Source of the DNA: Burkholderiaceae bacterium | GTDB lineage: Bacteria > Pseudomonadota > Gammaproteobacteria > Burkholderiales > Burkholderiaceae_C | Assembly (NCBI GenBank): GCA_014879655.1 | Contig: JACSRS010000117.1 | Coordinates: forward strand, 1-64,000 | Length of the DNA stretch: 64,000 nucleotides | Direction: 5' to 3' | Shown: in pieces, positions 1 to 64,000 of the stretch | Position numbering within the stretch: the stretch's first letter is position 1 | Layout: each line of letters opens with the position of its first letter | Notes under the pieces: model-generated | What the model was told of the DNA's origin: nothing | Database searches by the model: none | The model's input: the letters and a program-made list of their open reading frames with translations, nothing else | Position numbers and translations under genes: made by a program

Positions 1-996
1 CAGGTCGCTGATGAGCTTGGTCACCAGCCCGATCAGCGTGAACAGGTACAGCGTGCCCAGCACCACCGGATAGTCGCGCCGGATCACCGATTCGTAGCTC
101 AACAGGCCCAGGCCGTCGAGCGAGAACAGCGTCTCGATCAGCAGCGAGCCGGCAAAGAAGGCACCGATGAAAGCCGCAGGGAAGCCGGTAATGATGGGTA
201 TCAGCGCGTTGCGCATCACGTGCTTCCAGAGCACGCGGCGCTCGGAGAGTCCCTTTGCCCGGGCGGTCAGCACATATTGCTTGCGGATTTCCTCCAGAAA
301 CGCGTTCTTGGTCAGCATGGTCGTCACGGCAAACGCACCCACCACGCTGGCGGTCACCGGCAACGCAATATGCCAGAGGTAGTCGGTGATCTTTGCAGCC
401 CAGCTCAGCGTGTCCCAGTTGCTCGACGTCAGGCCTCGCAGCGGAAACCACTGCAGCTGGCCGCCGAATATCACCAACAGCGCCACGCCGAGCACAAAGC
501 CGGGAATGGCGTAGCCGATCAGCACCAGCAGGCTGGTGAGCGTGTCAAACCGGCTGCCTGCCCGCACCGCCTTGGCAATGCCCAGCGGCACCGATATCAG
601 GTAGCTGAGAAAGAACGTCCACAAGCCCAGGCTGACTGAAACCGGCAGCTTCTCCTTGACCAGCGTCCACACGTCCTTGGGATAGAAAAAGCTCTTGCCC
701 AGATCGAAACGCGCGAACTGCTTGAGCATCTGCCAGAAGCGCTCAGGCGCGGGCTTGTCGAAGCCATAGAGCGCCCGGATCTCGGCAATGCGCGCCGCGT
801 CCACGCCCTGGCGGCCGCGGTAGCCGGCGCCGCTGGCCGCCGCGCCCTCGCCGCCGGTATCGCGCCCCTGCAGTTGCGCCACCATCTGCTCGACCGGGCC
901 ACCGGGCACGAACTGGATCACGACAAAGGTCAGCAGCAGCACGCCCAGCAAGGTGGGAATCATCAGCAGCAGCCGCTTGAGAATGTAGGCCACCAC
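1..996 (-). CDS. yejB: Peptide ABC transporter permease, YejB-like (partial)
   Basis: Inner-membrane permease of a dipeptide/oligopeptide (microcin C-type) ABC importer. Reading the minus strand from a GTG at 996 gives an N-terminal membrane helix beginning VVAYILKRLLLMIPTLLG, then a periplasmic stretch, several hydrophobic segments and the permease EAA-type loop (LTARAKGLSERRVLWKHVMRNA). The reading frame is open to the window edge, so the C-terminus is missing. It starts two bases after the yejA stop (999-1001), so the two are clearly co-transcribed, binding protein first. A second GTG at 993 is an equally possible start. The YejB assignment rests on the long insert after the first helix and on the yejA neighbour; the exact substrate is not determinable. 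Confidence 0.85.
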   Translation of the reverse strand, partial: MVAYILKRLLLMIPTLLGVLLLTFVVIQFVPGGPVEQMVAQLQGRDTGGEGAAASGAGYRGRQGVDAARIAEIRALYGFDKPAPERFWQMLKQFARFDLGKSFFYPKDVWTLVKEKLPVSVSLGLWTFFLSYLISVPLGIAKAVRAGSRFDTLTSLLVLIGYAIPGFVLGVALLVIFGGQLQWFPLRGLTSSNWDTLSWAAKITDYLWHIALPVTASVVGAFAVTTMLTKNAFLEEIRKQYVLTARAKGLSERRVLWKHVMRNALIPIITGFPAAFIGAFFAGSLLIETLFSLDGLGLLSYESVIRRDYPVVLGTLYLFTLIGLVTKLISDL

Positions 997-998
997 GA

Positions 999-2852
999 CT
1001 ATTTTTTCTCCAGCCGCAGGCGCAGCGCTTCCCGGTTGGCCGGGGTGGCCCACCAGGTGCTGGTGATCCAGGACTCTGGCTGGTAGTAGCGCGGCATCAC
1101 CGCCGGGACTTCAAACAGCCCCGCACGCCAGGCCACCCGGTGCACACCCGAATACCAGTGCGGAACCACATAGTGGCCGAACCGCAGCACGCGGTCGAGC
1201 GCGCGCACACTGGCCACCAGTTGCGGCCGGGTTCGCGCCGAGATCACCTGGTCCAGGAGCGCATCCACCGCCGGATCACGCACACCGATGACGTTGGACG
1301 AGCCTTCAATGCCTGCGGCCTTTGAACCGAAGCGCTCCAGCAATTCGGTACCCGGCGCTTCGCTGCCGACGCTGCGGCTGCTGGTGACGTCAAAGTCAAA
1401 AACATCCATGCGCTTTTGCAGGATGGCGAAGTCGATGACCTTGTAATTGACCTGAATGCCCAGTTTTTCCAGGTTCTTGGCAATCGGCGTGACAATTCGC
1501 CCCATCGATCCACCACTGTCCAGGATCTCAACCGTGAAGGGCTCACCTTTGTCGTTTCGCAGCGCGCCGTCGCGATAGTGCCATCCGGCGTCGTTGAGCA
1601 GCTTGCGCGCCCGGCGCAGGTTGTCGCGCAGTGTCTGCCCCGAGGCCGGATCGAGACTCGTCACCGGTGGCAGCGGCACGGGCTCGGTGAAAAGCCCCGG
1701 CGGCAGCTGAGCGCGCAGCGGCTCCAGCAACGCCAGTTCGTCCGGGCCGGGCAGGCCTTTCGCCTCGAAATCGCTGGCGACGAAGAACCCGCGAACCCGG
1801 GTGTAGGCGTTGTAGAACAGCTGGCGGTTCAGCCACTCGAAGTCCATCGCCAGACCGATGGCTTCGCGCACCCGGGGGTCTTTGAACTTGTCGCGCCGCG
1901 TGTTGAACTGGAAACCCTGGAAGTCCCCGGCGTTGCCGTGTTGCAGCTCCCTCTTGATCAGCTGGCCGGAGTCGAAAGCCTTGCCCGTGTATGCCCTCGC
2001 CCATTCGCGGGCGATGAACGCCTGTATGTAGTCGAATTCGCCGGCCTTGAAGGCCTCCAGCTGCGCCGTGTTGTCCTTGTAGATCTTGTAGGTGATGCGG
2101 TCGAAATTGAACATGCCGCGGCGCACGTTGACGTCCTTCGCCCAGTAGGCCGGATCGCGCTCGTAAGTGATGTCGCGCCCGAAATTCACCTTGCCGATCC
2201 GGTAAGGGCCGCTGCCGATGGGCAGATCGGTCACGATCTGGTCCAGCGGCTTGACCTTGCCGTCAACCACACCCCATTTGCGGCTGAACACCGGCAGGCT
2301 GCCGACGATCAGCGGCAGTTCGGCATTCGCGCGCTTGAAGTCAAATCGGATGGTGCGCTCGCCCAGAACGGTCGCGCCTCGCACCTCGCCAAAGATGGTG
2401 CGGTACTGGGGCGCGGCCTCCTTGCTGGTGAGACGGTCGAACGAATGCTTCACGTCGGCGGCCAGCACCGGGTCACCATTGCTGAAACGCGCCAGCGGGT
2501 TGAGCCTGAAAACCGCCGAGAGGTGGTCGGCCGACACGCTGATGTCTTCGGCCAGCAGGCCGTAGGCGACCGTCGGCTCGTCCAGCGTTGGCGTCAGCAG
2601 GCTCTCAAAAACCAGATCGCCCAGGCCCGGCGGCGCGCTGCCCTTGAGTGTGAACGGGTTGTACTTGTCGAAGTTGGACAACCGGGTCGGCGGCACCAGC
2701 GATATCTCGCCGCCTTTGGGTGCATTCGGGTTGACGTAGTCGAAATGGGCAAACCCGGCCGGATACCTGAACTCGCCGAACTGGGAATAACCATGCGCTG
2801 CCCATGCAGGAAGACCCACAGCCAGTAACAAAAATAGCAGCCAACCACGCAT
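999..2852 (-). CDS. yejA: Extracellular peptide-binding protein, YejA-like (SBP family 5)
   Basis: Periplasmic solute-binding protein of the YejABEF-type peptide importer. The chosen ATG at 2852 gives a typical signal peptide (MRGWLLFLLLAVGLPAWAA) followed at once by the HGYSQFGEFRYP segment usual for YejA; a GTG at 2867 would add five residues before it. About 617 residues is normal for the family. The body has SBP_bac_5 hallmarks: a fold start with NPNAPKGGEISL, the YRIGKVNFGRDITYERDPAYW region and a C-terminal VPHWY segment. It is divergent from fabI across only about 40 bases, so the promoters must overlap. The substrate is inferred from the family. Confidence 0.88.
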   Translation of the reverse strand: MRGWLLFLLLAVGLPAWAAHGYSQFGEFRYPAGFAHFDYVNPNAPKGGEISLVPPTRLSNFDKYNPFTLKGSAPPGLGDLVFESLLTPTLDEPTVAYGLLAEDISVSADHLSAVFRLNPLARFSNGDPVLAADVKHSFDRLTSKEAAPQYRTIFGEVRGATVLGERTIRFDFKRANAELPLIVGSLPVFSRKWGVVDGKVKPLDQIVTDLPIGSGPYRIGKVNFGRDITYERDPAYWAKDVNVRRGMFNFDRITYKIYKDNTAQLEAFKAGEFDYIQAFIAREWARAYTGKAFDSGQLIKRELQHGNAGDFQGFQFNTRRDKFKDPRVREAIGLAMDFEWLNRQLFYNAYTRVRGFFVASDFEAKGLPGPDELALLEPLRAQLPPGLFTEPVPLPPVTSLDPASGQTLRDNLRRARKLLNDAGWHYRDGALRNDKGEPFTVEILDSGGSMGRIVTPIAKNLEKLGIQVNYKVIDFAILQKRMDVFDFDVTSSRSVGSEAPGTELLERFGSKAAGIEGSSNVIGVRDPAVDALLDQVISARTRPQLVASVRALDRVLRFGHYVVPHWYSGVHRVAWRAGLFEVPAVMPRYYQPESWITSTWWATPANREALRLRLEKK

Positions 2853-2890
2853 GCGACAATTCTGCACAGATTTACTGAGGAGACGCCCCC

Positions 2891-3709
2891 ATGAGCCAGA
2901 AAACCGGCTTTCTCACTGGCAAGAAGCTGCTGATCACCGGCCTGCTGTCCAACCGTTCGATCGCTTACGGCATAGCCCGGGCCTGCCACGCGCAGGGCGC
3001 AGAACTGGCTTTCAGCTACGTCGGCGACCGTTTCAAGGACCGCATCACCGAGTTTGCCGCCGAGTTCGACTCCAAACTGGTGTTCGATTGCGACGTCGCC
3101 AGCGATGAGCAGATCGCCCGAATGTTCCGCGACCTGTCACAAACCTGGCCAACCTTTGACGGCTTCGTGCACGCCATCGGTTTTGCGCCGCGCGAGGCGA
3201 TTGCCGGCGATTTTCTGGAAGGCCTCTCGCGCGAGGGCTATCGCATCGCCCACGACATCAGCGCGTACAGTTTCCCGGGCATGGCCAAAGCGGCGCTGCC
3301 GATGCTCAACGACAAGTCCGCCCTGCTGACGCTGACCTACCTGGGCGCGCTGCGCACCATTCCCAACTACAACACGATGGGGCTGGCCAAGGCGGCGCTC
3401 GAGGCGTCGGTGCGCTACCTGGCCGAATCGCTGGGCCGCACGCGCGACGGCCGCTGCATCCGCGTCAACGGCATCAGCGCCGGCCCGATCCGCACGCTGG
3501 CGGCCAGCGGTATCAAGGATTTCGGCAAGTTGCTCGGCCGGGTGGCCGAAGCCTCGCCGCTTCGCCGCAACATCACGATCGAGGACGTTGGCAACGTTGC
3601 CGCGTTCCTGCTGAGCGATCTGGCCAGCGGCGTGACCGCCGAGATCACCTATGTGGATGGCGGTTTCAGCCAGACCGCCGGCGTCTCGGCCGATGTTGTG
3701 GCGGGGTGA
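2891..3709 (+). CDS. fabI: Enoyl-[acyl-carrier-protein] reductase (NADH)
   Basis: Catalyses the last reductive step of each fatty-acid elongation cycle, reducing trans-2-enoyl-ACP with NADH in the cytoplasm. The 272-residue protein is the usual size. The N-terminus has the FabI form of the dinucleotide loop ([15 protein letters not shown]) instead of the ordinary SDR GxxxGxG. The catalytic pair is Tyr160 and Lys167 in YNTMGLAK, with a further conserved Tyr150. A strong GAGGAG ribosome site precedes the ATG at 2891. It is the triclosan-target type of enoyl reductase. It stands alone, divergent from yejA and followed by a dispersed repeat. Confidence 0.95.
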
Positions 3710-3762
3710 GACCGCTGGGCATCCGCCCTGCGCGCAAGCCGGGCTGCGGGTGCAACGCCGAC

Positions 3763-3832
3763 AACTATCTTATCGATAGCAAAAGCTGACTATTTGACGC
3801 TGGATCGAGCCGATTTAGACCATAAATCGGCC
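3763..3832 (-). repeat. Dispersed AT-rich repeat, copy A
   Basis: Read on the minus strand this holds CCAGCGTCAA (core 3794-3803), then a GTCA block, TTGCTATC and a short palindrome CTATCTTATCGATAG. It belongs to a family with six further copies in the window. This copy is intergenic, between the convergent fabI and decarboxylase genes. Confidence 0.6.
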
Positions 3833-3855
3833 ACCTGAAACCCCGAGGGGGCCCC

Positions 3856-6132
3856 TCACTTGCGGACGCAATCGGCGTAATACCGGCGCACACCGTCCTC
3901 GCCCTCTACCTCCACCAGACCGTGGATGTCGGTCTCGAAGCCCGGGCACTGATTGTGCAGGACCCGCGAGAACTTCAGGTAGTCGACGATCTTCTTGTTG
4001 AACACTTCGCCCGGAATCAGCAACGGGATGCCCGGCGGGTAAGGCGTGACCAGGCCCACGGTGATGCGGCCTTCCAGCTGGTCGATTTCCACCCGCTCGG
4101 TCTTGCGGTGGGCAATGTGGGCGTAGGCGTCTGCCGGCGTCATCGCCGGCGTCAGGTCGCTCAGATACATCTCGGTGGTGAGCCGCGCAATGTCGTACTT
4201 GGCGTACATCTCGTGCACACGCTGGCACAGGTCTCGCAGACCCATGCGTTCGTAGCGCGGGTGCTGCTGGCAGAACTCCGGCATCATGCGCCACAGCGGC
4301 TGGTTCTTGTCGTAATCGTCCTTGAACTGCTGCAACGCGGTCAGCAACGTGTTCCAGCGGCCCTTGGTGATGCCGATGGTGAACATGATGAAGAAGCTGT
4401 ACAGGCCCGTCTTTTCCACCACCACGCCGTGCTCGGCCAGGAACTTGGTGACGATGGACGCTGGAATGCCGGTTTTGGCAAAGCGCCCGTTCAGGTCCAG
4501 GCCCGGCGTGACGATGGTCGACTTGATCGGGTCGAGCATGTTGAAACCGTCGGCAATCTCGCCGAAACCGTGCCATTTGGCTCCCTTGCGGTTGCTTTTG
4601 GCATCGCTGCGCAAAATCCAGTCTTCGGCCCGGCCAATGCCCTCTTCCACCAGTTTTTCGGGGCCCCAGACCTTGAACCACCAGTCGTCACCGAACTCGC
4701 CCGCGACCTTACGCATCGCACGGCGAAAGTCCAGCGCCTCGGCAATGCTCTCCTCCACCAGCGCGGTGCCGCCGGGCGGCTCCATCATCGCCGCCGCCAC
4801 GTCGCAGCTGGCAATGATGCTGTACTGCGGGGAGGTCGACGTGTGCATCAGGTAGGCCTCGTTGAACAGGTGCCGATCCAGCTTCGTGGTCTGTGAATCC
4901 TGCACCAGTACCTGGCTGGCCTGGCTGATTCCTGCCAGCAGCTTGTGAATGGACTGCGTGGCGTAGACCACCGCCTTCATCGGCCGCACGCGCTTCTTGC
5001 CCATCGCGTGATAGGCGCCATAGAACGGGTGAAACGCGGCGTGCGGCAGCCAGGCTTCGTCGAAATGCAGGTTGTCGACGTAACCGTCAAGCATTGTCTT
5101 GATGGTCTCGGTGTTGTAGAGCACGCCGTCGTAGGTCGATTGCGTCAGCGTCATCACGCGCGGCTTGACCTTTTTCGGATCGACACCCTTGAGCAGCGGG
5201 TTGGCGGCGATCTTGGCCTGGATGGCCGACGGCTCGAATTCGCTCCTGGGGATCGGACCGATGATGCCGAAATGGTTGCGCGTGGGTTTGAGGAAGACCG
5301 GGATCGCACCGGTCATGATGATGGCGTGCAGGATGGACTTGTGGCAGTTGCGATCGACCACCACCACGTCGCCCGGTGCCACGGTGTGGTGCCAGACCAT
5401 CTTGTTCGAGGTACTGGTGCCGTTGGTGACGAAGAAGCAGTGATCGGCATTGAAGATGCGCGCCGCATTGCGCTCGCTCTCGCCGATGGCACCGTTGTGA
5501 TCCAGCAGCTGGCCCAGTTCCTCGACCGCGTTGCAGACGTCGGCGCGCAGCATGTTTTCGCCGTAAAACTGGTGGTACATCTGCCCGACCGGGCTTTTCA
5601 GAAACGCCACGCCGCCCGAGTGCCCCGGGCAGTGCCAGCTGTAGGAGCCGTCTTCGGCGTAGTCGAGCAAGGCCTTGAAGAACGGCGGCTGCACGCTCTC
5701 CAGGTAGCTCTTGGCCTCCCGGATGATGTGGCGCGCCACGAACTCGGGCGTGTCCTCGAACATGTGGATGAAACCGTGCAGTTCGCGCAGGATGTCGTTG
5801 GGCAGGTGCCGGCTGGTCTTGGTCTCGCCGTAGATGTAGATCGGCACGTCGGCGTTCTTGCGGCGCACCTCGCCGATGAAGGCGCGCAGACTCAGCACGA
5901 TGGGGTCCAGCTCCGGCCCAGGCGTGAACTCTTCATCGTCGATCGACAGGATGAACGCGCTGGCACGGCTTTGCTGCTGGGCAAACTGCGACAGGTCGCC
6001 ATAGCTGGTGACGCCCAGCACCTCGAACCCTTCGCTCTCGATGGCCTGGGCCAGCGCCCGGATGCTCAGGCCGGAGGTGTTTTCGGAGCGGTAGTCTTCG
6101 TCGATGATGACGATGGGGAAGCGAAATTTCAT
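3856..6132 (-). CDS. PLP-dependent ornithine/lysine/arginine decarboxylase
   Basis: Large fold-type-I amino-acid decarboxylase that turns a basic amino acid into its diamine plus CO2. The N-terminal ~130 residues form the response-regulator-like wing domain (IVIIDEDYRSE...). The PLP domain has HCPGHSGG, the FDEAW motif (358-362) and the cofactor lysine Lys397 in SIHKLLAGISQAS. At 758 residues it matches the CadA/AdiA/LdcC class. FDEAW with a following YHAM and the VEESIAEALDFR segment look nearer to the arginine type than to CadA, but substrate cannot be fixed by eye. The 5' leader holds a GCCCGC-TCAG-GCGGGC hairpin (6148-6163) just upstream of the start. No antiporter gene is adjacent, so an acid-resistance or polyamine role is open. 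Confidence 0.88.
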   Translation of the reverse strand: MKFRFPIVIIDEDYRSENTSGLSIRALAQAIESEGFEVLGVTSYGDLSQFAQQQSRASAFILSIDDEEFTPGPELDPIVLSLRAFIGEVRRKNADVPIYIYGETKTSRHLPNDILRELHGFIHMFEDTPEFVARHIIREAKSYLESVQPPFFKALLDYAEDGSYSWHCPGHSGGVAFLKSPVGQMYHQFYGENMLRADVCNAVEELGQLLDHNGAIGESERNAARIFNADHCFFVTNGTSTSNKMVWHHTVAPGDVVVVDRNCHKSILHAIIMTGAIPVFLKPTRNHFGIIGPIPRSEFEPSAIQAKIAANPLLKGVDPKKVKPRVMTLTQSTYDGVLYNTETIKTMLDGYVDNLHFDEAWLPHAAFHPFYGAYHAMGKKRVRPMKAVVYATQSIHKLLAGISQASQVLVQDSQTTKLDRHLFNEAYLMHTSTSPQYSIIASCDVAAAMMEPPGGTALVEESIAEALDFRRAMRKVAGEFGDDWWFKVWGPEKLVEEGIGRAEDWILRSDAKSNRKGAKWHGFGEIADGFNMLDPIKSTIVTPGLDLNGRFAKTGIPASIVTKFLAEHGVVVEKTGLYSFFIMFTIGITKGRWNTLLTALQQFKDDYDKNQPLWRMMPEFCQQHPRYERMGLRDLCQRVHEMYAKYDIARLTTEMYLSDLTPAMTPADAYAHIAHRKTERVEIDQLEGRITVGLVTPYPPGIPLLIPGEVFNKKIVDYLKFSRVLHNQCPGFETDIHGLVEVEGEDGVRRYYADCVRK

Positions 6133-6272
6133 GAAAAGCTCCGGTCGGCCCGCTCAGGCGGGCGGAGAAAAACGCAAACAGGCGCGAAGTGTAAGGATAA
6201 ACAGTGTCACCTGCCTTGCAGCGATGGCAGATTGGTCCAGAATGAAGGTTGGATGCCAATGAGAGGATGCCC

Positions 6273-6698
6273 ATGACCGAATCGACCATCTGGTGGCTGC
6301 TTGCCGGCTCGGCCGTTGCCGTCGAGCTGATCACCGGCACCTTTTACCTGCTGATGCTGGCGATCGGCCTGGCCGCAGCAGCGGTGGCCGCCCACATGGG
6401 CGCCAGCTTGAACACCCAGTTCGTCACCGCCGGACTGATCGGCGGCGCGGCAGTGGTCGGCCAGTATTTTCTGCGCAAGCGGAGCGCCACCGATCCGTCG
6501 ATCCGGTCGCTGCGCAGCGTGAACCTGGACGTGGGCGAGGTGATCCAGATCGATGCCTGGGGCCCGGACGGCACGGCTGCTGTGAAGTACCGCGGCGCCA
6601 ACTGGACCGCCATACACCGCCCCGGCGTGACGCCCGCAGCCGGGCCGCACCGCGTTGCCGAGCTGGTGGGCAGCCGGCTATTGGTCGACCGCGTCTGA
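6273..6698 (+). CDS. NfeD-family membrane protein
   Basis: Small membrane protein (about 141 residues) with two or three N-terminal hydrophobic segments and a soluble C-terminal OB-fold domain (VNLDVGEVIQIDAWGPDGTAAVKYRGANWTA), the NfeD-like layout. These proteins pair with SPFH/stomatin proteins and help organise membrane microdomains. The ATG at 6273 is preferred because GAGAGG lies six bases upstream; an in-frame ATG at 6267 would overlap that ribosome site. The gene is followed after about 55 bases by the stomatin-like gene, the usual two-gene unit. Its exact role is unknown. Confidence 0.85.
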   Translation: MTESTIWWLLAGSAVAVELITGTFYLLMLAIGLAAAAVAAHMGASLNTQFVTAGLIGGAAVVGQYFLRKRSATDPSIRSLRSVNLDVGEVIQIDAWGPDGTAAVKYRGANWTAIHRPGVTPAAGPHRVAELVGSRLLVDRV

Positions 6699-6753
6699 CT
6701 GCTTCCCACGCCGCAAGCTGACTCTTTCTCTTTGTTCCAACCGGAGACCCTCC

Positions 6754-7668
6754 ATGGAAATCGCCGTCCTTCTTTTTGTCATCGCCGTCATCTTCATCAC
6801 CCGCTCGATCAAGGTCGTGCCGCAGCAGAACGCCTGGGTGGTCGAGCGCCTGGGCAAATACCATGCAGCACTGGCGCCGGGCCTGAACTTCCTGGTGCCG
6901 TTCATTGACAAGGTGGCCTACCGGCACAGTCTGAAAGAGATCCCGCTGGACGTGCCCAGCCAGGTCTGTATCACCCGCGACAACACCCAGTTGCAGGTGG
7001 ACGGCATCCTGTACTTCCAGGTCACCGACCCGATGCGCGCCAGTTACGGCTCGTCCAACTACATCATGGCGGTGACCCAGCTGGCCCAGACCTCGCTGCG
7101 CAGCGTGATCGGCAAGCTCGAACTGGACAAGACTTTCGAGGAGCGCGACATCATCAATGCGCAAGTGGTGCAGGCCATCGACGAAGCGGCGCTGAACTGG
7201 GGGGTGAAGGTGCTGCGCTACGAAATCAAGGACCTGACACCGCCAAAGGAAATCCTGCACGCGATGCAGGCGCAGATCACCGCCGAGCGCGAGAAGCGTG
7301 CACTGATCGCCGCCTCAGAAGGGCGCCGGCAGGAGCAGATCAACATCGCCACCGGTGAACGCGAGGCCTTCATTGCCCGCTCCGAAGGCGAAAAGCAGGC
7401 GGTGATCAACAAGGCGCAGGGCGAGGCCGCCTCCATCACCGCCGTGGCCGTGGCCACGGCCGAGGCCATCGAACGGGTCGCGGCCGCCATCCGCCAGCCC
7501 GGCGGCGAGCAGGCCGTGCAGCTGAAGGTGGCCGAAAAGGCCGTGGAGGCGTACAGCCAGGTTGCCGGCGACGCCACGACCACGCTGATCATTCCCTCCA
7601 ACATGACCGAGGTGTCAGCCTTGATCGCTTCGGCCATGAAGATGGTGCAGACGACCAAGGCGAGCTGA
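6754..7668 (+). CDS. SPFH/stomatin-family protein, QmcA-like (slipin)
   Basis: Membrane-anchored SPFH protein of 304 residues. It has one N-terminal helix (MEIAVLLFVIAVIFITRSI), then the SPFH domain (VVPQQNAWVVERLGKYH... to about residue 180), then an Ala/Glu/Gln-rich coiled-coil stretch and a short hydrophobic tail. The ATG at 6754 has a GGAGA ribosome site; an upstream extension to 6655 would translate the nfeD 3' end and is unlikely. With NfeD it should form an oligomeric scaffold in membrane microdomains. Family members are linked to protease control and membrane stress, but nothing here points to a particular partner. Confidence 0.88.
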   Translation: MEIAVLLFVIAVIFITRSIKVVPQQNAWVVERLGKYHAALAPGLNFLVPFIDKVAYRHSLKEIPLDVPSQVCITRDNTQLQVDGILYFQVTDPMRASYGSSNYIMAVTQLAQTSLRSVIGKLELDKTFEERDIINAQVVQAIDEAALNWGVKVLRYEIKDLTPPKEILHAMQAQITAEREKRALIAASEGRRQEQINIATGEREAFIARSEGEKQAVINKAQGEAASITAVAVATAEAIERVAAAIRQPGGEQAVQLKVAEKAVEAYSQVAGDATTTLIIPSNMTEVSALIASAMKMVQTTKAS

Positions 7669-7724
7669 TTCCGGCACCCGCCCGGCGCTCCCGATCAGCC
7701 GCCGGATCGGGCCGCCGCCGCTGC

Positions 7725-7730
7725 TACAAT
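7725..7730 (+). promoter_or_regulatory. Probable -10 element of tRNA-Ser promoter
   Basis: TACAAT lies ten bases before the tRNA 5' end, after a very GC-rich stretch. No clear -35 hexamer is visible. Confidence 0.45.
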
Positions 7731-7740
7731 TGCGGGCTCT

Positions 7741-7831
7741 GGAGCGGTGGATGAGTGGTTTAAGTCGCACGCCTGGAAAGCGTGTGAGGGTTAATAGCCC
7801 TCCGCGGGTTCGAATCCCGCCTGCTCCGCCA
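7741..7831 (+). tRNA. tRNA-Ser (anticodon GGA)
   Basis: A 91-base class II tRNA with an encoded CCA end (7829-7831). The acceptor stem GGAGCGG pairs with CTGCTCC (7821-7827, one G-T pair); the anticodon loop CTGGAAA gives anticodon GGA, reading UCC/UCU serine codons; there is a long variable arm and the T loop GGTTCGAATCC. A strong intrinsic terminator follows directly, so it is a single-gene transcript. No integrase gene or duplicated 3' end is seen nearby. Confidence 0.97.
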
Positions 7832-7837
7832 GATGGA

Positions 7838-7870
7838 AACCCCAAGCAGTTGATCTGCTTGGGGTTTTTT
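7838..7870 (+). terminator. Intrinsic terminator after tRNA-Ser
   Basis: A perfect 12-base stem (AACCCCAAGCAG / CTGCTTGGGGTT) with a TTGAT loop is followed by a run of T. Confidence 0.93.
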
Positions 7871-8013
7871 CATGGGCACCGCCGTTTGACCACTGACCGG
7901 GGGGGCCGGGCCGTGATACCCTGCGCCCTTTTTGTGTCGCACCCGAACCGCAACGCCATGTTCCCATACACGATGGATCCCATCGCCGAGGCGACGAGGC
8001 TCGGGGGTGGCCG

Positions 8014-8766
8014 ATGAGCGCCGCACCGTTGGCGGCCCTGGTCACCACCGCGCTCGTGGCCAGCTGCGCGCTGCTGTTCGCGGCGAGCCTGTGGTCTTCA
8101 TGGGTGCTCGCCGGCCGACGCAGCGCCGCCGGATTCGCCGGCCTTGCGATGATGCTGGGCTGGTTTGCCGAGCAGATGGGCTCGTCGCGCGGCTGGTTTT
8201 TTGGCCGCTACCACTACACCGAGGTGCTCGGCCCGCAACTGGGCAATGTGCCCGTGGCGATTGTCCTGATGTGGTTTGCGCTGTGCTGGCTGGGCTACGC
8301 CATGGCCTGCCTGATCCTGTGGCGCCAGCCGGTACTGCCTGCTCCTGCAGGCGCTCTGCAGCGGTTGCTGACCGCCTGGCTGGCCGCCATGATCATCACC
8401 GCCTTCGATCTGGGCGCCGATCCCTATTTCGTCTTCGTGCTCAAGGCCTGGATCATGGCCCGGACCGACGGCGGCTGGTTTGGCGAAACGCTGCAGGGTT
8501 TTGCCGGCTGGATGTTCGTTTCCTTCGTCATCGTTTCGCTGTTCCAGGCCTTTTTTGCACCCGTCAGGCTTGCGTCCAGAGGCCGCCGCGAGCGCGCAGC
8601 GGCGCTGGTTGCACCGGCCATTTACGGGTTTGCGCTGGTGTTCCAGCTCTGCTTCGGTGACCCGGTTGAAGTCCGCGCTGTCGCCTTCTTTGCGATGGGT
8701 ATTGCGCTGTTTGTCGCGCTGGTCGCACGCTGGCAATGGATCGGCGAAACCACGAAAGGCCCCTGA
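8014..8766 (+). CDS. Carotenoid biosynthesis-type membrane protein (DUF422, CruF-like)
   Basis: Integral membrane protein of 250 residues with about seven hydrophobic segments. It carries the DUF422/CruF-family pattern: FFGRYHYTEVLGPQLGNVPVAIVLMWF, then TAFDLGADPYFV and GGWFGETLQGFAGWM. Characterised members hydrate the psi end groups of acyclic carotenoids, but many homologues lie outside carotenoid clusters and no other carotenoid gene is in this window. The stop overlaps the next start (TGATG), so it is co-transcribed with the MpaB-family gene. Function is inferred from the family only. Confidence 0.7.
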   Translation: MSAAPLAALVTTALVASCALLFAASLWSSWVLAGRRSAAGFAGLAMMLGWFAEQMGSSRGWFFGRYHYTEVLGPQLGNVPVAIVLMWFALCWLGYAMACLILWRQPVLPAPAGALQRLLTAWLAAMIITAFDLGADPYFVFVLKAWIMARTDGGWFGETLQGFAGWMFVSFVIVSLFQAFFAPVRLASRGRRERAAALVAPAIYGFALVFQLCFGDPVEVRAVAFFAMGIALFVALVARWQWIGETTKGP

Positions 8767-10181
8767 TGGATGCGACGGTCCCGCTGCTGGAGTCGATGAA
8801 CCGGGTCGCCGACCCACTGGCCGACCGCACGGTTGCCGCCATTTTCGGCCCGTGGAACGACGCGCCGGGCGGCAATGACGCCGCGCTGAAACGCCTGGCC
8901 CGGGCCACGCGGCTGATGGCGCAATGGGACAGCAACGCCGGACTGGCCGGCTGGAACCCTACGTGCGAGCCGGCCGACGCCCCGCTGGTAGCCGCGCTGC
9001 GCGAATACCTTGCCGAAGGCTGCAAGTTGCCGGACTGGACCCATGCCGATCAGGTGACCCGCGCCGGAACGGTCTTCATGCAGGAGGGCCCGCTGTCTTG
9101 CGTCCTGTTGTTCTGCGCCAGCCTGCCCGAGTGCTACGTGCCGCCCCGGCTGGCCGAAGTGCTGCACGTCGCCGGTCAGCTTGAAGCGCACACCGAGCAC
9201 CGCATCCGCCAGACGGCGGCCATGGTATTCCCGGTGATGCTCAAAGGCGGCCTGACCACCGGCGCCGGCTGTGGCGTGGCGCAGGTGCTCAAGGTGCGGC
9301 TGATTCACGCAACGATCCGCCACCTGATCCTGCATGGCAACCCGCAGCAGGCGGCCGGCGTCGTGGCAACGCTGTCGGCCAACGGCCAACCGGACAACCT
9401 GCATGCAGCGCTGATGGGACACGGCTGGGACGTCGACCGCAACGGCCTGCCGTGCAACCAGCTGGAACTGGCCTACACGCTGCTGACTTTCAGCTATGTC
9501 TTTCTGCGCTGCATGCGTACCATGGGCCTGGGCCTGCCGCCCGCCGACGAGCGCGCCGTGCTGCACATCTGGAACGTGGCCGGCCATGTGCTGGGTGTGC
9601 GCGACGAGCTGATGGCCCACGACTACGACGAGGCCGCTCGCCTGTTCGAGCGAATGCGCGACGTCGCTCGTACCGCGCCCGGTGTGCCCGACCCCCGCCC
9701 GGCGCTGGGCCGCGCGCTGATGAACGCCATGGCCAGCAGCGTGCGCCTGCCCGTGCTGCGCAGCCTGCCGCTGCCGATGACGCAATGGCTGATCGGTCGC
9801 CAGGCGGCCGCCGACATCGGCATTCTGGACGCTGCGCCGGCCCCGGCGCGCTTGCTGTTCACGCTGGCGCGCGCGCTGACCCGGGCAGTGGACGCGAGCG
9901 TGCGATGCTTCCTGCCGCAGTTTTCGATCTCGCGCACGTTCACCCGGGTGGTGGGCTATCGACTGCTGAGCCGCTTCCTGCTGGACCAGACCCGTCCGCT
10001 GACTCTGCCGGACCAAGTGTTAAACCCTATGCGCGATGCGGTTGCCCAATGGCATCATGAACCGCGCGCACCCGGCTGGCTGAACTGGCTGGAAGACGCT
10101 TTGACGGTGAACGGACCCTGGATCGCAACAACCCCGAAGGCCCACACGGCTTCCATTCCGGCACGCCCGGAACAACATTGA
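8766..10181 (+). CDS. MpaB-family (DUF2236) oxygenase-like protein
   Basis: A soluble 471-residue protein matching the MpaB/DUF2236 group, which includes rubber latex-clearing dioxygenase and other heme proteins. Recognisable segments are the helix with VRLIHATIRHLIL, where the family keeps a conserved Arg and His, NQLELAYTLLTFSY, and HIWNVAGHVLGV. The start at 8766 shares one base with the stop of the DUF422 gene. Operon position with a carotenoid-type membrane protein suggests oxidation of an isoprenoid or other lipid, which is inference. A heme cofactor is expected from the family but cannot be proved from sequence. Confidence 0.7.
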   Translation: MDATVPLLESMNRVADPLADRTVAAIFGPWNDAPGGNDAALKRLARATRLMAQWDSNAGLAGWNPTCEPADAPLVAALREYLAEGCKLPDWTHADQVTRAGTVFMQEGPLSCVLLFCASLPECYVPPRLAEVLHVAGQLEAHTEHRIRQTAAMVFPVMLKGGLTTGAGCGVAQVLKVRLIHATIRHLILHGNPQQAAGVVATLSANGQPDNLHAALMGHGWDVDRNGLPCNQLELAYTLLTFSYVFLRCMRTMGLGLPPADERAVLHIWNVAGHVLGVRDELMAHDYDEAARLFERMRDVARTAPGVPDPRPALGRALMNAMASSVRLPVLRSLPLPMTQWLIGRQAAADIGILDAAPAPARLLFTLARALTRAVDASVRCFLPQFSISRTFTRVVGYRLLSRFLLDQTRPLTLPDQVLNPMRDAVAQWHHEPRAPGWLNWLEDALTVNGPWIATTPKAHTASIPARPEQH

Positions 10182-10199
10182 GCAAAAAGGCGGCAAAAC

Positions 10200-11948
10200 T
10201 TGAAAGGGTTCAGCTGGCGTTGGATGGTGATTCTGCTGCTGGCCGCACTATCGGGTGCCGGCTGGGCGCAGGTTGCCGCGTCGGGCAAGCTGATCTCGAC
10301 GGAGATTCACTACTGGATCGACCCCCAGGGTCGCGCGTCGCTGGAAGAGGTGCTGAGCCTGCCTTCCACCGACTTGCAGGCGCTCGAAAAACCCCGCTCG
10401 TTCGAGATCGATCGCGGCGCGCTCTGGCTGCGCTACCAGCCGCCAGCTCTCGACCATGCGCGGCGCTGGTACCTGATCCTGGAAGGCGCCGCCTTCACCA
10501 ACCGCGCGACGCTGTACCAGCGGGGTACCGATGGCCAGTGGACCGAGCAGCAGGCCGGCGACCATCTGGCGGTCTCTTCCTGGGCACACCCGGACCGCAC
10601 GCCGGTCTTTTCACTGGACCCGCACGCCGGATCGGCCGTCTGGCTGCGGCTGGAAAACTACCCCGCGCCGGTCAGCGCCAGCCTGCGACTGGTGGATGAG
10701 CAGGCGCTTCGGGCGCTGCGCGACGAATCCCTGATGTATCTGGGCGGTTACCTGGGCTTTGGCCTGCTGGTGCTGTTCCTCGGCTGGGTGCACGTGCGGC
10801 TCTACGGCGACCGGGTCTTCATCGCCTATGTGGCCTATGTCACCTGCATGCTGGGCTTTCAGACCTCGTTCACCGGGCTGGGCGGGCTGATGTTCTGGCC
10901 GAACCTGCCGCGCTGGAACGACATGGCGCCGGCCATCTTCATGCTGTGGCTGACGGCGGCCGGCATCTGGTTTGTGCGCGAAGTCGGCGCGCTGTCGCGG
11001 CACAGCCGGCGGCTGTACCGCTTCGTTACCGCCTGGTCGGTGGTGGGCTTTGTGTTCCCGCTGTTCTACTTTCTGTTTCTGAGTCCCGCCGCATTCAAGC
11101 TGCTGAACCTGTACGGCCTGCTGTCGGTGGTGCTGAGCATGTCGGTTTGCTTCTGGGCCTGGCGCAAGGGCGAAGTCCACGCCGGCTGGACGTTTCTGGG
11201 TTTCCTGCCGCTGCATCTGGCCTATCCGTTTCCCGCGCTGCGCAGCGCAGGTTTGCTGCCCGACAGCTGGGCCACCCAGTACGCGGTGCTGATCGGCTCG
11301 GCCATTGAAATCCCGCTGCTGCTGTTCATCCTGCACCGGCGGGCCAAGGAATTCAACGAAAACAGCGCACGCATGCGAGTGATCAACAGCACCGACCCGC
11401 TGACCGGCCTGACCAGCGTGCCGGTGCTGCTGCTGCGCCTGGCAGACGCCATCCGCCGGGCCCGGCGCAACGCGCAGGACTGCGCGCTGGTGCTGGTCGA
11501 ACTGTCCAACCACGCCGAAATCGTGGCCAAGGAAGGGCGCGAGATGGGCGACCGCGCGCTGGTGGTGGCCGCTTCGCAGTTGTCGTACATGGCGCGGGAA
11601 ATGGACACGGTCAGCCGCGTGGAGAACACGCGCTTTGCCATCGTGCTCGAAGCCCCCTACCGCCCCGCCCTGCTGCAGGCGTTTGCGCAGCACGTCATTG
11701 CCAAGGGTCTGGGAACGGTGCCCCAGTTGCCGTCGCACCTGACCCGGCGTTTCAGGGTCGTGACCATGACCCTGCCCGACCTCAGCATGACCGCACTGGC
11801 ATCCCCGGAACCGGAAGGCACGCAGCTGCTGGAGCAGATGAACCGCGCGCTGGACCACGCCGACCCGAAGAAAGTGGTGCTGCATCTGGCACCACCTTCG
11901 GCCAATCCGGCCGCCGCGCCGCCGCAACTGGTGACCGATTCAGCCTGA
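10200..11948 (+). CDS. 7TM-DISM receptor with degenerate GGDEF domain
   Basis: Membrane signalling protein of 582 residues. It has a signal peptide (about 1-23), a periplasmic 7TMR-DISM extracellular domain (about 24-170), seven membrane helices (about 178-385), then a cytoplasmic diguanylate-cyclase-like domain starting at NSTDPLTGLTSVPVLLLRL. The signature loop where GGDEF belongs reads VENTRF, and other catalytic positions are also lost, so it should not synthesise c-di-GMP; it may bind nucleotide or act as a scaffold. The TTG start at 10200 is chosen because AAAAAGGCGG precedes it. It follows the MpaB-family gene by 18 bases, probably in the same transcript. Confidence 0.8.
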   Translation: MKGFSWRWMVILLLAALSGAGWAQVAASGKLISTEIHYWIDPQGRASLEEVLSLPSTDLQALEKPRSFEIDRGALWLRYQPPALDHARRWYLILEGAAFTNRATLYQRGTDGQWTEQQAGDHLAVSSWAHPDRTPVFSLDPHAGSAVWLRLENYPAPVSASLRLVDEQALRALRDESLMYLGGYLGFGLLVLFLGWVHVRLYGDRVFIAYVAYVTCMLGFQTSFTGLGGLMFWPNLPRWNDMAPAIFMLWLTAAGIWFVREVGALSRHSRRLYRFVTAWSVVGFVFPLFYFLFLSPAAFKLLNLYGLLSVVLSMSVCFWAWRKGEVHAGWTFLGFLPLHLAYPFPALRSAGLLPDSWATQYAVLIGSAIEIPLLLFILHRRAKEFNENSARMRVINSTDPLTGLTSVPVLLLRLADAIRRARRNAQDCALVLVELSNHAEIVAKEGREMGDRALVVAASQLSYMAREMDTVSRVENTRFAIVLEAPYRPALLQAFAQHVIAKGLGTVPQLPSHLTRRFRVVTMTLPDLSMTALASPEPEGTQLLEQMNRALDHADPKKVVLHLAPPSANPAAAPPQLVTDSA

Positions 11949-12020
11949 ACGCCGGCGGTTCGGCCCCACGTCTGGCTGCGGCCGGCGGGCAGGCCTGCCG
12001 GCCACCGACCCCCTGGCTGC

Positions 12021-12086
12021 TTTTTCAGCAGATTTCAGGTATTTTTGGCACTCAGCCAGCGTCAAATGGTGCATTGACGCTATGGT
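12021..12086 (+). repeat. Dispersed AT-rich repeat, copy B
   Basis: Contains GATTTCAGGTATTTTTGGCA, then CCAGCGTCAAATGGT and GACGCTATGG. It is intergenic, just beyond the 3' end of the GlcG-like gene on the opposite strand. The rest of the 11949-12097 gap shows nothing else recognisable. Confidence 0.6.
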
Positions 12087-12097
12087 TTGATGAGCGT

Positions 12098-12505
12098 TTA
12101 CAGGCCGATGGCGGCGATGCCAGCACGCGCAATCTGCGCATCTTCGGCCGACTTGACGCCGCTGACGCCAACGGCGCCGAGGCACTGGCCGTCCTTCATC
12201 ACCGGCACGCCGCCTTCGAGCAGGCCGCTGAGGGCTGGCGCGCTCAGAAAGGACACCCGTCCGCCATTGACCATGTCCTCGTAAACCTTGCTCTCGCGCC
12301 GCCCCAGCGCCGCTGTCTGAGCCTTTGCGGGTGCGATGTGCGCCGAGACAGGCGCAGCGCCATCCAGCCGGTTCAGGTGCAGCAGATGGCCGCCGGCATC
12401 GACAATGGCGATGGTCACCGCCCAGTTGTTTTTCAGGGCTTCAGCTTCGGCAGCGGCGGCAATGGCCTTGATTTCGGACGATTCGAGGGCAAATAGGGTT
12501 TTCAT
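12098..12505 (-). CDS. GlcG/HbpS-like heme-binding family protein (DUF336)
   Basis: Small 135-residue protein of the GlcG/HbpS (PF03928) family. Diagnostic segments are VTIAIVDAGGHLLHLNRLDGA near residues 30-50, the central KAQTAALGRRES, and the C-terminal GGVPVMKDGQCLGAVGVSG. Some members bind heme or cobalamin and others sit next to glycolate or propanediol genes; none of those partners is present. The ATG at 12505 is chosen because it gives the family-typical start MKTLFALESSEIKAI; the frame extends 21 residues upstream without support. It has no signal peptide, so it is cytoplasmic. Role unknown. Confidence 0.8.
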   Translation of the reverse strand: MKTLFALESSEIKAIAAAAEAEALKNNWAVTIAIVDAGGHLLHLNRLDGAAPVSAHIAPAKAQTAALGRRESKVYEDMVNGGRVSFLSAPALSGLLEGGVPVMKDGQCLGAVGVSGVKSAEDAQIARAGIAAIGL

Positions 12506-12701
12506 AACGGATCGGTGGTTGAAAAAACCAGAGCATAACGGCAGCCGTGCCTGGCACGGAGAACGCAAGGCCGGCGCGATCGAACCGCCGGATTAACCTC
12601 ATGGCTTATCGGAATCGGCCCCTGGGGATTTCGCCCCGCAACCCCTCGCCGACTAGAATGACCCCGTCACGTTGTGTGACCATCCTGAAGGAGTTTTGAA
12701 C

Positions 12702-13400
12702 ATGAACGATCGCGTGCAAACCATCAACCCGGCCGGCTATGGCCAGGGGGCTTCGCTCGTCGAGCGCAACCGTGTCCTGCGCAACACCTACTGGCTGCTG
12801 GCCCTGAGCCTGATCCCCACGGTGCTGGGCGCCTGGATCGGCGTGGCCACCGGCATCACCCAGTCGCTCAATGGCGGCCTGGGCCTTGTCGTCTTCCTGG
12901 GCGGCGCCTTCGGCTTCATCTTCGCCATCGAAAAGACCAAGAACTCCGCCGCCGGCGTGCCGGTGCTGCTGGGCTTCACCTTCTTCATGGGCCTGATGCT
13001 CTCGCGCATGATCGCCATGGTGCTGGGCTTCAAGAACGGTCCTGAACTGGTGATGACGGCCTTTGGCGGTACCGCCGGCGTGTTCTTCGCCATGGCCAGC
13101 CTGTCCACCGTGATCAAGCGTGACCTGTCCGGCATGGGCAAGTGGCTGTTCGTCGGCGCGCTGGCCATCATGGTCGGCGGCATCATCAACGTCTTTGTCG
13201 GCTCCAGCGCCGGCATGATGGTGATCTCGGTCATGGCCATCGGCATCTTCAGTGCCTACATACTGTATGACCTCAAGCGCATCATCGACGGCGGCGAGAC
13301 CAACTACATCAGCGCCACGCTGGCCCTGTACCTGGACATCATCAACGTGTTCCAGGCGCTGCTGGCCCTGCTGGGCATCATGGGCGGCGAGCGCGACTGA
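12702..13400 (+). CDS. Bax inhibitor-1 family membrane protein (YbhL/YccA-like)
   Basis: Integral membrane protein of 232 residues with seven hydrophobic segments and the Bax-inhibitor-1/UPF0005 pattern: NRVLRNTYWLLALSLIPTVLG at the start and the C-terminal FSAYILYDLKRIIDGGETNYISATLALYLDIINVFQ, which carries the conserved acidic residues proposed for proton/calcium leak. GAAGGAG lies upstream of the ATG at 12702. In bacteria these proteins can interact with the FtsH/HflKC system. A strong terminator closes the unit, so it is monocistronic. Confidence 0.9.
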   Translation: MNDRVQTINPAGYGQGASLVERNRVLRNTYWLLALSLIPTVLGAWIGVATGITQSLNGGLGLVVFLGGAFGFIFAIEKTKNSAAGVPVLLGFTFFMGLMLSRMIAMVLGFKNGPELVMTAFGGTAGVFFAMASLSTVIKRDLSGMGKWLFVGALAIMVGGIINVFVGSSAGMMVISVMAIGIFSAYILYDLKRIIDGGETNYISATLALYLDIINVFQALLALLGIMGGERD

Positions 13401-13452
13401 TTGTTGCCAAGCCTGAACCGGGCGGGCCGCCAGCGGCCCACAGGCAACACAC

Positions 13453-13475
13453 AAGGGCCTTCGGGCCCTTTTTTC
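13453..13475 (+). terminator. Intrinsic terminator after the Bax-inhibitor gene
   Basis: AAGGGCC-TTCG-GGCCCTT stem-loop with a UUCG tetraloop, followed by T residues. Confidence 0.9.
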
Positions 13476-13563
13476 TTGCCCGCCCCGGCCCACCGCATGG
13501 CCATCGGGCGGGGCTGGCAGAATCACCAGCGATGGTCACACCCCCCTCACCCACCCGCTGCGC

Positions 13564-13956
13564 ATGACCGGGGCGCTCTATTCCGTCGTCAAATCGACCC
13601 ACATCACCCTGGTCATCATCAGCGTGACGCTTTTTGCGCTGCGCGGTGCGGCCACGCTGATGGCCGCGCGCTGGCCACTGCAAACCGGGGTGCGGCGCGC
13701 CAGCGTCATCATCGACAGTTGCCTGCTGCTGGCCGGCCTCGGCCTGTGGGTCTTGCTCGGCATGAACCTGACCGGCCAGGGCTGGCTGGCCGTCAAGCTG
13801 CTGCTGCTACCCGTCTACGTGGTGCTGGGTTCGTACGCCCTGAAGCGCGCCAGAAGCCGCGCGGCCAAAGCGCTGTTCTTCGTGCTGGCGCTGGCCACCG
13901 TTGCGTGGATGGCCTCCATTGCCGTCCATCACCACCCGCTGGGCTGGCTGGGTTGA
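13564..13956 (+). CDS. SirB2-family membrane protein
   Basis: A 130-residue protein with four hydrophobic helices matching the SirB2 family: KSTHITLVIISVTLFALRG, LAVKLLLLPVYVVLGSYALKR and a C-terminal AVHHHP close to that seen in other members. SirB2 proteins were named from Salmonella invasion regulation but are widely conserved in bacteria without virulence genes; the molecular function is unknown. The ATG at 13564 gives the family N-terminus. It stands alone between a terminator and a convergent small secreted-protein gene. Confidence 0.8.
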   Translation: MTGALYSVVKSTHITLVIISVTLFALRGAATLMAARWPLQTGVRRASVIIDSCLLLAGLGLWVLLGMNLTGQGWLAVKLLLLPVYVVLGSYALKRARSRAAKALFFVLALATVAWMASIAVHHHPLGWLG

Positions 13957-13995
13957 CCTCACCGCCAAACGTACCAGCCATCGCCCCCATTCGAG

Positions 13996-14373
13996 TCAGT
14001 CCGTTACTTTCAGAATTTCGGAATTCTTGGACTTGTCGGCATTCAGGACGACCACGTTGGACCCGTCCTTGACGACGGTAAAACAAGCTTCACTGCCGCT
14101 ACGGACCTTCCTCCAGATGGTGCAGTACCCGTCTCTCGACAGTTTCCAGGTACCCGAATCGGAGAAATTGCCGGTCGAGAGTTCAGCGGAACCATCCGAC
14201 TTGAGATAAAAATCCACGAGCACACCCGAAATCGATCGGGCGAATACTTTCTTGTCGACCCACGACTTCTTGATTTCGTCTGGCGCCATCGGGGTGCCGT
14301 CCGCAAAGGCGGCACCCACCACGCATGACAAGGTGAGGGCAGCTGCAAATTTGATGTTCGAATTTCTGGTCAT
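13996..14373 (-). CDS. Small secreted protein, DUF995-like
   Basis: A 125-residue exported protein with signal peptide MTRNSNIKFAAALTLSCVVGAAFA, then a beta-rich domain. The GTWKLSRDGYCTIWRKV and SEACFTVVKDG segments resemble DUF995-type proteins, with two cysteines likely to form a disulfide. GGGAG precedes the ATG at 14373. It is divergent from the large lipoprotein gene across a 329-base gap. No function is known. Confidence 0.65.
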   Translation of the reverse strand: MTRNSNIKFAAALTLSCVVGAAFADGTPMAPDEIKKSWVDKKVFARSISGVLVDFYLKSDGSAELSTGNFSDSGTWKLSRDGYCTIWRKVRSGSEACFTVVKDGSNVVVLNADKSKNSEILKVTD

Positions 14374-14452
14374 TGAGTACGCTCCCGGATGAATTGGCAG
14401 CCATGCGAGACAGCGAGATTCCCATTCACGCGCAGCACGGCCAGATACGGGC

Positions 14453-14485
14453 AAAGCCCTGCCCGCCTGATATTTGTAGGGCTTT
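14453..14485. other. Hairpin in the 14374-14702 gap
   Basis: AAAGCCCT (14453-14460) is complementary to AGGGCTTT (14478-14485). It lies in the leader shared by the divergent DUF995-like and lipoprotein genes. It could be an attenuator or a spacer element; there is no T run typical of a terminator. Confidence 0.35.
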
Positions 14486-14496
14486 CGCAAGCGCTT

Positions 14497-14520
14497 GGCA
14501 TCACCCGTTTTGGGGATGCC
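14497..14520. promoter_or_regulatory. Palindrome 1 upstream of the lipoprotein gene
   Basis: GGCATC (14497-14502) and GATGCC (14515-14520) flank ACCC-GTTTT-GGG-type inner arms. The core CATCACCCGTTT matches palindrome 2, centred 117 bases downstream. Probable paired operator sites or RNA hairpins. Confidence 0.5.
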
Positions 14521-14614
14521 AACGATGTTGTTGGTCCGTATAGCGATACCCGTGCTGTCACACAGGCTTCAAGCACCCGGTTTCCCGACGTTCTCTCCAA
14601 CCAATGGCCGACAT

Positions 14615-14636
14615 GCATCACCCGTTTGGGTGATGC
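14615..14636. promoter_or_regulatory. Palindrome 2 upstream of the lipoprotein gene
   Basis: A perfect inverted repeat GCATCACCC-GTTT-GGGTGATGC, about 65 bases before the lipoprotein start. It shares its core with palindrome 1. As DNA it looks like a dimeric regulator site; as RNA it would be a nine-pair hairpin. Confidence 0.55.
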
Positions 14637-14702
14637 GAACAAGGGGGCGAATCCATATTCTGAAGTCCCGGTTGCATTTCGTAACCTCACTGGAGACTCC
14701 TC

Positions 14703-16778
14703 ATGCGAATTCCACTCAAGCCTTTGCCGCTCGCGCTCTGCAGTGCGGCCTTGCTCACCCTGGCCGCGTGCGGCGGAGGCGGCGGCAGCATCGATTCCGA
14801 ACCCCTGACGCCGCCCCCGCCGCCCACCACCAATGTTTCCGTGAAAGTCATTGACGGCGCCATTGGCAACGCCCTGGTATGTCTGGACAAAAACGGCAAC
14901 GGCGCCTGTGACGCCGATGAAACCCAGGGCCGTACCGACGCCAACGGCAATGTGACACTGGCTGTGCCTGACGCCGACGTGGGCAAGTACCGCGTGATCG
15001 CCGTGATTGGCACCGACGCGGTCGACGCCGACCACGGCCCGGTGACCACCGCCTTCACCCTGGCCGCGCCGTCCGACCAGAACGCCGTGGTCAGCCCGCT
15101 GACCACGCTGGTGGCCCAGACCGCTGCCGCTCAGGGGCTGAGCACGGCAGCCGCCGCAGAAATGTTGCAGGCCATCAGCGGCCTGCCCAGTCTGATGGGC
15201 GACTACACGCAAAACAGCACGCCGGGCGCAGCAACGGCGGCCACGGTGGCACGCACGCTGGTGGTCACCACCCAGCAGCAAAACACCATTCTGGCCCCAG
15301 CCGTGGGCAGCCCTGCCATGGGAGGTGGCGTGATCACTGCCGCAGAAGCGGACGCTGCCATTGCTCGAGCCTTGGCGACCATCCTGCCGCAGATCGTCGC
15401 TTCGGCTTCCAACCCCGCCGTTCAGGCCGCCTGCGCCGGGACGATCGGCTCGCCCGCGTGTGCCGCAGCCATCCAGACTCAGGTCACGACACTGGCGCCG
15501 CTGACCGGGCTGACGCCCACGACGCTGCCGGTGCAGGTGGGCATCGACCGTTCGCTGGCCAACGCGACCGGCGAGGGCAATTCCACCACCGCCGGGGGCA
15601 GTCTGGACTGGCTCAACTTCACCGACGCCAACAACTGGAGCTACCGCATGTTTGTCAGCAGCGCAGCCGAAAGCACGCCGGGCACCGACGGGTTGGTCCG
15701 ATTTCGCGACCTTCGCAGTCAGACCACCGCAGGCACCACGGTCAACTGGGCCTTCCATGGCGACTATGCCCGCCGCGACGACATGCACTTCAACGGCACC
15801 ACCTGGGCCAATTGCCCGCTGGGCTGGCAGAACACCCAGACCCCGCGTGACGACAGGGGCTTCACAGAGCAGGGCATCTACTGCGGCTATTCGTTCATCC
15901 GTAGCTCGCGCTCGAGCGTCGACATCTCCGGACAGAGCATGAACAGCGTGGTGGCCACATTGCGCGCTTACCCTTACGCATATGGCACCACCAGCTATAC
16001 CAAATGGGGCACCAGTTCCACTGACGGCACCGACAAACTGGTGCTGGGGGCGGCCACCTTCCCGGCCGGATCCAAATTGCAGTACTACGCCAACGCCACC
16101 ATCAGCGCACTGCCGGGCTATGACGTGCGGCCTGCCAACGAGATGAAGGTATTCAGTGCGGCCATCCAGGCGGGCGGCGACGCGCGCACTGACCCAGCGC
16201 ATGCCTGCAATTCCAACGAGGCCCGATCGGGCGCCGCGACCGTTCAAGTCACCACGCTTGAGCAATTGATAGCCGCCGTCAAAGGCACGCCGTGCATCTA
16301 CGGGCAATGGTCAGTGACCAACAACGGCGTCACTTTCACCAGTACTGAACCCAGTGAGTGGTGGACGTTTGCGGCAGCCAGCGTCGGCAACATTGGCACC
16401 GCGCCCACCAGCAACAACCCCACCACGGGTTTCTACACCACCAACTCCCTGATCCGCGTGGCCTTTACCGGTAGCGGCGAAAAGGCCGTGACCTACTACG
16501 GCTGCAAACAACGCTACAGCGGCGCGATTGACAATTGCACCCCCATCGGCACCGGCACTTACACCATTGAAACCCTGGGCGATGGGCGCGTCTTGAAACT
16601 CAACAACCCGCCCGCCCAGACCGCCGCGCTGACCTACAACCGCGTGTTTGTCGAACGTGGTGGCAAGGTGTACTGGGGCTATGAGGACAAGCCCAGTACC
16701 AGCCAGCGCGCGCGCCTGAATCTGGAGGCTGCAAACGCGCTGTTCACGCAAATCGGCATTCCCACCGTCACGCCCTGA
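14703..16778 (+). CDS. Large outer-surface lipoprotein of unknown function
   Basis: A 691-residue lipoprotein. The signal peptide ends in the lipobox LAAC (Cys22), followed by a Gly run and a Pro-rich linker (PPPPPTTN). Residues about 47-125 look like a small carboxypeptidase-regulatory-like beta domain with an acidic, calcium-loop-like stretch (DKNGNGACDADE). An Ala-rich helical segment follows (about 125-280), then a large Thr/Ser/Tyr-rich beta region with scattered cysteines to the end. I do not recognise the family beyond this layout. The start at 14703 follows CTGGAGA. Two palindromes upstream suggest specific regulation, and the gene ends at a terminator. Confidence 0.75.
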   Translation: MRIPLKPLPLALCSAALLTLAACGGGGGSIDSEPLTPPPPPTTNVSVKVIDGAIGNALVCLDKNGNGACDADETQGRTDANGNVTLAVPDADVGKYRVIAVIGTDAVDADHGPVTTAFTLAAPSDQNAVVSPLTTLVAQTAAAQGLSTAAAAEMLQAISGLPSLMGDYTQNSTPGAATAATVARTLVVTTQQQNTILAPAVGSPAMGGGVITAAEADAAIARALATILPQIVASASNPAVQAACAGTIGSPACAAAIQTQVTTLAPLTGLTPTTLPVQVGIDRSLANATGEGNSTTAGGSLDWLNFTDANNWSYRMFVSSAAESTPGTDGLVRFRDLRSQTTAGTTVNWAFHGDYARRDDMHFNGTTWANCPLGWQNTQTPRDDRGFTEQGIYCGYSFIRSSRSSVDISGQSMNSVVATLRAYPYAYGTTSYTKWGTSSTDGTDKLVLGAATFPAGSKLQYYANATISALPGYDVRPANEMKVFSAAIQAGGDARTDPAHACNSNEARSGAATVQVTTLEQLIAAVKGTPCIYGQWSVTNNGVTFTSTEPSEWWTFAAASVGNIGTAPTSNNPTTGFYTTNSLIRVAFTGSGEKAVTYYGCKQRYSGAIDNCTPIGTGTYTIETLGDGRVLKLNNPPAQTAALTYNRVFVERGGKVYWGYEDKPSTSQRARLNLEAANALFTQIGIPTVTP

Positions 16779-16797
16779 CGCCGGGGGCCGAACCGGT

Positions 16798-16826
16798 ACG
16801 CCGCGCCTGATATGGGCGCGGCGTTT
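16798..16826 (+). terminator. Terminator between the lipoprotein gene and rlmD
   Basis: ACGCCGCGCC (16798-16807) pairs with GGCGCGGCGT (16815-16824), with a short T run after it. It lies between two convergent genes. Confidence 0.7.
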
Positions 16827-16851
16827 CGCTTTGTGCCGTCTGGCGGCAAAC

Positions 16852-18309
16852 TCAGGAAGGCTCGCGCTCAAACACCGCCATGCTCTCCACATGCGCCGTG
16901 TGCGGAAACATGTTGACCACGCCCGCGTGGGTGCAACGGTAGCCCGCCAGGTTCACCAGCAAGCCAGCATCACGCGCCAGTGTGGCGGGGTTGCAGCTGA
17001 CATAAACGATGCGTTTGGGCGGCGTCCAGCCTTCAGCTACCTCCGGCAGCGGCGAGGCGCCTTCGCCGCCGATGCGCGCCTGATGCAGGTCGGCCAGCGC
17101 CTTGGCCAAGGCAAACGCGCCCTCGCGCGGCGGATCGACCAGCCATTTGTCAGCCGTGCCGTCGGCAATCAGCATCTCGGGGGTCATTTCAAACAGGTTT
17201 CTTGACTCAAACTTTGTAGCACTCAATGACCGCTTGACGCTGGGTTGATTCGAATTTAGCTCGAAATTCTCCCTTGAACGGGCCACCAGTGCCTCGCTGC
17301 CTTCGATGCCCAGCACCTCTCGCGCCTGGGTGGCCAGCGGCAGCGTGAAATTGCCCAGCCCGCAGAACCAGTCGATCACCCGCTCGTCGCGCTGCACCGC
17401 CAGCAGCCGCAACGCGCGCGAGACCAGCACCCGGTTGATGTGCGGATTGACCTGGGTGAAGTCGGTCGGGCGAAACGGCATCCGGATGCCGAACTCGGGC
17501 AGCGCGTAGGCCAACTGTGGGCCGCCAGCGTCGAGCAGATGCACGGTGTCGGGCCCCTTGGGCTGCAGCCACCACTGCACGCCGTGGGCCAGCGCAAAGG
17601 CCCGCAGCCGCGCCAGATCGTCACCCGAGAGCGGCTCCAGGTGGCGCAGCACCAGCGCAGTTACGTCGTCGCCGGCTGCCAGTTCGATCTGCGGACAGGT
17701 CTCGCGCGCATCCAGGCTGAAGATCAGTGCGCGCAGCGGTATCAGCATGGCGTTGACATGCGGCGGCAGCACGTGACACTCCTGGATGTCGGCCACATAG
17801 CGGCTCTTGCGCTCGTGAAAGCCGACCAGCACTTCGCCCTTCTTGTGCACGTGGCGCACCGACAGGCGGGCCCGATACCGGTAGCCCCAGGTGGGCCCCT
17901 CGATGGGGCGCAGCAGCGTCTCGGCCCGGACCTTGCCCAGATGCCACAGGTTGTCTTCCAGCACCCGCTGCTTCACCGCCACCTGGGCCGCTGCGTGCAG
18001 GTGCTGCATCTTGCAGCCGCCACAGGCACCCTTGTGCAGGCCGAAATGCGGGCAGCCTGGCGGGACCCGCTGCGAAGACTCGTGGTGCACCGCGGTGACC
18101 ACGCCCGCCTCCCAGTTGGCCTTCTTGCGGTGCACGCTGGTGCTGACCACCTCGAACGGCAAGGCGCCCTCGATGAACACAACTTTGCCGTCGGGCCGGT
18201 GGGCAATGCCCTGGGCTTCGATGTCGAGCGACTCCACCCGCAGCCAGCCGGGCTCCAGGCCATCGGCTGCGGGGGTTTCCTGATTGGGTTGGGTGGTGGC
18301 TTCTGTCAT
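16852..18309 (-). CDS. rlmD: 23S rRNA (uracil(1939)-C(5))-methyltransferase RlmD
   Basis: SAM-dependent RNA m5U methyltransferase acting on 23S rRNA. An N-terminal TRAM domain ([31 protein letters not shown], about 27-57) is followed by the iron-sulfur cysteine cluster [14 protein letters not shown], the methyltransferase fold ([14 protein letters not shown]) and the catalytic cysteine in [12 protein letters not shown] near the C-terminus. At 485 residues it is slightly long. The extra residues, about 343-368 ([18 protein letters not shown]), coincide with a copy of the dispersed repeat inserted in frame between the SAM-binding motif and the next strand. All catalytic motifs remain, so the enzyme should be functional. 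Confidence 0.93.
17201..17270 (-). repeat. Dispersed AT-rich repeat, copy C, inside rlmD
   Basis: On the minus strand it reads ...CCCAGCGTCAAGCGGTCATT...TGCTACAAAG (core 17234-17243). It is AT-rich against a GC-rich gene and codes in frame for a Ser/Asn-rich stretch. Confidence 0.6.
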
Positions 18310-18340
18310 GCCTGAATTGTCTCAGGCGCGCCGACCACTG

Positions 18341-20623
18341 CTAGAAGTCGGCCACCAGCGACAGCGTGAAATGCCGTCCCGGTTGTGAGTAGGCGTCGAG
18401 CACCGGCGTGGACGACGGCAGCCCCTGCACGTCGGACCACTGCCAGTACCTGGCGTCGGTCAGGTTGATCAGGCCCACGTTCAGGCGCAGGTCCTTGCGG
18501 ATGCGCCACTGGCCGTACAGATCGGCGGTGGCGCCACCCGGAATGCTGATTTGCGTGTTGGGGGGCTTGACCAGACTTCCGCTGTCGATGTCCTGCAACT
18601 TCTTGGCGGCAAAGCCGATGATGTCCAGTCGCAGCGTCCAGGCCGGCGCCTCGTAGTTGACGCCGACCACCAGCTTCGCCGGATCGATGCTGTTGAGCGG
18701 CTGGCCGGTGGTGGTATTGCGGCCTTTGGCCTGCCCGTATGAAACCGGTGTGGTCAGCCGTCCGCCGGCCACCGGGCCCCAGTCCCAGGCGCCCTGAATT
18801 TCGAAACCCTGGATCACTGCCTTGTCGGCGTTCACGGTCTGAAACAGCTTCGGATCACCCGGCACACCGGAGCCCGACTGCAGCACGTTGTCGACGATCA
18901 GGTTGTCGTACTGGCCGTAGAAAGCCGCCGCCGTCAGGTTGAACGCGCCCCAGCGTCCGCGCGTGCCCAGCTCAATGGTGCGACTGGTCTCGGGCTTGAG
19001 GTCGGGGTTGGGAACGATCACGACCTGCTCGGCCATGTTCTCGTAGTAGCCGTTGACCTGGTTGGCGTTGGGTGCGCGAAAGCCCCCGGCGTAGTTGCCG
19101 TAGACGTTCCAGTTCGGCTGCGGGCGGTAGATCACACCGAGTTTCGGCGAGATCGCCGAGCCAGTGAGCGAGCGGGCCGGCAGCTTGGCCGGCGGATAGA
19201 ACAGATCCTGGCTGCGAACGTTAATGTCAAACCAGTCGACCCGCAGGCCGGGCGTGACGCTCCACTGCTCGTCGACCCACTCCGCCTGCGCGTACAGCGC
19301 GATCGACGATTCCCGGGTATCCGGAAAGCGCTTGAGCGGGAACACCTCGGGCGGCAGCGGGTTGACGCCATCGCTGAGGTTGGAGATTTTGGAGGTCAGG
19401 TATTCCAACCCGTAGGTCACGCGCTGCTTGCCCCACGACGGCGTCATCTCCACCAGCTTGTCGGCCTGCGCGCTCAGCTGCAGGCCGTTTTCCTTGTAGC
19501 TGGAGTTGCGCACCCGGTCCGGCAAGGTGTTGCGGTCGGTTGTGGCGTTTTGCGCGGAATCGGCATACTGCAATCCGACCAGCGTCTGCAGGTTGTCGGC
19601 CCATCCACTGTTGAGCATGTAGCGGGCGTCCCAGGTGAAGCGGTCACGCGACATCGTGCTGTCCGCCTGCTCGTCGACGATGGCGCCGGCAATCGCGGAA
19701 GCCGATCCCCTCCACGGCAGCGGCGTGCGGCTCGACAGCAGGTTCACATCCGTCTTCTTGCCGACGTGCTCCAGCGTGAGCAAGTGCTTCTGCGAGGCAT
19801 CGGGGCGAATCATCACCTTGGCCATCAGCGCGTTGTTGCGCTGATCCAGCGGGTTGGCGGTGGTGCGGCTGGTGTCCGGGGAATCGTTGGTGCCCTGGGT
19901 TTCGACGGCGTTGGCCCGGGTGCCCGAAGCGGTCAGCAGCCACTCGACGGTGTCGCTGGCGCGCCCGGCGATGGTGCCGGACAGTGACCAGGCATTGTCG
20001 TCACCGCTCCAGCCGACGGCCGCACGGCCACCGACGGTTTTTCCCTCGCCGCCCACCAGCTTCAGAAAGTCTCCCGGATCGTAGGTGATGAAGTTCACCA
20101 GACCGGCCATGGCGTCGGACCCGTACAGTGCAGACGCCGGGCCGCGCACGATTTCGATGCGCTTGATCAGGTCGATGGACAGGTAGTCGCGCCCGTAGGC
20201 ATTGGCACCGAACACATAGCTGTGCGGCACGCGAATGCCGTCCACCATCATCAGCACCCGGTTGCCGCCCAGGCCGCGAATGTTGAAACCGGAATTGCCG
20301 TCGCGGCCCGTGCTGTTGGCCGCCCCGGTGTTGGCAAAGCGCACCGGCGCGCGCTTGACCGAGACGTTGGGCAGATCCCTGGCGACATCGCGGATGTCCT
20401 CGATCTGGTTGATCTCGATCTTTTTCTCGCCGATCACGTCGACCGAGACGGCCAGATCCTCCAGGAACTGCTCGTGGCGCGAGCCGCTGACCACGACTTC
20501 CCGCAGCGATGCATCAGGGACCTGCGCGACCGAAACGGACTGAGACCAGGCACCCGACGGCCACGCCGCGAGCACCGCAACTGCGATTGGCGCCAGCCGC
20601 GCCACATGATTGATCTTGATCAC
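18341..20623 (-). CDS. TonB-dependent outer-membrane receptor, heme/hemoglobin type
   Basis: Outer-membrane gated channel of 760 residues. After a signal peptide ending AWSQ comes the TonB box region and plug domain (VVVSGSRHEQFLEDLAVSVDVIGE; FNIRGLGGNRVLMMVDGIRVP; IEIVRGPASALYGSDAMAGLVNF), then a 22-strand barrel. FRAPNANQVNGYYEN, PNPDLKPETSRTIELGTRG and the C-terminal LINLTDARYWQWSDVQGL...QPGRHFTLSL are the pattern of heme/hemoglobin receptors. A GTG at 20623 preceded by AAAAGGAAC gives a proper signal peptide; the longer frame to 20710 would begin inside an FNR-like box. Divergent from nirS, it may supply heme to the cytochrome-rich cluster next door (inference). Confidence 0.85.
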   Translation of the reverse strand: MIKINHVARLAPIAVAVLAAWPSGAWSQSVSVAQVPDASLREVVVSGSRHEQFLEDLAVSVDVIGEKKIEINQIEDIRDVARDLPNVSVKRAPVRFANTGAANSTGRDGNSGFNIRGLGGNRVLMMVDGIRVPHSYVFGANAYGRDYLSIDLIKRIEIVRGPASALYGSDAMAGLVNFITYDPGDFLKLVGGEGKTVGGRAAVGWSGDDNAWSLSGTIAGRASDTVEWLLTASGTRANAVETQGTNDSPDTSRTTANPLDQRNNALMAKVMIRPDASQKHLLTLEHVGKKTDVNLLSSRTPLPWRGSASAIAGAIVDEQADSTMSRDRFTWDARYMLNSGWADNLQTLVGLQYADSAQNATTDRNTLPDRVRNSSYKENGLQLSAQADKLVEMTPSWGKQRVTYGLEYLTSKISNLSDGVNPLPPEVFPLKRFPDTRESSIALYAQAEWVDEQWSVTPGLRVDWFDINVRSQDLFYPPAKLPARSLTGSAISPKLGVIYRPQPNWNVYGNYAGGFRAPNANQVNGYYENMAEQVVIVPNPDLKPETSRTIELGTRGRWGAFNLTAAAFYGQYDNLIVDNVLQSGSGVPGDPKLFQTVNADKAVIQGFEIQGAWDWGPVAGGRLTTPVSYGQAKGRNTTTGQPLNSIDPAKLVVGVNYEAPAWTLRLDIIGFAAKKLQDIDSGSLVKPPNTQISIPGGATADLYGQWRIRKDLRLNVGLINLTDARYWQWSDVQGLPSSTPVLDAYSQPGRHFTLSLVADF

Positions 20624-20696
20624 TACTGTTCCTTTTTGGGTCTGCCGAATTATTCCGTCGAGCGCTCCGAAATTAATCTTCAAACAAAATGAATCT

Positions 20697-20710
20697 TTGA
20701 TCTGGCTCAA
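20697..20710. promoter_or_regulatory. FNR/DNR-like box between the TonB receptor gene and nirS
   Basis: TTGATCTGGCTCAA matches the TTGAT-N4-ATCAA consensus at nine of ten defined positions. It is the only such site seen in this intergenic region. It is placed to serve nirS (start 20842) and possibly the divergent receptor (start 20623). The cluster encodes a Crp/Fnr regulator that could bind it. Confidence 0.6.
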
Positions 20711-20808
20711 TGTTTCGCGGCAGTGCTTCTACGACCATTTGTCTGCCCGAAGACGTTGACAGAACCGCGCAGTCCACGCCGGGCAGGCCTTGCGAGGCAT
20801 GGCTTTGA

Positions 20809-22563
<1,755 letters not shown>

Positions 22564-22621
22564 TCATCCAGGCGGCGGCCCTTTCGGGTCGCCGCACATG
22601 AAACCATTCGAGGAGACACCC

Positions 22622-22933
22622 ATGATGAAGACACTTCTGATCGCCAGCGCTGCCCTGCTCGCCTTTAGCGCGCATGCGGCCACAGCCGACGAAATCCTCA
22701 ACAAGTCCGGTTGCATGGCCTGCCATGCCAAGGACAAGAAACTGGTCGGCCCGTCGTTCAAGGACATTGCGGCCAAGTACAAGGGGCAACCCGATGCCGT
22801 CGCCAAGCTGATGGAGAAAGTCCGCAAGGGCGGCTCCGGCGTCTTCGGCCCGGTCCCGATGTCCCCAAACGGACCTGACAAGATCAATGACGCCGACCTG
22901 AAAGTGGCGGTGGAGGCGATCCTGAAGTCCTGA
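22622..22933 (+). CDS. nirM: Class I c-type cytochrome (c551/c8 family), NirM-like
   Basis: Small periplasmic electron carrier of 103 residues. A signal peptide ends AHA; the heme site is CMACH and the distal methionine is in GPVPMSPN, the typical cytochrome c551 layout (KSGCMACHAKDKKLVGPSFKDIAAKY). A GAGGAG ribosome site lies just before tandem ATG codons (22622 and 22625). Immediately downstream of nirS, it should donate electrons to cd1 nitrite reductase and perhaps to the CuA subunit of the nearby heme-copper enzyme. The partner assignment is by context. Confidence 0.9.
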   Translation: MMKTLLIASAALLAFSAHAATADEILNKSGCMACHAKDKKLVGPSFKDIAAKYKGQPDAVAKLMEKVRKGGSGVFGPVPMSPNGPDKINDADLKVAVEAILKS

Positions 22934-22936
22934 CCC

Positions 22937-24211
22937 ATGGTGTTGCGGTTCTATATGTACCGCTTGCCCGCTGCAGCCTGGCTGCTGGCGGGCATTTTTT
23001 TGCTCGCACCGCCATGCGCGGCTGAACCGACCGCCCTCGGGCCGGGATTCGAGCACCCGAACGCATTGTGGCTGGTCGTCGAAGGCGACGGCCACACACT
23101 GACGCTGCTCGACGCCGCGGCCATGGTGCGGGTGCATCAGGCGACATCAGCCGCCCCCTTGCGCGGCGCCATTGAGACCAACGACGACGGGCGCTTTGCC
23201 TACCTGCTAGCCGGCGCCGGGACCATAGTCAAATACCAGTTGCCGCAGCTGGTTGCGGTCGCACAAACCGATGTCGGCGCCGTCCGCACCTTCGGCCTTT
23301 CAGCCGACGGTCGATGGCTGCTGGTGGCATTGAACGGGCCTGACCGTCTGGTGCTGCTCGACGCCAATCTGGTTCAGGTTCGCATTTACCCGGTGACCAC
23401 GCTGGATGGCGCTGCGACCGGGCGCGTCAGCAGCATCTTGCGAAACGCGCCCAGAAAAAGCTTCATCGCCACACTCGGCGGCATCCATGAACTCTGGGAG
23501 ATTTCCTGGGATCCGCAGGCGGAGCCGATCTTCGACGGTCTGGTGCACGACTATCGAATGGGTGAAGGTGTCGCGTCCAGCGGCTTTCTGGGCATCCGCC
23601 GCACGCCACTTGACGCGATCATGCCGGACGCCCTGCTGTCGATGGACGGGACGAGCGTCGTCGGCACCACCGAGCCGGCGGCCGCTCGTCCTTCGCGCAC
23701 CGAAGTAATCAACCTGAACATCCGCCGGCGCATTGCCACGCTGGCTCTCGCACCGGGCAATGCAGCAGCAGCCGTGCACGGGAACGGGCGCGAGTATCTT
23801 GCAACCGTCGACGCGGCGGGAGCGGTTGTCTTACAGGACCTTCGCACCGGGCAGGTCGCGCAGACCGTCCGCTTGTCTTCGCCCGTCGCAGCCCTGCAAG
23901 CCACGCTTTCTCCGCCGGCGTTGTGGCTGCTGTCCGGCGCCAGCCCGGCGGGGCCGTTCGATCTGGACTGGATCGATCTGTCAAAGCCGCAATCGCCTCG
24001 CACCTTGTTGGCCGGCATCGAAGGGCCGGCCAGCATGCAGGCCGGTTCTGGCGAAAGAGGCCTGATGCTGGTCAGCGGCAGCGAGCCTGTCAACCTGCGC
24101 TATTTGGCAAGTGATGCGGCCCGCCCGGCCGGGCCAATGGTGGTGCTGGGCCTGCGCGGTTTGCGCAGCCTGGGCGTCCAGATTGAATGGCCTTCGTCGG
24201 CCGATCGCTGA
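22937..24211 (+). CDS. NirF-like cytochrome d1-family beta-propeller protein
   Basis: An exported 424-residue protein with signal peptide (ends CAA) and repeated beta-propeller blades without a heme c motif. The segment VSSILRNAPRKSFIATLGGIHELWEISW...DYRM aligns by eye with the NirF region that in Pseudomonas reads VVGLVDAPGQRFVFSLFDAGEIW. NirF is required late in d1-heme synthesis. The protein is divergent and its C-terminal third (GPFDLDWIDLSKPQSPRTLLAG) is not obviously NirF, so it might instead be a d1 insertion or maturation factor. It begins three bases after nirM, clearly in the same operon. Confidence 0.6.
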   Translation: MVLRFYMYRLPAAAWLLAGIFLLAPPCAAEPTALGPGFEHPNALWLVVEGDGHTLTLLDAAAMVRVHQATSAAPLRGAIETNDDGRFAYLLAGAGTIVKYQLPQLVAVAQTDVGAVRTFGLSADGRWLLVALNGPDRLVLLDANLVQVRIYPVTTLDGAATGRVSSILRNAPRKSFIATLGGIHELWEISWDPQAEPIFDGLVHDYRMGEGVASSGFLGIRRTPLDAIMPDALLSMDGTSVVGTTEPAAARPSRTEVINLNIRRRIATLALAPGNAAAAVHGNGREYLATVDAAGAVVLQDLRTGQVAQTVRLSSPVAALQATLSPPALWLLSGASPAGPFDLDWIDLSKPQSPRTLLAGIEGPASMQAGSGERGLMLVSGSEPVNLRYLASDAARPAGPMVVLGLRGLRSLGVQIEWPSSADR

Positions 24212-24220
24212 AGTCGCCCG

Positions 24221-24928
24221 TCAGCGACCTTGCCATTGCTGCAGACCGAACTTCGACAGCCGATCCGCATCGGGAATGCGGATGTTGCGCCGGTCGACCT
24301 CGATCAGACCGGCCTCGGCCAGTTCATGCAAAACCTTGGAAAAATATTCGGGCGTCATTGACAGACGCGACGCAATGGTCGCCTTGCTCACCTGCAGCGC
24401 CACCAGCAACGGTCCCTGATTGCCCGCCTCCGGCGCTTCGCGCAGCAGATAGCCAATCACACGCTGCACACCGTTCTGCAATGAACACGACTCGATGTCG
24501 CTGATCAGCCGGTGCATTCGCCGGGAAATGCCGGCCAGCATCTGCAACGCCAGCCGCGGTTCTCGCGCAATCTCGGCCAGCATGACGCGCTTGCCGACCG
24601 TCAGCAACAGCGTGGCAGCCAATGCCTGCGCATTGACGATGTAGGGGCGACCGAGAAACATCACGGCCTCGGCAAAGCAGTTGCCGGGGCTGACCAGTTC
24701 GATCACCTTCTCGTGGCCATCGGGCGAAATCGCGAACAGTTTCACCTGCCCGGAAATCACCGCATGAAACTCCTCGCAGGGCTGCCCGACACGAAAAACC
24801 ATGTCGCTGCGCCCGAATTCCCGTATCTGGCAACCCTGCGCAATCCGGTTCAGCTCGTCAGGCGCCAGGTCATGAAACAGCGGCAACGAAGCCAGCATGC
24901 GGGGCACCGGGTAAGCCGAGGTATCCAT
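24221..24928 (-). CDS. Crp/Fnr-family transcriptional regulator, DNR-like
   Basis: A 235-residue activator with an N-terminal cyclic-nucleotide-binding-type sensor fold (LPLFHDLAPDELNRIA...FHAVISGQVKLFAISPDGHEKVIELVSPGNCFAEAVMF), a long dimer helix and a C-terminal HTH (VSKATIASRLSMTPEYFSKVLHELAEAGLIEVDRRNIRI). The recognition helix keeps an E-x2-S-K pattern like FNR/DNR, consistent with TTGAT half sites such as the one upstream of nirS. It lacks the N-terminal cysteine cluster of FNR, so it is not an iron-sulfur oxygen sensor; NO sensing through heme, as in DNR, is plausible. The start shares a base with the preceding stop (TGATG), making it the last gene of the minus-strand operon. Confidence 0.88.
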   Translation of the reverse strand: MDTSAYPVPRMLASLPLFHDLAPDELNRIAQGCQIREFGRSDMVFRVGQPCEEFHAVISGQVKLFAISPDGHEKVIELVSPGNCFAEAVMFLGRPYIVNAQALAATLLLTVGKRVMLAEIAREPRLALQMLAGISRRMHRLISDIESCSLQNGVQRVIGYLLREAPEAGNQGPLLVALQVSKATIASRLSMTPEYFSKVLHELAEAGLIEVDRRNIRIPDADRLSKFGLQQWQGR

Positions 24929-25770
24929 CACTGACTCCTGACCGGGGGCGGCGAATGCCGGATTGCGGGCCACACATTCTGTCGCACAAAAAGGCTGACG
25001 AGCAAGAGCGCCAGCGCCGGCGACAGCAAGGCATGGCTCAGCAGCAGCGCACCGGCCCGCTGGGGCGGCATCATCGCCAGGTAACCTGTCAGCATTTGCG
25101 CGCCCAGCAAGGCCACCAGCGCGAGGCGCAAACGGCTCGCACATCGGTCCGCCACGGGCAACAACAGCATCGAGCCACAAAGGACCAGCCAAATGGCCAG
25201 CGTCATCAGATGCAGCAGCACTGGCAGTCGGGCGCCCTGGGCCAAAGCGGCACTAGCGGCTGCCCCGGTGGCGGTGTGCAGCACAAACGCTGCCACAGTT
25301 GCCCGCTGAAAAAGATCGGATCGGCCCCATCGGTCCGCGTCGGCAAGCATGATTTCTCGCAGCCACCAGAAGCCCATCAGCAACGCCATGCCAAAACCCA
25401 CATTGGCAATGGTCACCCATGGCAACCGGTAGCCGGTGGTCATCGGGCCGATCACCGATAGCGTCAATGTGGAAATTGCGACCCATGCAACCGGCAACCA
25501 GGCTGCCCGGCTCGATCGGCCGTACATCCAGCACAGCACGGCAGCGGCCAGCGTCAGCAGCGCCACGCAGGAGGCAGCCATGCGATGCACAAGGCGAATG
25601 ACCTTTTCAACGCCGGGCGCCAGCGTTGATGTGGCAACGCCCTGCAGGTCAAAGACGGTTTCGATCCGCAACACCATGCTGGCGATCAGCACGAGCAGTC
25701 CCAGCAGCGTTCCAGCCATGCCGATCCGACGCAGGTTCGACCGCCAGGCCGCCGCTGGCGCATCGCTCAT
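24928..25770 (-). CDS. CtaA/COX15-like membrane protein
   Basis: A polytopic protein of 280 residues with eight predicted helices, resembling heme A synthase (CtaA/COX15). Histidines occur at helix positions expected for heme binding (LVHRM, VLHTATG, LLHLMT, LSHALLS). However, the E-x2-H motif that carries the catalytic glutamate in true heme A synthases reads R-L-V-H here, so heme A formation is doubtful. It overlaps the upstream heme-copper subunit gene by four bases and the downstream regulator gene by one. With heme O synthase in the same operon it may tailor or carry heme for the two heme-copper subunits, or it may be a membrane b-type subunit. Confidence 0.65.
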   Translation of the reverse strand: MSDAPAAAWRSNLRRIGMAGTLLGLLVLIASMVLRIETVFDLQGVATSTLAPGVEKVIRLVHRMAASCVALLTLAAAVLCWMYGRSSRAAWLPVAWVAISTLTLSVIGPMTTGYRLPWVTIANVGFGMALLMGFWWLREIMLADADRWGRSDLFQRATVAAFVLHTATGAAASAALAQGARLPVLLHLMTLAIWLVLCGSMLLLPVADRCASRLRLALVALLGAQMLTGYLAMMPPQRAGALLLSHALLSPALALLLVSLFVRQNVWPAIRHSPPPVRSQ

Positions 25771-27221
25771 GGCAGGACTCCCGCCTTTTTGCGACCGCCT
25801 GCCGGCACCGATCCGCGCAGCGACCGGATCACGATCACCAGGAACATCACTCCGCCAACGATGGCGACCAGCCCACCCAGCCCCATCAGACCCATGCCCC
25901 AGATCTCTTCACGCGAACGCAGAACCTGCTCGGCACCAGCGACCTTTCTTTGCACACCGTAGCCGCCGGACCAGACCAGTCCGGTGATGTGCATCAGCTG
26001 GCCGAAGCCGTAGACCAGCGGCTGCCAGGCGGCCGCTTTCGACCGGGGCGCGGGGTAGCCCAGCCTAGGCAGCAGGTGAAAGACCATGCCCATCATCGCC
26101 AGCGTCACGCCAACGATGCAGCCGTGGTAATGCGCAGGGATGCGCACGTTGCTGCCCGAAATCAGCAAACCGATGACGCCACCGGCGGAAAACAGGCACA
26201 ACGAAGCCAGCACGCTGGTCTGTAGCGGCCGGGCCGTCGAGCTCAGCCCGCGAAGCGGCAGCACGGTCCACAGCACCGCAATCGCCACGGGCGCAATCGA
26301 CAGTCCACCGCCATATCGCATCAGCAGTGTCTGCATGCGGTGGTGCTCGACGGACGTGGGGTCGTATGCCAGATAGGTGATGGGCGTCAGGAAAACCGCC
26401 AGCAGCGTGATGGCAAAAAGCAGGGTGACCACACGTGGCGAGAGCCGAAAGCCGCCGGCCAGCGCCGAGGACAGCCAGATCCAGCCGATCAGCATCAGCA
26501 AGGTGTAGGCGAATTGCAGCACGTGCCCCCCGCCCCAGAACAGCAACTCGTAGTAGGCCCGCGGATCAAGCGAAAGCGGGATCCGCGTCCACGACCAGCC
26601 GAATGCAATGATAGCGACCGCCGTGGCCACCATCGCAGCGTTCAGACCGAAGCGCAAGGCACCATCGCCGCTGACGCGCATGCCCACCGGTGTCGCGGCC
26701 AGCATCGAGCGCAGGCACAGCAGCGAAAACCCGCCGCCGAACAGCAACAGCCCCGTCATGAATATCGGCCCCTGCAGAACCGGTATGTAGTTGGCCATGA
26801 CCGGGGTTGCCCGCTCCAGAAAGGGAGACAACGTCATCGCCAGGGTTCCCAGCGTCGCCAGCACCAGGGCCGTACGTGCCAGCGGCATCAGCCTGGGCGT
26901 ACTGCTCAACGACCAGAGCGCGCCGCCAAAAGCCAGAAACCAGACCAGCACCGACAGATCGACGTGCACGACCAGCGCGACCCGGAAGAAATCCGCAACG
27001 GGAAACAGTTGCTGCAGCTGCGGCGTTCGCGACAGCACCAGCAAGACTGAGAACAGGCCCGAAGCCACCAGCGCAAACAGGCCCAGCATCAACCAGGCCA
27101 TCGCAAGTGAGCGACGGGCGTCATTCGGAATTGCCAGATCAAAGGAGTAGGCTCGCGCCGAAACTGCCGGGTCGCCAACGGGCAACGAGGCAGGCGTTTG
27201 ATCAGTTTTCAGTTCAGTCAT
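25767..27221 (-). CDS. Divergent heme-copper oxidase superfamily subunit I
   Basis: A 484-residue protein with about twelve membrane helices. It keeps the full metal-ligand set of the superfamily: His86 (helix II, VVHVDLSV), His233 (helix VI, GGGHVLQF), His293/294 (EHHRMQT) and His364/366 (IPAHYHG). The position four after His233, where A- and B-type oxidases have the cross-linked tyrosine, is Phe237; two tyrosines 7 and 10 residues before HH could mimic the cbb3 helix VII tyrosine. The ATG at 27221 overlaps the cytochrome b-MvhD gene by eight bases. No subunit II lies next to it. It could be a NO or oxygen reductase or a quinol-linked relative; I cannot assign a known subfamily. Confidence 0.7.
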   Translation of the reverse strand: MTELKTDQTPASLPVGDPAVSARAYSFDLAIPNDARRSLAMAWLMLGLFALVASGLFSVLLVLSRTPQLQQLFPVADFFRVALVVHVDLSVLVWFLAFGGALWSLSSTPRLMPLARTALVLATLGTLAMTLSPFLERATPVMANYIPVLQGPIFMTGLLLFGGGFSLLCLRSMLAATPVGMRVSGDGALRFGLNAAMVATAVAIIAFGWSWTRIPLSLDPRAYYELLFWGGGHVLQFAYTLLMLIGWIWLSSALAGGFRLSPRVVTLLFAITLLAVFLTPITYLAYDPTSVEHHRMQTLLMRYGGGLSIAPVAIAVLWTVLPLRGLSSTARPLQTSVLASLCLFSAGGVIGLLISGSNVRIPAHYHGCIVGVTLAMMGMVFHLLPRLGYPAPRSKAAAWQPLVYGFGQLMHITGLVWSGGYGVQRKVAGAEQVLRSREEIWGMGLMGLGGLVAIVGGVMFLVIVIRSLRGSVPAGGRKKAGVLP

Positions 27222-28791
27222 CGTGAACAACATCGGCGTGAAAAACCATGTTGGATGCATCCGCCGGCGGGAGACCTCGGCGAAAAGCAAGCAGTTCGAA
27301 GCGTGCACGCTCGGGCCGGTTGCCGCACCATAGCACGGCCAAACGCTCGCGCGGCGCGGCGGCGCGCAACCTCGGCTCGCGCTCGCCGGCCAGGCGCTGA
27401 CGGACCCATCGGTCGCCCAGACGGTATTCGCAGTCGGTCTCGCGACAGCCCGTCAGCATCACGCCTGCAGCGCCGTGGCGCGTGGCGTATTCCAGAAAGG
27501 ACGGCGGCACCATCGCGGCACATTCAACCGCGATCACCGCCGTCTGACCATCGGCAAGCGCTTCAAATTCACCGGCCTGGCGGCAGGCGAAGACCACCAC
27601 CGGACGGGCACCGTCGATGGCCGCCAGTTTCTGCTGCAGTTCCCGGCGCAATTCGGCCAGTGGCGTATCCGGCATCTCGATGCCCGACACGATGGCCTCG
27701 ATGCTTCTGAAAGGCGTGGCCGACGGGCAGGAGCCGACGCAGATCCCGCAGGCCGCGCACTGCTCGGCGTTCACGACCGGTTGCCGGGCGTGCCGGCTGC
27801 GATCGGTGCGAGGCACCATGTCGATGGCGCCAAAAGGGCAATCCGCAGCACAGCGAGAACAACCGTTGCAGTTGCCCAGGTCCACCTTCGCTGCGGATCG
27901 GACATCGATGCGCCGAACCGGGATCAGCGGCAGCGCCGACAGTACCAGCGTCAGACCCAGTGTCAACGCCCACAAGCCCGCCGGCGTGACCCGTTCCATC
28001 ACCGGATGCAGCCACATGAAAAACCAGTCCAGTGAAAGCGTGGCCGAAACATTGCCGGCGTCGGCCGGGCCCAGGCTTTGCGCGGGAACGAGCAGCGACA
28101 GCAGCGACAGCATCAGCAAGCTGCCAACCGTCAACGATGCCGGCGGCCATAGCCGTGCCAGCGCGATCCGCTGGACATGAATCCAGACGCCAGCCAGCAG
28201 GATCAGCGGAACACCGATGTGAATGAACATGATCAGCGAGAAAAAACGGTCGTTCAGCGCCTGCGCGGTCAGCACGTTGCGCGACAGTTCTTCTGCGGCG
28301 ATGGGCAATGCCTCCAGCCATTGCGCGGTTGCCGCCAGGCTGTAGATCGCACGCTCGTCCCACAACAGCCAGAAGCCGGCAATGCCCGCCACCCCGGTGA
28401 GCCACAGCAGCGGCACACCAGTTAGCCACGAATACCAGCGGACCCTGCGGAAATGCCCCCGCGCGGCCTCCCGGATCAGGTGGAGAACCGAAACGACAAG
28501 GAAGGCATCGGCGCCGTAGCGATGCAGGCCCCGCAGCAGCCGTCCGGTGTACCAAGGGGCATCTTCGAGCCGCTTTCCAGACTCGTAAGCGCCAGCCACA
28601 CTGGTGTCGTAGAACGTGTAGGCAATGGTGCCGGTGGCGACGACGACGATCAGGAACAGAAACGCCAGCCCGCCCAAGTGGCGCCAGGGGTTGCGCGACG
28701 GCGCGAATGCCAGATCAAAAAAGGCGGATATCGATTCGTCAATCGACCGGACGGTCCGCCCCAATCGAAAGCTCCTGGCCGCCGCTGACAA
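27214..28791 (-). CDS. Cytochrome b / 2x[4Fe-4S] ferredoxin / MvhD-like fusion
   Basis: A 525-residue fusion. Residues 1-290 form a bc1/b6f-type cytochrome b with both bis-His heme pairs (His90/His104 and His191/His205, each 14 apart), a WDER cd-loop and a degenerate Qo motif LDWFF (254-258) where complex III has PEWY. Residues about 300-360 hold two CxxCxxCxxxCP clusters (Cys308/311/314/318 and 345/348/351/355). Residues about 397-500 resemble MvhD, the [2Fe-2S] subunit linking hydrogenase to heterodisulfide reductase, with Cys403, 424, 449 and 454 kept. The start is TTG at 28791, four bases after the previous stop; the start is uncertain. It should pass electrons between membrane quinone/heme b and a ferredoxin-like partner. 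Confidence 0.85.
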   Translation of the reverse strand: MSAAARSFRLGRTVRSIDESISAFFDLAFAPSRNPWRHLGGLAFLFLIVVVATGTIAYTFYDTSVAGAYESGKRLEDAPWYTGRLLRGLHRYGADAFLVVSVLHLIREAARGHFRRVRWYSWLTGVPLLWLTGVAGIAGFWLLWDERAIYSLAATAQWLEALPIAAEELSRNVLTAQALNDRFFSLIMFIHIGVPLILLAGVWIHVQRIALARLWPPASLTVGSLLMLSLLSLLVPAQSLGPADAGNVSATLSLDWFFMWLHPVMERVTPAGLWALTLGLTLVLSALPLIPVRRIDVRSAAKVDLGNCNGCSRCAADCPFGAIDMVPRTDRSRHARQPVVNAEQCAACGICVGSCPSATPFRSIEAIVSGIEMPDTPLAELRRELQQKLAAIDGARPVVVFACRQAGEFEALADGQTAVIAVECAAMVPPSFLEYATRHGAAGVMLTGCRETDCEYRLGDRWVRQRLAGEREPRLRAAAPRERLAVLWCGNRPERARFELLAFRRGLPPADASNMVFHADVVHDD

Positions 28792-28794
28792 TTT

Positions 28795-29313
28795 TCAGCC
28801 CTGAATGAACACAAAGCCGCCGGAACCGGCCAGGAAATCGACGATCAACACCTGCCCGGGTTTCAGATCAACCTCCTGCTCGAAGTGGTAATTGAACAAG
28901 CCGTCCGGGCCATCGGCCAGGCGCGCGCTGATGCGATGCTGACCCGCCGGAATGGCCAGGCGCCGGTAGACCGTGGCAGCACCGTCTTTGCGCAGGCCCA
29001 GGGGCGGGGTTTTCACCTTGAACAACTGCTGGCCGTCGATGTCCAGTTCGACCAGCACATCCGAGCGCTCGCGCGGACAGTCCTGCCGCGTTCGCATGTT
29101 CGGCGCCAGCTTGGCCAGTTCAGCTTCCGAGCGTTCGCGGCATTCGTGCCTGAGCTGCGCCGGATGGCTGAACGACAACTTGAGCACCGCCTGGTCATCC
29201 TCCAACTGGCGGTAGGCCGGCGAGATCGAGAAGTAGCCGATGAACGCCGCAAACGCCAGATAGGCCAGCGCCTGCAACACCACGCGCATCGCCTTTGGCA
29301 AAGCTTCAGTCAT
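28795..29313 (-). CDS. Unknown membrane-anchored protein between the two cytochrome b fusions
   Basis: A 172-residue protein with one N-terminal membrane helix (about 10-30, VVLQALAYLAFAAFIGYFSI) and a beta-rich domain containing two cysteines (Cys58, Cys79), probably a disulfide in the periplasm. No heme, Fe-S or nucleotide motif is visible. A strong GGAGG precedes the ATG at 29313, which overlaps the upstream reductase-fusion gene by eight bases; the MvhD-fusion gene starts four bases after its stop. This tight position between two partner genes suggests an assembly factor or accessory subunit of the cytochrome b complex. I do not recognise the family. Confidence 0.7.
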   Translation of the reverse strand: MTEALPKAMRVVLQALAYLAFAAFIGYFSISPAYRQLEDDQAVLKLSFSHPAQLRHECRERSEAELAKLAPNMRTRQDCPRERSDVLVELDIDGQQLFKVKTPPLGLRKDGAATVYRRLAIPAGQHRISARLADGPDGLFNYHFEQEVDLKPGQVLIVDFLAGSGGFVFIQG

Positions 29314-31267
29314 GCGAACCTCCGAGTTTGACGAGCGCCGACGCGGCACCTTCCACGGGCCGGTGGGGCGTCAGATGGAATGCGTCCGAAAAGCAATCGG
29401 CGCTTGAAATGCCGCGCGCCATGAAGGCGGGATAGGCCGCCTCGACCATGCCAACCGAGCCGCAGGCATAGACCTGATGGGTAGAGAGGTCCGGAAAATC
29501 GGCGAGGATGGCTTCGTGAACCAGCCCGGTGCGCCCCTCCCAGTGATCCCCTGCTTCCGGCTCAGACAGAACCGGAATGAACGTGAAGTTGGCGTGCTCA
29601 CGGGCCCATTCTTCAGCGAGATCGCCCAGATACAGGTCGCGACGACGCCGCACACCCCAGTAGAGGATCATTGGCCGCTGCAAGCCGGTGCGGAACGCGT
29701 GCTCCACCATGCTCTTGACCGGTGCAAACCCGGTTGAACCCGCCACGAAGATGACGGGCTTGTCGCTGTCGTCCCGGAGTGTGAACGCACCCAGCGGTCC
29801 TTCAAACGTCAGGCGGTCGCCGGTTTTCATCGTTTCGAACACGGCCGGGGTAAAGCGGCCACCGTCGATGTGGCGAATCTGCAGTTCGATTTCGGCCGTG
29901 TCGGGCCGCGGCGCGCTGGCAAAAGAAAAGCTGCGCCGGCTGCCGTCGGGCAACAAAATATTGATGTACTGCCCTGCGCGATAGGCGAGCGGGGACCCTT
30001 CCACCCGCAGCACCAGTTGCATCACATCTTCGGTCAGCCGGTCCATCCGGGTAACCGTCGCGGTGTACTGCCGAACCGCCGTGCCGGCTTTGCCCTCCGC
30101 CGGCACATAGGAAATCTCCAGATCGGAAACCGGTTGCGCGCAGCACAGAAGGGTCTTGCCGGCTGCCCGCTCCACTTCGGTCAATGCATCGGGCTGAAAG
30201 CCCAGCAAGCGCACCTCGCCATGCAGGACAGTGCATTTGCAGACACCACACGCCCCGTTTCGACATTCGTAGGGCATGGGCCGGCCTTCCCGCAAACCGG
30301 CATCGAGCAAGGTTTCGCCGGCACGTACCTGAATGATCAGGTCGTCAGGGTGCAGCGCAAGACTGCGGGCCTGCAATGCCCCGCTTTTCGGGCGTCGGTG
30401 CAGCCATGGCAGCACCGTGACCAGCAGCGTTGCGCCGATCACCAGCAACCATAGGGTCTGCGGACCCCAGCGCTGGATCAAGGCGTAGACCGGCAGATAG
30501 AACCAGTCGAACTGCAGCAACGGTACCGTCGTCGCCATGTCGGCCGGGGCCTGGCTGAGCGCGGGCTTGACCAGCGACAGCAAGATCAGCACGGCCAGCA
30601 ACGTGACAGCCAGTTCCTTCGGTGGCCGCGTCCTGGCATCCGGCACGCGCTGGGTGTGCACCCACAGCACCGCGAGCAGCGTCAGCGGAATACCGATGTG
30701 CATGAAGGCCAGCAGCGAAAACAGCCGGTCACTGACGTTCGCGTTCGAAATGAAATTGCGCGCCATCGAACCGCCGATGACGGGCAGCACGTCCATCCAC
30801 TCGGTCGTGGTCGTGACGACGAACTGCGACAAGCGGTCCCACGGCAACATGTAACCGTTGACACCCGAGACATAGGTGAGCCAAAGCAGCGCCACCCCGG
30901 AAACCCAGGAAAACCAGCGAAAGCCGCGATGGCGGTTGAAGACGAAATGCCGCGCCATGTGCAACAACACAACCAGGACCAGCGCGTCCGATGCGTAGCG
31001 GTGCAGACTGCGGATGATCCCGCCCAGGTAGAAATGACCGTGCGTCACCGCTTCAACCGAGCTGTAGGCATGTACCACACTGGTCTCGAAAAACGCATAC
31101 AGGTACAGCCCCGTCAGCATCACGATCCAGACCAGGAAGTACGCCACCGTTCCCAGGTTGTAGAGCGGATTGAGGCGGTCACCGAACACCGCGTTCAGTG
31201 AACGTTCGAGCGCGAGAAACAGCTTTTGCCCAAGAGGGGGCGATTGGGATTGATTGTTGGGTTCCAT
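29306..31267 (-). CDS. Cytochrome b / [2Fe-2S] ferredoxin / FAD-NAD(P) reductase fusion
   Basis: A 653-residue fusion. Residues 1-290 are a b6f-like cytochrome b with heme ligands His89/His103 and His190/His204, a PWDR cd-loop and FDWFY (253-257) in place of PEWY. Residues about 305-390 are a plant-type ferredoxin (Cys335, Cys340, Cys343, and Cys375 or 376). Residues about 398-630 are a ferredoxin-NADP reductase module: RSFSFAS flavin motif (445-451), GSTGFAP nucleotide motif (510-516) and CGSVG (602-606). It should couple NAD(P)H to the quinone pool or the reverse. I recall a cytochrome b/b6 with fused flavin and NAD(P) domains described from Candidatus Accumulibacter. A GTG at 31270 is an alternative start. 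Confidence 0.88.
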   Translation of the reverse strand: MEPNNQSQSPPLGQKLFLALERSLNAVFGDRLNPLYNLGTVAYFLVWIVMLTGLYLYAFFETSVVHAYSSVEAVTHGHFYLGGIIRSLHRYASDALVLVVLLHMARHFVFNRHRGFRWFSWVSGVALLWLTYVSGVNGYMLPWDRLSQFVVTTTTEWMDVLPVIGGSMARNFISNANVSDRLFSLLAFMHIGIPLTLLAVLWVHTQRVPDARTRPPKELAVTLLAVLILLSLVKPALSQAPADMATTVPLLQFDWFYLPVYALIQRWGPQTLWLLVIGATLLVTVLPWLHRRPKSGALQARSLALHPDDLIIQVRAGETLLDAGLREGRPMPYECRNGACGVCKCTVLHGEVRLLGFQPDALTEVERAAGKTLLCCAQPVSDLEISYVPAEGKAGTAVRQYTATVTRMDRLTEDVMQLVLRVEGSPLAYRAGQYINILLPDGSRRSFSFASAPRPDTAEIELQIRHIDGGRFTPAVFETMKTGDRLTFEGPLGAFTLRDDSDKPVIFVAGSTGFAPVKSMVEHAFRTGLQRPMILYWGVRRRRDLYLGDLAEEWAREHANFTFIPVLSEPEAGDHWEGRTGLVHEAILADFPDLSTHQVYACGSVGMVEAAYPAFMARGISSADCFSDAFHLTPHRPVEGAASALVKLGGSHD

Positions 31268-31315
31268 CACCTCAGGAGCCGGCGGAGCCGGACAGCATTG
31301 CGAAGCCGGGTCGGC

Positions 31316-32239
31316 TCAGACGCTCGTGCGTTCAGTCAGTTGCGGGGCCTTGAGCGTGGGTTCCGGGGAAGCCTTGCGGCGCGCTCGACGCCTGTTGACG
31401 CATTCAGCGGCAAAAAACCAGATCATCGCCAGCGCGAAAGTGACACCGCCGGCAATCTCGATCAGCAACCCGTACTTGACCTTGTAGGTGCCGGTGGACG
31501 GATCGTAGACCGTGCAGAGAATGCGAACGCGGTCCACGAGTTCATCCAGATTGCTCGGCTGGGCGACAGGCGACCGGTTCAGCAGTTCCTTCAGGGGCTC
31601 GCCAATGGCGCCGGCGGTCAGTTCTTCGCCGTAGATCTGCCGATAGATGCGCCCCTGGCCATCGAGCAACGTCACCTGCAGCACATGATCGAACCCGGCC
31701 GGCGTCGCGACCTGGCTGAAACCGAAATCCCGCATCAGCGGCTGGACGATGGAAGCGTGCGGGCTGAGAAATTCCCAGTTGGGCTGGTCGATCCGGTGTT
31801 GCCGGGAAAAGGCCTTCATCGCCTGCGGGGAATCGGCCGGCTGGTTGAAGCCGATACTGATGACGTTGAACTGACGGGTGCCAAACACCTCGCGACCCGC
31901 CTCCACGGCGCGTTGCAACGAGCGCGTGGTCAGCGGGCAGACCTGAAAACAACCGGTATAGATGAAACTGACGAGCAGTGGCTTTCCCCGGTATTGCGAC
32001 AGGCGGACAGCAAGGCCCTCGCGGTCCAGCAACGTGAAGTCGGAAACGGTTCGCCCGACAACACCCTGACTCAACCGCAATGCGGCGGTCTGATCCAGCG
32101 CCGGCAGCCTGGTTGCAGCCTCTCCGGCCCCGGTCTGGGCCTGTGCGGCGCCCCCTTGCAGGCCAGCAACCAGCGGCAAACAAAGCCACCAAGCTCGCAA
32201 AAAACCACCAATGTGACCGAACGCCCTCCCCGTGCTCAT
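31316..32239 (-). CDS. SCO1/SenC-type copper chaperone
   Basis: A 307-residue thioredoxin-fold protein for CuA assembly. The copper site is complete: Cys97 and Cys101 in TGCFQVCP and His185 in FDHVLQV. An N-terminal signal or anchor comes first, and there is an additional C-terminal membrane helix (IEIAGGVTFALAMIWFFAA) with a basic tail, which is unusual for ordinary SCO proteins. CAGGAG precedes the ATG. It sits directly in the operon of a CuA subunit II and a B-type-like subunit I, the same partnership as SenC with NorSY in ammonia oxidisers (family knowledge). It very probably metallates the CuA site of the subunit encoded at 34945-35484. Confidence 0.88.
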   Translation of the reverse strand: MSTGRAFGHIGGFLRAWWLCLPLVAGLQGGAAQAQTGAGEAATRLPALDQTAALRLSQGVVGRTVSDFTLLDREGLAVRLSQYRGKPLLVSFIYTGCFQVCPLTTRSLQRAVEAGREVFGTRQFNVISIGFNQPADSPQAMKAFSRQHRIDQPNWEFLSPHASIVQPLMRDFGFSQVATPAGFDHVLQVTLLDGQGRIYRQIYGEELTAGAIGEPLKELLNRSPVAQPSNLDELVDRVRILCTVYDPSTGTYKVKYGLLIEIAGGVTFALAMIWFFAAECVNRRRARRKASPEPTLKAPQLTERTSV

Positions 32240-32260
32240 GAATGCTTCTCCTGCGCCTGC

Positions 32261-33166
32261 CTATCGCAACAGCCCGTCGACCGTGGCGCCCGCCAGCAGC
32301 AGCCCCAGTTGAAGCAGAGATGCAAAGAATGAACCCATCGCGGTCTGCCGTGACGGACTCTGCGCGAGCTTCCAGGCTTTGAAAACAAAATACCCGCCAC
32401 CGGCTAGCGCTGACAAAAGGTAGATCGTGCCCGCGCCAAACCAGAAAGGCAGCACAGACACCACGGCCAGCGCGATCGTGCTCCACAACACGATCACCGC
32501 CGCCCTCGGCACGCCCACCACCACCGGCAACATCGGAACGCCGGCAGCCTTGTATTCGGCCTGATTGGCAATGGCCAGGCTCCAGAAGTGCGGAGGGGTC
32601 CAGAGGAACAGCACCGCAGCCAGCAACCACGCGAACGCTCCCGGCACCGGGTCAACGGCAGCGGCGCCCGCCAGCACGGCGAAGCTGCCGGCCATGCCGC
32701 CGACGACGATGTTCAGCCAGCTTCGACGTTTGAGCCAGACCGTGTAGACCACAGCATAGAAGAAGGCGCCAAGGAACACGTAGAGAGCGGAGACCGGGTT
32801 GAGCCACCTCGCGGCAGCGCCGACCGAGCCGGCCAGCATCAGCCCCATCACCACCAGCCAGAACGGCGAGCGGACCAGCGCACCGGTGACAAAGGCCCGG
32901 CTGCGTGTCCGTGCCATCAGACGGTCGCTCTCGTATTCGTGATACTGGTTGAACGCGCCGGCGCTGGCAGAAGCGGTCAGCACGGCGAGGCCGAGCAGCA
33001 GCATGGCGCCTGCGCCGGGGCCCCGCCCTGGAACCACCACCATGCCCACCAGCGCGGTGAGCATGATCATGAAGCCGATACGCAGCTTGAACAGGCTGAC
33101 CACACTGCGGGCTGTTTGCAGGAAACCGGCGGAACCAGGCTGGCTGGCAGACAACTGCGGATTCAT
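32261..33166 (-). CDS. ctaB: Protoheme IX farnesyltransferase (heme O synthase)
   Basis: A UbiA-superfamily prenyltransferase of 301 residues converting protoheme to heme O with farnesyl diphosphate. It has about nine membrane helices and the family motifs NQYHEYESDRLMARTRSR (the N-x3-E-x3-D diphosphate site) and WTPPHFWSLAIANQAEYKAAGVPMLPVV. A strong AGGAGG lies before the ATG. Between the subunit I gene and the SCO gene, it implies that at least one of the two heme-copper subunits carries heme O or a derivative. The gene order subunit IV-II-I-ctaB-sco is that of a self-contained oxidase-type operon. Confidence 0.93.
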   Translation of the reverse strand: MNPQLSASQPGSAGFLQTARSVVSLFKLRIGFMIMLTALVGMVVVPGRGPGAGAMLLLGLAVLTASASAGAFNQYHEYESDRLMARTRSRAFVTGALVRSPFWLVVMGLMLAGSVGAAARWLNPVSALYVFLGAFFYAVVYTVWLKRRSWLNIVVGGMAGSFAVLAGAAAVDPVPGAFAWLLAAVLFLWTPPHFWSLAIANQAEYKAAGVPMLPVVVGVPRAAVIVLWSTIALAVVSVLPFWFGAGTIYLLSALAGGGYFVFKAWKLAQSPSRQTAMGSFFASLLQLGLLLAGATVDGLLR

Positions 33167-33239
33167 GTCAGACCTCCTGTTTGGCCGGGCGGAAATCCGC
33201 TCGGCCGGGCGCGCAGGCCATGGCCCGCACCTGGCGTTT

Positions 33240-34934
33240 TCAACTCAGGCCCCAGACCTGCGACAGGTACTTCCAATTGATGAAGTAGTACAGCACGAAC
33301 GAAACCAGGAAGACCATGGCCAGAACGAACGTGCCTGGCGCGGCGAAACCGGCCGAACCGTAGCTTTGCGCAACCACCGTCGGGGTGGCGGGCAAGACGG
33401 GTGTCGTCTTTGCGCTGACAGCGCCGGTATCGAGCTTGCGACCCCAGAGGATCGATCCCACCGTGATGTAGATATACAGGGCGCCACCGATGATGGCCGC
33501 CATACCGGCCACACCGACCAGCCCCATCAGCAGATACGCTGCACCGGGCCACTCGTAAGCCTGCGCCGCGCCGCTGAAGGCCATGTCCCAGTGCCGCCGC
33601 GAGACCCCGAGCGTGCCCGCTCCCATCATCACCAGACAGAAGAAGTACATCGAGAAACCGAACAGGTAGGGCTGGTACTTTGCAAGGCCAGGATTGATCA
33701 TTTCCCGGCGGAAGAGCACCGGGATCAGGAAATAGGTCAACGCCATGAACGACAGCGTGGTGCCAACCACCACCGTGGCATGGAAGTGCCCCGGGACATA
33801 GATCGTGTTGTGAATGATCATGTTCAGTTGTTCGGTACCCATCATCACGCCGGAGATGCCGCCGAGGAAACCGAACCCGATCAGCGAGATGAACACACCG
33901 GAGAAAACCGGGTTGCCCCAGGGCGCCTTGCGCAGCCATTCGAAGAGTCCGTTGTTCAGCCCCTTGGCACGCTGCGCCACCTCGATGGCACCGGGAATCG
34001 TCAGACCGTGGATCATCGACGCCAGCACGGCAAAGTACATGAAGTAGCTGGTGTTGACCACTTTCCATGCCGTGCTGACGCCGGGATCGGCCAGCAGATG
34101 GTGGGCGCTGGCAAGTTGCAGGAACAGGATGTAGAGCAGGAACGCGCCGCGGCTGACACGCTCGGACATCGGTTTGGCGCCGAACGCAATGGCTGCCACC
34201 GCATACCAGATCGAAATATGCGCCGCCACGTTGATCTGCTGCGACGAATGGCCGAACGCCCACCAGATCGTCCGGTAAACCAGGGCATCCACCGACTGGA
34301 TGACGCCCATCGACATCAGCCAGGTCGGAATCAGGATGATGGCGCCTGAGGTGATGGTGAAGACTGCGATGATCGCAGCGGTGATCGCGCCGAACGTCAC
34401 CAGTGGCACCGATCCCTTGTAGGTCCGCTCGCGCCGGGCGACGACCAGGGTGCCGAAGAAAATGAAGCAGGCGATCAGTGCGCCAACCGCAAACAGGATG
34501 AGTCCCAGGTAGAACGAAGGCGCCGCCATCATCGGCACGTACGACGTCATCATCACACTGGAGCTGCCCTGGAACACGGCCACGTTGTTGACCACTGCGC
34601 CGATCAGCATCAGCGCATACGCCAGCCATGCAAATCGAGGCGTGGCGATCCTGCTTCTGAGCAGGGTGGACGAACAGAAATAGAGAACCGCTACCTCGAA
34701 AAAAATGATCCAGAAGATCAGCATGTCGATGCCGTGGGCCGTCAGCACCATGTAGAACGTGTCTGGCGCCAGCCAGTGCAGAGCCGGCCAGCGGGTCGCA
34801 ACGACGCCGATGGCCAGAATGCCGCCGATGAGCAGCGCCACGACGGCCGTCACGGCGTTGACGATCATCAGTCTTTCGGCCTGTGATTCAAACTGCAGGC
34901 CGGAGCGGGGGCATGTGCGGTAAGTTGTCGTCAT
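33240..34934 (-). CDS. norY: Heme-copper NO reductase-like subunit I (sNOR/NorY-like)
   Basis: A 564-residue protein with about thirteen membrane helices and the complete ligand set: His67 (TAHGIDM), His229 (FGHSSQQ), His278/279 (ASAHHLLADPG) and His383/385 (VPGHFHATV). HHLLADPG and the overall layout match B-type (ba3-like) oxidases, but the oxidase signature GHPxVY reads GHSSQQ, so the cross-linked active-site tyrosine is replaced by Gln233. Loss of that residue is the hallmark of nitric oxide reductases in this superfamily. Pairing with a CuA subunit II and SenC matches sNOR (NorSY-SenC). The ATG at 34934 has AAGGTGG upstream; a GTG at 34943 is possible. Reduction of NO to N2O is the favoured role; an atypical oxygen reductase is not excluded. 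Confidence 0.8.
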   Translation of the reverse strand: MTTTYRTCPRSGLQFESQAERLMIVNAVTAVVALLIGGILAIGVVATRWPALHWLAPDTFYMVLTAHGIDMLIFWIIFFEVAVLYFCSSTLLRSRIATPRFAWLAYALMLIGAVVNNVAVFQGSSSVMMTSYVPMMAAPSFYLGLILFAVGALIACFIFFGTLVVARRERTYKGSVPLVTFGAITAAIIAVFTITSGAIILIPTWLMSMGVIQSVDALVYRTIWWAFGHSSQQINVAAHISIWYAVAAIAFGAKPMSERVSRGAFLLYILFLQLASAHHLLADPGVSTAWKVVNTSYFMYFAVLASMIHGLTIPGAIEVAQRAKGLNNGLFEWLRKAPWGNPVFSGVFISLIGFGFLGGISGVMMGTEQLNMIIHNTIYVPGHFHATVVVGTTLSFMALTYFLIPVLFRREMINPGLAKYQPYLFGFSMYFFCLVMMGAGTLGVSRRHWDMAFSGAAQAYEWPGAAYLLMGLVGVAGMAAIIGGALYIYITVGSILWGRKLDTGAVSAKTTPVLPATPTVVAQSYGSAGFAAPGTFVLAMVFLVSFVLYYFINWKYLSQVWGLS

Positions 34935-34944
34935 CGTGGCCACC

Positions 34945-35484
34945 TTATTTCACGTAGAGCCGGCTCACCATCGTGTGGTGATTGATGCCGCAGAATTCGT
35001 TGCATACCAGGTGGTAGGTGCCAGACTGGTTGGGTGTGACGGTCACGACATGCTCGTAGCCGGGAACGATCTGGATGTTGATGTTCACCGGCTGCAGCGA
35101 GAAGCCGTGGTTGTAATCCATCGAGGTCAGGTGAAGGCGATAGGTCTTGCCCTTCTCCAGTTCCAGAATGGGCCAGAAATTCCACAGGCGCGCGACCAGG
35201 TAGACGTCGCTGCCGGCTGGCGGGGCCACCACCGGGATCTTTTCTTCGGTTTCGGTGCGCACGGTGTACTTGTCCACCATCGCCTGGGCTTTGGCCGAGA
35301 ACTTCTCGGGCGTCGTCTTGTAGGTCTCGGTCGAGAGGTTCTGCTGTCCCCAGACATGCCAGCCGACCATCATCGCGAACATGATCAGACACCAGATCAG
35401 CGAAATCACGATCCAGGTACCCTCGACCCTGTCGAGCGGATGTTTCCACCAAAGTCGTTCGGCGGGCGGCAATATGGCGCTCAT
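34945..35484 (-). CDS. norS: CuA-containing subunit II (sNOR/NorS-like)
   Basis: A 179-residue membrane-anchored cupredoxin, the electron entry subunit. One N-terminal helix (about 23-45) is followed by the CuA domain with a full ligand set: His126 (YNHGFS) and Cys161-x-Glu163-x-Cys165-x3-His169-x2-Met172. The short single-helix form resembles subunit II of B-type enzymes. GCAGGAG precedes the ATG; the stop is ten bases before the NorY-like ATG. It would accept electrons from a small c-type cytochrome such as the one encoded beside nirS. Confidence 0.88.
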   Translation of the reverse strand: MSAILPPAERLWWKHPLDRVEGTWIVISLIWCLIMFAMMVGWHVWGQQNLSTETYKTTPEKFSAKAQAMVDKYTVRTETEEKIPVVAPPAGSDVYLVARLWNFWPILELEKGKTYRLHLTSMDYNHGFSLQPVNINIQIVPGYEHVVTVTPNQSGTYHLVCNEFCGINHHTMVSRLYVK

Positions 35485-35527
35485 GGTGATCTCCTGCTGT
35501 TGTAGACCGGGTTGTCGAAGCGAGGCA

Positions 35528-35707
35528 TTACTTGGCCAGGGGCACCGTCAGGATGTCGATGACACCCCACAGCGAATACACGATCATCGGAATCATCACG
35601 CCCAGAAAGAGCAGCAGAAACGGGTTGTCCAGCAACTGCTGCATGAAGGGTACGGGTTCGTTCGGGTCTTCTGCGTGAGGGTCCTGCTTGAGGTCTTGCT
35701 GTGCCAT
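35528..35707 (-). CDS. Small single-helix subunit of the heme-copper complex
   Basis: A 59-residue protein with an acidic soluble N-terminus (about 1-25) and one membrane helix (FLLLFLGVMIPMIVYSLWGVIDIL), like subunit IIa/IV peptides of B-type oxidases. The ATG at 35707 has CAGGAGACCGTC upstream; the open frame reaches 35824, but that extension is basic and would begin inside the operator-like palindrome. It is the first gene of the eleven-gene minus-strand operon and lies 43 bases from the CuA subunit gene. Confidence 0.75.
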   Translation of the reverse strand: MAQQDLKQDPHAEDPNEPVPFMQQLLDNPFLLLFLGVMIPMIVYSLWGVIDILTVPLAK

Positions 35708-35813
35708 GACGGTCTCCTGATTCGACGCTGACCCGGGTGCAACACGCGATCGGGCATGGCGGGACTTTGGCGGAACCTCGCTCAACTTTCCTTCACACAG
35801 ATTAAGAATTCCA

Positions 35814-35840
35814 AATACATTCACATAAAGTGAATGTATT
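35814..35840. promoter_or_regulatory. 27-base perfect palindrome upstream of the minus-strand operon
   Basis: AATACATTCAC (35814-35824), spacer ATAAA, GTGAATGTATT (35830-35840). It is AT-rich in a GC-rich genome and about 107 bases before the first gene of the respiratory operon. It is not an FNR/DNR box. Its half site recalls, but does not match, the NsrR type. It is a likely operator for a nitrosative-stress or redox regulator not encoded in the window. Confidence 0.55.
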
Positions 35841-35903
35841 GAGACGCAAAGGCGCGACCCAGCCGAAGTTTGGCCGGATTGAGACGGACACCCATGCAGA
35901 GGC

Positions 35904-35927
35904 CGGATGGCCGGGATCGGCCATCCG
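35904..35927 (-). terminator. Hairpin after the alpha-E gene
   Basis: A ten-base perfect stem (CGGATGGCCG / CGGCCATCCG) with a four-base loop lies 52 bases beyond the alpha-E stop. There is no T run, so it may be a weak or factor-assisted terminator. The rest of the 35708-35978 gap holds only the palindrome at 35814. Confidence 0.4.
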
Positions 35928-35978
35928 ACGAAAACCGAAGCTCAGCCCGCCGCGCAGCGGCAGGTCTGGGAAAGAAGC

Positions 35979-36938
35979 TCAGTCGGCTTCGGCCATCAGG
36001 AAATCGCCGCTGATGCGGCCACCCAATGTGTTGACCCGCTCGAGAAACTGGGTCAGGTAGGCATGCAGCCCGGTGGAGAGAATTTCGTCGATCCGGCCAA
36101 ACTGCAGATCAGCGCGGAGACGTCCGGCACTTCGCAGGGTTTCACCCGCATTCGGGCCCGCCACGCGTTGCAGGTTGTTGACGACATGGTTCAGGCAGGC
36201 GTGCAGCGAGCGTGGCATGTCCGCCCGCAGAATCAGCAGCTCGGCCACCCGCTCGGGCTTGACGACGTCGCGATAGACCTTGCGATACACCTCAAACCCG
36301 CTGACGCTACGCAAAATGCCGATCCAGTAGTAGTAGTCCTGCTCCTGCACTTTCTGGTTGGTGGTCCCGAAGAAATCTCGCTGCTGAGCGTGAAACTTCA
36401 CGTCCACCAGGCGCGCCGTGTTGTCGGCCCGCTCCAGAAAGGTGCCCAGCCGCATGAAATAGAAGGCCTCGTCTTCCAGCATCGTGCCCAGCGTCACGCC
36501 GCGCGCCAGGTGCGAGCGGAACTTGACCCATTCAAAGAACTGGCCCGGGTCGCGTTCGAACTCACCGCTCTTGATCATGCGGTTGATCTCCAGCCAGGTC
36601 TGGTTCATGGTCTCCCACAGCTCGGTGGTGAGCGTCCCGCGAACGGCGCGCGCGTTTTCCCGTGCAGCCCGCAGGCACGAAACGATGGACGACAGGTTGT
36701 TGGTGTCTTTCACCATGAACGACATCACGCCTTCGGCCGTGACGTCGCCATGACGCTCGGTATAGGACGGCAGCAGTTCACTGATGGACAGTTGCCCTTC
36801 CCAGCCCACCTGCGCCTTGTCGGCTGACTGTGGCAGCAGCGAGGTCTCGTAATTGACATTGAGCATGCGGGCGGTGTTCTCCGCGCGCTCGGCATATCGG
36901 TTCATCCAGTACAGATGGTCAGCGGTTCGGCTCAGCAT
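35979..36938 (-). CDS. Alpha-E domain protein (DUF403)
   Basis: A 319-residue all-helical protein of the alpha-E family. It opens with MLSRTADHLYWMNRYAERAENTARMLNVN, the family signature with conserved YAERAEN, and continues as a helical bundle. Members occur in gene sets with circularly permuted ATP-grasp ligases and transglutaminase-like peptidases (amidoligase systems described by Iyer and colleagues), where they are thought to assist peptide-bond synthesis on an unknown product. A GAGGAG ribosome site precedes the ATG at 36938. It starts ten bases after the ATP-grasp stop, so the pair is co-transcribed. Confidence 0.88.
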   Translation of the reverse strand: MLSRTADHLYWMNRYAERAENTARMLNVNYETSLLPQSADKAQVGWEGQLSISELLPSYTERHGDVTAEGVMSFMVKDTNNLSSIVSCLRAARENARAVRGTLTTELWETMNQTWLEINRMIKSGEFERDPGQFFEWVKFRSHLARGVTLGTMLEDEAFYFMRLGTFLERADNTARLVDVKFHAQQRDFFGTTNQKVQEQDYYYWIGILRSVSGFEVYRKVYRDVVKPERVAELLILRADMPRSLHACLNHVVNNLQRVAGPNAGETLRSAGRLRADLQFGRIDEILSTGLHAYLTQFLERVNTLGGRISGDFLMAEAD

Positions 36939-36948
36939 GTGGTGCTCC

Positions 36949-38448
36949 TCAAACTTCCAGAATCCAGGTGTCCTTGGTGCCACCGCCTTGCGACGAATTG
37001 ACCACCAGCGATCCGGCTTTCAGGGCGACCCGTGTCAGTCCGCCCGGAACCATCTGCACCTCCTTGCCCGTCAGCACGAAAGGGCGCAGGTCGATGTGGC
37101 GCGGCGCGACTCCTGACTCGGTATAGGTCGGGCAGGTCGACAGGCTCAGCGTCGGCTGCGCGATATAACCGGACGGGTTGGCCAGCACCGCCTTGCCGAA
37201 GGCCTCGATTTCCTTCTTGGTCGATGCCGGCCCGACCAGCATGCCGTAGCCGCCAGCGCCATGCACCTCCTTGACGACCAGATCCTTCAGGTTGGCCATC
37301 ACATACTTCAGGTCTTCGGGCTTGCGGCACATGTAGGTCGGCACGTTGTTCAGGATGGGCTTCTGGCCCAGGTAGAACTCGATCATCTGCGGCACATAGG
37401 GGTAGATGGACTTGTCATCGGCCACACCGGTTCCCACCGCGTTGCAGATGGCCACGTGCCCGGCACGGTACGCATCCATCAGGCCGGCACAGCCCAGCGT
37501 GGACGTCGGCCTGAAGACATCGGGGTCGAGGAAATCATCGTCGATGCGCCGGTAGATCACATCGACCCGCTTGGGGCCGCGCGTCGTACGCATGTAGACG
37601 AAGCCGTTCTTCACGAACAGATCCTGCCCTTCCACCAGTTCGACGCCCATTTGCTGCGCGACAAACGCGTGTTCGAAGTAGGCGCTGTTGTACATGCCCG
37701 GCGTCAGCACGACCACCGTCGGATCGGCCGTGGTCTCGGGGCTGCTGGCGCGAAGCGTTTCAAGCAGCAGGTCGGGGTAGTGGGCAACCGGAGCAACGCG
37801 GTGCGAACTGAACAGGTCGGGGAACAACCGCATCATCATCTTGCGGTCTTCCATCATGTAACTCACCCCACTGGGCACCCGCAGGTTGTCTTCGAGCACG
37901 TAGTACTCGCCCTTGCCTTCGGCATTGGCCGCTCGCACCATGTCGACGCCACTGATGTGCGAATAAACTTTGTTCGGCAGGTCCACGCCCATCATCTCCG
38001 GGCGGAACTGGGCGTTGTTCAGGATCTGGTCGGCCGGAATGATGCCGGCCTTGATGATTTCCTGGTCATGGTAGATGTCGTGCATGAAGCGGTTCAGCAC
38101 GTTGACCCGCTGCTCCAGCCCCTCCTTCATCGAAGCCCATTCGTCCGCGGGAATGATGCGGGGGATCACGTCGAAAGGAATCAGCCGCTCGTTGCCGGAG
38201 CCGTCTTCGTCCTTGTCGCCATAAACGGCAAACGTGATGCCGACGCGGCGGAAAATCACTTCGGCTTCGTCACGTCGCAAGCGCATGGCTTCGTCGGGTT
38301 GCCGGCTCAGCCAGCGCGCATAGGCTTCATAGTGCGCGCGGACCTTGCCGTCACTCTGGCTCTGGCTCTGCCCGCCCGCACCTTGCGCCTGGCTCTCGCT
38401 GCCGCCGGACTCCGGCAGAGTCTCGTACATCTCGTCAAATTTTTGCAT
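36949..38448 (-). CDS. Circularly permuted ATP-grasp protein
   Basis: A 499-residue predicted ATP-dependent carboxylate-amine ligase. After a Gln/Ser/Gly-rich N-terminal segment (about 15-35) comes the permuted ATP-grasp core: MHDIYHDQEIIKAGIIPADQIL, YYVLEDNLRVPSGVSYMMEDRKMMMRLFPDLF, LVEGQDLFVKNGFVYMRTT, LKDLVVKEVHGAGGYGMLVGP and a C-terminal MVPGGLTRVALKAGSLVVNSSQGGGTKDTWIL. The ATG at 38448 gives the family start MQKFDEMYETLPE. It should form an amide or peptide bond using ATP on an unknown substrate, together with the alpha-E protein and the transglutaminase-like proteins encoded at 41-48 kb. Confidence 0.88.
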   Translation of the reverse strand: MQKFDEMYETLPESGGSESQAQGAGGQSQSQSDGKVRAHYEAYARWLSRQPDEAMRLRRDEAEVIFRRVGITFAVYGDKDEDGSGNERLIPFDVIPRIIPADEWASMKEGLEQRVNVLNRFMHDIYHDQEIIKAGIIPADQILNNAQFRPEMMGVDLPNKVYSHISGVDMVRAANAEGKGEYYVLEDNLRVPSGVSYMMEDRKMMMRLFPDLFSSHRVAPVAHYPDLLLETLRASSPETTADPTVVVLTPGMYNSAYFEHAFVAQQMGVELVEGQDLFVKNGFVYMRTTRGPKRVDVIYRRIDDDFLDPDVFRPTSTLGCAGLMDAYRAGHVAICNAVGTGVADDKSIYPYVPQMIEFYLGQKPILNNVPTYMCRKPEDLKYVMANLKDLVVKEVHGAGGYGMLVGPASTKKEIEAFGKAVLANPSGYIAQPTLSLSTCPTYTESGVAPRHIDLRPFVLTGKEVQMVPGGLTRVALKAGSLVVNSSQGGGTKDTWILEV

Positions 38449-38558
38449 CTTGGGTTCTCCTCTGAGGAGCAAAGCAAGTAGCGCGCCAATCCCGCCAACA
38501 GGCCTGAGAGGCTGCATCGGGGTCCAGACGTGCCGTGAAAGTTTCTGTTTGCAGGGTA

Positions 38559-41078
38559 TCACGGAAGCTCGTGCTGCCAGTACCTGCGGGCGCTTTCCCG
38601 CTCACAATTCAGTTCGTCAGCAAGCGCCGATTTCCAGGTCGCAGCGCCGCAGCGGGCGGACTCGACGACGGGGACGCCGAGGGCACGATAACGCTCGACC
38701 ACAGACTGAACCGGGTGTCCAAAACGGTTCCGGTAGCCGGCCTGCACGATCGCAAAGCGAGGCTGGACCGCGCCGATGAAGGCTTGCGTCGACGAAGTCT
38801 TGCTGCCGTGGTGCGGCACCAGCAGCACTGTGCTTCGCAGCGGCTGCCCGGATGCCAGCAGCTGGGCTTCCTGCGCCTGCTCGATGTCACCCACCAACAG
38901 CACGGAATGCCGACCGTTGTCGATCCTCAGCACGCAGCTCATGGCATTGGGTTTTGACCTGGCCTCATAACCTGCGGCTTGCGGATGCAGCATTTCAAAG
39001 GCGACACCGTCCCAGGTCCAGCGTTGCCCAGCCATGCATCGGGTGGCTGGCCGCTGTGCCTGCAACTCATGCGCGTCCTCGATGGAACTGAGCAGCTGCG
39101 CTTGCGGATGGCTCGTCAAGAGCGCCGCTGCACCGCCAGTATGGTCACTGTCCCGATGACTGAGCACCAGCGCGTCCACGCGGTCACCCAAGGCACGCAG
39201 CAAGGGCACCACTACCCGGTGGCCGGCGTCGCTCTCGAGCGAATAGCGCGGGCCGGCGTCATAGACCAGCGTGTGCCGGGCGGTGCGCACGATTACCGCA
39301 TTGCCCTGCCCCACATCGGCCGCGAGGATCTCCATCTCGCCCGTTGGCGGACGCTGCGACGGCCAGAAAAGCACCGGCAACAGCAGCGGCAGGCCGATCG
39401 ACCGCAGCGCCAGCGGCAGCCGCGACGCCAGCAACACACCGCCGACCACCGCGACGGCGCCGACCCACGCTGGTGCTGCCGCCACGGAAACCGTCGCGAA
39501 CGGCAAACCAGCCAGCAGCCCCAGCCAGGACACCAGCGGTTGCAGGGACAGCTGCGCGAGCCACCAGAATGCCGGCACCACTGCGCCGGCCAGCGCCAGC
39601 GGCGTGACCACCACCGTCACCCAGGGAATGGCCACCAGGTTGGCCAGCAGGCCCACCACCGACACCTGGCCGAACAGCAACAGGCTCAGCGGCGTCAGCG
39701 CCAGCGTGACCACGCCCTGCTCCCGCAGCAGCTGACCGACCTTGCCGGCCAGCCAGCGGCCGCGCGCCGCTGGCGCCGCCTTCTGCGGACCGGCGTCGGT
39801 GGCGAACAGCACGCCGACCGCGACAAAACTCAGCCAGAACCCGGCCTGCGTCAGCGCCCAGGGGTCAACGGCCACCACCACCGCACCGGCCAACAGCCAG
39901 ACCGTCGGCCAGGGCCATTGGCGTCCGGTGATGCGCAGCAAGGTGATGCTCGCCAGCATCCAGACCGTGCGCTGGGCCGGCACCCCCCAACCGCTGAAAA
40001 CCGCATAGGCCGTGGCCAGCGCCAGGCCCCCGAGCCAGGCCGCCGTGGGCGCGGGCAACCACAGACACCAGCGCCACCCCCATTGCGCGCTGCGCCGCCA
40101 CAACGCGCCCACAAGCGCTCCAGCCACCCACGCAAACATCGTGATGTGCAGACCCGAAATGCTCATCAGGTGCGCCACGCCGGTGGCACGGAAGACGTCC
40201 CAGTCCGCCCGGTCGATTGACGCCTGATCGCCTGTTACCAGCGCTGCGAGCACGCCGGCGATGCGTTGGCGCGCCGGCGTTCCATCGGAAACCCTCGCGA
40301 AAATGGCGTCGCGAACCGTTTGCCGGGCCTGCTCCACCGGGTACCAGCCGGCGTTACCCTGCAGTTGTCGGGGCGCCGGGTCCCTGGGCCCTGTGCGCAC
40401 ATAGCCCACCGCCTGCACGCCCTGTTGCCAGAGCCACAGCTCGTAGTCAAAACCGTGCGGGTTCAGGTTGCCGTGTGGCGCTTTCAGGCGCACCGTCATC
40501 TGCCAGCGGTCGCCGGCCCGCAATGTGGCGGGCTCCGGCCTGGCCGAGCCATCGCCTTCGTCTGACTCCGAAAAGACCGCCCCGTACCAGCCCAGTTGCA
40601 GCAGGGGCGGCAACCGGACAGCCTGGCCCGCCAGTGAGGCGGCCTCCGGCCGCAGGCGAAAACGCAACCCGCCCTCCTGGAGTTGCGGCATCGCTGTGAC
40701 CACCCCCACGATGTTCAGGTCACGCCCTTCCAGCCCGGGCTCCAGCCGCTGCTCCTGGATTGCCGTCGCCCGCATCCCGCTGCTGGCAAATCCGATCAAC
40801 AGCGCGCAGACCGCCCAGAGCGCGCTACGAATGCGCGGCCTGTTTCTGTCCGCACCGGATTTCACTACACTAAAGATAGCTACAACTGACAGAATGACGA
40901 TGGATACTGCGAGAAAAGACACATAAACCGGCCCATTCCACAGCTGGGGTTGCTGCAACTGGATGGCACAACCGGCCACAAATCCGGCGAGCACACCGCT
41001 GCCGGGCCAATGCGCCCGTGGCCCTGGCTTTTCGGTGCACCGCGGGTGCGCTGGCATCAAATCATGCGGAATGGACAT
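38559..41078 (-). CDS. comEC: DNA internalization-related competence protein ComEC/Rec2
   Basis: Inner-membrane channel for uptake of transforming single-stranded DNA, 839 residues. An N-terminal OB-like domain (about 115-215) is followed by the competence membrane domain with about ten helices (GVAHLMSISGLHITMFAWV is the diagnostic motif) and a C-terminal metallo-beta-lactamase domain (DVGQGNAVIVRT, SHRDSDHTGG, LLVPHHGSKTSS). The N-terminal helix VSFLAVSIVILSVVAIFSVV is encoded by a copy of the dispersed repeat. M1 or M8 (41057) may be the start. It lies between two peptide-ligase gene sets with no obvious functional link. A full-length gene suggests natural competence is possible. Confidence 0.92.
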   Translation of the reverse strand: MSIPHDLMPAHPRCTEKPGPRAHWPGSGVLAGFVAGCAIQLQQPQLWNGPVYVSFLAVSIVILSVVAIFSVVKSGADRNRPRIRSALWAVCALLIGFASSGMRATAIQEQRLEPGLEGRDLNIVGVVTAMPQLQEGGLRFRLRPEAASLAGQAVRLPPLLQLGWYGAVFSESDEGDGSARPEPATLRAGDRWQMTVRLKAPHGNLNPHGFDYELWLWQQGVQAVGYVRTGPRDPAPRQLQGNAGWYPVEQARQTVRDAIFARVSDGTPARQRIAGVLAALVTGDQASIDRADWDVFRATGVAHLMSISGLHITMFAWVAGALVGALWRRSAQWGWRWCLWLPAPTAAWLGGLALATAYAVFSGWGVPAQRTVWMLASITLLRITGRQWPWPTVWLLAGAVVVAVDPWALTQAGFWLSFVAVGVLFATDAGPQKAAPAARGRWLAGKVGQLLREQGVVTLALTPLSLLLFGQVSVVGLLANLVAIPWVTVVVTPLALAGAVVPAFWWLAQLSLQPLVSWLGLLAGLPFATVSVAAAPAWVGAVAVVGGVLLASRLPLALRSIGLPLLLPVLFWPSQRPPTGEMEILAADVGQGNAVIVRTARHTLVYDAGPRYSLESDAGHRVVVPLLRALGDRVDALVLSHRDSDHTGGAAALLTSHPQAQLLSSIEDAHELQAQRPATRCMAGQRWTWDGVAFEMLHPQAAGYEARSKPNAMSCVLRIDNGRHSVLLVGDIEQAQEAQLLASGQPLRSTVLLVPHHGSKTSSTQAFIGAVQPRFAIVQAGYRNRFGHPVQSVVERYRALGVPVVESARCGAATWKSALADELNCERESARRYWQHELP
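40860..40915 (-). repeat. Dispersed AT-rich repeat, copy D, inside comEC
   Basis: On the minus strand it contains GCAGTATCCATCGTCATTC, then CTGTCAGTTGTAGCTATC, a diverged form of the repeat lacking the exact CCAGCGTCAA core. It encodes most of the first membrane helix of ComEC. Confidence 0.4.
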
Positions 41079-41202
41079 TCGGCGACAGAGAACGTTTGGC
41101 TCAGCTCTTGCTAGTATGCAGACTTCGGCACAGCCGCCTGACCCGCGCGTCAGGTCGCCTTCCGCCCTGCCTCAACGATCCCATCAAAAACACGAGAAGC
41201 GC

Positions 41203-44200
41203 ATGTCCATTCACGCGGCCCTGAACCACATCACCCACTACAAATACGATCGCCCGGTCAAGCTGGGCCCGCAGGTCGTGCGCCTGCGCCCGGCGCCGCA
41301 CAGCCGCAGCAAGATCATTTCGTATTCACTGAAAGTCGAGCCGGCCGGCCACTTTGTGAACTGGCAGCAGGACCCGTTTTCCAACTACCAGGCGCGCCTG
41401 GTATTTCCAGAGCCGACGACCGAGTTCAAGGTCACAGTCGACGTGGTTGTCGAAATGGCGGTCTACAACCCATTCGACTTTTTTCTTGAACCACAGGCTG
41501 AAGAATTTCCGTTCACCTATGCGCCCGAACTGAAGCAGGAACTGGCGCCCTACCTGATGAAAGAGCCGCTGACGCCCCTGGTCAGCGCCTATCTGGACAA
41601 GATCGACCGCACCAAGCGGCGCAGCGTGATTTTCCTGGTCGATCTGAACCAGATGGTGCACAAGTCAGTGGACTACACCATCCGCATGGAACCCGGCGTG
41701 CAAACGCCCGAGGGAACCCTGGCGCTCGGCTCCGGTTCATGCCGCGACTCTGCCTGGCTGATGGTGCAACTGCTGCGCAACTGCGGACTGGCGGCGCGCT
41801 TCGTGTCGGGTTATCTGATCCAGCTCAAGTCCGACGTGAAGGCGCTGGACGGCCCCAGCGGCACCGAGGTCGACTTCACCGATCTGCACGCCTGGTGCGA
41901 GGTCTACCTGCCCGGCGCCGGCTGGATCGGGCTGGACGCCACCTCCGGCTTGCTTGCCGGCGAAGGCCATGTGCCGCTGGCCTGCACCCCGCAGCCATCG
42001 GGCGCCGCGCCCATCGAGGGCGGTGTCGACAAGTGCGAGGTGACTTTCGAGCACCACATGGGTGTCACGCGGCTTTATGAATCGCCGCGAGTCACGCTGC
42101 CCTACTCCGAGGAGCAATGGTCCGACATCATGGCACTCGGCGCGGAAGTGGACGCGGATCTCGCCAGTGGCGACGTCCGGCTGACCATGGGCGGCGAGCC
42201 CACTTTCGTCGCGGTCGCCGACCGCGATGCACCAGAATGGAACACCGATGCGCTCGGACCCACCAAAAGAGGGCTGGCCACCGAACTGGTGCACAAACTG
42301 CGTGACGAATACGGCCGCGGCGGCTTCCTGCATTTCGGACAGGGCAAGTGGTACCCGGGCGAACAGTTGCCGCGCTGGGCGCTGGGCATTTACTGGCGCA
42401 CCGACGGTCAGCCCTGCTGGAGCGACCCTGCGCTCTTTGCAGACGAACGGGAACCGAGTTTCTACACCGCCGATGACGCGCGCCGCTTCACCTATCTGCT
42501 CGCCACCAAACTCGGCATCACCGACAAGCACATCGAAGCAGGTCACGAAGACGTCTGGTACTACCTGTGGCGCGAGCGCCGCCTGCCAGTCAACGTCGAC
42601 CCGTTCGAGTCCCGGCTCGACGACGAAATGGAGCGCAGCCGCCTGCGCCGGGTGTTCGAACAGAAGCTCGACGCCGTCGTCGGCTACGTCCTGCCGCTGC
42701 AGGCTGCGGACGCGGATGAGCCGGGCCCGCGCTGGCAAACCGGTCCGTGGTTCCTGCGTGACGAACGCATGTACCTGATGCCAGGCGACTCCCCGATGGG
42801 CTACCGCTTGCCGCTCGACTCCCTGCCCTGGGTCAGCAAGGCCGATTACCCGTACATGATCGAGCAGGACCCCTACATTGTTCGCGGCGATCTGCCGCAG
42901 GCGGCCACGCTGCGTGCGCAATACAACTTCCTGCACACCGAGGGCGTGCCCTACGCGGCCCACACCACCGGCGGCGGATTTGCCGAAGGCGGCGTGATCG
43001 CCGTGCAAGGCCAGGGACACGAAGCCGCCGCGACGCACGCCAACCCGGCTGAAGCCAACCGCCACGGTGAAGCCCAGCCCTCCCACGCCCGAACTGACAG
43101 CAACGCGACCCGAACGCCGGCGCGCGGCGAATCGGCCTACTGGATCAATCGCAGCGCCCTGTGCGTCGAGGCGCGCGATCCGCGCCGCTCCAACGGCCCG
43201 AAAGCCGAAATGGTGGGCAGCAAGTCCGGCGTGCTGTACGTGTTCATGCCGCCGCTGGCACGGCTGGAGGACTATCTGGACCTGCTCGCCGCGGTCGAGG
43301 CAACGGCGCGCCAGCTGGCGGTCAAGGTGGTGCTGGAGGGCTACCCGCCGCCCCGTGACGTGCGCCTGAAGCTGCTGGCCGTCACGCCCGATCCGGGCGT
43401 GATCGAGGTCAACATCCACCCTGCCGCGAACTGGAAGGAACTGGTCGAGCACACCGAGTTTCTCTACCAGGCTGCGTTCGAGACCCGGCTGTCGGCCGAG
43501 AAGTTCATGACCGACGGCCGGCACACCGGCACCGGCGGTGGCAACCACTTCGTGATGGGCGGCGCCACGCCGGCCGACAGCCCGTTCCTGCGCAAGCCCG
43601 AATTGCTGGCCAGCCTGATCCTGTACTGGCACAACCACCCGAGCCTGAGCTACCTGTTCAGCGGCATGTTTGTCGGCCCGACCAGCCAGGCGCCGCGCGT
43701 GGACGAAGCCCGTAACGACCAGTTGTACGAGCTCGAGATCGCGCTGCAGCAGATCCACGCCAACCGCGAGAAATATGGCGAGGAAATGCCGCCATGGCTG
43801 GTCGACCGCACGCTGCGCAACATCCTGGTTGACGTCTCCGGCAACACCCACCGCAGCGAGTTCTGCATTGACAAGCTGTATTCCCCCGACAGCAGCACCG
43901 GCCGGCTGGGACTGCTTGAACTGCGCGCCTTCGAGATGCCGCCGCACGCCCGCATGAGCATCGCGCAGCAACTGCTGCTGCGTGCACTGGTCGCCCGCTT
44001 CTGGAAATCGCCGTACCGCGCGCCGGTGACGCGCTGGGGCACCGAACTGCACGACCGCTTCCTGCTGCCGAAATTCATCACGATGGATTTTGAAGACGTG
44101 ATGACCGAAATGCGCGAAGCCGGCTATGCGTTTGACAACGCCTGGTTTGCCCCGCATCTGGAGTTCCGCTTCCCGCTGGTGGGAGAAGTCAAGTCGATGG

Positions 44201-44730
44201 GGATTGAACTGACGCTGCGCAACGCGCTGGAGCCCTGGCACGTGATGGGCGAAGAAGGCTCGGCCGGCGGCACCGTGCGCTATGTGGACTCGTCGCTGGA
44301 ACGCATCGAGGTGCGGGTCACCGGTCTGAACCAGAGCCGCTACGTCATCACCTGCAACGGCCGGCCGCTGCCGCTGCAGCCGACCGGGACATCGGGCGAG
44401 TACGTCGCGGGGGTTCGATACAAGGCCTGGAATCCGCCGTCGTCGCTGCACCCGACCATCGGCGTGCACGCGCCGCTGACCTTTGACATCGTGGACACCT
44501 GGATGAAGCGCTCGGTTGGCGGCTGCCAGTACCATGTGGCCCATCCGGGGGGGCTCAATTACGAGTCGTTCCCGGTCAACTCGTTCGAGGCAGAGAGCCG
44601 GCGGCTGTCCCGCTTCACCCGCATGGGCCATACGCCGGGCCAGATGAAGATTCCGCCGGCCAGCATCGACCTGCCGGGCAGCAAGGAGTTCCCCTTCACG
44701 CTGGATCTGCGACTGGCCCCGCCGTTTTGA
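41203..44730 (+). CDS. Transglutaminase-like / DUF2126 fusion protein
   Basis: A very large cytoplasmic protein of 1175 residues. Residues 1-290 are a transglutaminase-like cysteine peptidase with N-terminal beta domain and an intact Cys180 (GSGSCRDSAW), His229 (DLHAWCEVYLPG), Asp245 (GLDATSG) triad. The remainder is the DUF2126 region, beginning near RLTMGGEPTFVAVADRDAPEWN and containing conserved segments such as GTGGGNHFVMGGATPADSPFLRKP and RVTGLNQSRYVITCNGRPLP. The family belongs to amidoligase systems. The ATG at 41203 gives the family N-terminus; the frame upstream overlaps comEC. It leads a plus-strand set with the fused ATP-grasp/alpha-E protein and a second transglutaminase. No signal peptide. 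Confidence 0.88.
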   Translation: MSIHAALNHITHYKYDRPVKLGPQVVRLRPAPHSRSKIISYSLKVEPAGHFVNWQQDPFSNYQARLVFPEPTTEFKVTVDVVVEMAVYNPFDFFLEPQAEEFPFTYAPELKQELAPYLMKEPLTPLVSAYLDKIDRTKRRSVIFLVDLNQMVHKSVDYTIRMEPGVQTPEGTLALGSGSCRDSAWLMVQLLRNCGLAARFVSGYLIQLKSDVKALDGPSGTEVDFTDLHAWCEVYLPGAGWIGLDATSGLLAGEGHVPLACTPQPSGAAPIEGGVDKCEVTFEHHMGVTRLYESPRVTLPYSEEQWSDIMALGAEVDADLASGDVRLTMGGEPTFVAVADRDAPEWNTDALGPTKRGLATELVHKLRDEYGRGGFLHFGQGKWYPGEQLPRWALGIYWRTDGQPCWSDPALFADEREPSFYTADDARRFTYLLATKLGITDKHIEAGHEDVWYYLWRERRLPVNVDPFESRLDDEMERSRLRRVFEQKLDAVVGYVLPLQAADADEPGPRWQTGPWFLRDERMYLMPGDSPMGYRLPLDSLPWVSKADYPYMIEQDPYIVRGDLPQAATLRAQYNFLHTEGVPYAAHTTGGGFAEGGVIAVQGQGHEAAATHANPAEANRHGEAQPSHARTDSNATRTPARGESAYWINRSALCVEARDPRRSNGPKAEMVGSKSGVLYVFMPPLARLEDYLDLLAAVEATARQLAVKVVLEGYPPPRDVRLKLLAVTPDPGVIEVNIHPAANWKELVEHTEFLYQAAFETRLSAEKFMTDGRHTGTGGGNHFVMGGATPADSPFLRKPELLASLILYWHNHPSLSYLFSGMFVGPTSQAPRVDEARNDQLYELEIALQQIHANREKYGEEMPPWLVDRTLRNILVDVSGNTHRSEFCIDKLYSPDSSTGRLGLLELRAFEMPPHARMSIAQQLLLRALVARFWKSPYRAPVTRWGTELHDRFLLPKFITMDFEDVMTEMREAGYAFDNAWFAPHLEFRFPLVGEVKSMGIELTLRNALEPWHVMGEEGSAGGTVRYVDSSLERIEVRVTGLNQSRYVITCNGRPLPLQPTGTSGEYVAGVRYKAWNPPSSLHPTIGVHAPLTFDIVDTWMKRSVGGCQYHVAHPGGLNYESFPVNSFEAESRRLSRFTRMGHTPGQMKIPPASIDLPGSKEFPFTLDLRLAPPF

Positions 44731-44851
44731 CGAGGCGGACGCGCGCCGTCCGGGCGACATCCCCGCTTGAGACAGGCGATGCTTTCATCGCCGGTCGCCT
44801 GACTTGCCTGCAAAATGTCGAACTTTCGACTTTCTTGAACAACGGATCCAC

Positions 44852-47452
44852 GTGACCACTGTCCAGACACCGGCAACAAGCGCTCCCGCGACGGATACCG
44901 ATCCGACACCCGCGGCCATCGCCCTCAAAATGTCCGCGCCGGTTGCAGACGGCCACTACGACGAAATGCGCGGTGTGTGCGCACCGCAGGCCGGCGAGGC
45001 CCCCCTCACCGACGCATGGTCCCGCTTCTTTGATGAACTTGGCGCCGACGGCTTCACCGACCTGAACCGGCGCCAGGAGACGATGCAGAGCCAGTTGCAC
45101 GACAACGGCGTCACCTACAACGTCTATGCCGACAGCTCCGGTCCCCAGCGCCCCTGGGAGCTGGACCTGTTTCCGCTCATCATCACGCCAGACAGCTGGA
45201 AACAGATCGAAGCGGGCGTGCTGCAGCGCGTGAGCGTGCTCGACCGCGTGCTGGCCGATGTCTACGGGCCGCGCGAGCTGATCAAGGCCGGACTGATCCC
45301 GCCCGCGCTGGTGCGGGGTCACCCGGGTTACCTGCGTGCGATGCATGAGGTACCGGCAGTCGGCGGCACGCACCTGCATGTCGCCGCCTTTGACCTGGCA
45401 CGCGGTCCGGGCGGCAAATGGTGGGTGGTGTCACAGCGAACCCAGGCGCCGTCAGGGCTGGGCTACCTGCTGGAAAACCGGCTGGCGATCTCGCGGCTGT
45501 TTCCAAAGGCTTTCGAAACCATGCAGGTGCAGCGTCTGGCGTCAAGCTACCGCGCGCTGATCGATGGCCTGAAAGCCATGAGCCCGGCAGGGGCCGATTC
45601 CCACATTGCCCTGCTCACGCCCGGCCCGCACAACGAAACCTATTTCGAGCACGCCTATCTGGCCCGGTACCTCGGCCTGACCCTGGTCCAGGGCAACGAC
45701 CTGACGGTGCGCGACCGCAAGGTATACCTGCGCACCCTGCGCGGGCTTGAACCGGTGCACGGCCTGCTCAAGCGGGTCGATGACGAATACCTCGACCCGC
45801 TGGAGCTGCGGCCCGACTCCACCCTGGGCGTTCCGGGGTTGCTGCAGGCGATCCGCGCCGGCAATGTGTTGGTGGCCAACGCACCGGGATCGGCCTTTCT
45901 GGAGTCCAGCGCGATGCTGGGCTTTCTGCCGGCGCTGGCGCGGCACCTGCTTGGCGAAGAACTGCAGTTGCCAGCCCTCCCTACCTGGTGGTGCGGTGAG
46001 CGGGCGGCGATGGACGCCGCACTGCCCCGCCTGGCCGAGTGCGTCATCAAGCCGACCTACCCGGGCTCGGCCTCGCATGGCAGCTTCGACTCGGTGCTGG
46101 GGCGTTCGCTCGAACCGCGCGAACTCGATGAATGGGCGGGGCGGATTGCGAAAGCGGGCGAACTGCACACGGTGCAGGGTTACCTGCCGCTGTCGCAGAT
46201 GCCAAGCTGGAAAGACAACCGGATTCAGCCGCGATCCATGTTGCTGCGGGTGTTTGCCGTCTCCGACGGCCCCCGGTCCTGGCGCGTGCTGCCCGGCGGC
46301 CTGACCCGGCTGGCCAGCAAGAACGCCGAGATTGCCACCATGCAGCGTGGCGGCAGCAGCGCCGATACCTGGGTGCTGGTCGATGCCGCCCGTGGTGACC
46401 GCGTCGACCGCACCACCCTGCTGCAACCGCACCACTCGCCGGCGGCACTGACCCACCGCCGGCGGACCGTGACCAGCCGCGCGGCTGAAAGCCTTTACTG
46501 GCTCGGCCGCTACACCGAGCGCACCGAAAACAGCATCCGTCTGGCGCGTCTGACGCTGGACCGCCTGAACAGCGAAGACCTGTCCGATCACCTGCAGGAC
46601 TGGCTGAGCACGATGGCCGAGGCCAACACGCTGGTGTTGCCGGGTGTGCCGTCGATGAGCCAGGCACGGCGCGTGTTCGAGCGGTCGTTGATCGCCGGTC
46701 TGGGCAGCAACGACCAGGCCACCAGCGTGGGCTACAACCTGCGAGCCCTCAAACAAAGCGCCTTTTCGGTGCGCGAGCGCCTGTCGCAGGAACACTGGAC
46801 CGTCATCAACAAGGCCGAGGCCGACCTGACCCGGCGCTGCGCGCAGTTTGCCAGCCGCGGGGACTGGGCGTCCGTGGACGCGGTTCGCATGCTCGATGAC
46901 GCCAGCGGCTCGATGGCGGCCATCACCGGCGCCCAGACCGACCGCATGACGCGCGACGACGGCTGGCGACTGCTGTCCATCGGCCGCCACATCGAACGCA
47001 TGTGTTTCCTGGTGCCCGCGCTGCAAAGCGCCTTTGAAACCGGCGCGGTGCTGGACGACGACGGTTTCGAGGCGGTGGTCGCGCTGTTCGACAGCACCAT
47101 CACCTTCCGTGCCCGCTACCAGCAAAACCGCGATGTGGCAGCACTGCTGGATCTGCTGGTGATCGACCCGGACAATCCGCGCTCCATCGGCTGGGTTGCC
47201 AAGACGCTGCGCGGACGCCTGGCCAAACTCGCCGGCAGCCCGCAGGGCGCGCTCGACGATCTCGCCTTGCAGGTGCCAGACCCGACGCAATGGGACCTGG
47301 CGCCGCTTTGTTCGACCGACGAAGACGGCCGGCACGCCACCTTGCTGAAACTGCTGGAAGCCTGCCAGGCAGCGGCCTGGCATGTGTCGGACGACATCAG
47401 CCTGCGCTACTTCACCCATACCGACGAAACCGGTCAAAGTCTGGGGGCGTGA
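44852..47452 (+). CDS. Fused circularly permuted ATP-grasp / alpha-E protein
   Basis: A roughly 866-residue protein combining in one chain the two activities that are separate genes at 35979-38448. The N-terminal ~520 residues are the permuted ATP-grasp (ELDLFPLIITPDSWKQIE, VLADVYGPRELIKAGLIPP, SQRTQAPSGLGYLLENRLAISRLFP, VLPGGLTRLASKN), and the remainder is alpha-E (RAAESLYWLGRYTERTENSIRLARL). The start is uncertain: GTG at 44852 is chosen, but ATG at 44930 would give a more compact N-terminus. Its stop overlaps the next start (TGATG), so it is translationally coupled to the transglutaminase gene. Predicted ligase on an unknown peptide-like substrate. Confidence 0.87.
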   Translation: MTTVQTPATSAPATDTDPTPAAIALKMSAPVADGHYDEMRGVCAPQAGEAPLTDAWSRFFDELGADGFTDLNRRQETMQSQLHDNGVTYNVYADSSGPQRPWELDLFPLIITPDSWKQIEAGVLQRVSVLDRVLADVYGPRELIKAGLIPPALVRGHPGYLRAMHEVPAVGGTHLHVAAFDLARGPGGKWWVVSQRTQAPSGLGYLLENRLAISRLFPKAFETMQVQRLASSYRALIDGLKAMSPAGADSHIALLTPGPHNETYFEHAYLARYLGLTLVQGNDLTVRDRKVYLRTLRGLEPVHGLLKRVDDEYLDPLELRPDSTLGVPGLLQAIRAGNVLVANAPGSAFLESSAMLGFLPALARHLLGEELQLPALPTWWCGERAAMDAALPRLAECVIKPTYPGSASHGSFDSVLGRSLEPRELDEWAGRIAKAGELHTVQGYLPLSQMPSWKDNRIQPRSMLLRVFAVSDGPRSWRVLPGGLTRLASKNAEIATMQRGGSSADTWVLVDAARGDRVDRTTLLQPHHSPAALTHRRRTVTSRAAESLYWLGRYTERTENSIRLARLTLDRLNSEDLSDHLQDWLSTMAEANTLVLPGVPSMSQARRVFERSLIAGLGSNDQATSVGYNLRALKQSAFSVRERLSQEHWTVINKAEADLTRRCAQFASRGDWASVDAVRMLDDASGSMAAITGAQTDRMTRDDGWRLLSIGRHIERMCFLVPALQSAFETGAVLDDDGFEAVVALFDSTITFRARYQQNRDVAALLDLLVIDPDNPRSIGWVAKTLRGRLAKLAGSPQGALDDLALQVPDPTQWDLAPLCSTDEDGRHATLLKLLEACQAAAWHVSDDISLRYFTHTDETGQSLGA

Positions 47453-48501
47453 TGGACCTGCAGATCACCCACGAAACCCGCTACGACTACACGCCCGCCG
47501 TGGAGTCCGCGCAGCACATGGCGTTTCTGAAGCCGCTGGACACGCCCTACCAGCAACTGATCCGGCACCGGCTGGACATCACCCCCGAGCCGTCCGATCG
47601 CTGCGAATCCCATGACGTATACGGCAATCCACGAACGTTTTTCTCGCTGCAGACGCCGCACACCCAGCTGAGCGTGGTGGCCAGCAGCCTGGTTCGCACT
47701 TTCGCGCCGGCGCCCGCATCCAGCGTCATCCCGTGGGAAGACGTGCGCGAGCGCTTCCGCTTCCATTCCGGCGCCGCCTGGGATCCGGCTGCAGAGTTTG
47801 TGTTTCCGTCGCATCACACGCCGCGACATGAGGAGTTCGCTGCCTACGCGCGACCGAGCTTCGAGGCCGGACGCCCGTTGATCAAGGCCGCCACCAACCT
47901 GATGACGCGCATCCACACCGAGTTCACCTACGAATCACGCAGTACCGAGATCAACACCCCAGCCCGCGTGGCCATGGCCCAGCGCAAGGGTGTCTGCCAG
48001 GACTTTGCCCACATCATGATTGCCTGCCTGCGCACGCTGGGACTGCCGGCGCGCTATGTCAGCGGCTACCTGCTGACCCAGCCGCCACCCGGCAAACCCC
48101 GGCTGGTCGGCAGCGACGCCTCGCACGCCTGGGTATCGGTCTACCTGCCCGACCTGCCGGGCGCGGCGGACGGGCTGGGCTGGTTTGACCTGGACCCGAC
48201 CAACGATCGCTGCGGCTGGGGCACGCCGGGCGAAGACTATGTCACGCTGGCCACCGGCCGCGATTTCTCCGACATTTCGCCGATCCGCGGTGTGATCCAC
48301 GGCGGCGGACAGCACATCCTGACCGTGGGTGTCACCGTTGCCCCGCCCGGTGAAACCCTGCTCGACCCGGTGACCGGCGAAGTCGTGGAACACGGTGCGC
48401 CGGCCGACGACCCCCCTGACAATGCCGCATCGACCGCGTCATCCCAGTCCCAATCCCAGGAGCAATCAAATGGACGTCAATCTCAAACTCAAGGCCCTTG
48501 A
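47452..48501 (+). CDS. Transglutaminase-like peptidase family protein
   Basis: A 349-residue protein with the N-terminal beta domain typical of bacterial transglutaminase-like proteins (ITHETRYDYTPAVESAQHMAFLKPL) and an intact triad: Cys182 (KGVCQDFAH), His225 (SHAWVSVYLPD) and Asp248 (DLDPTND). The C-terminal 25 residues are a Gln/Ser-rich low-complexity tail. It completes the ATP-grasp/alpha-E/transglutaminase set; by family context it would trim or transfer a peptide product. Its last 32 bases overlap the ridA-like gene in another frame. Confidence 0.88.
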   Translation: MDLQITHETRYDYTPAVESAQHMAFLKPLDTPYQQLIRHRLDITPEPSDRCESHDVYGNPRTFFSLQTPHTQLSVVASSLVRTFAPAPASSVIPWEDVRERFRFHSGAAWDPAAEFVFPSHHTPRHEEFAAYARPSFEAGRPLIKAATNLMTRIHTEFTYESRSTEINTPARVAMAQRKGVCQDFAHIMIACLRTLGLPARYVSGYLLTQPPPGKPRLVGSDASHAWVSVYLPDLPGAADGLGWFDLDPTNDRCGWGTPGEDYVTLATGRDFSDISPIRGVIHGGGQHILTVGVTVAPPGETLLDPVTGEVVEHGAPADDPPDNAASTASSQSQSQEQSNGRQSQTQGP

Positions 48502-48937
48502 CATCACCCTGCCACCCGTGGCGGTGCCGGCTGCCGCGTATGTGCCCTTCGTGCAGACCGGCAAACTGGTGTTTCTGAGCGGGCACATTGCACGCAAGGA
48601 CGGCAAACCCTGGGTCGGTCAGTTCGGGCGGAACCTGACCACCGAAGAAGGCAAGGCCGCCGCACGCGCCGTGGCGATCGACCTGATGGGAACGCTGCAG
48701 GCCGCCTGCCAGGCAGCAGGGGGCGACCTGAACAGCGTCAGGCGCATCGTCAAGCTGATGAGCCTGGTCAATTCCACCGACGACTTCACCGAACAGCATC
48801 TGGTGACCAATGGCGCCAGCGAACTGCTCGGCGAGGTCTTCGGCCCGGTTGGCGCCCATGCGCGCAGCGCCTTCGGCGTGGCCCAGATCCCGCTGGGTGC
48901 CTGCGTCGAAATCGAACTGATCGCCGAACTGGCCTGA
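48470..48937 (+). CDS. RidA/YjgF/YER057c-family protein
   Basis: A 155-residue protein of the RidA superfamily: FVQTGKLVFLSGHIARKDGKPW near the start, AVAIDLMGTLQAACQAAGGDLNSVRRIVKLMSLVNST and the end ARSAFGVAQIPLGACVEIELIAELA. True RidA deaminases keep an Arg near the C-terminus (R-x-C/T-V-x-V), and here the position reads SAFGVAQIPLGACVEIE, so it belongs to a longer YjgF-like subgroup whose activity is not certain. CAGGAG precedes the ATG at 48470, which lies inside the transglutaminase gene, so the two are coupled. It may clear reactive enamine intermediates. Confidence 0.85.
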   Translation: MDVNLKLKALDITLPPVAVPAAAYVPFVQTGKLVFLSGHIARKDGKPWVGQFGRNLTTEEGKAAARAVAIDLMGTLQAACQAAGGDLNSVRRIVKLMSLVNSTDDFTEQHLVTNGASELLGEVFGPVGAHARSAFGVAQIPLGACVEIELIAELA

Positions 48938-48947
48938 CGGGGCCAGC

Positions 48948-48966
48948 CGCCGGGATCATCCCGGCG
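48948..48966. terminator. Palindrome between the convergent ridA-like gene and parC
   Basis: CGCCGGGAT-C-ATCCCGGCG, a perfect nine-base inverted repeat in the 36-base gap between two convergent stops. It lacks a T run but its position suggests bidirectional transcript ending. Confidence 0.5.
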
Positions 48967-48973
48967 TGCCCTG

Positions 48974-51372
<2,399 letters not shown>

Positions 51373-51373
<1 letters not shown>

Positions 51374-52194
51374 CAGAAAGCAGATTCGTTGGCCGCCAGC
51401 CGCGCTGGGCTCGGCAGATGCCGCGAAGGCGGCAGGCTCGTGCGGGCGGGCGCTTGCGTCAGCGACGCGGGCGGCTTGAGCAACGCGTAGATCTGCATCA
51501 CCGTGGTGACATAGTTCTGCGTTTCGCGGTAGTCCGGCACGCGGTTGCCGGCGCGCTGCACAGCACCCTCGCCGGCGTTGTAGGCGGCCAGCACCAGTTC
51601 GGTCTGGCCGGGAAAGCGCTGCATCAGTTCATTGAGGTGGCGCGTGCCGGTGCGGATGTTGGTGCGCGGATCGGCCAGTTTTTGCTCGACCGTGCCGCGC
51701 TGGTCGGCCACCACGCCGTAGCGGCCGGCCGTTGCCGGCATCACCTGCATCAGCCCGATGGCGCCCCTGGGCGACAGCGCGGAGGCGTCAAAGCCCGATT
51801 CGGTGGCAATCAGCGCCTTGAGCAGCTCGTAGTCGATGCCCTGCTGAACAGCTGCTTCACGCAGCAGGTGCTTGACGGCCAGAAAACCCGGCGCGACCTC
51901 GAAGTAGGCAAGCAGCCGGGCCTGCGCGGTGGGCACGGCGACCGGCCGGGGCGGCGCGGCGGCATCGGTTGCGGCATCCGCAGCTGCTCCGGGCAGCGCG
52001 CCGCCGCGGTAGTACAGCTCGTAGCGGTTGTCGATCTGTGAGGCGGCAAAGCGCGCGCGGCCCTCGGCGTCCACAAAGGCCCAGACTTCCGCCTGCGCCG
52101 AATGGTACGAAAACAATAGCAACAAAGCACCAACTGACAATGGGTTGATGCCACAAATGCTCAAAATTCGGTGAAAAACCGGCCGGGGGGTCAT
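51373..52194 (-). CDS. Lytic transglycosylase (SLT family)
   Basis: Peptidoglycan-cleaving enzyme of 273 residues. A signal peptide (to about residue 35, ending SAQA) is followed by a short DUF4124-like stretch ([20 protein letters not shown]) and the Slt-type catalytic domain: [29 protein letters not shown] with the catalytic glutamate in ATES, then [14 protein letters not shown] and the C-terminal [15 protein letters not shown]. It lies twelve bases after parE and overlaps parC by one base. The hydrophobic core of the signal peptide is encoded by a copy of the dispersed repeat. Why a wall enzyme sits between the two topoisomerase IV subunits is unclear. Confidence 0.9.
52109..52171 (-). repeat. 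Dispersed AT-rich repeat, copy E, inside the transglycosylase gene
   Basis: On the minus strand: ATTTTGAGCATTTGTGGCAT, CAACCCATTGTCAGTTGGTG, then TTGCTATTGTTTTC. It aligns base for base with much of copy F and encodes residues of the signal peptide ([20 protein letters not shown]). Confidence 0.6.
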
Positions 52195-52206
52195 CGTGCG
52201 CGCCGG

Positions 52207-54198
52207 TCAGATGTCGATGTCCACGGCGTCGCCGTGCAGTTCCATCAGCTCACGCCGGGCCGCTGCTTCGCCCTTTCCCATGAGCCGGGTGATCAGGTTC
52301 TCGGTCTGGGCAAAGTCCACGCTGCCCAGTTGCACCGGCAGCAGGCGCCGGGTATCCGGGTTCAGCGTGGTGTCCCACAACTGCTCGGCGTTCATCTCGC
52401 CCAGGCCCTTGAAGCGGCTGATGGACCAAGACCCTTCTCGCACGCCTTCCTTGCGCAGCTTGTCCAGGATGGCAGTCAGTTCGCCCTCATCGAGCGCGTA
52501 GACCTTGGAAGCCGGCTTTTTGCCGCGCGCCGGCGCGTCGACCCGGAACAGCGGCGGGCGAGCCACGTAGACGTGGCCGTTTTCGATCAGCTTGGGGAAA
52601 TGGCGGAAAAACAGCGTCAGCAGCAACACCTGGATGTGCGAGCCGTCAACGTCGGCATCGCTCAAGATGCAGATCTTGCCGTAGCGCAGGCCGGTCAGGT
52701 CCGGAGAATCGAGCGGGCCGTGCGGGTCGACGCCGATGGCCACGGAGATGTCATGGATCTCGTTGTTCTTGAACAGCAGGTCGCGGTCGACCTCCCAGGT
52801 GTTGAGCACCTTGCCCCGCAGCGGCAGGATGGCCTGGCTCTCCTTGTCGCGGCCCATCTTGGCGCTGCCGCCGGCGGAATCGCCCTCGACCAGAAACACC
52901 TCGTTGTGTGCGATGTCGCGGCTTTCGCAGTCGGTCAGCTTGCCGGGCAGCACGGCCACGCCGGAGCCCTTGCGCTTCTCGACCTTCTGACCGGCCTTCT
53001 GGCGCGTCTGCGCCGCGCGAATGGCCAGTTCGGCCAGCTTCTTGCCGTACTCGACGTGCTCGTTCAGCCACAGCTCCAGCGCCGGGCGCACAAAGCTGCT
53101 GACCAGCCGCACCGCGTCGCGCGAGTTGAGCCGCTCCTTGATCTGCCCCTGGAACTGCGGGTCCAGCACCTTGGCCGACAAGACGTAGGAGGCACGGGCG
53201 AACACGTCTTCAGGCAGCAGCTTGACGCCCTTGGGCAGCAGCGAATGCAGGTCGACAAAGCCCTTGACCGCGTTGAACACGCCGTCGCGCAGGCCCGACT
53301 CGTGGGTGCCGCCGGCGCTGGTGGGAATCAGGTTGACGTAACTCTCGCGCACCGTGGCGCCCTCTTCGGTGAAGGCCAGACACCAGCTGGCGCCCTCCCC
53401 CTCAGCAAAGCTTTCGTGCTGCGCGTCGGCAAAACCTTCGCCCTCGAACAGCGGGATGACCGGGTCGCCGTTCAGGGTCTGCATCAGGTAGTCGCGCAGG
53501 CCGCCTTTGAACTGCCAGGTCTGCACGTCCCTGGTCTTTTCATTGGCGAGCGTGACCGAGACGCCGGGCATCAGCACCGCCTTGCTGCGCAGCAGGTGCG
53601 TGAGCTCGGCCATCGGCAGCGCGGCGGACTCGAAGTATTTCGGGTCGGGCCAGACCCGCACCGAGGTGCCGCTGCGCCGGTCGCCCTCGGCCGCGCCGCC
53701 GCCAGGGCGCAGCACCAGCGGCTCGATCACATCGCCGCCCGAGAACACCAGCCGCGCCACCTGGCCGTCGCGATAGCTGGTCGCCTCCAGCCGGCTGGCC
53801 AGCGCATTGGTCACCGAAACGCCGACGCCGTGCAGACCGCCCGAGAAACTGTAGGCGCCGCCCTTGCCCTTGTCGAACTTGCCGCCCGCGTGCAGACGGG
53901 TGAACACCAGTTCGATGACCGGCGCTTTTTCTTCCGGGTGCAGGCCGAACGGAATGCCCCGGCCGTCGTCGTCCACGCTGACCGAGCCGTCGGCATGCAG
54001 CGTGACCTTGATCTTCTTGCCGAAACCGGCCAGCGCTTCATCGGCGGCGTTGTCCAGCACTTCCTGGATCACGTGCAGCGGGTTATCGGTGCGCGTGTAC
54101 ATGCCGGGCCGCTGCTTGACGGGCTCCAGCCCCTTGAGCACGCGAATGGAGTCTTCGGCGTAGGCGTTGGTGGTTCGGGCTGCGGGGTTCGTGGACAT
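52207..54198 (-). CDS. parE: DNA topoisomerase IV subunit B
   Basis: ATPase subunit of topoisomerase IV, 663 residues. A GHKL ATPase domain (VLDNAADEALAGFGKKI, DGRGIPFGLH, GGLHGVGVSVTNALASRLE), a transducer, and the TOPRIM domain (VEGDSAGGSAKMGRDKESQAILPLRGK; ILSDADVDGSHIQVLLLTLFFR) are all present, with a C-terminal FKGLGEMNAEQLWDTTLNPDTRRLL. The ATG at 54198 gives the family start (AEDSIRVLKGLEPVKQRPGMYTRT). The length, without a long TOPRIM insert, and the parC neighbour favour ParE over GyrB. Confidence 0.95.
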   Translation of the reverse strand: MSTNPAARTTNAYAEDSIRVLKGLEPVKQRPGMYTRTDNPLHVIQEVLDNAADEALAGFGKKIKVTLHADGSVSVDDDGRGIPFGLHPEEKAPVIELVFTRLHAGGKFDKGKGGAYSFSGGLHGVGVSVTNALASRLEATSYRDGQVARLVFSGGDVIEPLVLRPGGGAAEGDRRSGTSVRVWPDPKYFESAALPMAELTHLLRSKAVLMPGVSVTLANEKTRDVQTWQFKGGLRDYLMQTLNGDPVIPLFEGEGFADAQHESFAEGEGASWCLAFTEEGATVRESYVNLIPTSAGGTHESGLRDGVFNAVKGFVDLHSLLPKGVKLLPEDVFARASYVLSAKVLDPQFQGQIKERLNSRDAVRLVSSFVRPALELWLNEHVEYGKKLAELAIRAAQTRQKAGQKVEKRKGSGVAVLPGKLTDCESRDIAHNEVFLVEGDSAGGSAKMGRDKESQAILPLRGKVLNTWEVDRDLLFKNNEIHDISVAIGVDPHGPLDSPDLTGLRYGKICILSDADVDGSHIQVLLLTLFFRHFPKLIENGHVYVARPPLFRVDAPARGKKPASKVYALDEGELTAILDKLRKEGVREGSWSISRFKGLGEMNAEQLWDTTLNPDTRRLLPVQLGSVDFAQTENLITRLMGKGEAAARRELMELHGDAVDIDI

Positions 54199-54316
54199 AG
54201 GAGGCGGATTGTAGTCCGGCTGCCCTTCGGAAACTGGATATAACCACAGTTTGCAGGCGTCTTGCGGTGCAAAGGGAGCGACAGCGGGAAACGCCAAATC
54301 TCGCTAAAGTCGGCGC

Positions 54317-55546
54317 ATGTCCGCCTCGCAAAAACCCCTTTCCATGACCCAGGTGCTGATCTGCGGCGCCGCCATCGTGACCCTGTCGATGGGCATCCGC
54401 CACGGTTTTGGCCTGTGGCTGCAGCCGATCAGCCAGTCGCAGGGCTGGTCGCGCGAGACCTTCTCGTTCGCCCTCGCGATCCAGAACCTGGTCTGGGGAT
54501 TTGCCGGCATCTTTGCCGGCATGGTGGCCGACCGCTTTGGCGCCTTCCGCGTGATCATTGCCGGCGGCGTGCTGTACGCGCTCGGACTGGCCGGCATGGC
54601 CCTGGCATCGACGCCGCTGATGTTTGCGATCGCCACCGGCGTGCTGATCGGCGTCTCGCTGGCCGGCACGACCTACGCGGTGATCTACGGGGTCATCGGC
54701 CGCAACGTCGCCGCCGACAAACGCTCGGTGGCCATGGGCATTGCCGCCGCCGCAGGCTCGTTCGGCCAGTTCCTGATGGTGCCGACCGAAGGCCTGCTGA
54801 TCAGCAGCTTCGGCTGGCAGCAGGCGCTGATCATCCTGTCGCTGGCCGCACTGCTCATCATCCCGCTCGCCTGGGGCCTGCGCGAACCCGGCTTTCACGG
54901 CGGCAGTGTGCCGATGCGGGAGCAGACCATCCGGCAGGCACTGGTCGAGGCTTTCCGCTACCCCAGCTTCCAGATGCTGATGGCCGGATATTTCGTCTGC
55001 GGCTTCCAGGTGGTGTTCATCGGCGTGCACATGCCCAGCTACCTGAAAGACAAGGGGCTGTCGCCCCAGGTGGCCAGCTATGCGCTGGCGCTGATCGGGC
55101 TGTTCAACGTGTTCGGCACCTACGCGGCCGGCGTGCTGGCGCAAAAGCTCGCCAAGCGCAAGATCCTGGCTTTCATCTACCTGTCGCGTGCGGCGGCGAT
55201 CTCGGTATTCCTGCTGGCGCCGTTGACGCCGACAAGCGTCTACATCTTCTCCAGCGTGATGGGGCTGCTGTGGCTGTCCACCGTGCCGGTGACGACGTCG
55301 GCGGTGGCGCAGATCTTTGGTGTCGCCCACCTGTCGATGCCGGGCGGCTTCGTGTTCTTCAGCCACCAGATCGGCAGCTTTCTGGGGGTCTGGCTCGGTG
55401 GCGTGCTGTACGACCGGACCGGCAGCTACGACATCGTCTGGATGATCGCCATCGCGCTGGGCGTGTTTGCCGCGCTGATCAACCTGCCGGTGAAAGAAAG
55501 CCCGATCACCCGTGCAGCCCGGCCGCTGGCGCCGGCGACCGCATGA
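54317..55546 (+). CDS. MFS transporter, monocarboxylate-type
   Basis: A twelve-helix major facilitator of 409 residues. The first helix reads MGIRHGFGLWLQPISQSQGWSRETFSFALAIQNLVWG, a pattern common in bacterial oxalate/formate or monocarboxylate-like MFS proteins, with the loop GMVADRFGAFRVII corresponding to the MFS A-motif. It is divergent from parE. The stop overlaps the next small gene (ATGA). The substrate is not inferable beyond a small organic acid as a guess from the subfamily. Confidence 0.85.
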   Translation: MSASQKPLSMTQVLICGAAIVTLSMGIRHGFGLWLQPISQSQGWSRETFSFALAIQNLVWGFAGIFAGMVADRFGAFRVIIAGGVLYALGLAGMALASTPLMFAIATGVLIGVSLAGTTYAVIYGVIGRNVAADKRSVAMGIAAAAGSFGQFLMVPTEGLLISSFGWQQALIILSLAALLIIPLAWGLREPGFHGGSVPMREQTIRQALVEAFRYPSFQMLMAGYFVCGFQVVFIGVHMPSYLKDKGLSPQVASYALALIGLFNVFGTYAAGVLAQKLAKRKILAFIYLSRAAAISVFLLAPLTPTSVYIFSSVMGLLWLSTVPVTTSAVAQIFGVAHLSMPGGFVFFSHQIGSFLGVWLGGVLYDRTGSYDIVWMIAIALGVFAALINLPVKESPITRAARPLAPATA

Positions 55547-55680
55547 CGGCCCATCGGCCAAACTGGAAACACGTGGCCTGGGCTGCGGCGGCGCTGGCCG
55601 CGCTGGCCGGTGTTTTCATGCTCTACACCCGTCCGGAATTCCTGATCAACATGGCCGACCAGCTGTGGAGCTGTTTCTGA
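55543..55680 (+). CDS. Small single-helix membrane protein
   Basis: A 45-residue protein: a short basic N-terminus (MTAHRPNWK), one membrane helix (AWAAAALAALAGVFML) and a tail ending MADQLWSCF. It overlaps the MFS stop by four bases (ATGA), a sign of translational coupling, and its composition (Trp, Cys and Asp-Gln near the end) is not random. I believe related small proteins follow transporters in other Comamonadaceae, but that is recollection. It could be an accessory peptide of the transporter. Confidence 0.6.
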   Translation: MTAHRPNWKHVAWAAAALAALAGVFMLYTRPEFLINMADQLWSCF

Positions 55681-55698
55681 GTTCGCCCCCCGTCGCTG

Positions 55699-55776
55699 TT
55701 TTTCTGCGTATTTTTAAACATTTTCCGTTCAAACCAGCGTCAAAAGGTCACTTATTGCTATGCAATCAATAGTTAT
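55699..55776 (+). repeat. Dispersed AT-rich repeat, copy G, containing the SDR start codon
   Basis: TTTTTCTGCGTATTTTTAAA, then CCAGCGTCAAAAGGTCACTT, then TTGCTATGCAATCAATAG. The ATG of the following SDR gene (55760) lies inside TTGCTATGCAATC. Confidence 0.65.
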
Positions 55777-56566
55777 CACCGGGGCGTCCGACGGCATCGG
55801 CGCCGAGCTGGCGCGCCAGCTGGCACGCCGCGACGGCGCCGGGGCCGCGCTGGTGCTGGCTGCCCGCAACCCGGCGACCTTGCAAGGCGTGGCCGACACC
55901 TGCACGGCGGCGGGTGCGCAGTGCCTGGTGGTGCCCACCGACGTCGGCGACCCGGCCCAGTGCCGAGCGCTGATCGACGCGGCCGTCCGGCGCATCGGCG
56001 GCATCGACACACTGGTCAACAATGCCGGCATGTCCGCGCAAGCCTTGTTTGAAGACACGACCGATCTGCGCTGGACCGAAGACCTGATGCGGGTGAACCA
56101 CTGGGGCGCCGTCTGGTGCACCCACGCCGCGCTGCCGCACCTGAAAGCCGCCCGCGGCCGCATCGTCGCTGTCTCGTCGCTGGCCGGACTGGTCGGCGTG
56201 CCCGGCCGCACCGCCTATTGCGCCACCAAGTTCGCCATGACGGGCTTTTTCGAGGCGCTGCGCGCCGAACTCAAGGGCGCAGGCGTCAGCGTCACCACCG
56301 CCTACCCGGGCGTGGTGGCCACGCAGATCCGCTACCGCGGCTACAACGCGGCCGGCCAGGCCGCCGGCGCCAGCGGCCTGAAGGAAGACGACGCGATGAG
56401 CGTGGAAGAATGCGCGCGCCTCATCGTCGACGGCATGACCCGCCGCCAGCGCGAAGTCGTGATGACCACCAAGGGCAAGATCGGCCGCTACCTGAAGCTG
56501 CTGGCACCCGGCGTGGTCGAAAACCTGGCACTGGCCGCGTTGAAAGACGACGTCAAGCCGAGATGA
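55760..56566 (+). CDS. Short-chain dehydrogenase/reductase
   Basis: A classical SDR of 268 residues: cofactor motif TGASDGIGAELARQLARR (GxxxGxG) near the N-terminus, NNAG in DTLVNNAGMS, the active-site Ser in RIVAVSSLAGLVG and Tyr-x3-Lys in AYCATKFAMTGF. An acidic-free second strand end (LAARNPATLQG) suggests NADP(H). The first codons (MQSIVITG) come from a dispersed repeat and no Shine-Dalgarno sequence is visible. It overlaps the methyltransferase gene by four bases. Substrate unknown. Confidence 0.9.
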   Translation: MQSIVITGASDGIGAELARQLARRDGAGAALVLAARNPATLQGVADTCTAAGAQCLVVPTDVGDPAQCRALIDAAVRRIGGIDTLVNNAGMSAQALFEDTTDLRWTEDLMRVNHWGAVWCTHAALPHLKAARGRIVAVSSLAGLVGVPGRTAYCATKFAMTGFFEALRAELKGAGVSVTTAYPGVVATQIRYRGYNAAGQAAGASGLKEDDAMSVEECARLIVDGMTRRQREVVMTTKGKIGRYLKLLAPGVVENLALAALKDDVKPR

Positions 56567-57144
56567 CCCCGTCCACCACTGCCCCATCGGAGCCCGCTGG
56601 CGCTCACGGCAGCGAAGCGCCGTCGCCCTGGGTGCAGCGCTGGTCGCACCTGGTGCCGGCACAGGGCCGGGTGCTGGACCTCGCCTGCGGCATGGGCCGG
56701 CACACGCGCTGGTTTCTGGCGCGCGGACAGGCGGTCACGGCGGTCGACCGTTCGGCGCCCGCGCTGGCCGCAGTGGCGGCGCTGGACAGCAGCGGCAACC
56801 ATCTGGAACCCCTTGAAGCCGACCTGGAAAACACCGCCTGGCCCCTTGCTGGCCGCACGTTTGACGCGGTGGTGGTCACCAACTACCTGTGGCGGCCGCT
56901 GCTTGGCCCGATCACCGCCAGCGTCGCACCCGGCGGCGTGCTGATCTACGAAACCTTTGCGGCGGGCAACGAAGCTTTTGGCCGCCCTTCGCGGCCCGAT
57001 TTCCTGCTTCAGCCCGGCGAATTGCTGACGGCCTGCGCCGGGCTGCAGATCGTGGCCTACGAGCACGGCCTGCTGGACGGGCCGAAGCGCGTCGTGCAGC
57101 GCATCGCCGCCGTGCGCGCGCCCCTGCATCCCTGCCGGCTCTGA
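56563..57144 (+). CDS. Class I SAM-dependent methyltransferase
   Basis: A 193-residue soluble methyltransferase. Motif I is VLDLACGMGRHTRWFLARG, followed by an acidic residue at the end of strand 2 (VTAVDRSA), DAVVVTNYLWRPLL (motif II) and a C-terminal VAPGGVLIYETFAAGNE, the pattern of TehB-like or small-molecule methyltransferases. It is translationally coupled to the SDR (ATGA overlap). The substrate is unknown. The two could act in the same small pathway. Confidence 0.82.
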   Translation: MTPSTTAPSEPAGAHGSEAPSPWVQRWSHLVPAQGRVLDLACGMGRHTRWFLARGQAVTAVDRSAPALAAVAALDSSGNHLEPLEADLENTAWPLAGRTFDAVVVTNYLWRPLLGPITASVAPGGVLIYETFAAGNEAFGRPSRPDFLLQPGELLTACAGLQIVAYEHGLLDGPKRVVQRIAAVRAPLHPCRL

Positions 57145-57214
57145 ACCGGCCGTCCTGCCGCGTGTCAATGGCGGCAATCGTTAGAATGCGTGTTTAGCGT
57201 TTACTGCCACGGAC

Positions 57215-58111
57215 ATGACATCCCCCTACCGCCCGGTGACGGGCAGCATCCCCGCCCTGGTCACGCCCATGCTTGAGGATGGCAGCGTGGACTACCCCAC
57301 GTTGCGCAAACTGATCGACTGGCACATCGCCGAAGGCAGCGACAGCATCGGGGTGGTCGGCACCTCGGGCGAATCACCCACCGTCAACGTCGACGAGCAC
57401 TGCGAGATCATCCGTGTAGCGGTCGAGCAGGCCAAGGGGCGCGTGCCCATCATGGCCGGATGCGGCGCCAACTCCACCGCCGAAGCCATCGAGCTGGCGA
57501 AGTTTGCCAAAAAGGTCGGCGCCGACAGCCAGCTGCAGGTGGTGCCCTACTACAACAAGCCCACCCAGGAAGGGCAGTACCGCCACTTCCGGGCCATTGC
57601 CGAGGCCGTCGGCGACCTGCCCACCATCCTGTACAACGTGCCCGGACGCACCGTTGCCGACATGGCGCACGAGACCGTGCTGCGTCTGGCCCAGGTCCCC
57701 GGCATCGTCGGCATCAAGGAAGCTACCGGCAACATCGAGCGCGCACAGTGGCTGATCCGCGATGTGCCGGAAGGCTTCGCGGTCTATTCCGGTGACGATC
57801 CGACCGCCGTGGCACTGATACTGTGTGGCGGCCAGGGCAACATCAGCGTGACCGCAAACATTGCCCCGCGGCTGATGCACGAGCTGTGCGTGGCCGCGCT
57901 GGCCGGAGACGTCCGCACCGCGATGGCCATCCAGCGGCGGCTGATGCCGCTGCACCGGCAGCTTTTCATCGAAGCCAACCCGATTCCGGTCAAATGGGCG
58001 ATGTCCCGACTGGGTCTTTGCGGCAATACGCTGCGACTGCCGATGACGCCGCTGTCCGCTGCCTGTGAACCACTGGTCGAAGGCGCCTTGCGCGACTGCG
58101 GCCTGCTTTGA
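57215..58111 (+). CDS. dapA: 4-hydroxy-tetrahydrodipicolinate synthase
   Basis: Condenses pyruvate with aspartate semialdehyde, the first committed step of lysine and diaminopimelate synthesis. The TIM-barrel protein of 298 residues carries [11 protein letters not shown] (pyruvate site), [19 protein letters not shown] (Tyr140, Arg145) and the Schiff-base lysine Lys168 in GIKEATGN. The ATG at 57215 is the family start. It is followed by bamC, the same dapA-nlpB order as in Escherichia coli. An AT-rich TTAGAATGCGTG stretch about 30 bases upstream may hold the promoter -10 region. Confidence 0.96.
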
Positions 58112-58148
58112 TCCCACTGCCCTGCTTGAACCCCCGAGGAAGATGCCT

Positions 58149-59252
58149 GTGAACCGTTATGTGAAACTGGGCGGCCGTCTGGGTGCCGTGATCGCGACCC
58201 TGTTCCTCGTCGCCTGCACCACCACCTTCCAGGGCGACAAGGTCGACTACAAGAGCGTGGAGAAGGCCCCGACACTGGAGGTTCCGCCCGACCTGTCGCA
58301 GCTGTCGAGCAACACACGCTTCGCCGTGCCCGGCGCACCCGTCAGTGCGTCGACCTTTGCGGCAGGCAAGACGGCGACCACGTCCTCACAGATGGTGGCC
58401 GTCGGCGCACAGGGCGACGTGACCATCGAGCGCGTCGGCAACAAACGCTGGCTGGTGGTCAAGCGAACCCCGGCGCAACTGTGGAATCCGGTGCGCGAGT
58501 TCTGGCAGGAAAGTGGCTTCCTGCTGGTGATCGATCAGCCGAATCTGGGCATCATGGAAACCGACTGGGCTGAAAACCGGGCCAAGCTACCGCAGGACGT
58601 GATCCGTGCAACGGTGGGCAAACTGTTCGATTCGCTTTACTCCACCGGCGAGCGCGACAAGTTCCGCACCCGCATGGAAGTCAGCCCTGAAGGAACCTCG
58701 ACCGAGATCTTCATCAGCCACCGCGGCATGATTGAGCAGTACAACACCAAGGACAACACCAACACCATCTGGACCAACCGTGAAGTCGATGCGGAACTGG
58801 AGGCGGAGTTTCTCAAGCGCCTGATGGTCAAACTGGGCAGCACCCCGGAACAGGCACAGGCGCTGGTGGCCGGCGCTGCGGCCAAGGATAAGGTCGCCCG
58901 GGTCACAACCGTCAACGGCGTGCCCGTGTTGCAGCTCGATGACAACTTTGACCGCGCCTGGCGCCGCGTCGGTCTGGCACTGGATCGCACCGGTTTCACT
59001 GTTGAAGACCGTGACCGCAGCCAGGGCACCTACTTTGTGCGCTATGTCGAACCCAACAGCGACAAGGAACCGGGTTGGCTGGGCAAGCTTTTTGGCGCCA
59101 AACCGAAAGAAACCGCCCCGCTGAAGTTCCGCATTGCGCTGCGCAGCGCGGGAGACCTGACCACAGTTTCGATTCTGGATGCCACCGGCCAGCCCGTGGC
59201 TTCCGACAACGCCAAACGCATCGTGCAGGTCATCGCCGACGACATCCGCTGA
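58149..59252 (+). CDS. bamC: Outer membrane assembly lipoprotein BamC (NlpB)
   Basis: Lipoprotein subunit of the BAM complex that inserts beta-barrel proteins into the outer membrane. The signal peptide ends in the lipobox LVAC, then an unstructured KVDYKSVEKAPTLEVPPDLSQLS segment that in BamC binds BamD, and two helix-grip domains (about 110-230; 270-365). The GTG at 58149 is chosen because GAGGAAG is well spaced from it; ATG at 58143 is an alternative two codons earlier. At 367 residues it is of normal length. It follows dapA by 37 bases, a classic arrangement. Confidence 0.9.
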   Translation: MNRYVKLGGRLGAVIATLFLVACTTTFQGDKVDYKSVEKAPTLEVPPDLSQLSSNTRFAVPGAPVSASTFAAGKTATTSSQMVAVGAQGDVTIERVGNKRWLVVKRTPAQLWNPVREFWQESGFLLVIDQPNLGIMETDWAENRAKLPQDVIRATVGKLFDSLYSTGERDKFRTRMEVSPEGTSTEIFISHRGMIEQYNTKDNTNTIWTNREVDAELEAEFLKRLMVKLGSTPEQAQALVAGAAAKDKVARVTTVNGVPVLQLDDNFDRAWRRVGLALDRTGFTVEDRDRSQGTYFVRYVEPNSDKEPGWLGKLFGAKPKETAPLKFRIALRSAGDLTTVSILDATGQPVASDNAKRIVQVIADDIR

Positions 59253-59264
59253 TTGCCCGCACCC

Positions 59265-60041
59265 ATGCTGCGCCTGCGCAACCTGGGCAGTGGCAGCAGC
59301 GGCAACTGCACCGTCGTCGAAGCCGGTGACGGCAGGACGGTGACGCGCCTGCTGGTCGATTGTGGTCTGGGCATCCGGACGCTGGAAAACCGCCTCGCCA
59401 GTGCCGGCCTGTCATTTGCCGACCTGCATGCCGTCTTCATCACCCATGAGCACAGCGACCATTTCGGCTGCGTGCGCACGCTGGCCTTGCGCCATCGGCT
59501 GCCGGTGTGGATGAGCGCAGGCACCTGGCGCGGCGGTGGCGGTCTGGACTTCGATGACCTGTTCAAACCGGCCGCTGACGGCGTCCCCATCGAAATCGGC
59601 AGTCTGCAAATCAACCCCTTTGCCGTGCCCCACGATGCCCAGGAGCCGCTGCAGCTGACTTGCACCGACGGTCATCGCAAACTCGCCATCCTGACCGACC
59701 TGGGTCACGTGCCGCCGTCCGTGCTCGCGCAGCTGGCGGGCAGCCACACGCTGCTGCTGGAGTGCAACCACGAGCCGGACCTGCTGACCGCCTCCGCCTA
59801 CCCGGCCTTCCTGAAGAAGCGCGTGGCTGGCAACCATGGCCATCTGGCCAATGCCCAGGCGGCCGACGCCCTGCAATCGGTCCGTCACGACGGACTGCGG
59901 CATGTGGTGGCCGCCCATCTGAGCGAGCGCAACAACCAGCCGGCGCTGGCCCGCGCGGCGCTGGCCAGTGTGATGGACTGCCCGGCCAGCGAAATAGGGG
60001 TCGCAGATTCGCGTGAGGGTACCGGCTGGCTCGACGTCTGA
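59265..60041 (+). CDS. Metallo-beta-lactamase-fold hydrolase, YycJ/WalJ-like
   Basis: A 258-residue cytoplasmic metallohydrolase. It opens MLRLRNLGSGSSGNCTVVEA and has the zinc motif THEHSDHFG (His61, His63, Asp65, His66), with further ligands in AVPHDAQEPL, ILTDLGHV and VVAAHLSERNN. The SGSSGN start is diagnostic of the YycJ/WalJ group of predicted exonucleases. The ATG at 59265 is preferred to a TTG at 59253. It is twelve bases after bamC, probably co-transcribed, though unrelated in function. Confidence 0.87.
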   Translation: MLRLRNLGSGSSGNCTVVEAGDGRTVTRLLVDCGLGIRTLENRLASAGLSFADLHAVFITHEHSDHFGCVRTLALRHRLPVWMSAGTWRGGGGLDFDDLFKPAADGVPIEIGSLQINPFAVPHDAQEPLQLTCTDGHRKLAILTDLGHVPPSVLAQLAGSHTLLLECNHEPDLLTASAYPAFLKKRVAGNHGHLANAQAADALQSVRHDGLRHVVAAHLSERNNQPALARAALASVMDCPASEIGVADSREGTGWLDV

Positions 60042-60107
60042 GGAGCGAGCGGCCGCCGCGCGCCGGAAACCAGCGCGGGCGATACCCGGCCCAATCCGAA
60101 TGGCGGA

Positions 60108-60133
60108 CAAAAAAAGGCCGCTTCTCAGCGGCC
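60108..60133 (-). terminator. Terminator for the Ala-rich lipoprotein gene
   Basis: On the minus strand GGCCGC-TGAGAA-GCGGCC is followed by seven T residues. It lies beyond a second terminator, giving double protection between two convergent genes. Confidence 0.85.
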
Positions 60134-60137
60134 CCAG

Positions 60138-60167
60138 AAAAAAAGACCGCCTTGCGGCGGTCTTTTT
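60138..60167. terminator. Bidirectional intrinsic terminator
   Basis: AAAAGACCGCC-TTGC-GGCGGTCTTTT is a perfect palindrome with A and T runs on both sides, so it should stop transcripts from both the hydrolase gene and the lipoprotein gene. Confidence 0.93.
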
Positions 60168-60193
60168 GCAATCAAGCAATCGCGGTTCTGCGA

Positions 60194-60532
60194 TTACTTC
60201 TTCATGGCTTCAGCGGCCTTCTTGGCTGCATCGGCGGCAGCGCCAGCGGAGTTGGCAGCGTCCTTGACGGCCGTAGCGGCAGCGCCGGCGTCCTTGGCAG
60301 CACCAGCGGCAGCAGAAGCGGCATCGGTGGCCGAAGCGGCAGCACCGGAAGCAGCGGCAGCGGCGCCAGAAGCGGCGGCAGCGGCGGCGTCAGCAGCCGG
60401 AGCAGCGGCAGGAGCCGGTGCGGGAGCAGCAGCGGGAGCGGGTGCCGGAGCAGGCGCCGGCTCTTCTTTTTTGCCACAGGCAGCCAGGGCAGCGGCGGCG
60501 ATCAGGGTAGCCAGAACGAGCGATTTTTTCAT
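60194..60532 (-). CDS. Alanine-rich low-complexity lipoprotein
   Basis: A 112-residue lipoprotein: signal peptide with lipobox LAAC, a KKEEPAPAPAPAPAAAP linker and then an Ala-dominated tail with scattered Ser, Asp and Lys (SGAAAAASGAAASATDAASA; AKDAGAAATAVKDAANSAG; ending KKAAEAMKK). The tail should be one long helix or coiled coil, comparable in layout to small Lpp-like or Ala-zipper lipoproteins. AAGGAAA precedes the ATG, a TATAAT element lies upstream and two terminators follow, so it looks like a strongly expressed single gene. Function unknown; a structural envelope role is a guess. Confidence 0.8.
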   Translation of the reverse strand: MKKSLVLATLIAAAALAACGKKEEPAPAPAPAPAAAPAPAPAAAPAADAAAAAASGAAAAASGAAASATDAASAAAGAAKDAGAAATAVKDAANSAGAAADAAKKAAEAMKK

Positions 60533-60642
60533 TTCAGTTTCCTTAAGGGATGGGACGAATCAATTTCCGGAAATTGTCAGCACGACCGAGCAAGTCATTG
60601 CGACCGAGAGGAAGCAGCCGAGACCATTCCGCTCAACCGAAA

Positions 60643-60648
60643 ATTATA
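60643..60648 (-). promoter_or_regulatory. Consensus -10 element of the Ala-rich lipoprotein gene
   Basis: TATAAT on the minus strand, 111 bases before the ATG, in an AT-rich island. No good -35 hexamer is visible at 17 or 18 bases. The long leader implied could carry further control. Confidence 0.45.
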
Positions 60649-60705
60649 GCGTGATTTGGACGTCATCCCGATAAACCCTTAAGAGTCGGGACGGGAAAAA
60701 ATACG

Positions 60706-61233
60706 TCAAAGCCCCAACGTCGTCACCGGGAAGCCCGCCGCACTCTGCCGCAACCATTCCTCGAGCGACTCCCGAATGGCCACGCGCCGCTCGGGAATCA
60801 GGGTACAGACGCCCGTGCTACGCTCCGGATCGAGCCGCTGCATCGCCCAGCCGGAGGTCCACATGACGCTGGGCAAATCAAGTGGGTCGGCTGTTGCGCA
60901 GCGGCGACACTCGATGATGTGGGCCCAGGTTTTTCGCCAGCTGACGAAGCGCGGATGCGACCGCGTCAGTTCGTTGTAACTGCGGGCCAGCATGACGAAG
61001 CGGCGCCCGCTGCGCGACCACGCCAGCAGCGAATCGACCACCGCACGCTCGCCCAGCGGCCAGTCGTGAAACCCGGCGTCGCTGACGAATATCTCGCGCC
61101 AGCCCTCTTGCTCGGCGCAGGCCAGCGCATCACGCACGCGCTGGCGAAAGTCTTCCCGGCCCTCAAAGCGCCCCTCGGGCAGTACCGGCCGGTCATCGCC
61201 ACCCGCCGCCGCTCGCGGCTCATCAGTCGTCAT
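60706..61233 (-). CDS. Conserved hypothetical protein
   Basis: A soluble 175-residue protein without signal peptide. Recognisable features are only compositional: a first half with EGWREIFVSDAGFHDWPLGERAVVDSLLAW and RRFVMLARSYNELTRSHPRFVSWRKTWAHIIECRRC, and a C-terminal VAIRESLEEWLRQSA. The patterned helices and strands look like a real globular fold, perhaps with a phospholipase-D-like or Rossmann character, but I cannot assign a family. It overlaps the roxA stop region by eleven bases, so it is co-translated with that oxygenase and may be linked to it. Confidence 0.75.
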   Translation of the reverse strand: MTTDEPRAAAGGDDRPVLPEGRFEGREDFRQRVRDALACAEQEGWREIFVSDAGFHDWPLGERAVVDSLLAWSRSGRRFVMLARSYNELTRSHPRFVSWRKTWAHIIECRRCATADPLDLPSVMWTSGWAMQRLDPERSTGVCTLIPERRVAIRESLEEWLRQSAAGFPVTTLGL

Positions 61234-62350
61234 GCAACCACCCCGCTTCTTTCCAGTTCGTCACCAGTTCCCGCGCACCCGCGCTGGCCTTCGCCAGCTC
61301 CCGGGCGCCCAGGCAGCGCTGATTGGCCAGCTTGCGCATCAGCGCCGCGTCGCGCCCCGATGCGCGGTAGCTTTCACCATTGATGAAAACGTGCAGATTG
61401 TCAAACATCATCCGGGTGCGGCGGTCCAGCCGGATGCCGGCAGTTGCGCCGCTGGGCCCGGTCGCCGCGCCCGGATCGAACCAGACATCGGCCTTGGGCT
61501 CGGACAGGTATTCCCCGAGCAGACATTGCAGCTCAACCGGGTCGTCCAGCACCGCCTGCAGGGCTTCTCGGGCGAAGTCCAGCATCGGCGGCGGAATTTC
61601 GCCCGGCGCGTCGACCGCCGGCTGGCCCGGATCGCGGTACACCGCCGTGCCGGCAGCGTCTTCGGCGTCTTCCGCCAGCCGCTGCAGCAGCTCGCGGGCG
61701 AGCTCTCCGCGACCGGGCTGGCGAAAACCGATGGAGTAGGTCATGCATTCGCCCACCGCCACGCCGTCGTGGGCCCAGCGCGGCGGCAGGTACAGCATGT
61801 CACCCGGATCGAGCAAATATTCTTCTTCCGGCTCGAAATTTGCCAGGATTTTCAGTGGCAGACCTTCGACCAGGCTCAGATCCTTCTGCCGGCCGATGCG
61901 CCAGCGCCGCTGGCCGAGCGCCTGCAGCAGAAACACATCGTAGCTGTCAAAGTGCGGGCCGACGCCGCCACCATCGCTGGCATAGCTGATCATGACGTCA
62001 TCGAGCCGCGCGTCCGGCACAAAGCGAAACTGCTGCATCAGGCGGTGCACGCCTTCATCGTGCAGGTCCACGCCCTGCACCAGCGTGGTCCACCCGGGCG
62101 TCTTCAGCGACGGAAAGGCGCGCCGTGGCAGCGGCCCCTGCTGCAACCGCCAGCCTCTGGCGCCCTGGGTCAGCAGGCGCGACTCCACGCCTTCGGTGCC
62201 CGCCAGTTCGAACAGCGCCGCGCGATCGAGCAAAGGTTTGAATCCGGGAATCGCCTGGCGGATCAGCAGCGGCTTTTTCTGCCAGTGGCGCTTCATGAAT
62301 TGCTGCGGCGAAAGGCCGCCGAGCAGCGGGAGGGCTTGGGTGATGTCCAT
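61223..62350 (-). CDS. roxA: Ribosomal protein L16 arginine hydroxylase-like JmjC oxygenase (RoxA/YcfD family)
   Basis: A 2-oxoglutarate/Fe(II) oxygenase of 375 residues. The cupin/JmjC core has the iron ligands His133 and Asp135 in GPHFDSYDVF and His194 in YLPPRWAHDGVAVG. The N-terminus FMKRHWQKKPLLIRQAIPGF is the YcfD pattern, and a C-terminal winged-helix-like region completes the family length. In Escherichia coli the homologue hydroxylates an arginine of ribosomal protein L16. It is divergent from the SlyD-like gene by 14 bases and coupled to a hypothetical gene downstream. Confidence 0.88.
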   Translation of the reverse strand: MDITQALPLLGGLSPQQFMKRHWQKKPLLIRQAIPGFKPLLDRAALFELAGTEGVESRLLTQGARGWRLQQGPLPRRAFPSLKTPGWTTLVQGVDLHDEGVHRLMQQFRFVPDARLDDVMISYASDGGGVGPHFDSYDVFLLQALGQRRWRIGRQKDLSLVEGLPLKILANFEPEEEYLLDPGDMLYLPPRWAHDGVAVGECMTYSIGFRQPGRGELARELLQRLAEDAEDAAGTAVYRDPGQPAVDAPGEIPPPMLDFAREALQAVLDDPVELQCLLGEYLSEPKADVWFDPGAATGPSGATAGIRLDRRTRMMFDNLHVFINGESYRASGRDAALMRKLANQRCLGARELAKASAGARELVTNWKEAGWLHDD

Positions 62351-62364
62351 GGGACAATTCTCCT

Positions 62365-62931
62365 ATGGAAATCAACGAACAATGCGTGGTCGCGCTGACC
62401 TGGACGCTGAAAGACACCCTGGGCGAAGTGCTGGACGTGCTGGACGAGCCGGTGGAATTTCTGCTGGGCGGCAACGACCTGCTGCCCGTCATCCAGCAGG
62501 CGTTGCAGGGCCATGCCGCCGGCGCCCGGGTCGATCTGCACATCGAACCCGAGCAGGCTTTCGGCGACTTTGACGAGCAACTGCTGTTTCTGGAACCGCG
62601 CGCCCTGTTCCCGGCCGAACTGGAAGAAGGCATGACGCTGGAGGGATCGGCGCTGCCCGCCGGCACTAACCCGGATGCGCCGAAAAACGCGCTCTACACC
62701 GTCACCACGATCTACCCCGAGCACATCGTGCTCGACGGCAACCACCCGCTGGCGGGCATTGCCATTCGCCTGAGCCTGAAAGTGGAATCGGTGCGCGAGG
62801 CCACTGAAGAAGAAGTCGGGCGCGGCACCTGCGGCACCGGGTTCTTCCGCATTGAAGTGAGCGGTGACGCGCCTGCCGGCGACGAAGACGACGAATCTGA
62901 CGGGGCACCCCCGCACCGCCATTTGCACTGA
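62365..62931 (+). CDS. FKBP-type peptidyl-prolyl isomerase, SlyD-like
   Basis: A 188-residue SlyD-type protein: FKBP strand (CVVALTWTLKDTLGEVLDVLDEPVEFLLGGNDLLPVIQQALQG) interrupted by the insert-in-flap chaperone domain (ARVDLHIEPEQAFGDFDEQLLFLEPR), then NHPLAGIAIRLSLKVESVREAT. The C-terminal ~25 residues are acidic and end in PPHRHLH, a shorter metal-binding tail than in enteric SlyD. Proline isomerisation and chaperoning in the cytoplasm are expected from the family. It is divergent from roxA. Confidence 0.85.
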   Translation: MEINEQCVVALTWTLKDTLGEVLDVLDEPVEFLLGGNDLLPVIQQALQGHAAGARVDLHIEPEQAFGDFDEQLLFLEPRALFPAELEEGMTLEGSALPAGTNPDAPKNALYTVTTIYPEHIVLDGNHPLAGIAIRLSLKVESVREATEEEVGRGTCGTGFFRIEVSGDAPAGDEDDESDGAPPHRHLH

Positions 62932-63000
62932 TTTTCAGTATTTATGGCATAAATCCAGCGTCAATTGGTCATTTCTAGCTACTTAAATAGTAGCAAAAGA
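62931..63000 (+). repeat. Dispersed AT-rich repeat, copy F
   Basis: GATTTTCAGTATTTATGGCA, then AATCCAGCGTCAATTGGTCA, then TAGCTACTTAAATAGTAGC. It is the most complete intergenic copy and fills the gap between the convergent SlyD-like and dut genes. Confidence 0.65.
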
Positions 63001-63048
63001 TAGCTTCACAGGTCGCGCCGGCGACAAGGCCTGCGCGGTCCCTGCCGC

Positions 63049-63495
63049 TCAGTGCTTGCCGGTGGAACCGTAACCGCCTTCACCCCGCTCGCTCGGCGGG
63101 AACTCGCTGACCACGTTGAACTGCGCCTGCATCACCGGCACGATCACCAGTTGCGCCAGCCGCTCCATCGGAGCCAGCGTGAAAGCCACGTCGCTGCGAT
63201 TCCAGGCACTGACCATCAACTGACCCTGGTAGTCGCTGTCGATCAGGCCGACCAGATTGCCCAGCACGATGCCGTGTTTGTGGCCCAGCCCCGAGCGCGG
63301 CAGGATCAGCGCCGCATAACCGGGGTCTTTCAGCCAGATGGCCAGACCCGTCGGCACCAGTTGCCAGGCGTTGGGCGCCAGCAGCAGCGGCTCGTCGATG
63401 CAGGCGCGCAAGTCCAGCCCCGCGCTGCCGGCCGTGGCGTAGGCCGGCAGTTGCTCCGCCATGCGCGGGTCAAGAATCTTGATGTCGATCTTCAT
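63049..63495 (-). CDS. dut: Deoxyuridine 5'-triphosphate nucleotidohydrolase
   Basis: Trimeric dUTPase of 148 residues that removes dUTP and supplies dUMP for thymidylate synthesis. All five motifs are visible: [10 protein letters not shown] (I), [15 protein letters not shown] (II), [17 protein letters not shown] (III), [10 protein letters not shown] (IV) and the Gly-rich C-terminal arm [13 protein letters not shown] (V). It overlaps the end of coaBC by four bases, the usual coaBC-dut arrangement. Confidence 0.96.
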
Positions 63496-64000
63496 CGGGT
63501 TGGGGCTCCGGGGGGCAGGCGGCGGCTGATTTCAGCGATCAGTTGGCGCGCGAGATTCAGTTTGGACGCGCGGGGCAGTTCGGTCGCGCCGCCAGCATCA
63601 ATCAGCAGCAGCGCGTTGTCGTCCTGCCCGAAGGTGGCCGGGCCGATGTTGCCCACCAGCAGCGGAACGCCTTTGCGCTCGCGCTTGGCGCTGGCATGGG
63701 CCAGCAGGTCGTGGCTCTCGGCAGCGAACCCCACACAGAACAGCCCGCCCGCCTCGCCGCGTTGCCCCTGTTGCCCGCGCGGCGACTGCGCCACGGTGGC
63801 CAGGATGTCGGGGTTTTCCACAAACCGCAGCGCCGGTGTGTCGCCGGAGCCGTCCTTCTTGATCTTCTGGTCCGCGCTTGCGGCCGGGCGCCAGTCGGCC
63901 ACGGCGGCCGTCGCAACAAAAACCGATGCGGCGTCGACCTGGGCCTGCACGGCCTGCAACATGTCGCGCGCCGAGCGCACGTCGATGCGGCGCACGCCCC
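63492..64000 (-). CDS. coaBC: Phosphopantothenoylcysteine ligase/decarboxylase, CoaB part (partial)
   Basis: The C-terminal ligase (CoaB) portion of the bifunctional coenzyme A enzyme. Visible segments are [32 protein letters not shown] (the conserved AAVADW), [29 protein letters not shown] and [22 protein letters not shown]. The reading frame runs off the right edge, so the decarboxylase domain and the start are outside. It overlaps dut by four bases. Confidence 0.93.

Follow-up and report, generated by a model that had tools for sequence, protein, structure and literature searches.

Cytochrome b fused to a ferredoxin–MvhD cassette is encoded beside eNOR genes in Proteobacteria

What does a membrane cytochrome b that ends in two [4Fe-4S] clusters and an MvhD domain do in a Burkholderiaceae bacterium? 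The question is raised by a gene of 525 codons with a TTG start (27214..28791, minus strand) in a 64,000-nucleotide stretch of DNA, hereafter the window. An earlier note, made from the letters alone, had read its product, CytbMvhD, as such a fusion, and Pfam, conservation and fold searches agree with that reading. The Pfam matches follow one another along the protein: Cytochrome_B at residues 33-207 (60.9 bits), Fer4_7 at residues 307-357 (35.8 bits) and FlpD at residues 412-490. The last came from the profile check that the note had proposed (PF02662; 41.5 bits against a cut-off of 22.3, E 1.5e-10).

We then considered whether the fusion is genuine. The window lies on an 89-kb contig (C6) of a draft genome (227 contigs, 96% complete), and nothing beyond this draft state favours a chance or mis-assembled, functionless fusion. 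A tblastn search at E 1e-3 gave 542 related stretches. The best 80 of these 542, ranked by similarity to the query, are the named loci analysed below; they span most of the CytbMvhD query, and the nearest named relatives among them are Rhodoferax and beta-proteobacterial MAGs (~56-62% identity), which agrees with the betaproteobacterial label given in the note. The isolates Comamonas granuli NBRC 101663 and Piscinibacter caeni MQ-18 also carry the fusion. Set A2 comprised the window and 63 of the 80 named loci, with near-duplicates, truncated loci and others by choice left out, while sets A3 and A4 held 52 and 31 of them. All three domains (Cytochrome_B, Fer4 and, at E 1e-3, FlpD) were matched by every one of the 64 A2 members. 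The 12 cysteines and four haem histidines (90, 104, 191, 205) were invariant in 64/64 A2 sequences and in 21/21 order-level sequences, window included, two sets that overlap in part (L062/G170:C90, L099/G010:C81, L127/G266:C126). Cluster and haem ligands were also invariant in all eight tandem copies from four further genomes. The fusion is thus genuine and conserved in relatives; this conservation refutes an assembly artefact, to which we assign a negligible probability. A plasmid origin was rejected as well: among 72,556 plasmid records searched by tblastn, 19 had a match and just one, a Defluviimonas plasmid with identical operon order, covered more than 80% of the query. PHROGs matches were absent, and a phage origin was likewise rejected.

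The twelve cysteines fall into two domains. A dicluster ferredoxin domain, placed by Pfam and alignment (residues 302-357; 27721..27888, minus strand), has two CxxCxxCxxxC motifs (Cys308/311/314/318 and Cys345/348/351/355). An MvhD/FlpD domain, placed by profile, alignment and fold (residues 398-505; 27277..27600, minus strand), contains Cys403/424/449/454, the very residues numbered in the note and conserved in 21/21 and 64/64 sequences. In a phmmer search of the PDB, the C-terminal fragment matched the MvhD chains 9sw2_D (E 5.1e-7) and 5odc_D (E 4.4e-5). Cys424/449/454 aligned to MvhD cysteines, and Cys403 was placed by position; its MvhD counterpart we take to be the fourth cysteine of the [2Fe-2S] site. 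Because the VIA-align rows of the model mostly cover the cytochrome part, the C-terminal fragment was folded on its own. Structure prediction, also proposed in the note, led to the same family: the top four Foldseek matches were all MvhD-type chains (TMt 0.67-0.72), with the HdrA chain 5odc_A among the weaker matches. Hence both the MvhD profile match and the conserved cysteines, whose absence the note had named as grounds for abandoning its reading, were found.

In profile, in its four cysteines and in fold (8rvu_F, 5odc_D), this domain matches MvhD/FlpD, the [2Fe-2S] subunit of Mvh/Fdh-HdrABC, but it is fused to a membrane cytochrome b. The ferredoxin–MvhD pair also resembles the C-terminal cassette of HdrA2/QmoB: residues 300-490 align to positions 571-750 of the HdrA2 model NF040770 (66 bits), and CytbMvhD is 30% identical over 194 columns to ORF L140, which is HdrA2-like (369 bits) and of a type for which QmoB is presumably the label. 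CytbMvhD, however, lacks the HdrA FAD part, and its cassette is mounted on a bc1-type cytochrome b. The methanogen-style Hdr context invoked in the note did not survive the genome search. No other FlpD gene was found in the window genome (draft, 96% complete). Of 15 NF040770 matches there, CytbMvhD was the best (61.8 bits), and the remainder were short Fe-S or nucleotide-binding pieces rather than an HdrA flavoprotein partner. An Mvh/Hdr-type bifurcating complex was therefore rejected for this genome, in which neither HdrA nor a second FlpD was found, and so was QmoABC, for which the search gave no long HdrA/QmoB-like match.

The membrane half occupies residues 1-297 (27901..28791, minus strand), with helices A-F in the predicted structure. 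A fold search with the CytbMvhD model returned bc1 cytochrome b, and VIA-align gave Z 20-24 against bc1-type chains over residues ~18-297. By sequence and model, this half is predicted to be a dihaem bc1/b6f-type cytochrome b, a helix bundle with two bis-His haems. Helix order and loop charges would put H90/H191 on the periplasmic and H104/H205 on the cytoplasmic side; lysine and arginine make up 17.5% of the presumed cytoplasmic and 3.2% of the presumed periplasmic loop residues. On account of the same loop charges, the Fe-S/MvhD part is assigned to the cytoplasmic side. A profile of residues 140-297 matched 2e74_B (E 2.9e-5), and CytbMvhD reads LDWF/Y where the aligned b6f subunit IV has PEWY. 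This Qo-like motif, LDWF in the window (residues 254-257; 28021..28032, minus strand), keeps D255 in 63/64 and W256 in 64/64 of the A2 sequences drawn from the best 80 of 542 loci. The connection to a quinone site in the membrane that the note had suggested is supported by the bc1-type fold, the candidate Qo motif and the placement of the Fe-S/MvhD part on the cytoplasmic side. CytbMvhD has the helices A-F and the four haem histidines of bc1/b6f cytochrome b and a putative counterpart of PEWY, but Fe-S/MvhD replaces what comes after helix F, and the contig is without a Rieske gene.

The genes around CytbMvhD, all on the minus strand, form an eNOR operon, a setting missing from the earlier note. 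COX1a (33240..34943) reads GHSSQQ where the aligned oxidase 7deg reads GHPVVY; among the best 80 of 542 loci, 64 of 74 COX1a ORFs carry GHSSQQ, nine are short and one differs. The adjoining subunit II (34945..35484) has the CuA motif C-x-E-x-C-G-x-x-H-x-x-M. With Gln replacing the active-site Tyr and a CuA subunit II, COX1a bears the sequence marks of an eNOR catalytic subunit. Table A4 of PMC8756737 lists eNOR with Gln and sNOR with Asn at the diagnostic position, and an sNOR (norSY-senC) identity for COX1a/COX2 was dropped on that ground. Annotations often give the catalytic subunit of proteobacterial eNOR operons the name 'cbb3-type cytochrome c oxidase subunit I'. A cytochrome cd1 nitrite reductase, NirS (20842..22563, plus strand; PF02239, 498.4 bits), lies near the operon as an NO source, and the six COX1-family matches of the window genome, which has both NirS and eNOR, include no cNOR or qNOR. 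The NirS neighbourhood and the eNOR literature together point to a predicted NO reductase activity of COX1a.

Further operon genes encode haem O synthase CyoE (32261..33166; TIGR01473, 241.8 bits, cut-off 210.3) and an SCO-like copper chaperone (31316..32239). The latter has weak, thioredoxin-like NCBIfam matches only, and a 'SCO family protein' stands at the same operon position in NZ_CP156080.1. CytbFNR (29306..31270) was assigned by Pfam and NCBIfam as a 654-residue protein of cytochrome b, [2Fe-2S] and FAD/NAD(P) reductase parts. Its membrane part is paralogous to CytbMvhD (39% identity to residues 25-291) and has a DWFY motif, but is followed by a [2Fe-2S]-FAD-NAD(P) module instead of [4Fe-4S]2-MvhD. 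A similar cytochrome b-NAD(P)H flavin reductase fusion was reportedly noticed in a 2006 Accumulibacter metagenome paper. Between the two cytochrome b genes lies p184 (28795..29349), a small protein with one N-terminal membrane helix by eye, Cys70 and Cys91 conserved in 25/25 sequences, and no Pfam or NCBIfam match; its likely true start is the ATG at 29313, overlapping the upstream gene. COX1b (25767..27308; PF00115, 43.4 bits) is a divergent haem-copper-oxidase-like subunit whose likely true start, ~27221, overlaps the CytbMvhD stop. Its single NCBIfam match had E 0.32, a motif survey found its HH pair not conserved, and a PDB search gave nothing at E 0.1 to identify it as gNOR, cNOR or cbb3. 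A 98-residue ORF upstream of subunit II (35528..35824) is present in 28/80 of the best 80 of 542 loci, and family searches gave no match for it.

Next, we asked how regularly the fusion accompanies eNOR. In the order sample, the full-length fusion was found in 21 of 300 genomes and eNOR in 23, and all 21 fall within the 23. In the two eNOR genomes without the fusion, the same slot is filled by CytbFNR with its NAD(P)H-flavin module. The slot between SCO and p184 is occupied by CytbFNR in G022 and G100, and the contig of G367 stops right after SCO. A 22nd order genome with fusion sequence, G153, is not in the count of 21: at a contig edge it carries a fragment (49% identity, residues 19-109) together with CytbFNR, and an eNOR match was absent at E 1e-60. 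In the phylum sample, the fusion occurred in 34, eNOR in 30 and both in 29 of 398 genomes. The five fusion genomes without an eNOR match (G416, G432, G440, G515, G560) are 69-96% complete, and in G515 and G560 the operon is cut by contig edges.

Gene order tells a similar story. Among the best 80 of 542 loci, COX1a was found in 71, SCO in 76 and p184 in 75; of the nine loci without COX1a, L062 starts 1.2 kb before the first operon gene that was found in it, and the other eight start at most 100 bases from theirs. Directly upstream of CytbMvhD, 58 of the same 80 loci have SCO and 19 have p184; directly downstream, 57 have p184 and 18 have COX1b. The distance matrices computed for CytbMvhD and for five partner genes are correlated (r 0.62-0.90, 40-73 loci; 0/999 permutations reach each r), a result that gene linkage alone could also explain. 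We consider the association between CytbMvhD and eNOR well supported. The cytochrome b module is nevertheless inessential to eNOR, since the eNOR loci on one Thermus and one Thermomicrobium plasmid are without a cytochrome b within ~9 kb.

This distribution bears on whether CytbMvhD is a general ferredoxin/NAD(P)H:quinone oxidoreductase, merely co-regulated during denitrification and physically unlinked to eNOR. The same fold and cofactors would suffice for such an enzyme, CytbFNR would act alike with NAD(P)H, and in some genomes the fusion is present but an eNOR match is not. The strong co-occurrence with eNOR (21/21 order and 29/34 phylum genomes) and the slot beside eNOR genes, conserved in loci whose titles name Alpha-, Beta- and Gammaproteobacteria, argue against it, and we judge it unlikely.

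Since the fusion is real, conserved and sits in the eNOR operon, it probably carries electrons between the cell interior and eNOR. More specifically, CytbMvhD could serve the eNOR-type nitric-oxide reductase of Proteobacteria as its dedicated electron-transfer subunit, a proposal that we hold with even confidence for and against. Ferredoxin, flavodoxin or, through a soluble partner, NAD(P)H would be the cytoplasmic carrier that gives electrons to the MvhD [2Fe-2S] cluster, from which they would cross the two [4Fe-4S] clusters to haem bH and then bL. The bL side would reduce quinone, or the CuA side directly, at the periplasmic face, and eNOR would spend these electrons on reducing NO to N2O. 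Such an input would bypass complex I and bc1, and could be useful when NO blocks both. Ferredoxin as the partner and the direction of flow are what we infer. No soluble cytoplasmic donor gene stood out among the conserved clusters of 36 loci without CytbFNR, which include short contigs where CytbFNR may be cut off. This result counts against CytbMvhD as an eNOR subunit, as do the two plasmid eNOR loci lacking a cytochrome b and the genomes with fusion sequence but no eNOR match. In addition, electron flow from the cytoplasm to the periplasmic face would cost membrane potential, and cytochrome c is reported as the electron source of eNOR (PMC8879329).

The invariant ligands also speak to a different role, in which the Fe-S/MvhD domain is an NO/redox sensor that gates eNOR or feeds its cofactor assembly or repair. 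Fe-S clusters are sensitive to NO, and maturation genes (SCO-like, CyoE) are in the operon. However, cluster and haem ligands kept in 64/64 sequences, with D255 in 63/64, are what a continuous electron wire predicts, and the FNR module substitutes in two genomes; a sensor or assembly factor is therefore very improbable.

The Qo-like motif raises another alternative, a quinone-based bifurcating NO reductase. At the Qo-like site on the periplasmic side, quinol oxidation would send one electron to eNOR CuA or cytochrome c and on to NO. The other would travel through bL and bH to the Fe-S/MvhD domain, or to its FNR counterpart, and yield reduced ferredoxin or NAD(P)H in the cytoplasm. MvhD and HdrA-type ferredoxin are components of bifurcating complexes; the putative Qo motif region of bc type is kept, with the D255 and W256 counts given above (best 80 of 542), both outlets are cytoplasmic-type domains, and a CuA acceptor gene lies within the operon. 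Yet an Asp replaces the Qo Glu, and CuA is no mobile head domain. The genome has six Rieske matches, none of them on the 89-kb contig of the window and one adjoining the ordinary bc1 cytochrome b. Rieske matches, counted anywhere in the genome, occur in 10/10 genomes of named loci. Neither Pfam nor NCBIfam recognised a c1 gene in the operon, and we know of no precedent for quinol bifurcation driven by NO reduction. We regard this alternative as unlikely. If it were true, NO reduction would pay for the regeneration of low-potential ferredoxin or NAD(P)H during NO respiration.

CytbMvhD is probably a new combination of known parts. The operon shares with published eNOR (B-family 'ba3-a1' haem-copper NO reductase) the Gln at the Tyr position, CuA and an operon SCO, but the passages available to us describe no cytochrome b-MvhD subunit. 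Neither the fusion nor its eNOR link is described in the parts accessible to us of PMC11388526, PMC8756737, PMC10734462, PMC8879329, PMC6431628, PMC3179512, PMC4013037 and PMC9270275, and the literature search found no account of CytbMvhD among the titles, abstracts and passages covered; the main eNOR characterisation paper (PNAS 2024) may contain one. The ba3-a1 operon drawing in Figure 5 of PMC6431628 may show the gene.

In conclusion, CytbMvhD ties the Fe-S relay of anaerobic bifurcating complexes to an enzyme that has received little study and produces N2O, a greenhouse gas. The cytochrome b-MvhD gene is a marker for proteobacterial eNOR operons. What feeds eNOR, and whether NO reduction can be linked to ferredoxin or NAD(P)H, are now concrete, testable questions.

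The reading frame of the cytochrome b–MvhD fusion protein, CytbMvhD (27214-28791, minus strand), starts with TTG and encodes 525 amino acids. The earlier note had described it as a cytochrome b fused to two [4Fe-4S] clusters and an MvhD-like domain, and had proposed a profile search of the latter against PF02662. All three domains were matched by Pfam models: Cytochrome_B at residues 33-207 (60.9 bits), a dicluster ferredoxin at residues 307-357, and FlpD/MvhD at residues 412-490 (41.5 bits; cut-off 22.3). In addition, residues 300-490 aligned as a single block with positions 571-750 of the NCBIfam HdrA2 model, at 66 bits, a score far under the cut-off for a whole HdrA2. The four cysteines that the note had put forward as cluster ligands (C403, C424, C449 and C454) were kept in 21/21 order-level sequences and in 64/64 sequences of an alignment of the window's protein with those of 63 of 80 named loci. 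The same was true of H90, H104, H191 and H205 and of the eight ferredoxin cysteines. Among the 21 order-level sequences, Cys489 and the remaining histidines were not conserved.

The AlphaFold2 model of CytbMvhD (64 sequences; pLDDT 89.2, pTM 0.89) consists of cytochrome b helices A-F followed by the Fe-S part and then the MvhD domain. The 50 Foldseek matches listed for it were all complex III-type entries, and residues ~18-297 reached Z 20-24 in VIA-align. When modelled alone (53 sequences, pLDDT 90.5), the C-terminal part was closest to MvhD-type chains (8rvu_F, 5odc_D, 5odh_D and 7bkb_F); the structure prediction suggested earlier agrees with the domain assignment. The HdrA chain 5odc_A ranked lower, with E 6.6e-3 and 90 columns superposed at rmsd 2.0. 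When residues 140-297 were turned into a profile (32 sequences), it matched b6f subunit IV, 2e74_B, with E 2.9e-5. In this match, LDWF/Y at residues 254-257 aligned onto PEWY, the Qo-site motif; D255 was found in 63/64 sequences and W256 in 64/64. Lysine and arginine made up 17.5% of presumed cytoplasmic loop residues vs 3.2% of presumed periplasmic ones (64 sequences), and on this loop bias the Fe-S/MvhD part should lie on the cytoplasmic side.

MvhD-like domains linked to quinone-connected membrane complexes are not wholly new, and QmoB is presumably an earlier case. HdrA2-like reading frames with a ferredoxin-MvhD cassette like that of CytbMvhD were found in other genomes of the order. The four that were read (loci L139-L142; two of them scanned) encode proteins of about 740-790 amino acids with the cassette at the end, which we take to be QmoB-like, and similar partial matches occurred in more genomes of the order. 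In the portions of the literature covered by our search, which lay outside the main eNOR paper, a bc1-type cytochrome b–MvhD fusion in an operon for eNOR, the Gln-type haem-copper NO reductase, was not described. We regard CytbMvhD as a new combination of known parts, with the MvhD cassette fused directly to a bc1-type cytochrome b within an eNOR operon.

In the window, the operon is read from one strand in the order: a 98-aa reading frame, CuA subunit II, the eNOR catalytic subunit COX1a, the haem O synthase CyoE, the SCO-like copper chaperone, the paralogue CytbFNR (with a [2Fe-2S] and an FAD/NAD(P) reductase part), the small protein p184, CytbMvhD and the divergent subunit COX1b. The stop of CytbFNR and the ATG of p184, the stop of p184 and the TTG of CytbMvhD, and the stop of CytbMvhD and the ATG of COX1b overlap or nearly touch. 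At the position of GHPVVY in the aligned oxidase 7deg, COX1a reads GHSSQQ, and Table A4 of PMC8756737 gives Gln at this diagnostic position as the mark of eNOR. A passage of PMC8879329 classes eNOR as the B-family 'ba3-a1' type and, quoting other work, reports NO reductase activity with a cytochrome c donor. Nearby, NirS forms a cluster with a small cytochrome c and a cytochrome-d1-like protein on the opposite strand (20842-24211, plus). The window's genome (96% complete, 227 contigs) has six COX1-family matches: two read as cbb3-type, two as overlapping halves of one aa3-type enzyme, and the others are COX1a and COX1b, so that no cNOR or qNOR was recognised among them. The sole match to the NosZ models TIGR04244 and TIGR04246 was the CuA subunit, far below the cut-offs. 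With NirS, eNOR and no NosZ above cut-off, the genome looks like that of a nitrite-to-N2O reducer.

COX1b (25767-27308, minus strand) kept HVDLSV, GH and both PAHYHG histidines in 21/21 sequences. The HH pair expected at the copper/iron B site was not conserved (first His in 19/21, second in 9/21); by these residues, COX1b may be a relative of the catalytic subunit that binds haem alone. For p184 (28795-29349, minus strand), which adjoins a cytochrome b gene in most loci and is present twice in some, no family match was found. Two cysteines were kept in 25/25 sequences, His138 in 23/25, Met85 in 21/25 and His62 in 20/25, and the protein may carry a metal or a disulfide. Next to COX1b is a 280-aa hydrophobic protein without a Pfam match (24928-25770, minus strand). 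Of the best 80 loci, 16 have a relative of it close to the operon, and in 19 a COX15/CtaA-like gene lies nearby.

Full-length CytbMvhD was present in 21/300 genomes of the order, with 44-50% identity in all but the window's own copy. eNOR was present in 23/300, including all 21, where about 1.6 would be expected by chance arithmetic. In the two genomes with eNOR and no CytbMvhD (G022 and G100), CytbFNR occupies the same slot; a further genome (G153, the 22nd) holds no more than an edge fragment of CytbMvhD and has no eNOR match. In a phylum sample of 398 genomes, which shares genomes with the order sample, CytbMvhD was found in 34, eNOR in 30 and both in 29 (about 2.6 by chance). The contig of the sole eNOR-only genome (G367) stops just past SCO, and in two of the five genomes with CytbMvhD alone (G515 and G560) the contigs cut the operon. 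A scan of named sequences returned at least 542 related coding stretches (E 1e-3), and the best 80 of these carry Beta-, Gamma- and Alphaproteobacteria titles, including Comamonas granuli, Piscinibacter caeni and Herbaspirillum. Their neighbours were SCO (76), p184 (75), COX1a (71), subunit II (65), CyoE (58), COX1b (51), CytbFNR (44) and NirS (13); the nine loci without COX1a are located at or close to a contig start. GHSSQQ was found in 64/74 COX1a reading frames (nine were short, one had another motif), and the CuA motif in 65/65 subunit II reading frames. The eNOR loci of a Thermus and a Thermomicrobium plasmid have GHGAQQ and no cytochrome b within ~9 kb. In G431, G493, G515 and G560, which belong to one family (loci L146-L149), two CytbMvhD genes lie in tandem, with every ligand kept in 8/8 copies. 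It is as though the two copies stand in for the CytbFNR and CytbMvhD pair, an arrangement that hints at cytochromes b acting as a pair or heterodimer. A haemerythrin-domain gene, whose product is a possible NO or O2 binder, lies near the operon in 16/36 loci without CytbFNR vs 0/44 of the others, with the same clustering (for example, L118:12080-12478).

CytbMvhD has the components of a continuous electron wire, which would run from the [2Fe-2S] of MvhD through two [4Fe-4S] clusters, haem bH and haem bL to a periplasmic quinone site. The likeliest direction is entry of electrons from the cytoplasm, to which we give an even chance. The boldest reading is the reverse, in which flow through CytbMvhD would be one leg of a quinol bifurcation powered by NO reduction. 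Because plain flow from quinol at the periplasmic site to ferredoxin would have to run uphill in redox terms and also oppose the membrane potential, only bifurcation would permit that direction. Two features count against bifurcation: the window's contig has no Rieske gene (all six matches in the genome are on other contigs, one adjoining the ordinary bc1 cytochrome b on C224), and the Qo Glu is changed to Asp in CytbMvhD. As for a donor to electron entry from the cytoplasm, none of the genes near the 36 loci that lack CytbFNR was conspicuous as a soluble partner. Since CytbFNR can replace or accompany CytbMvhD, the two proteins appear to have a common task: each would join a cytoplasmic carrier, NAD(P)H for CytbFNR and presumably an Fe-S or flavin protein for CytbMvhD, to the side of the membrane from which eNOR is supplied.
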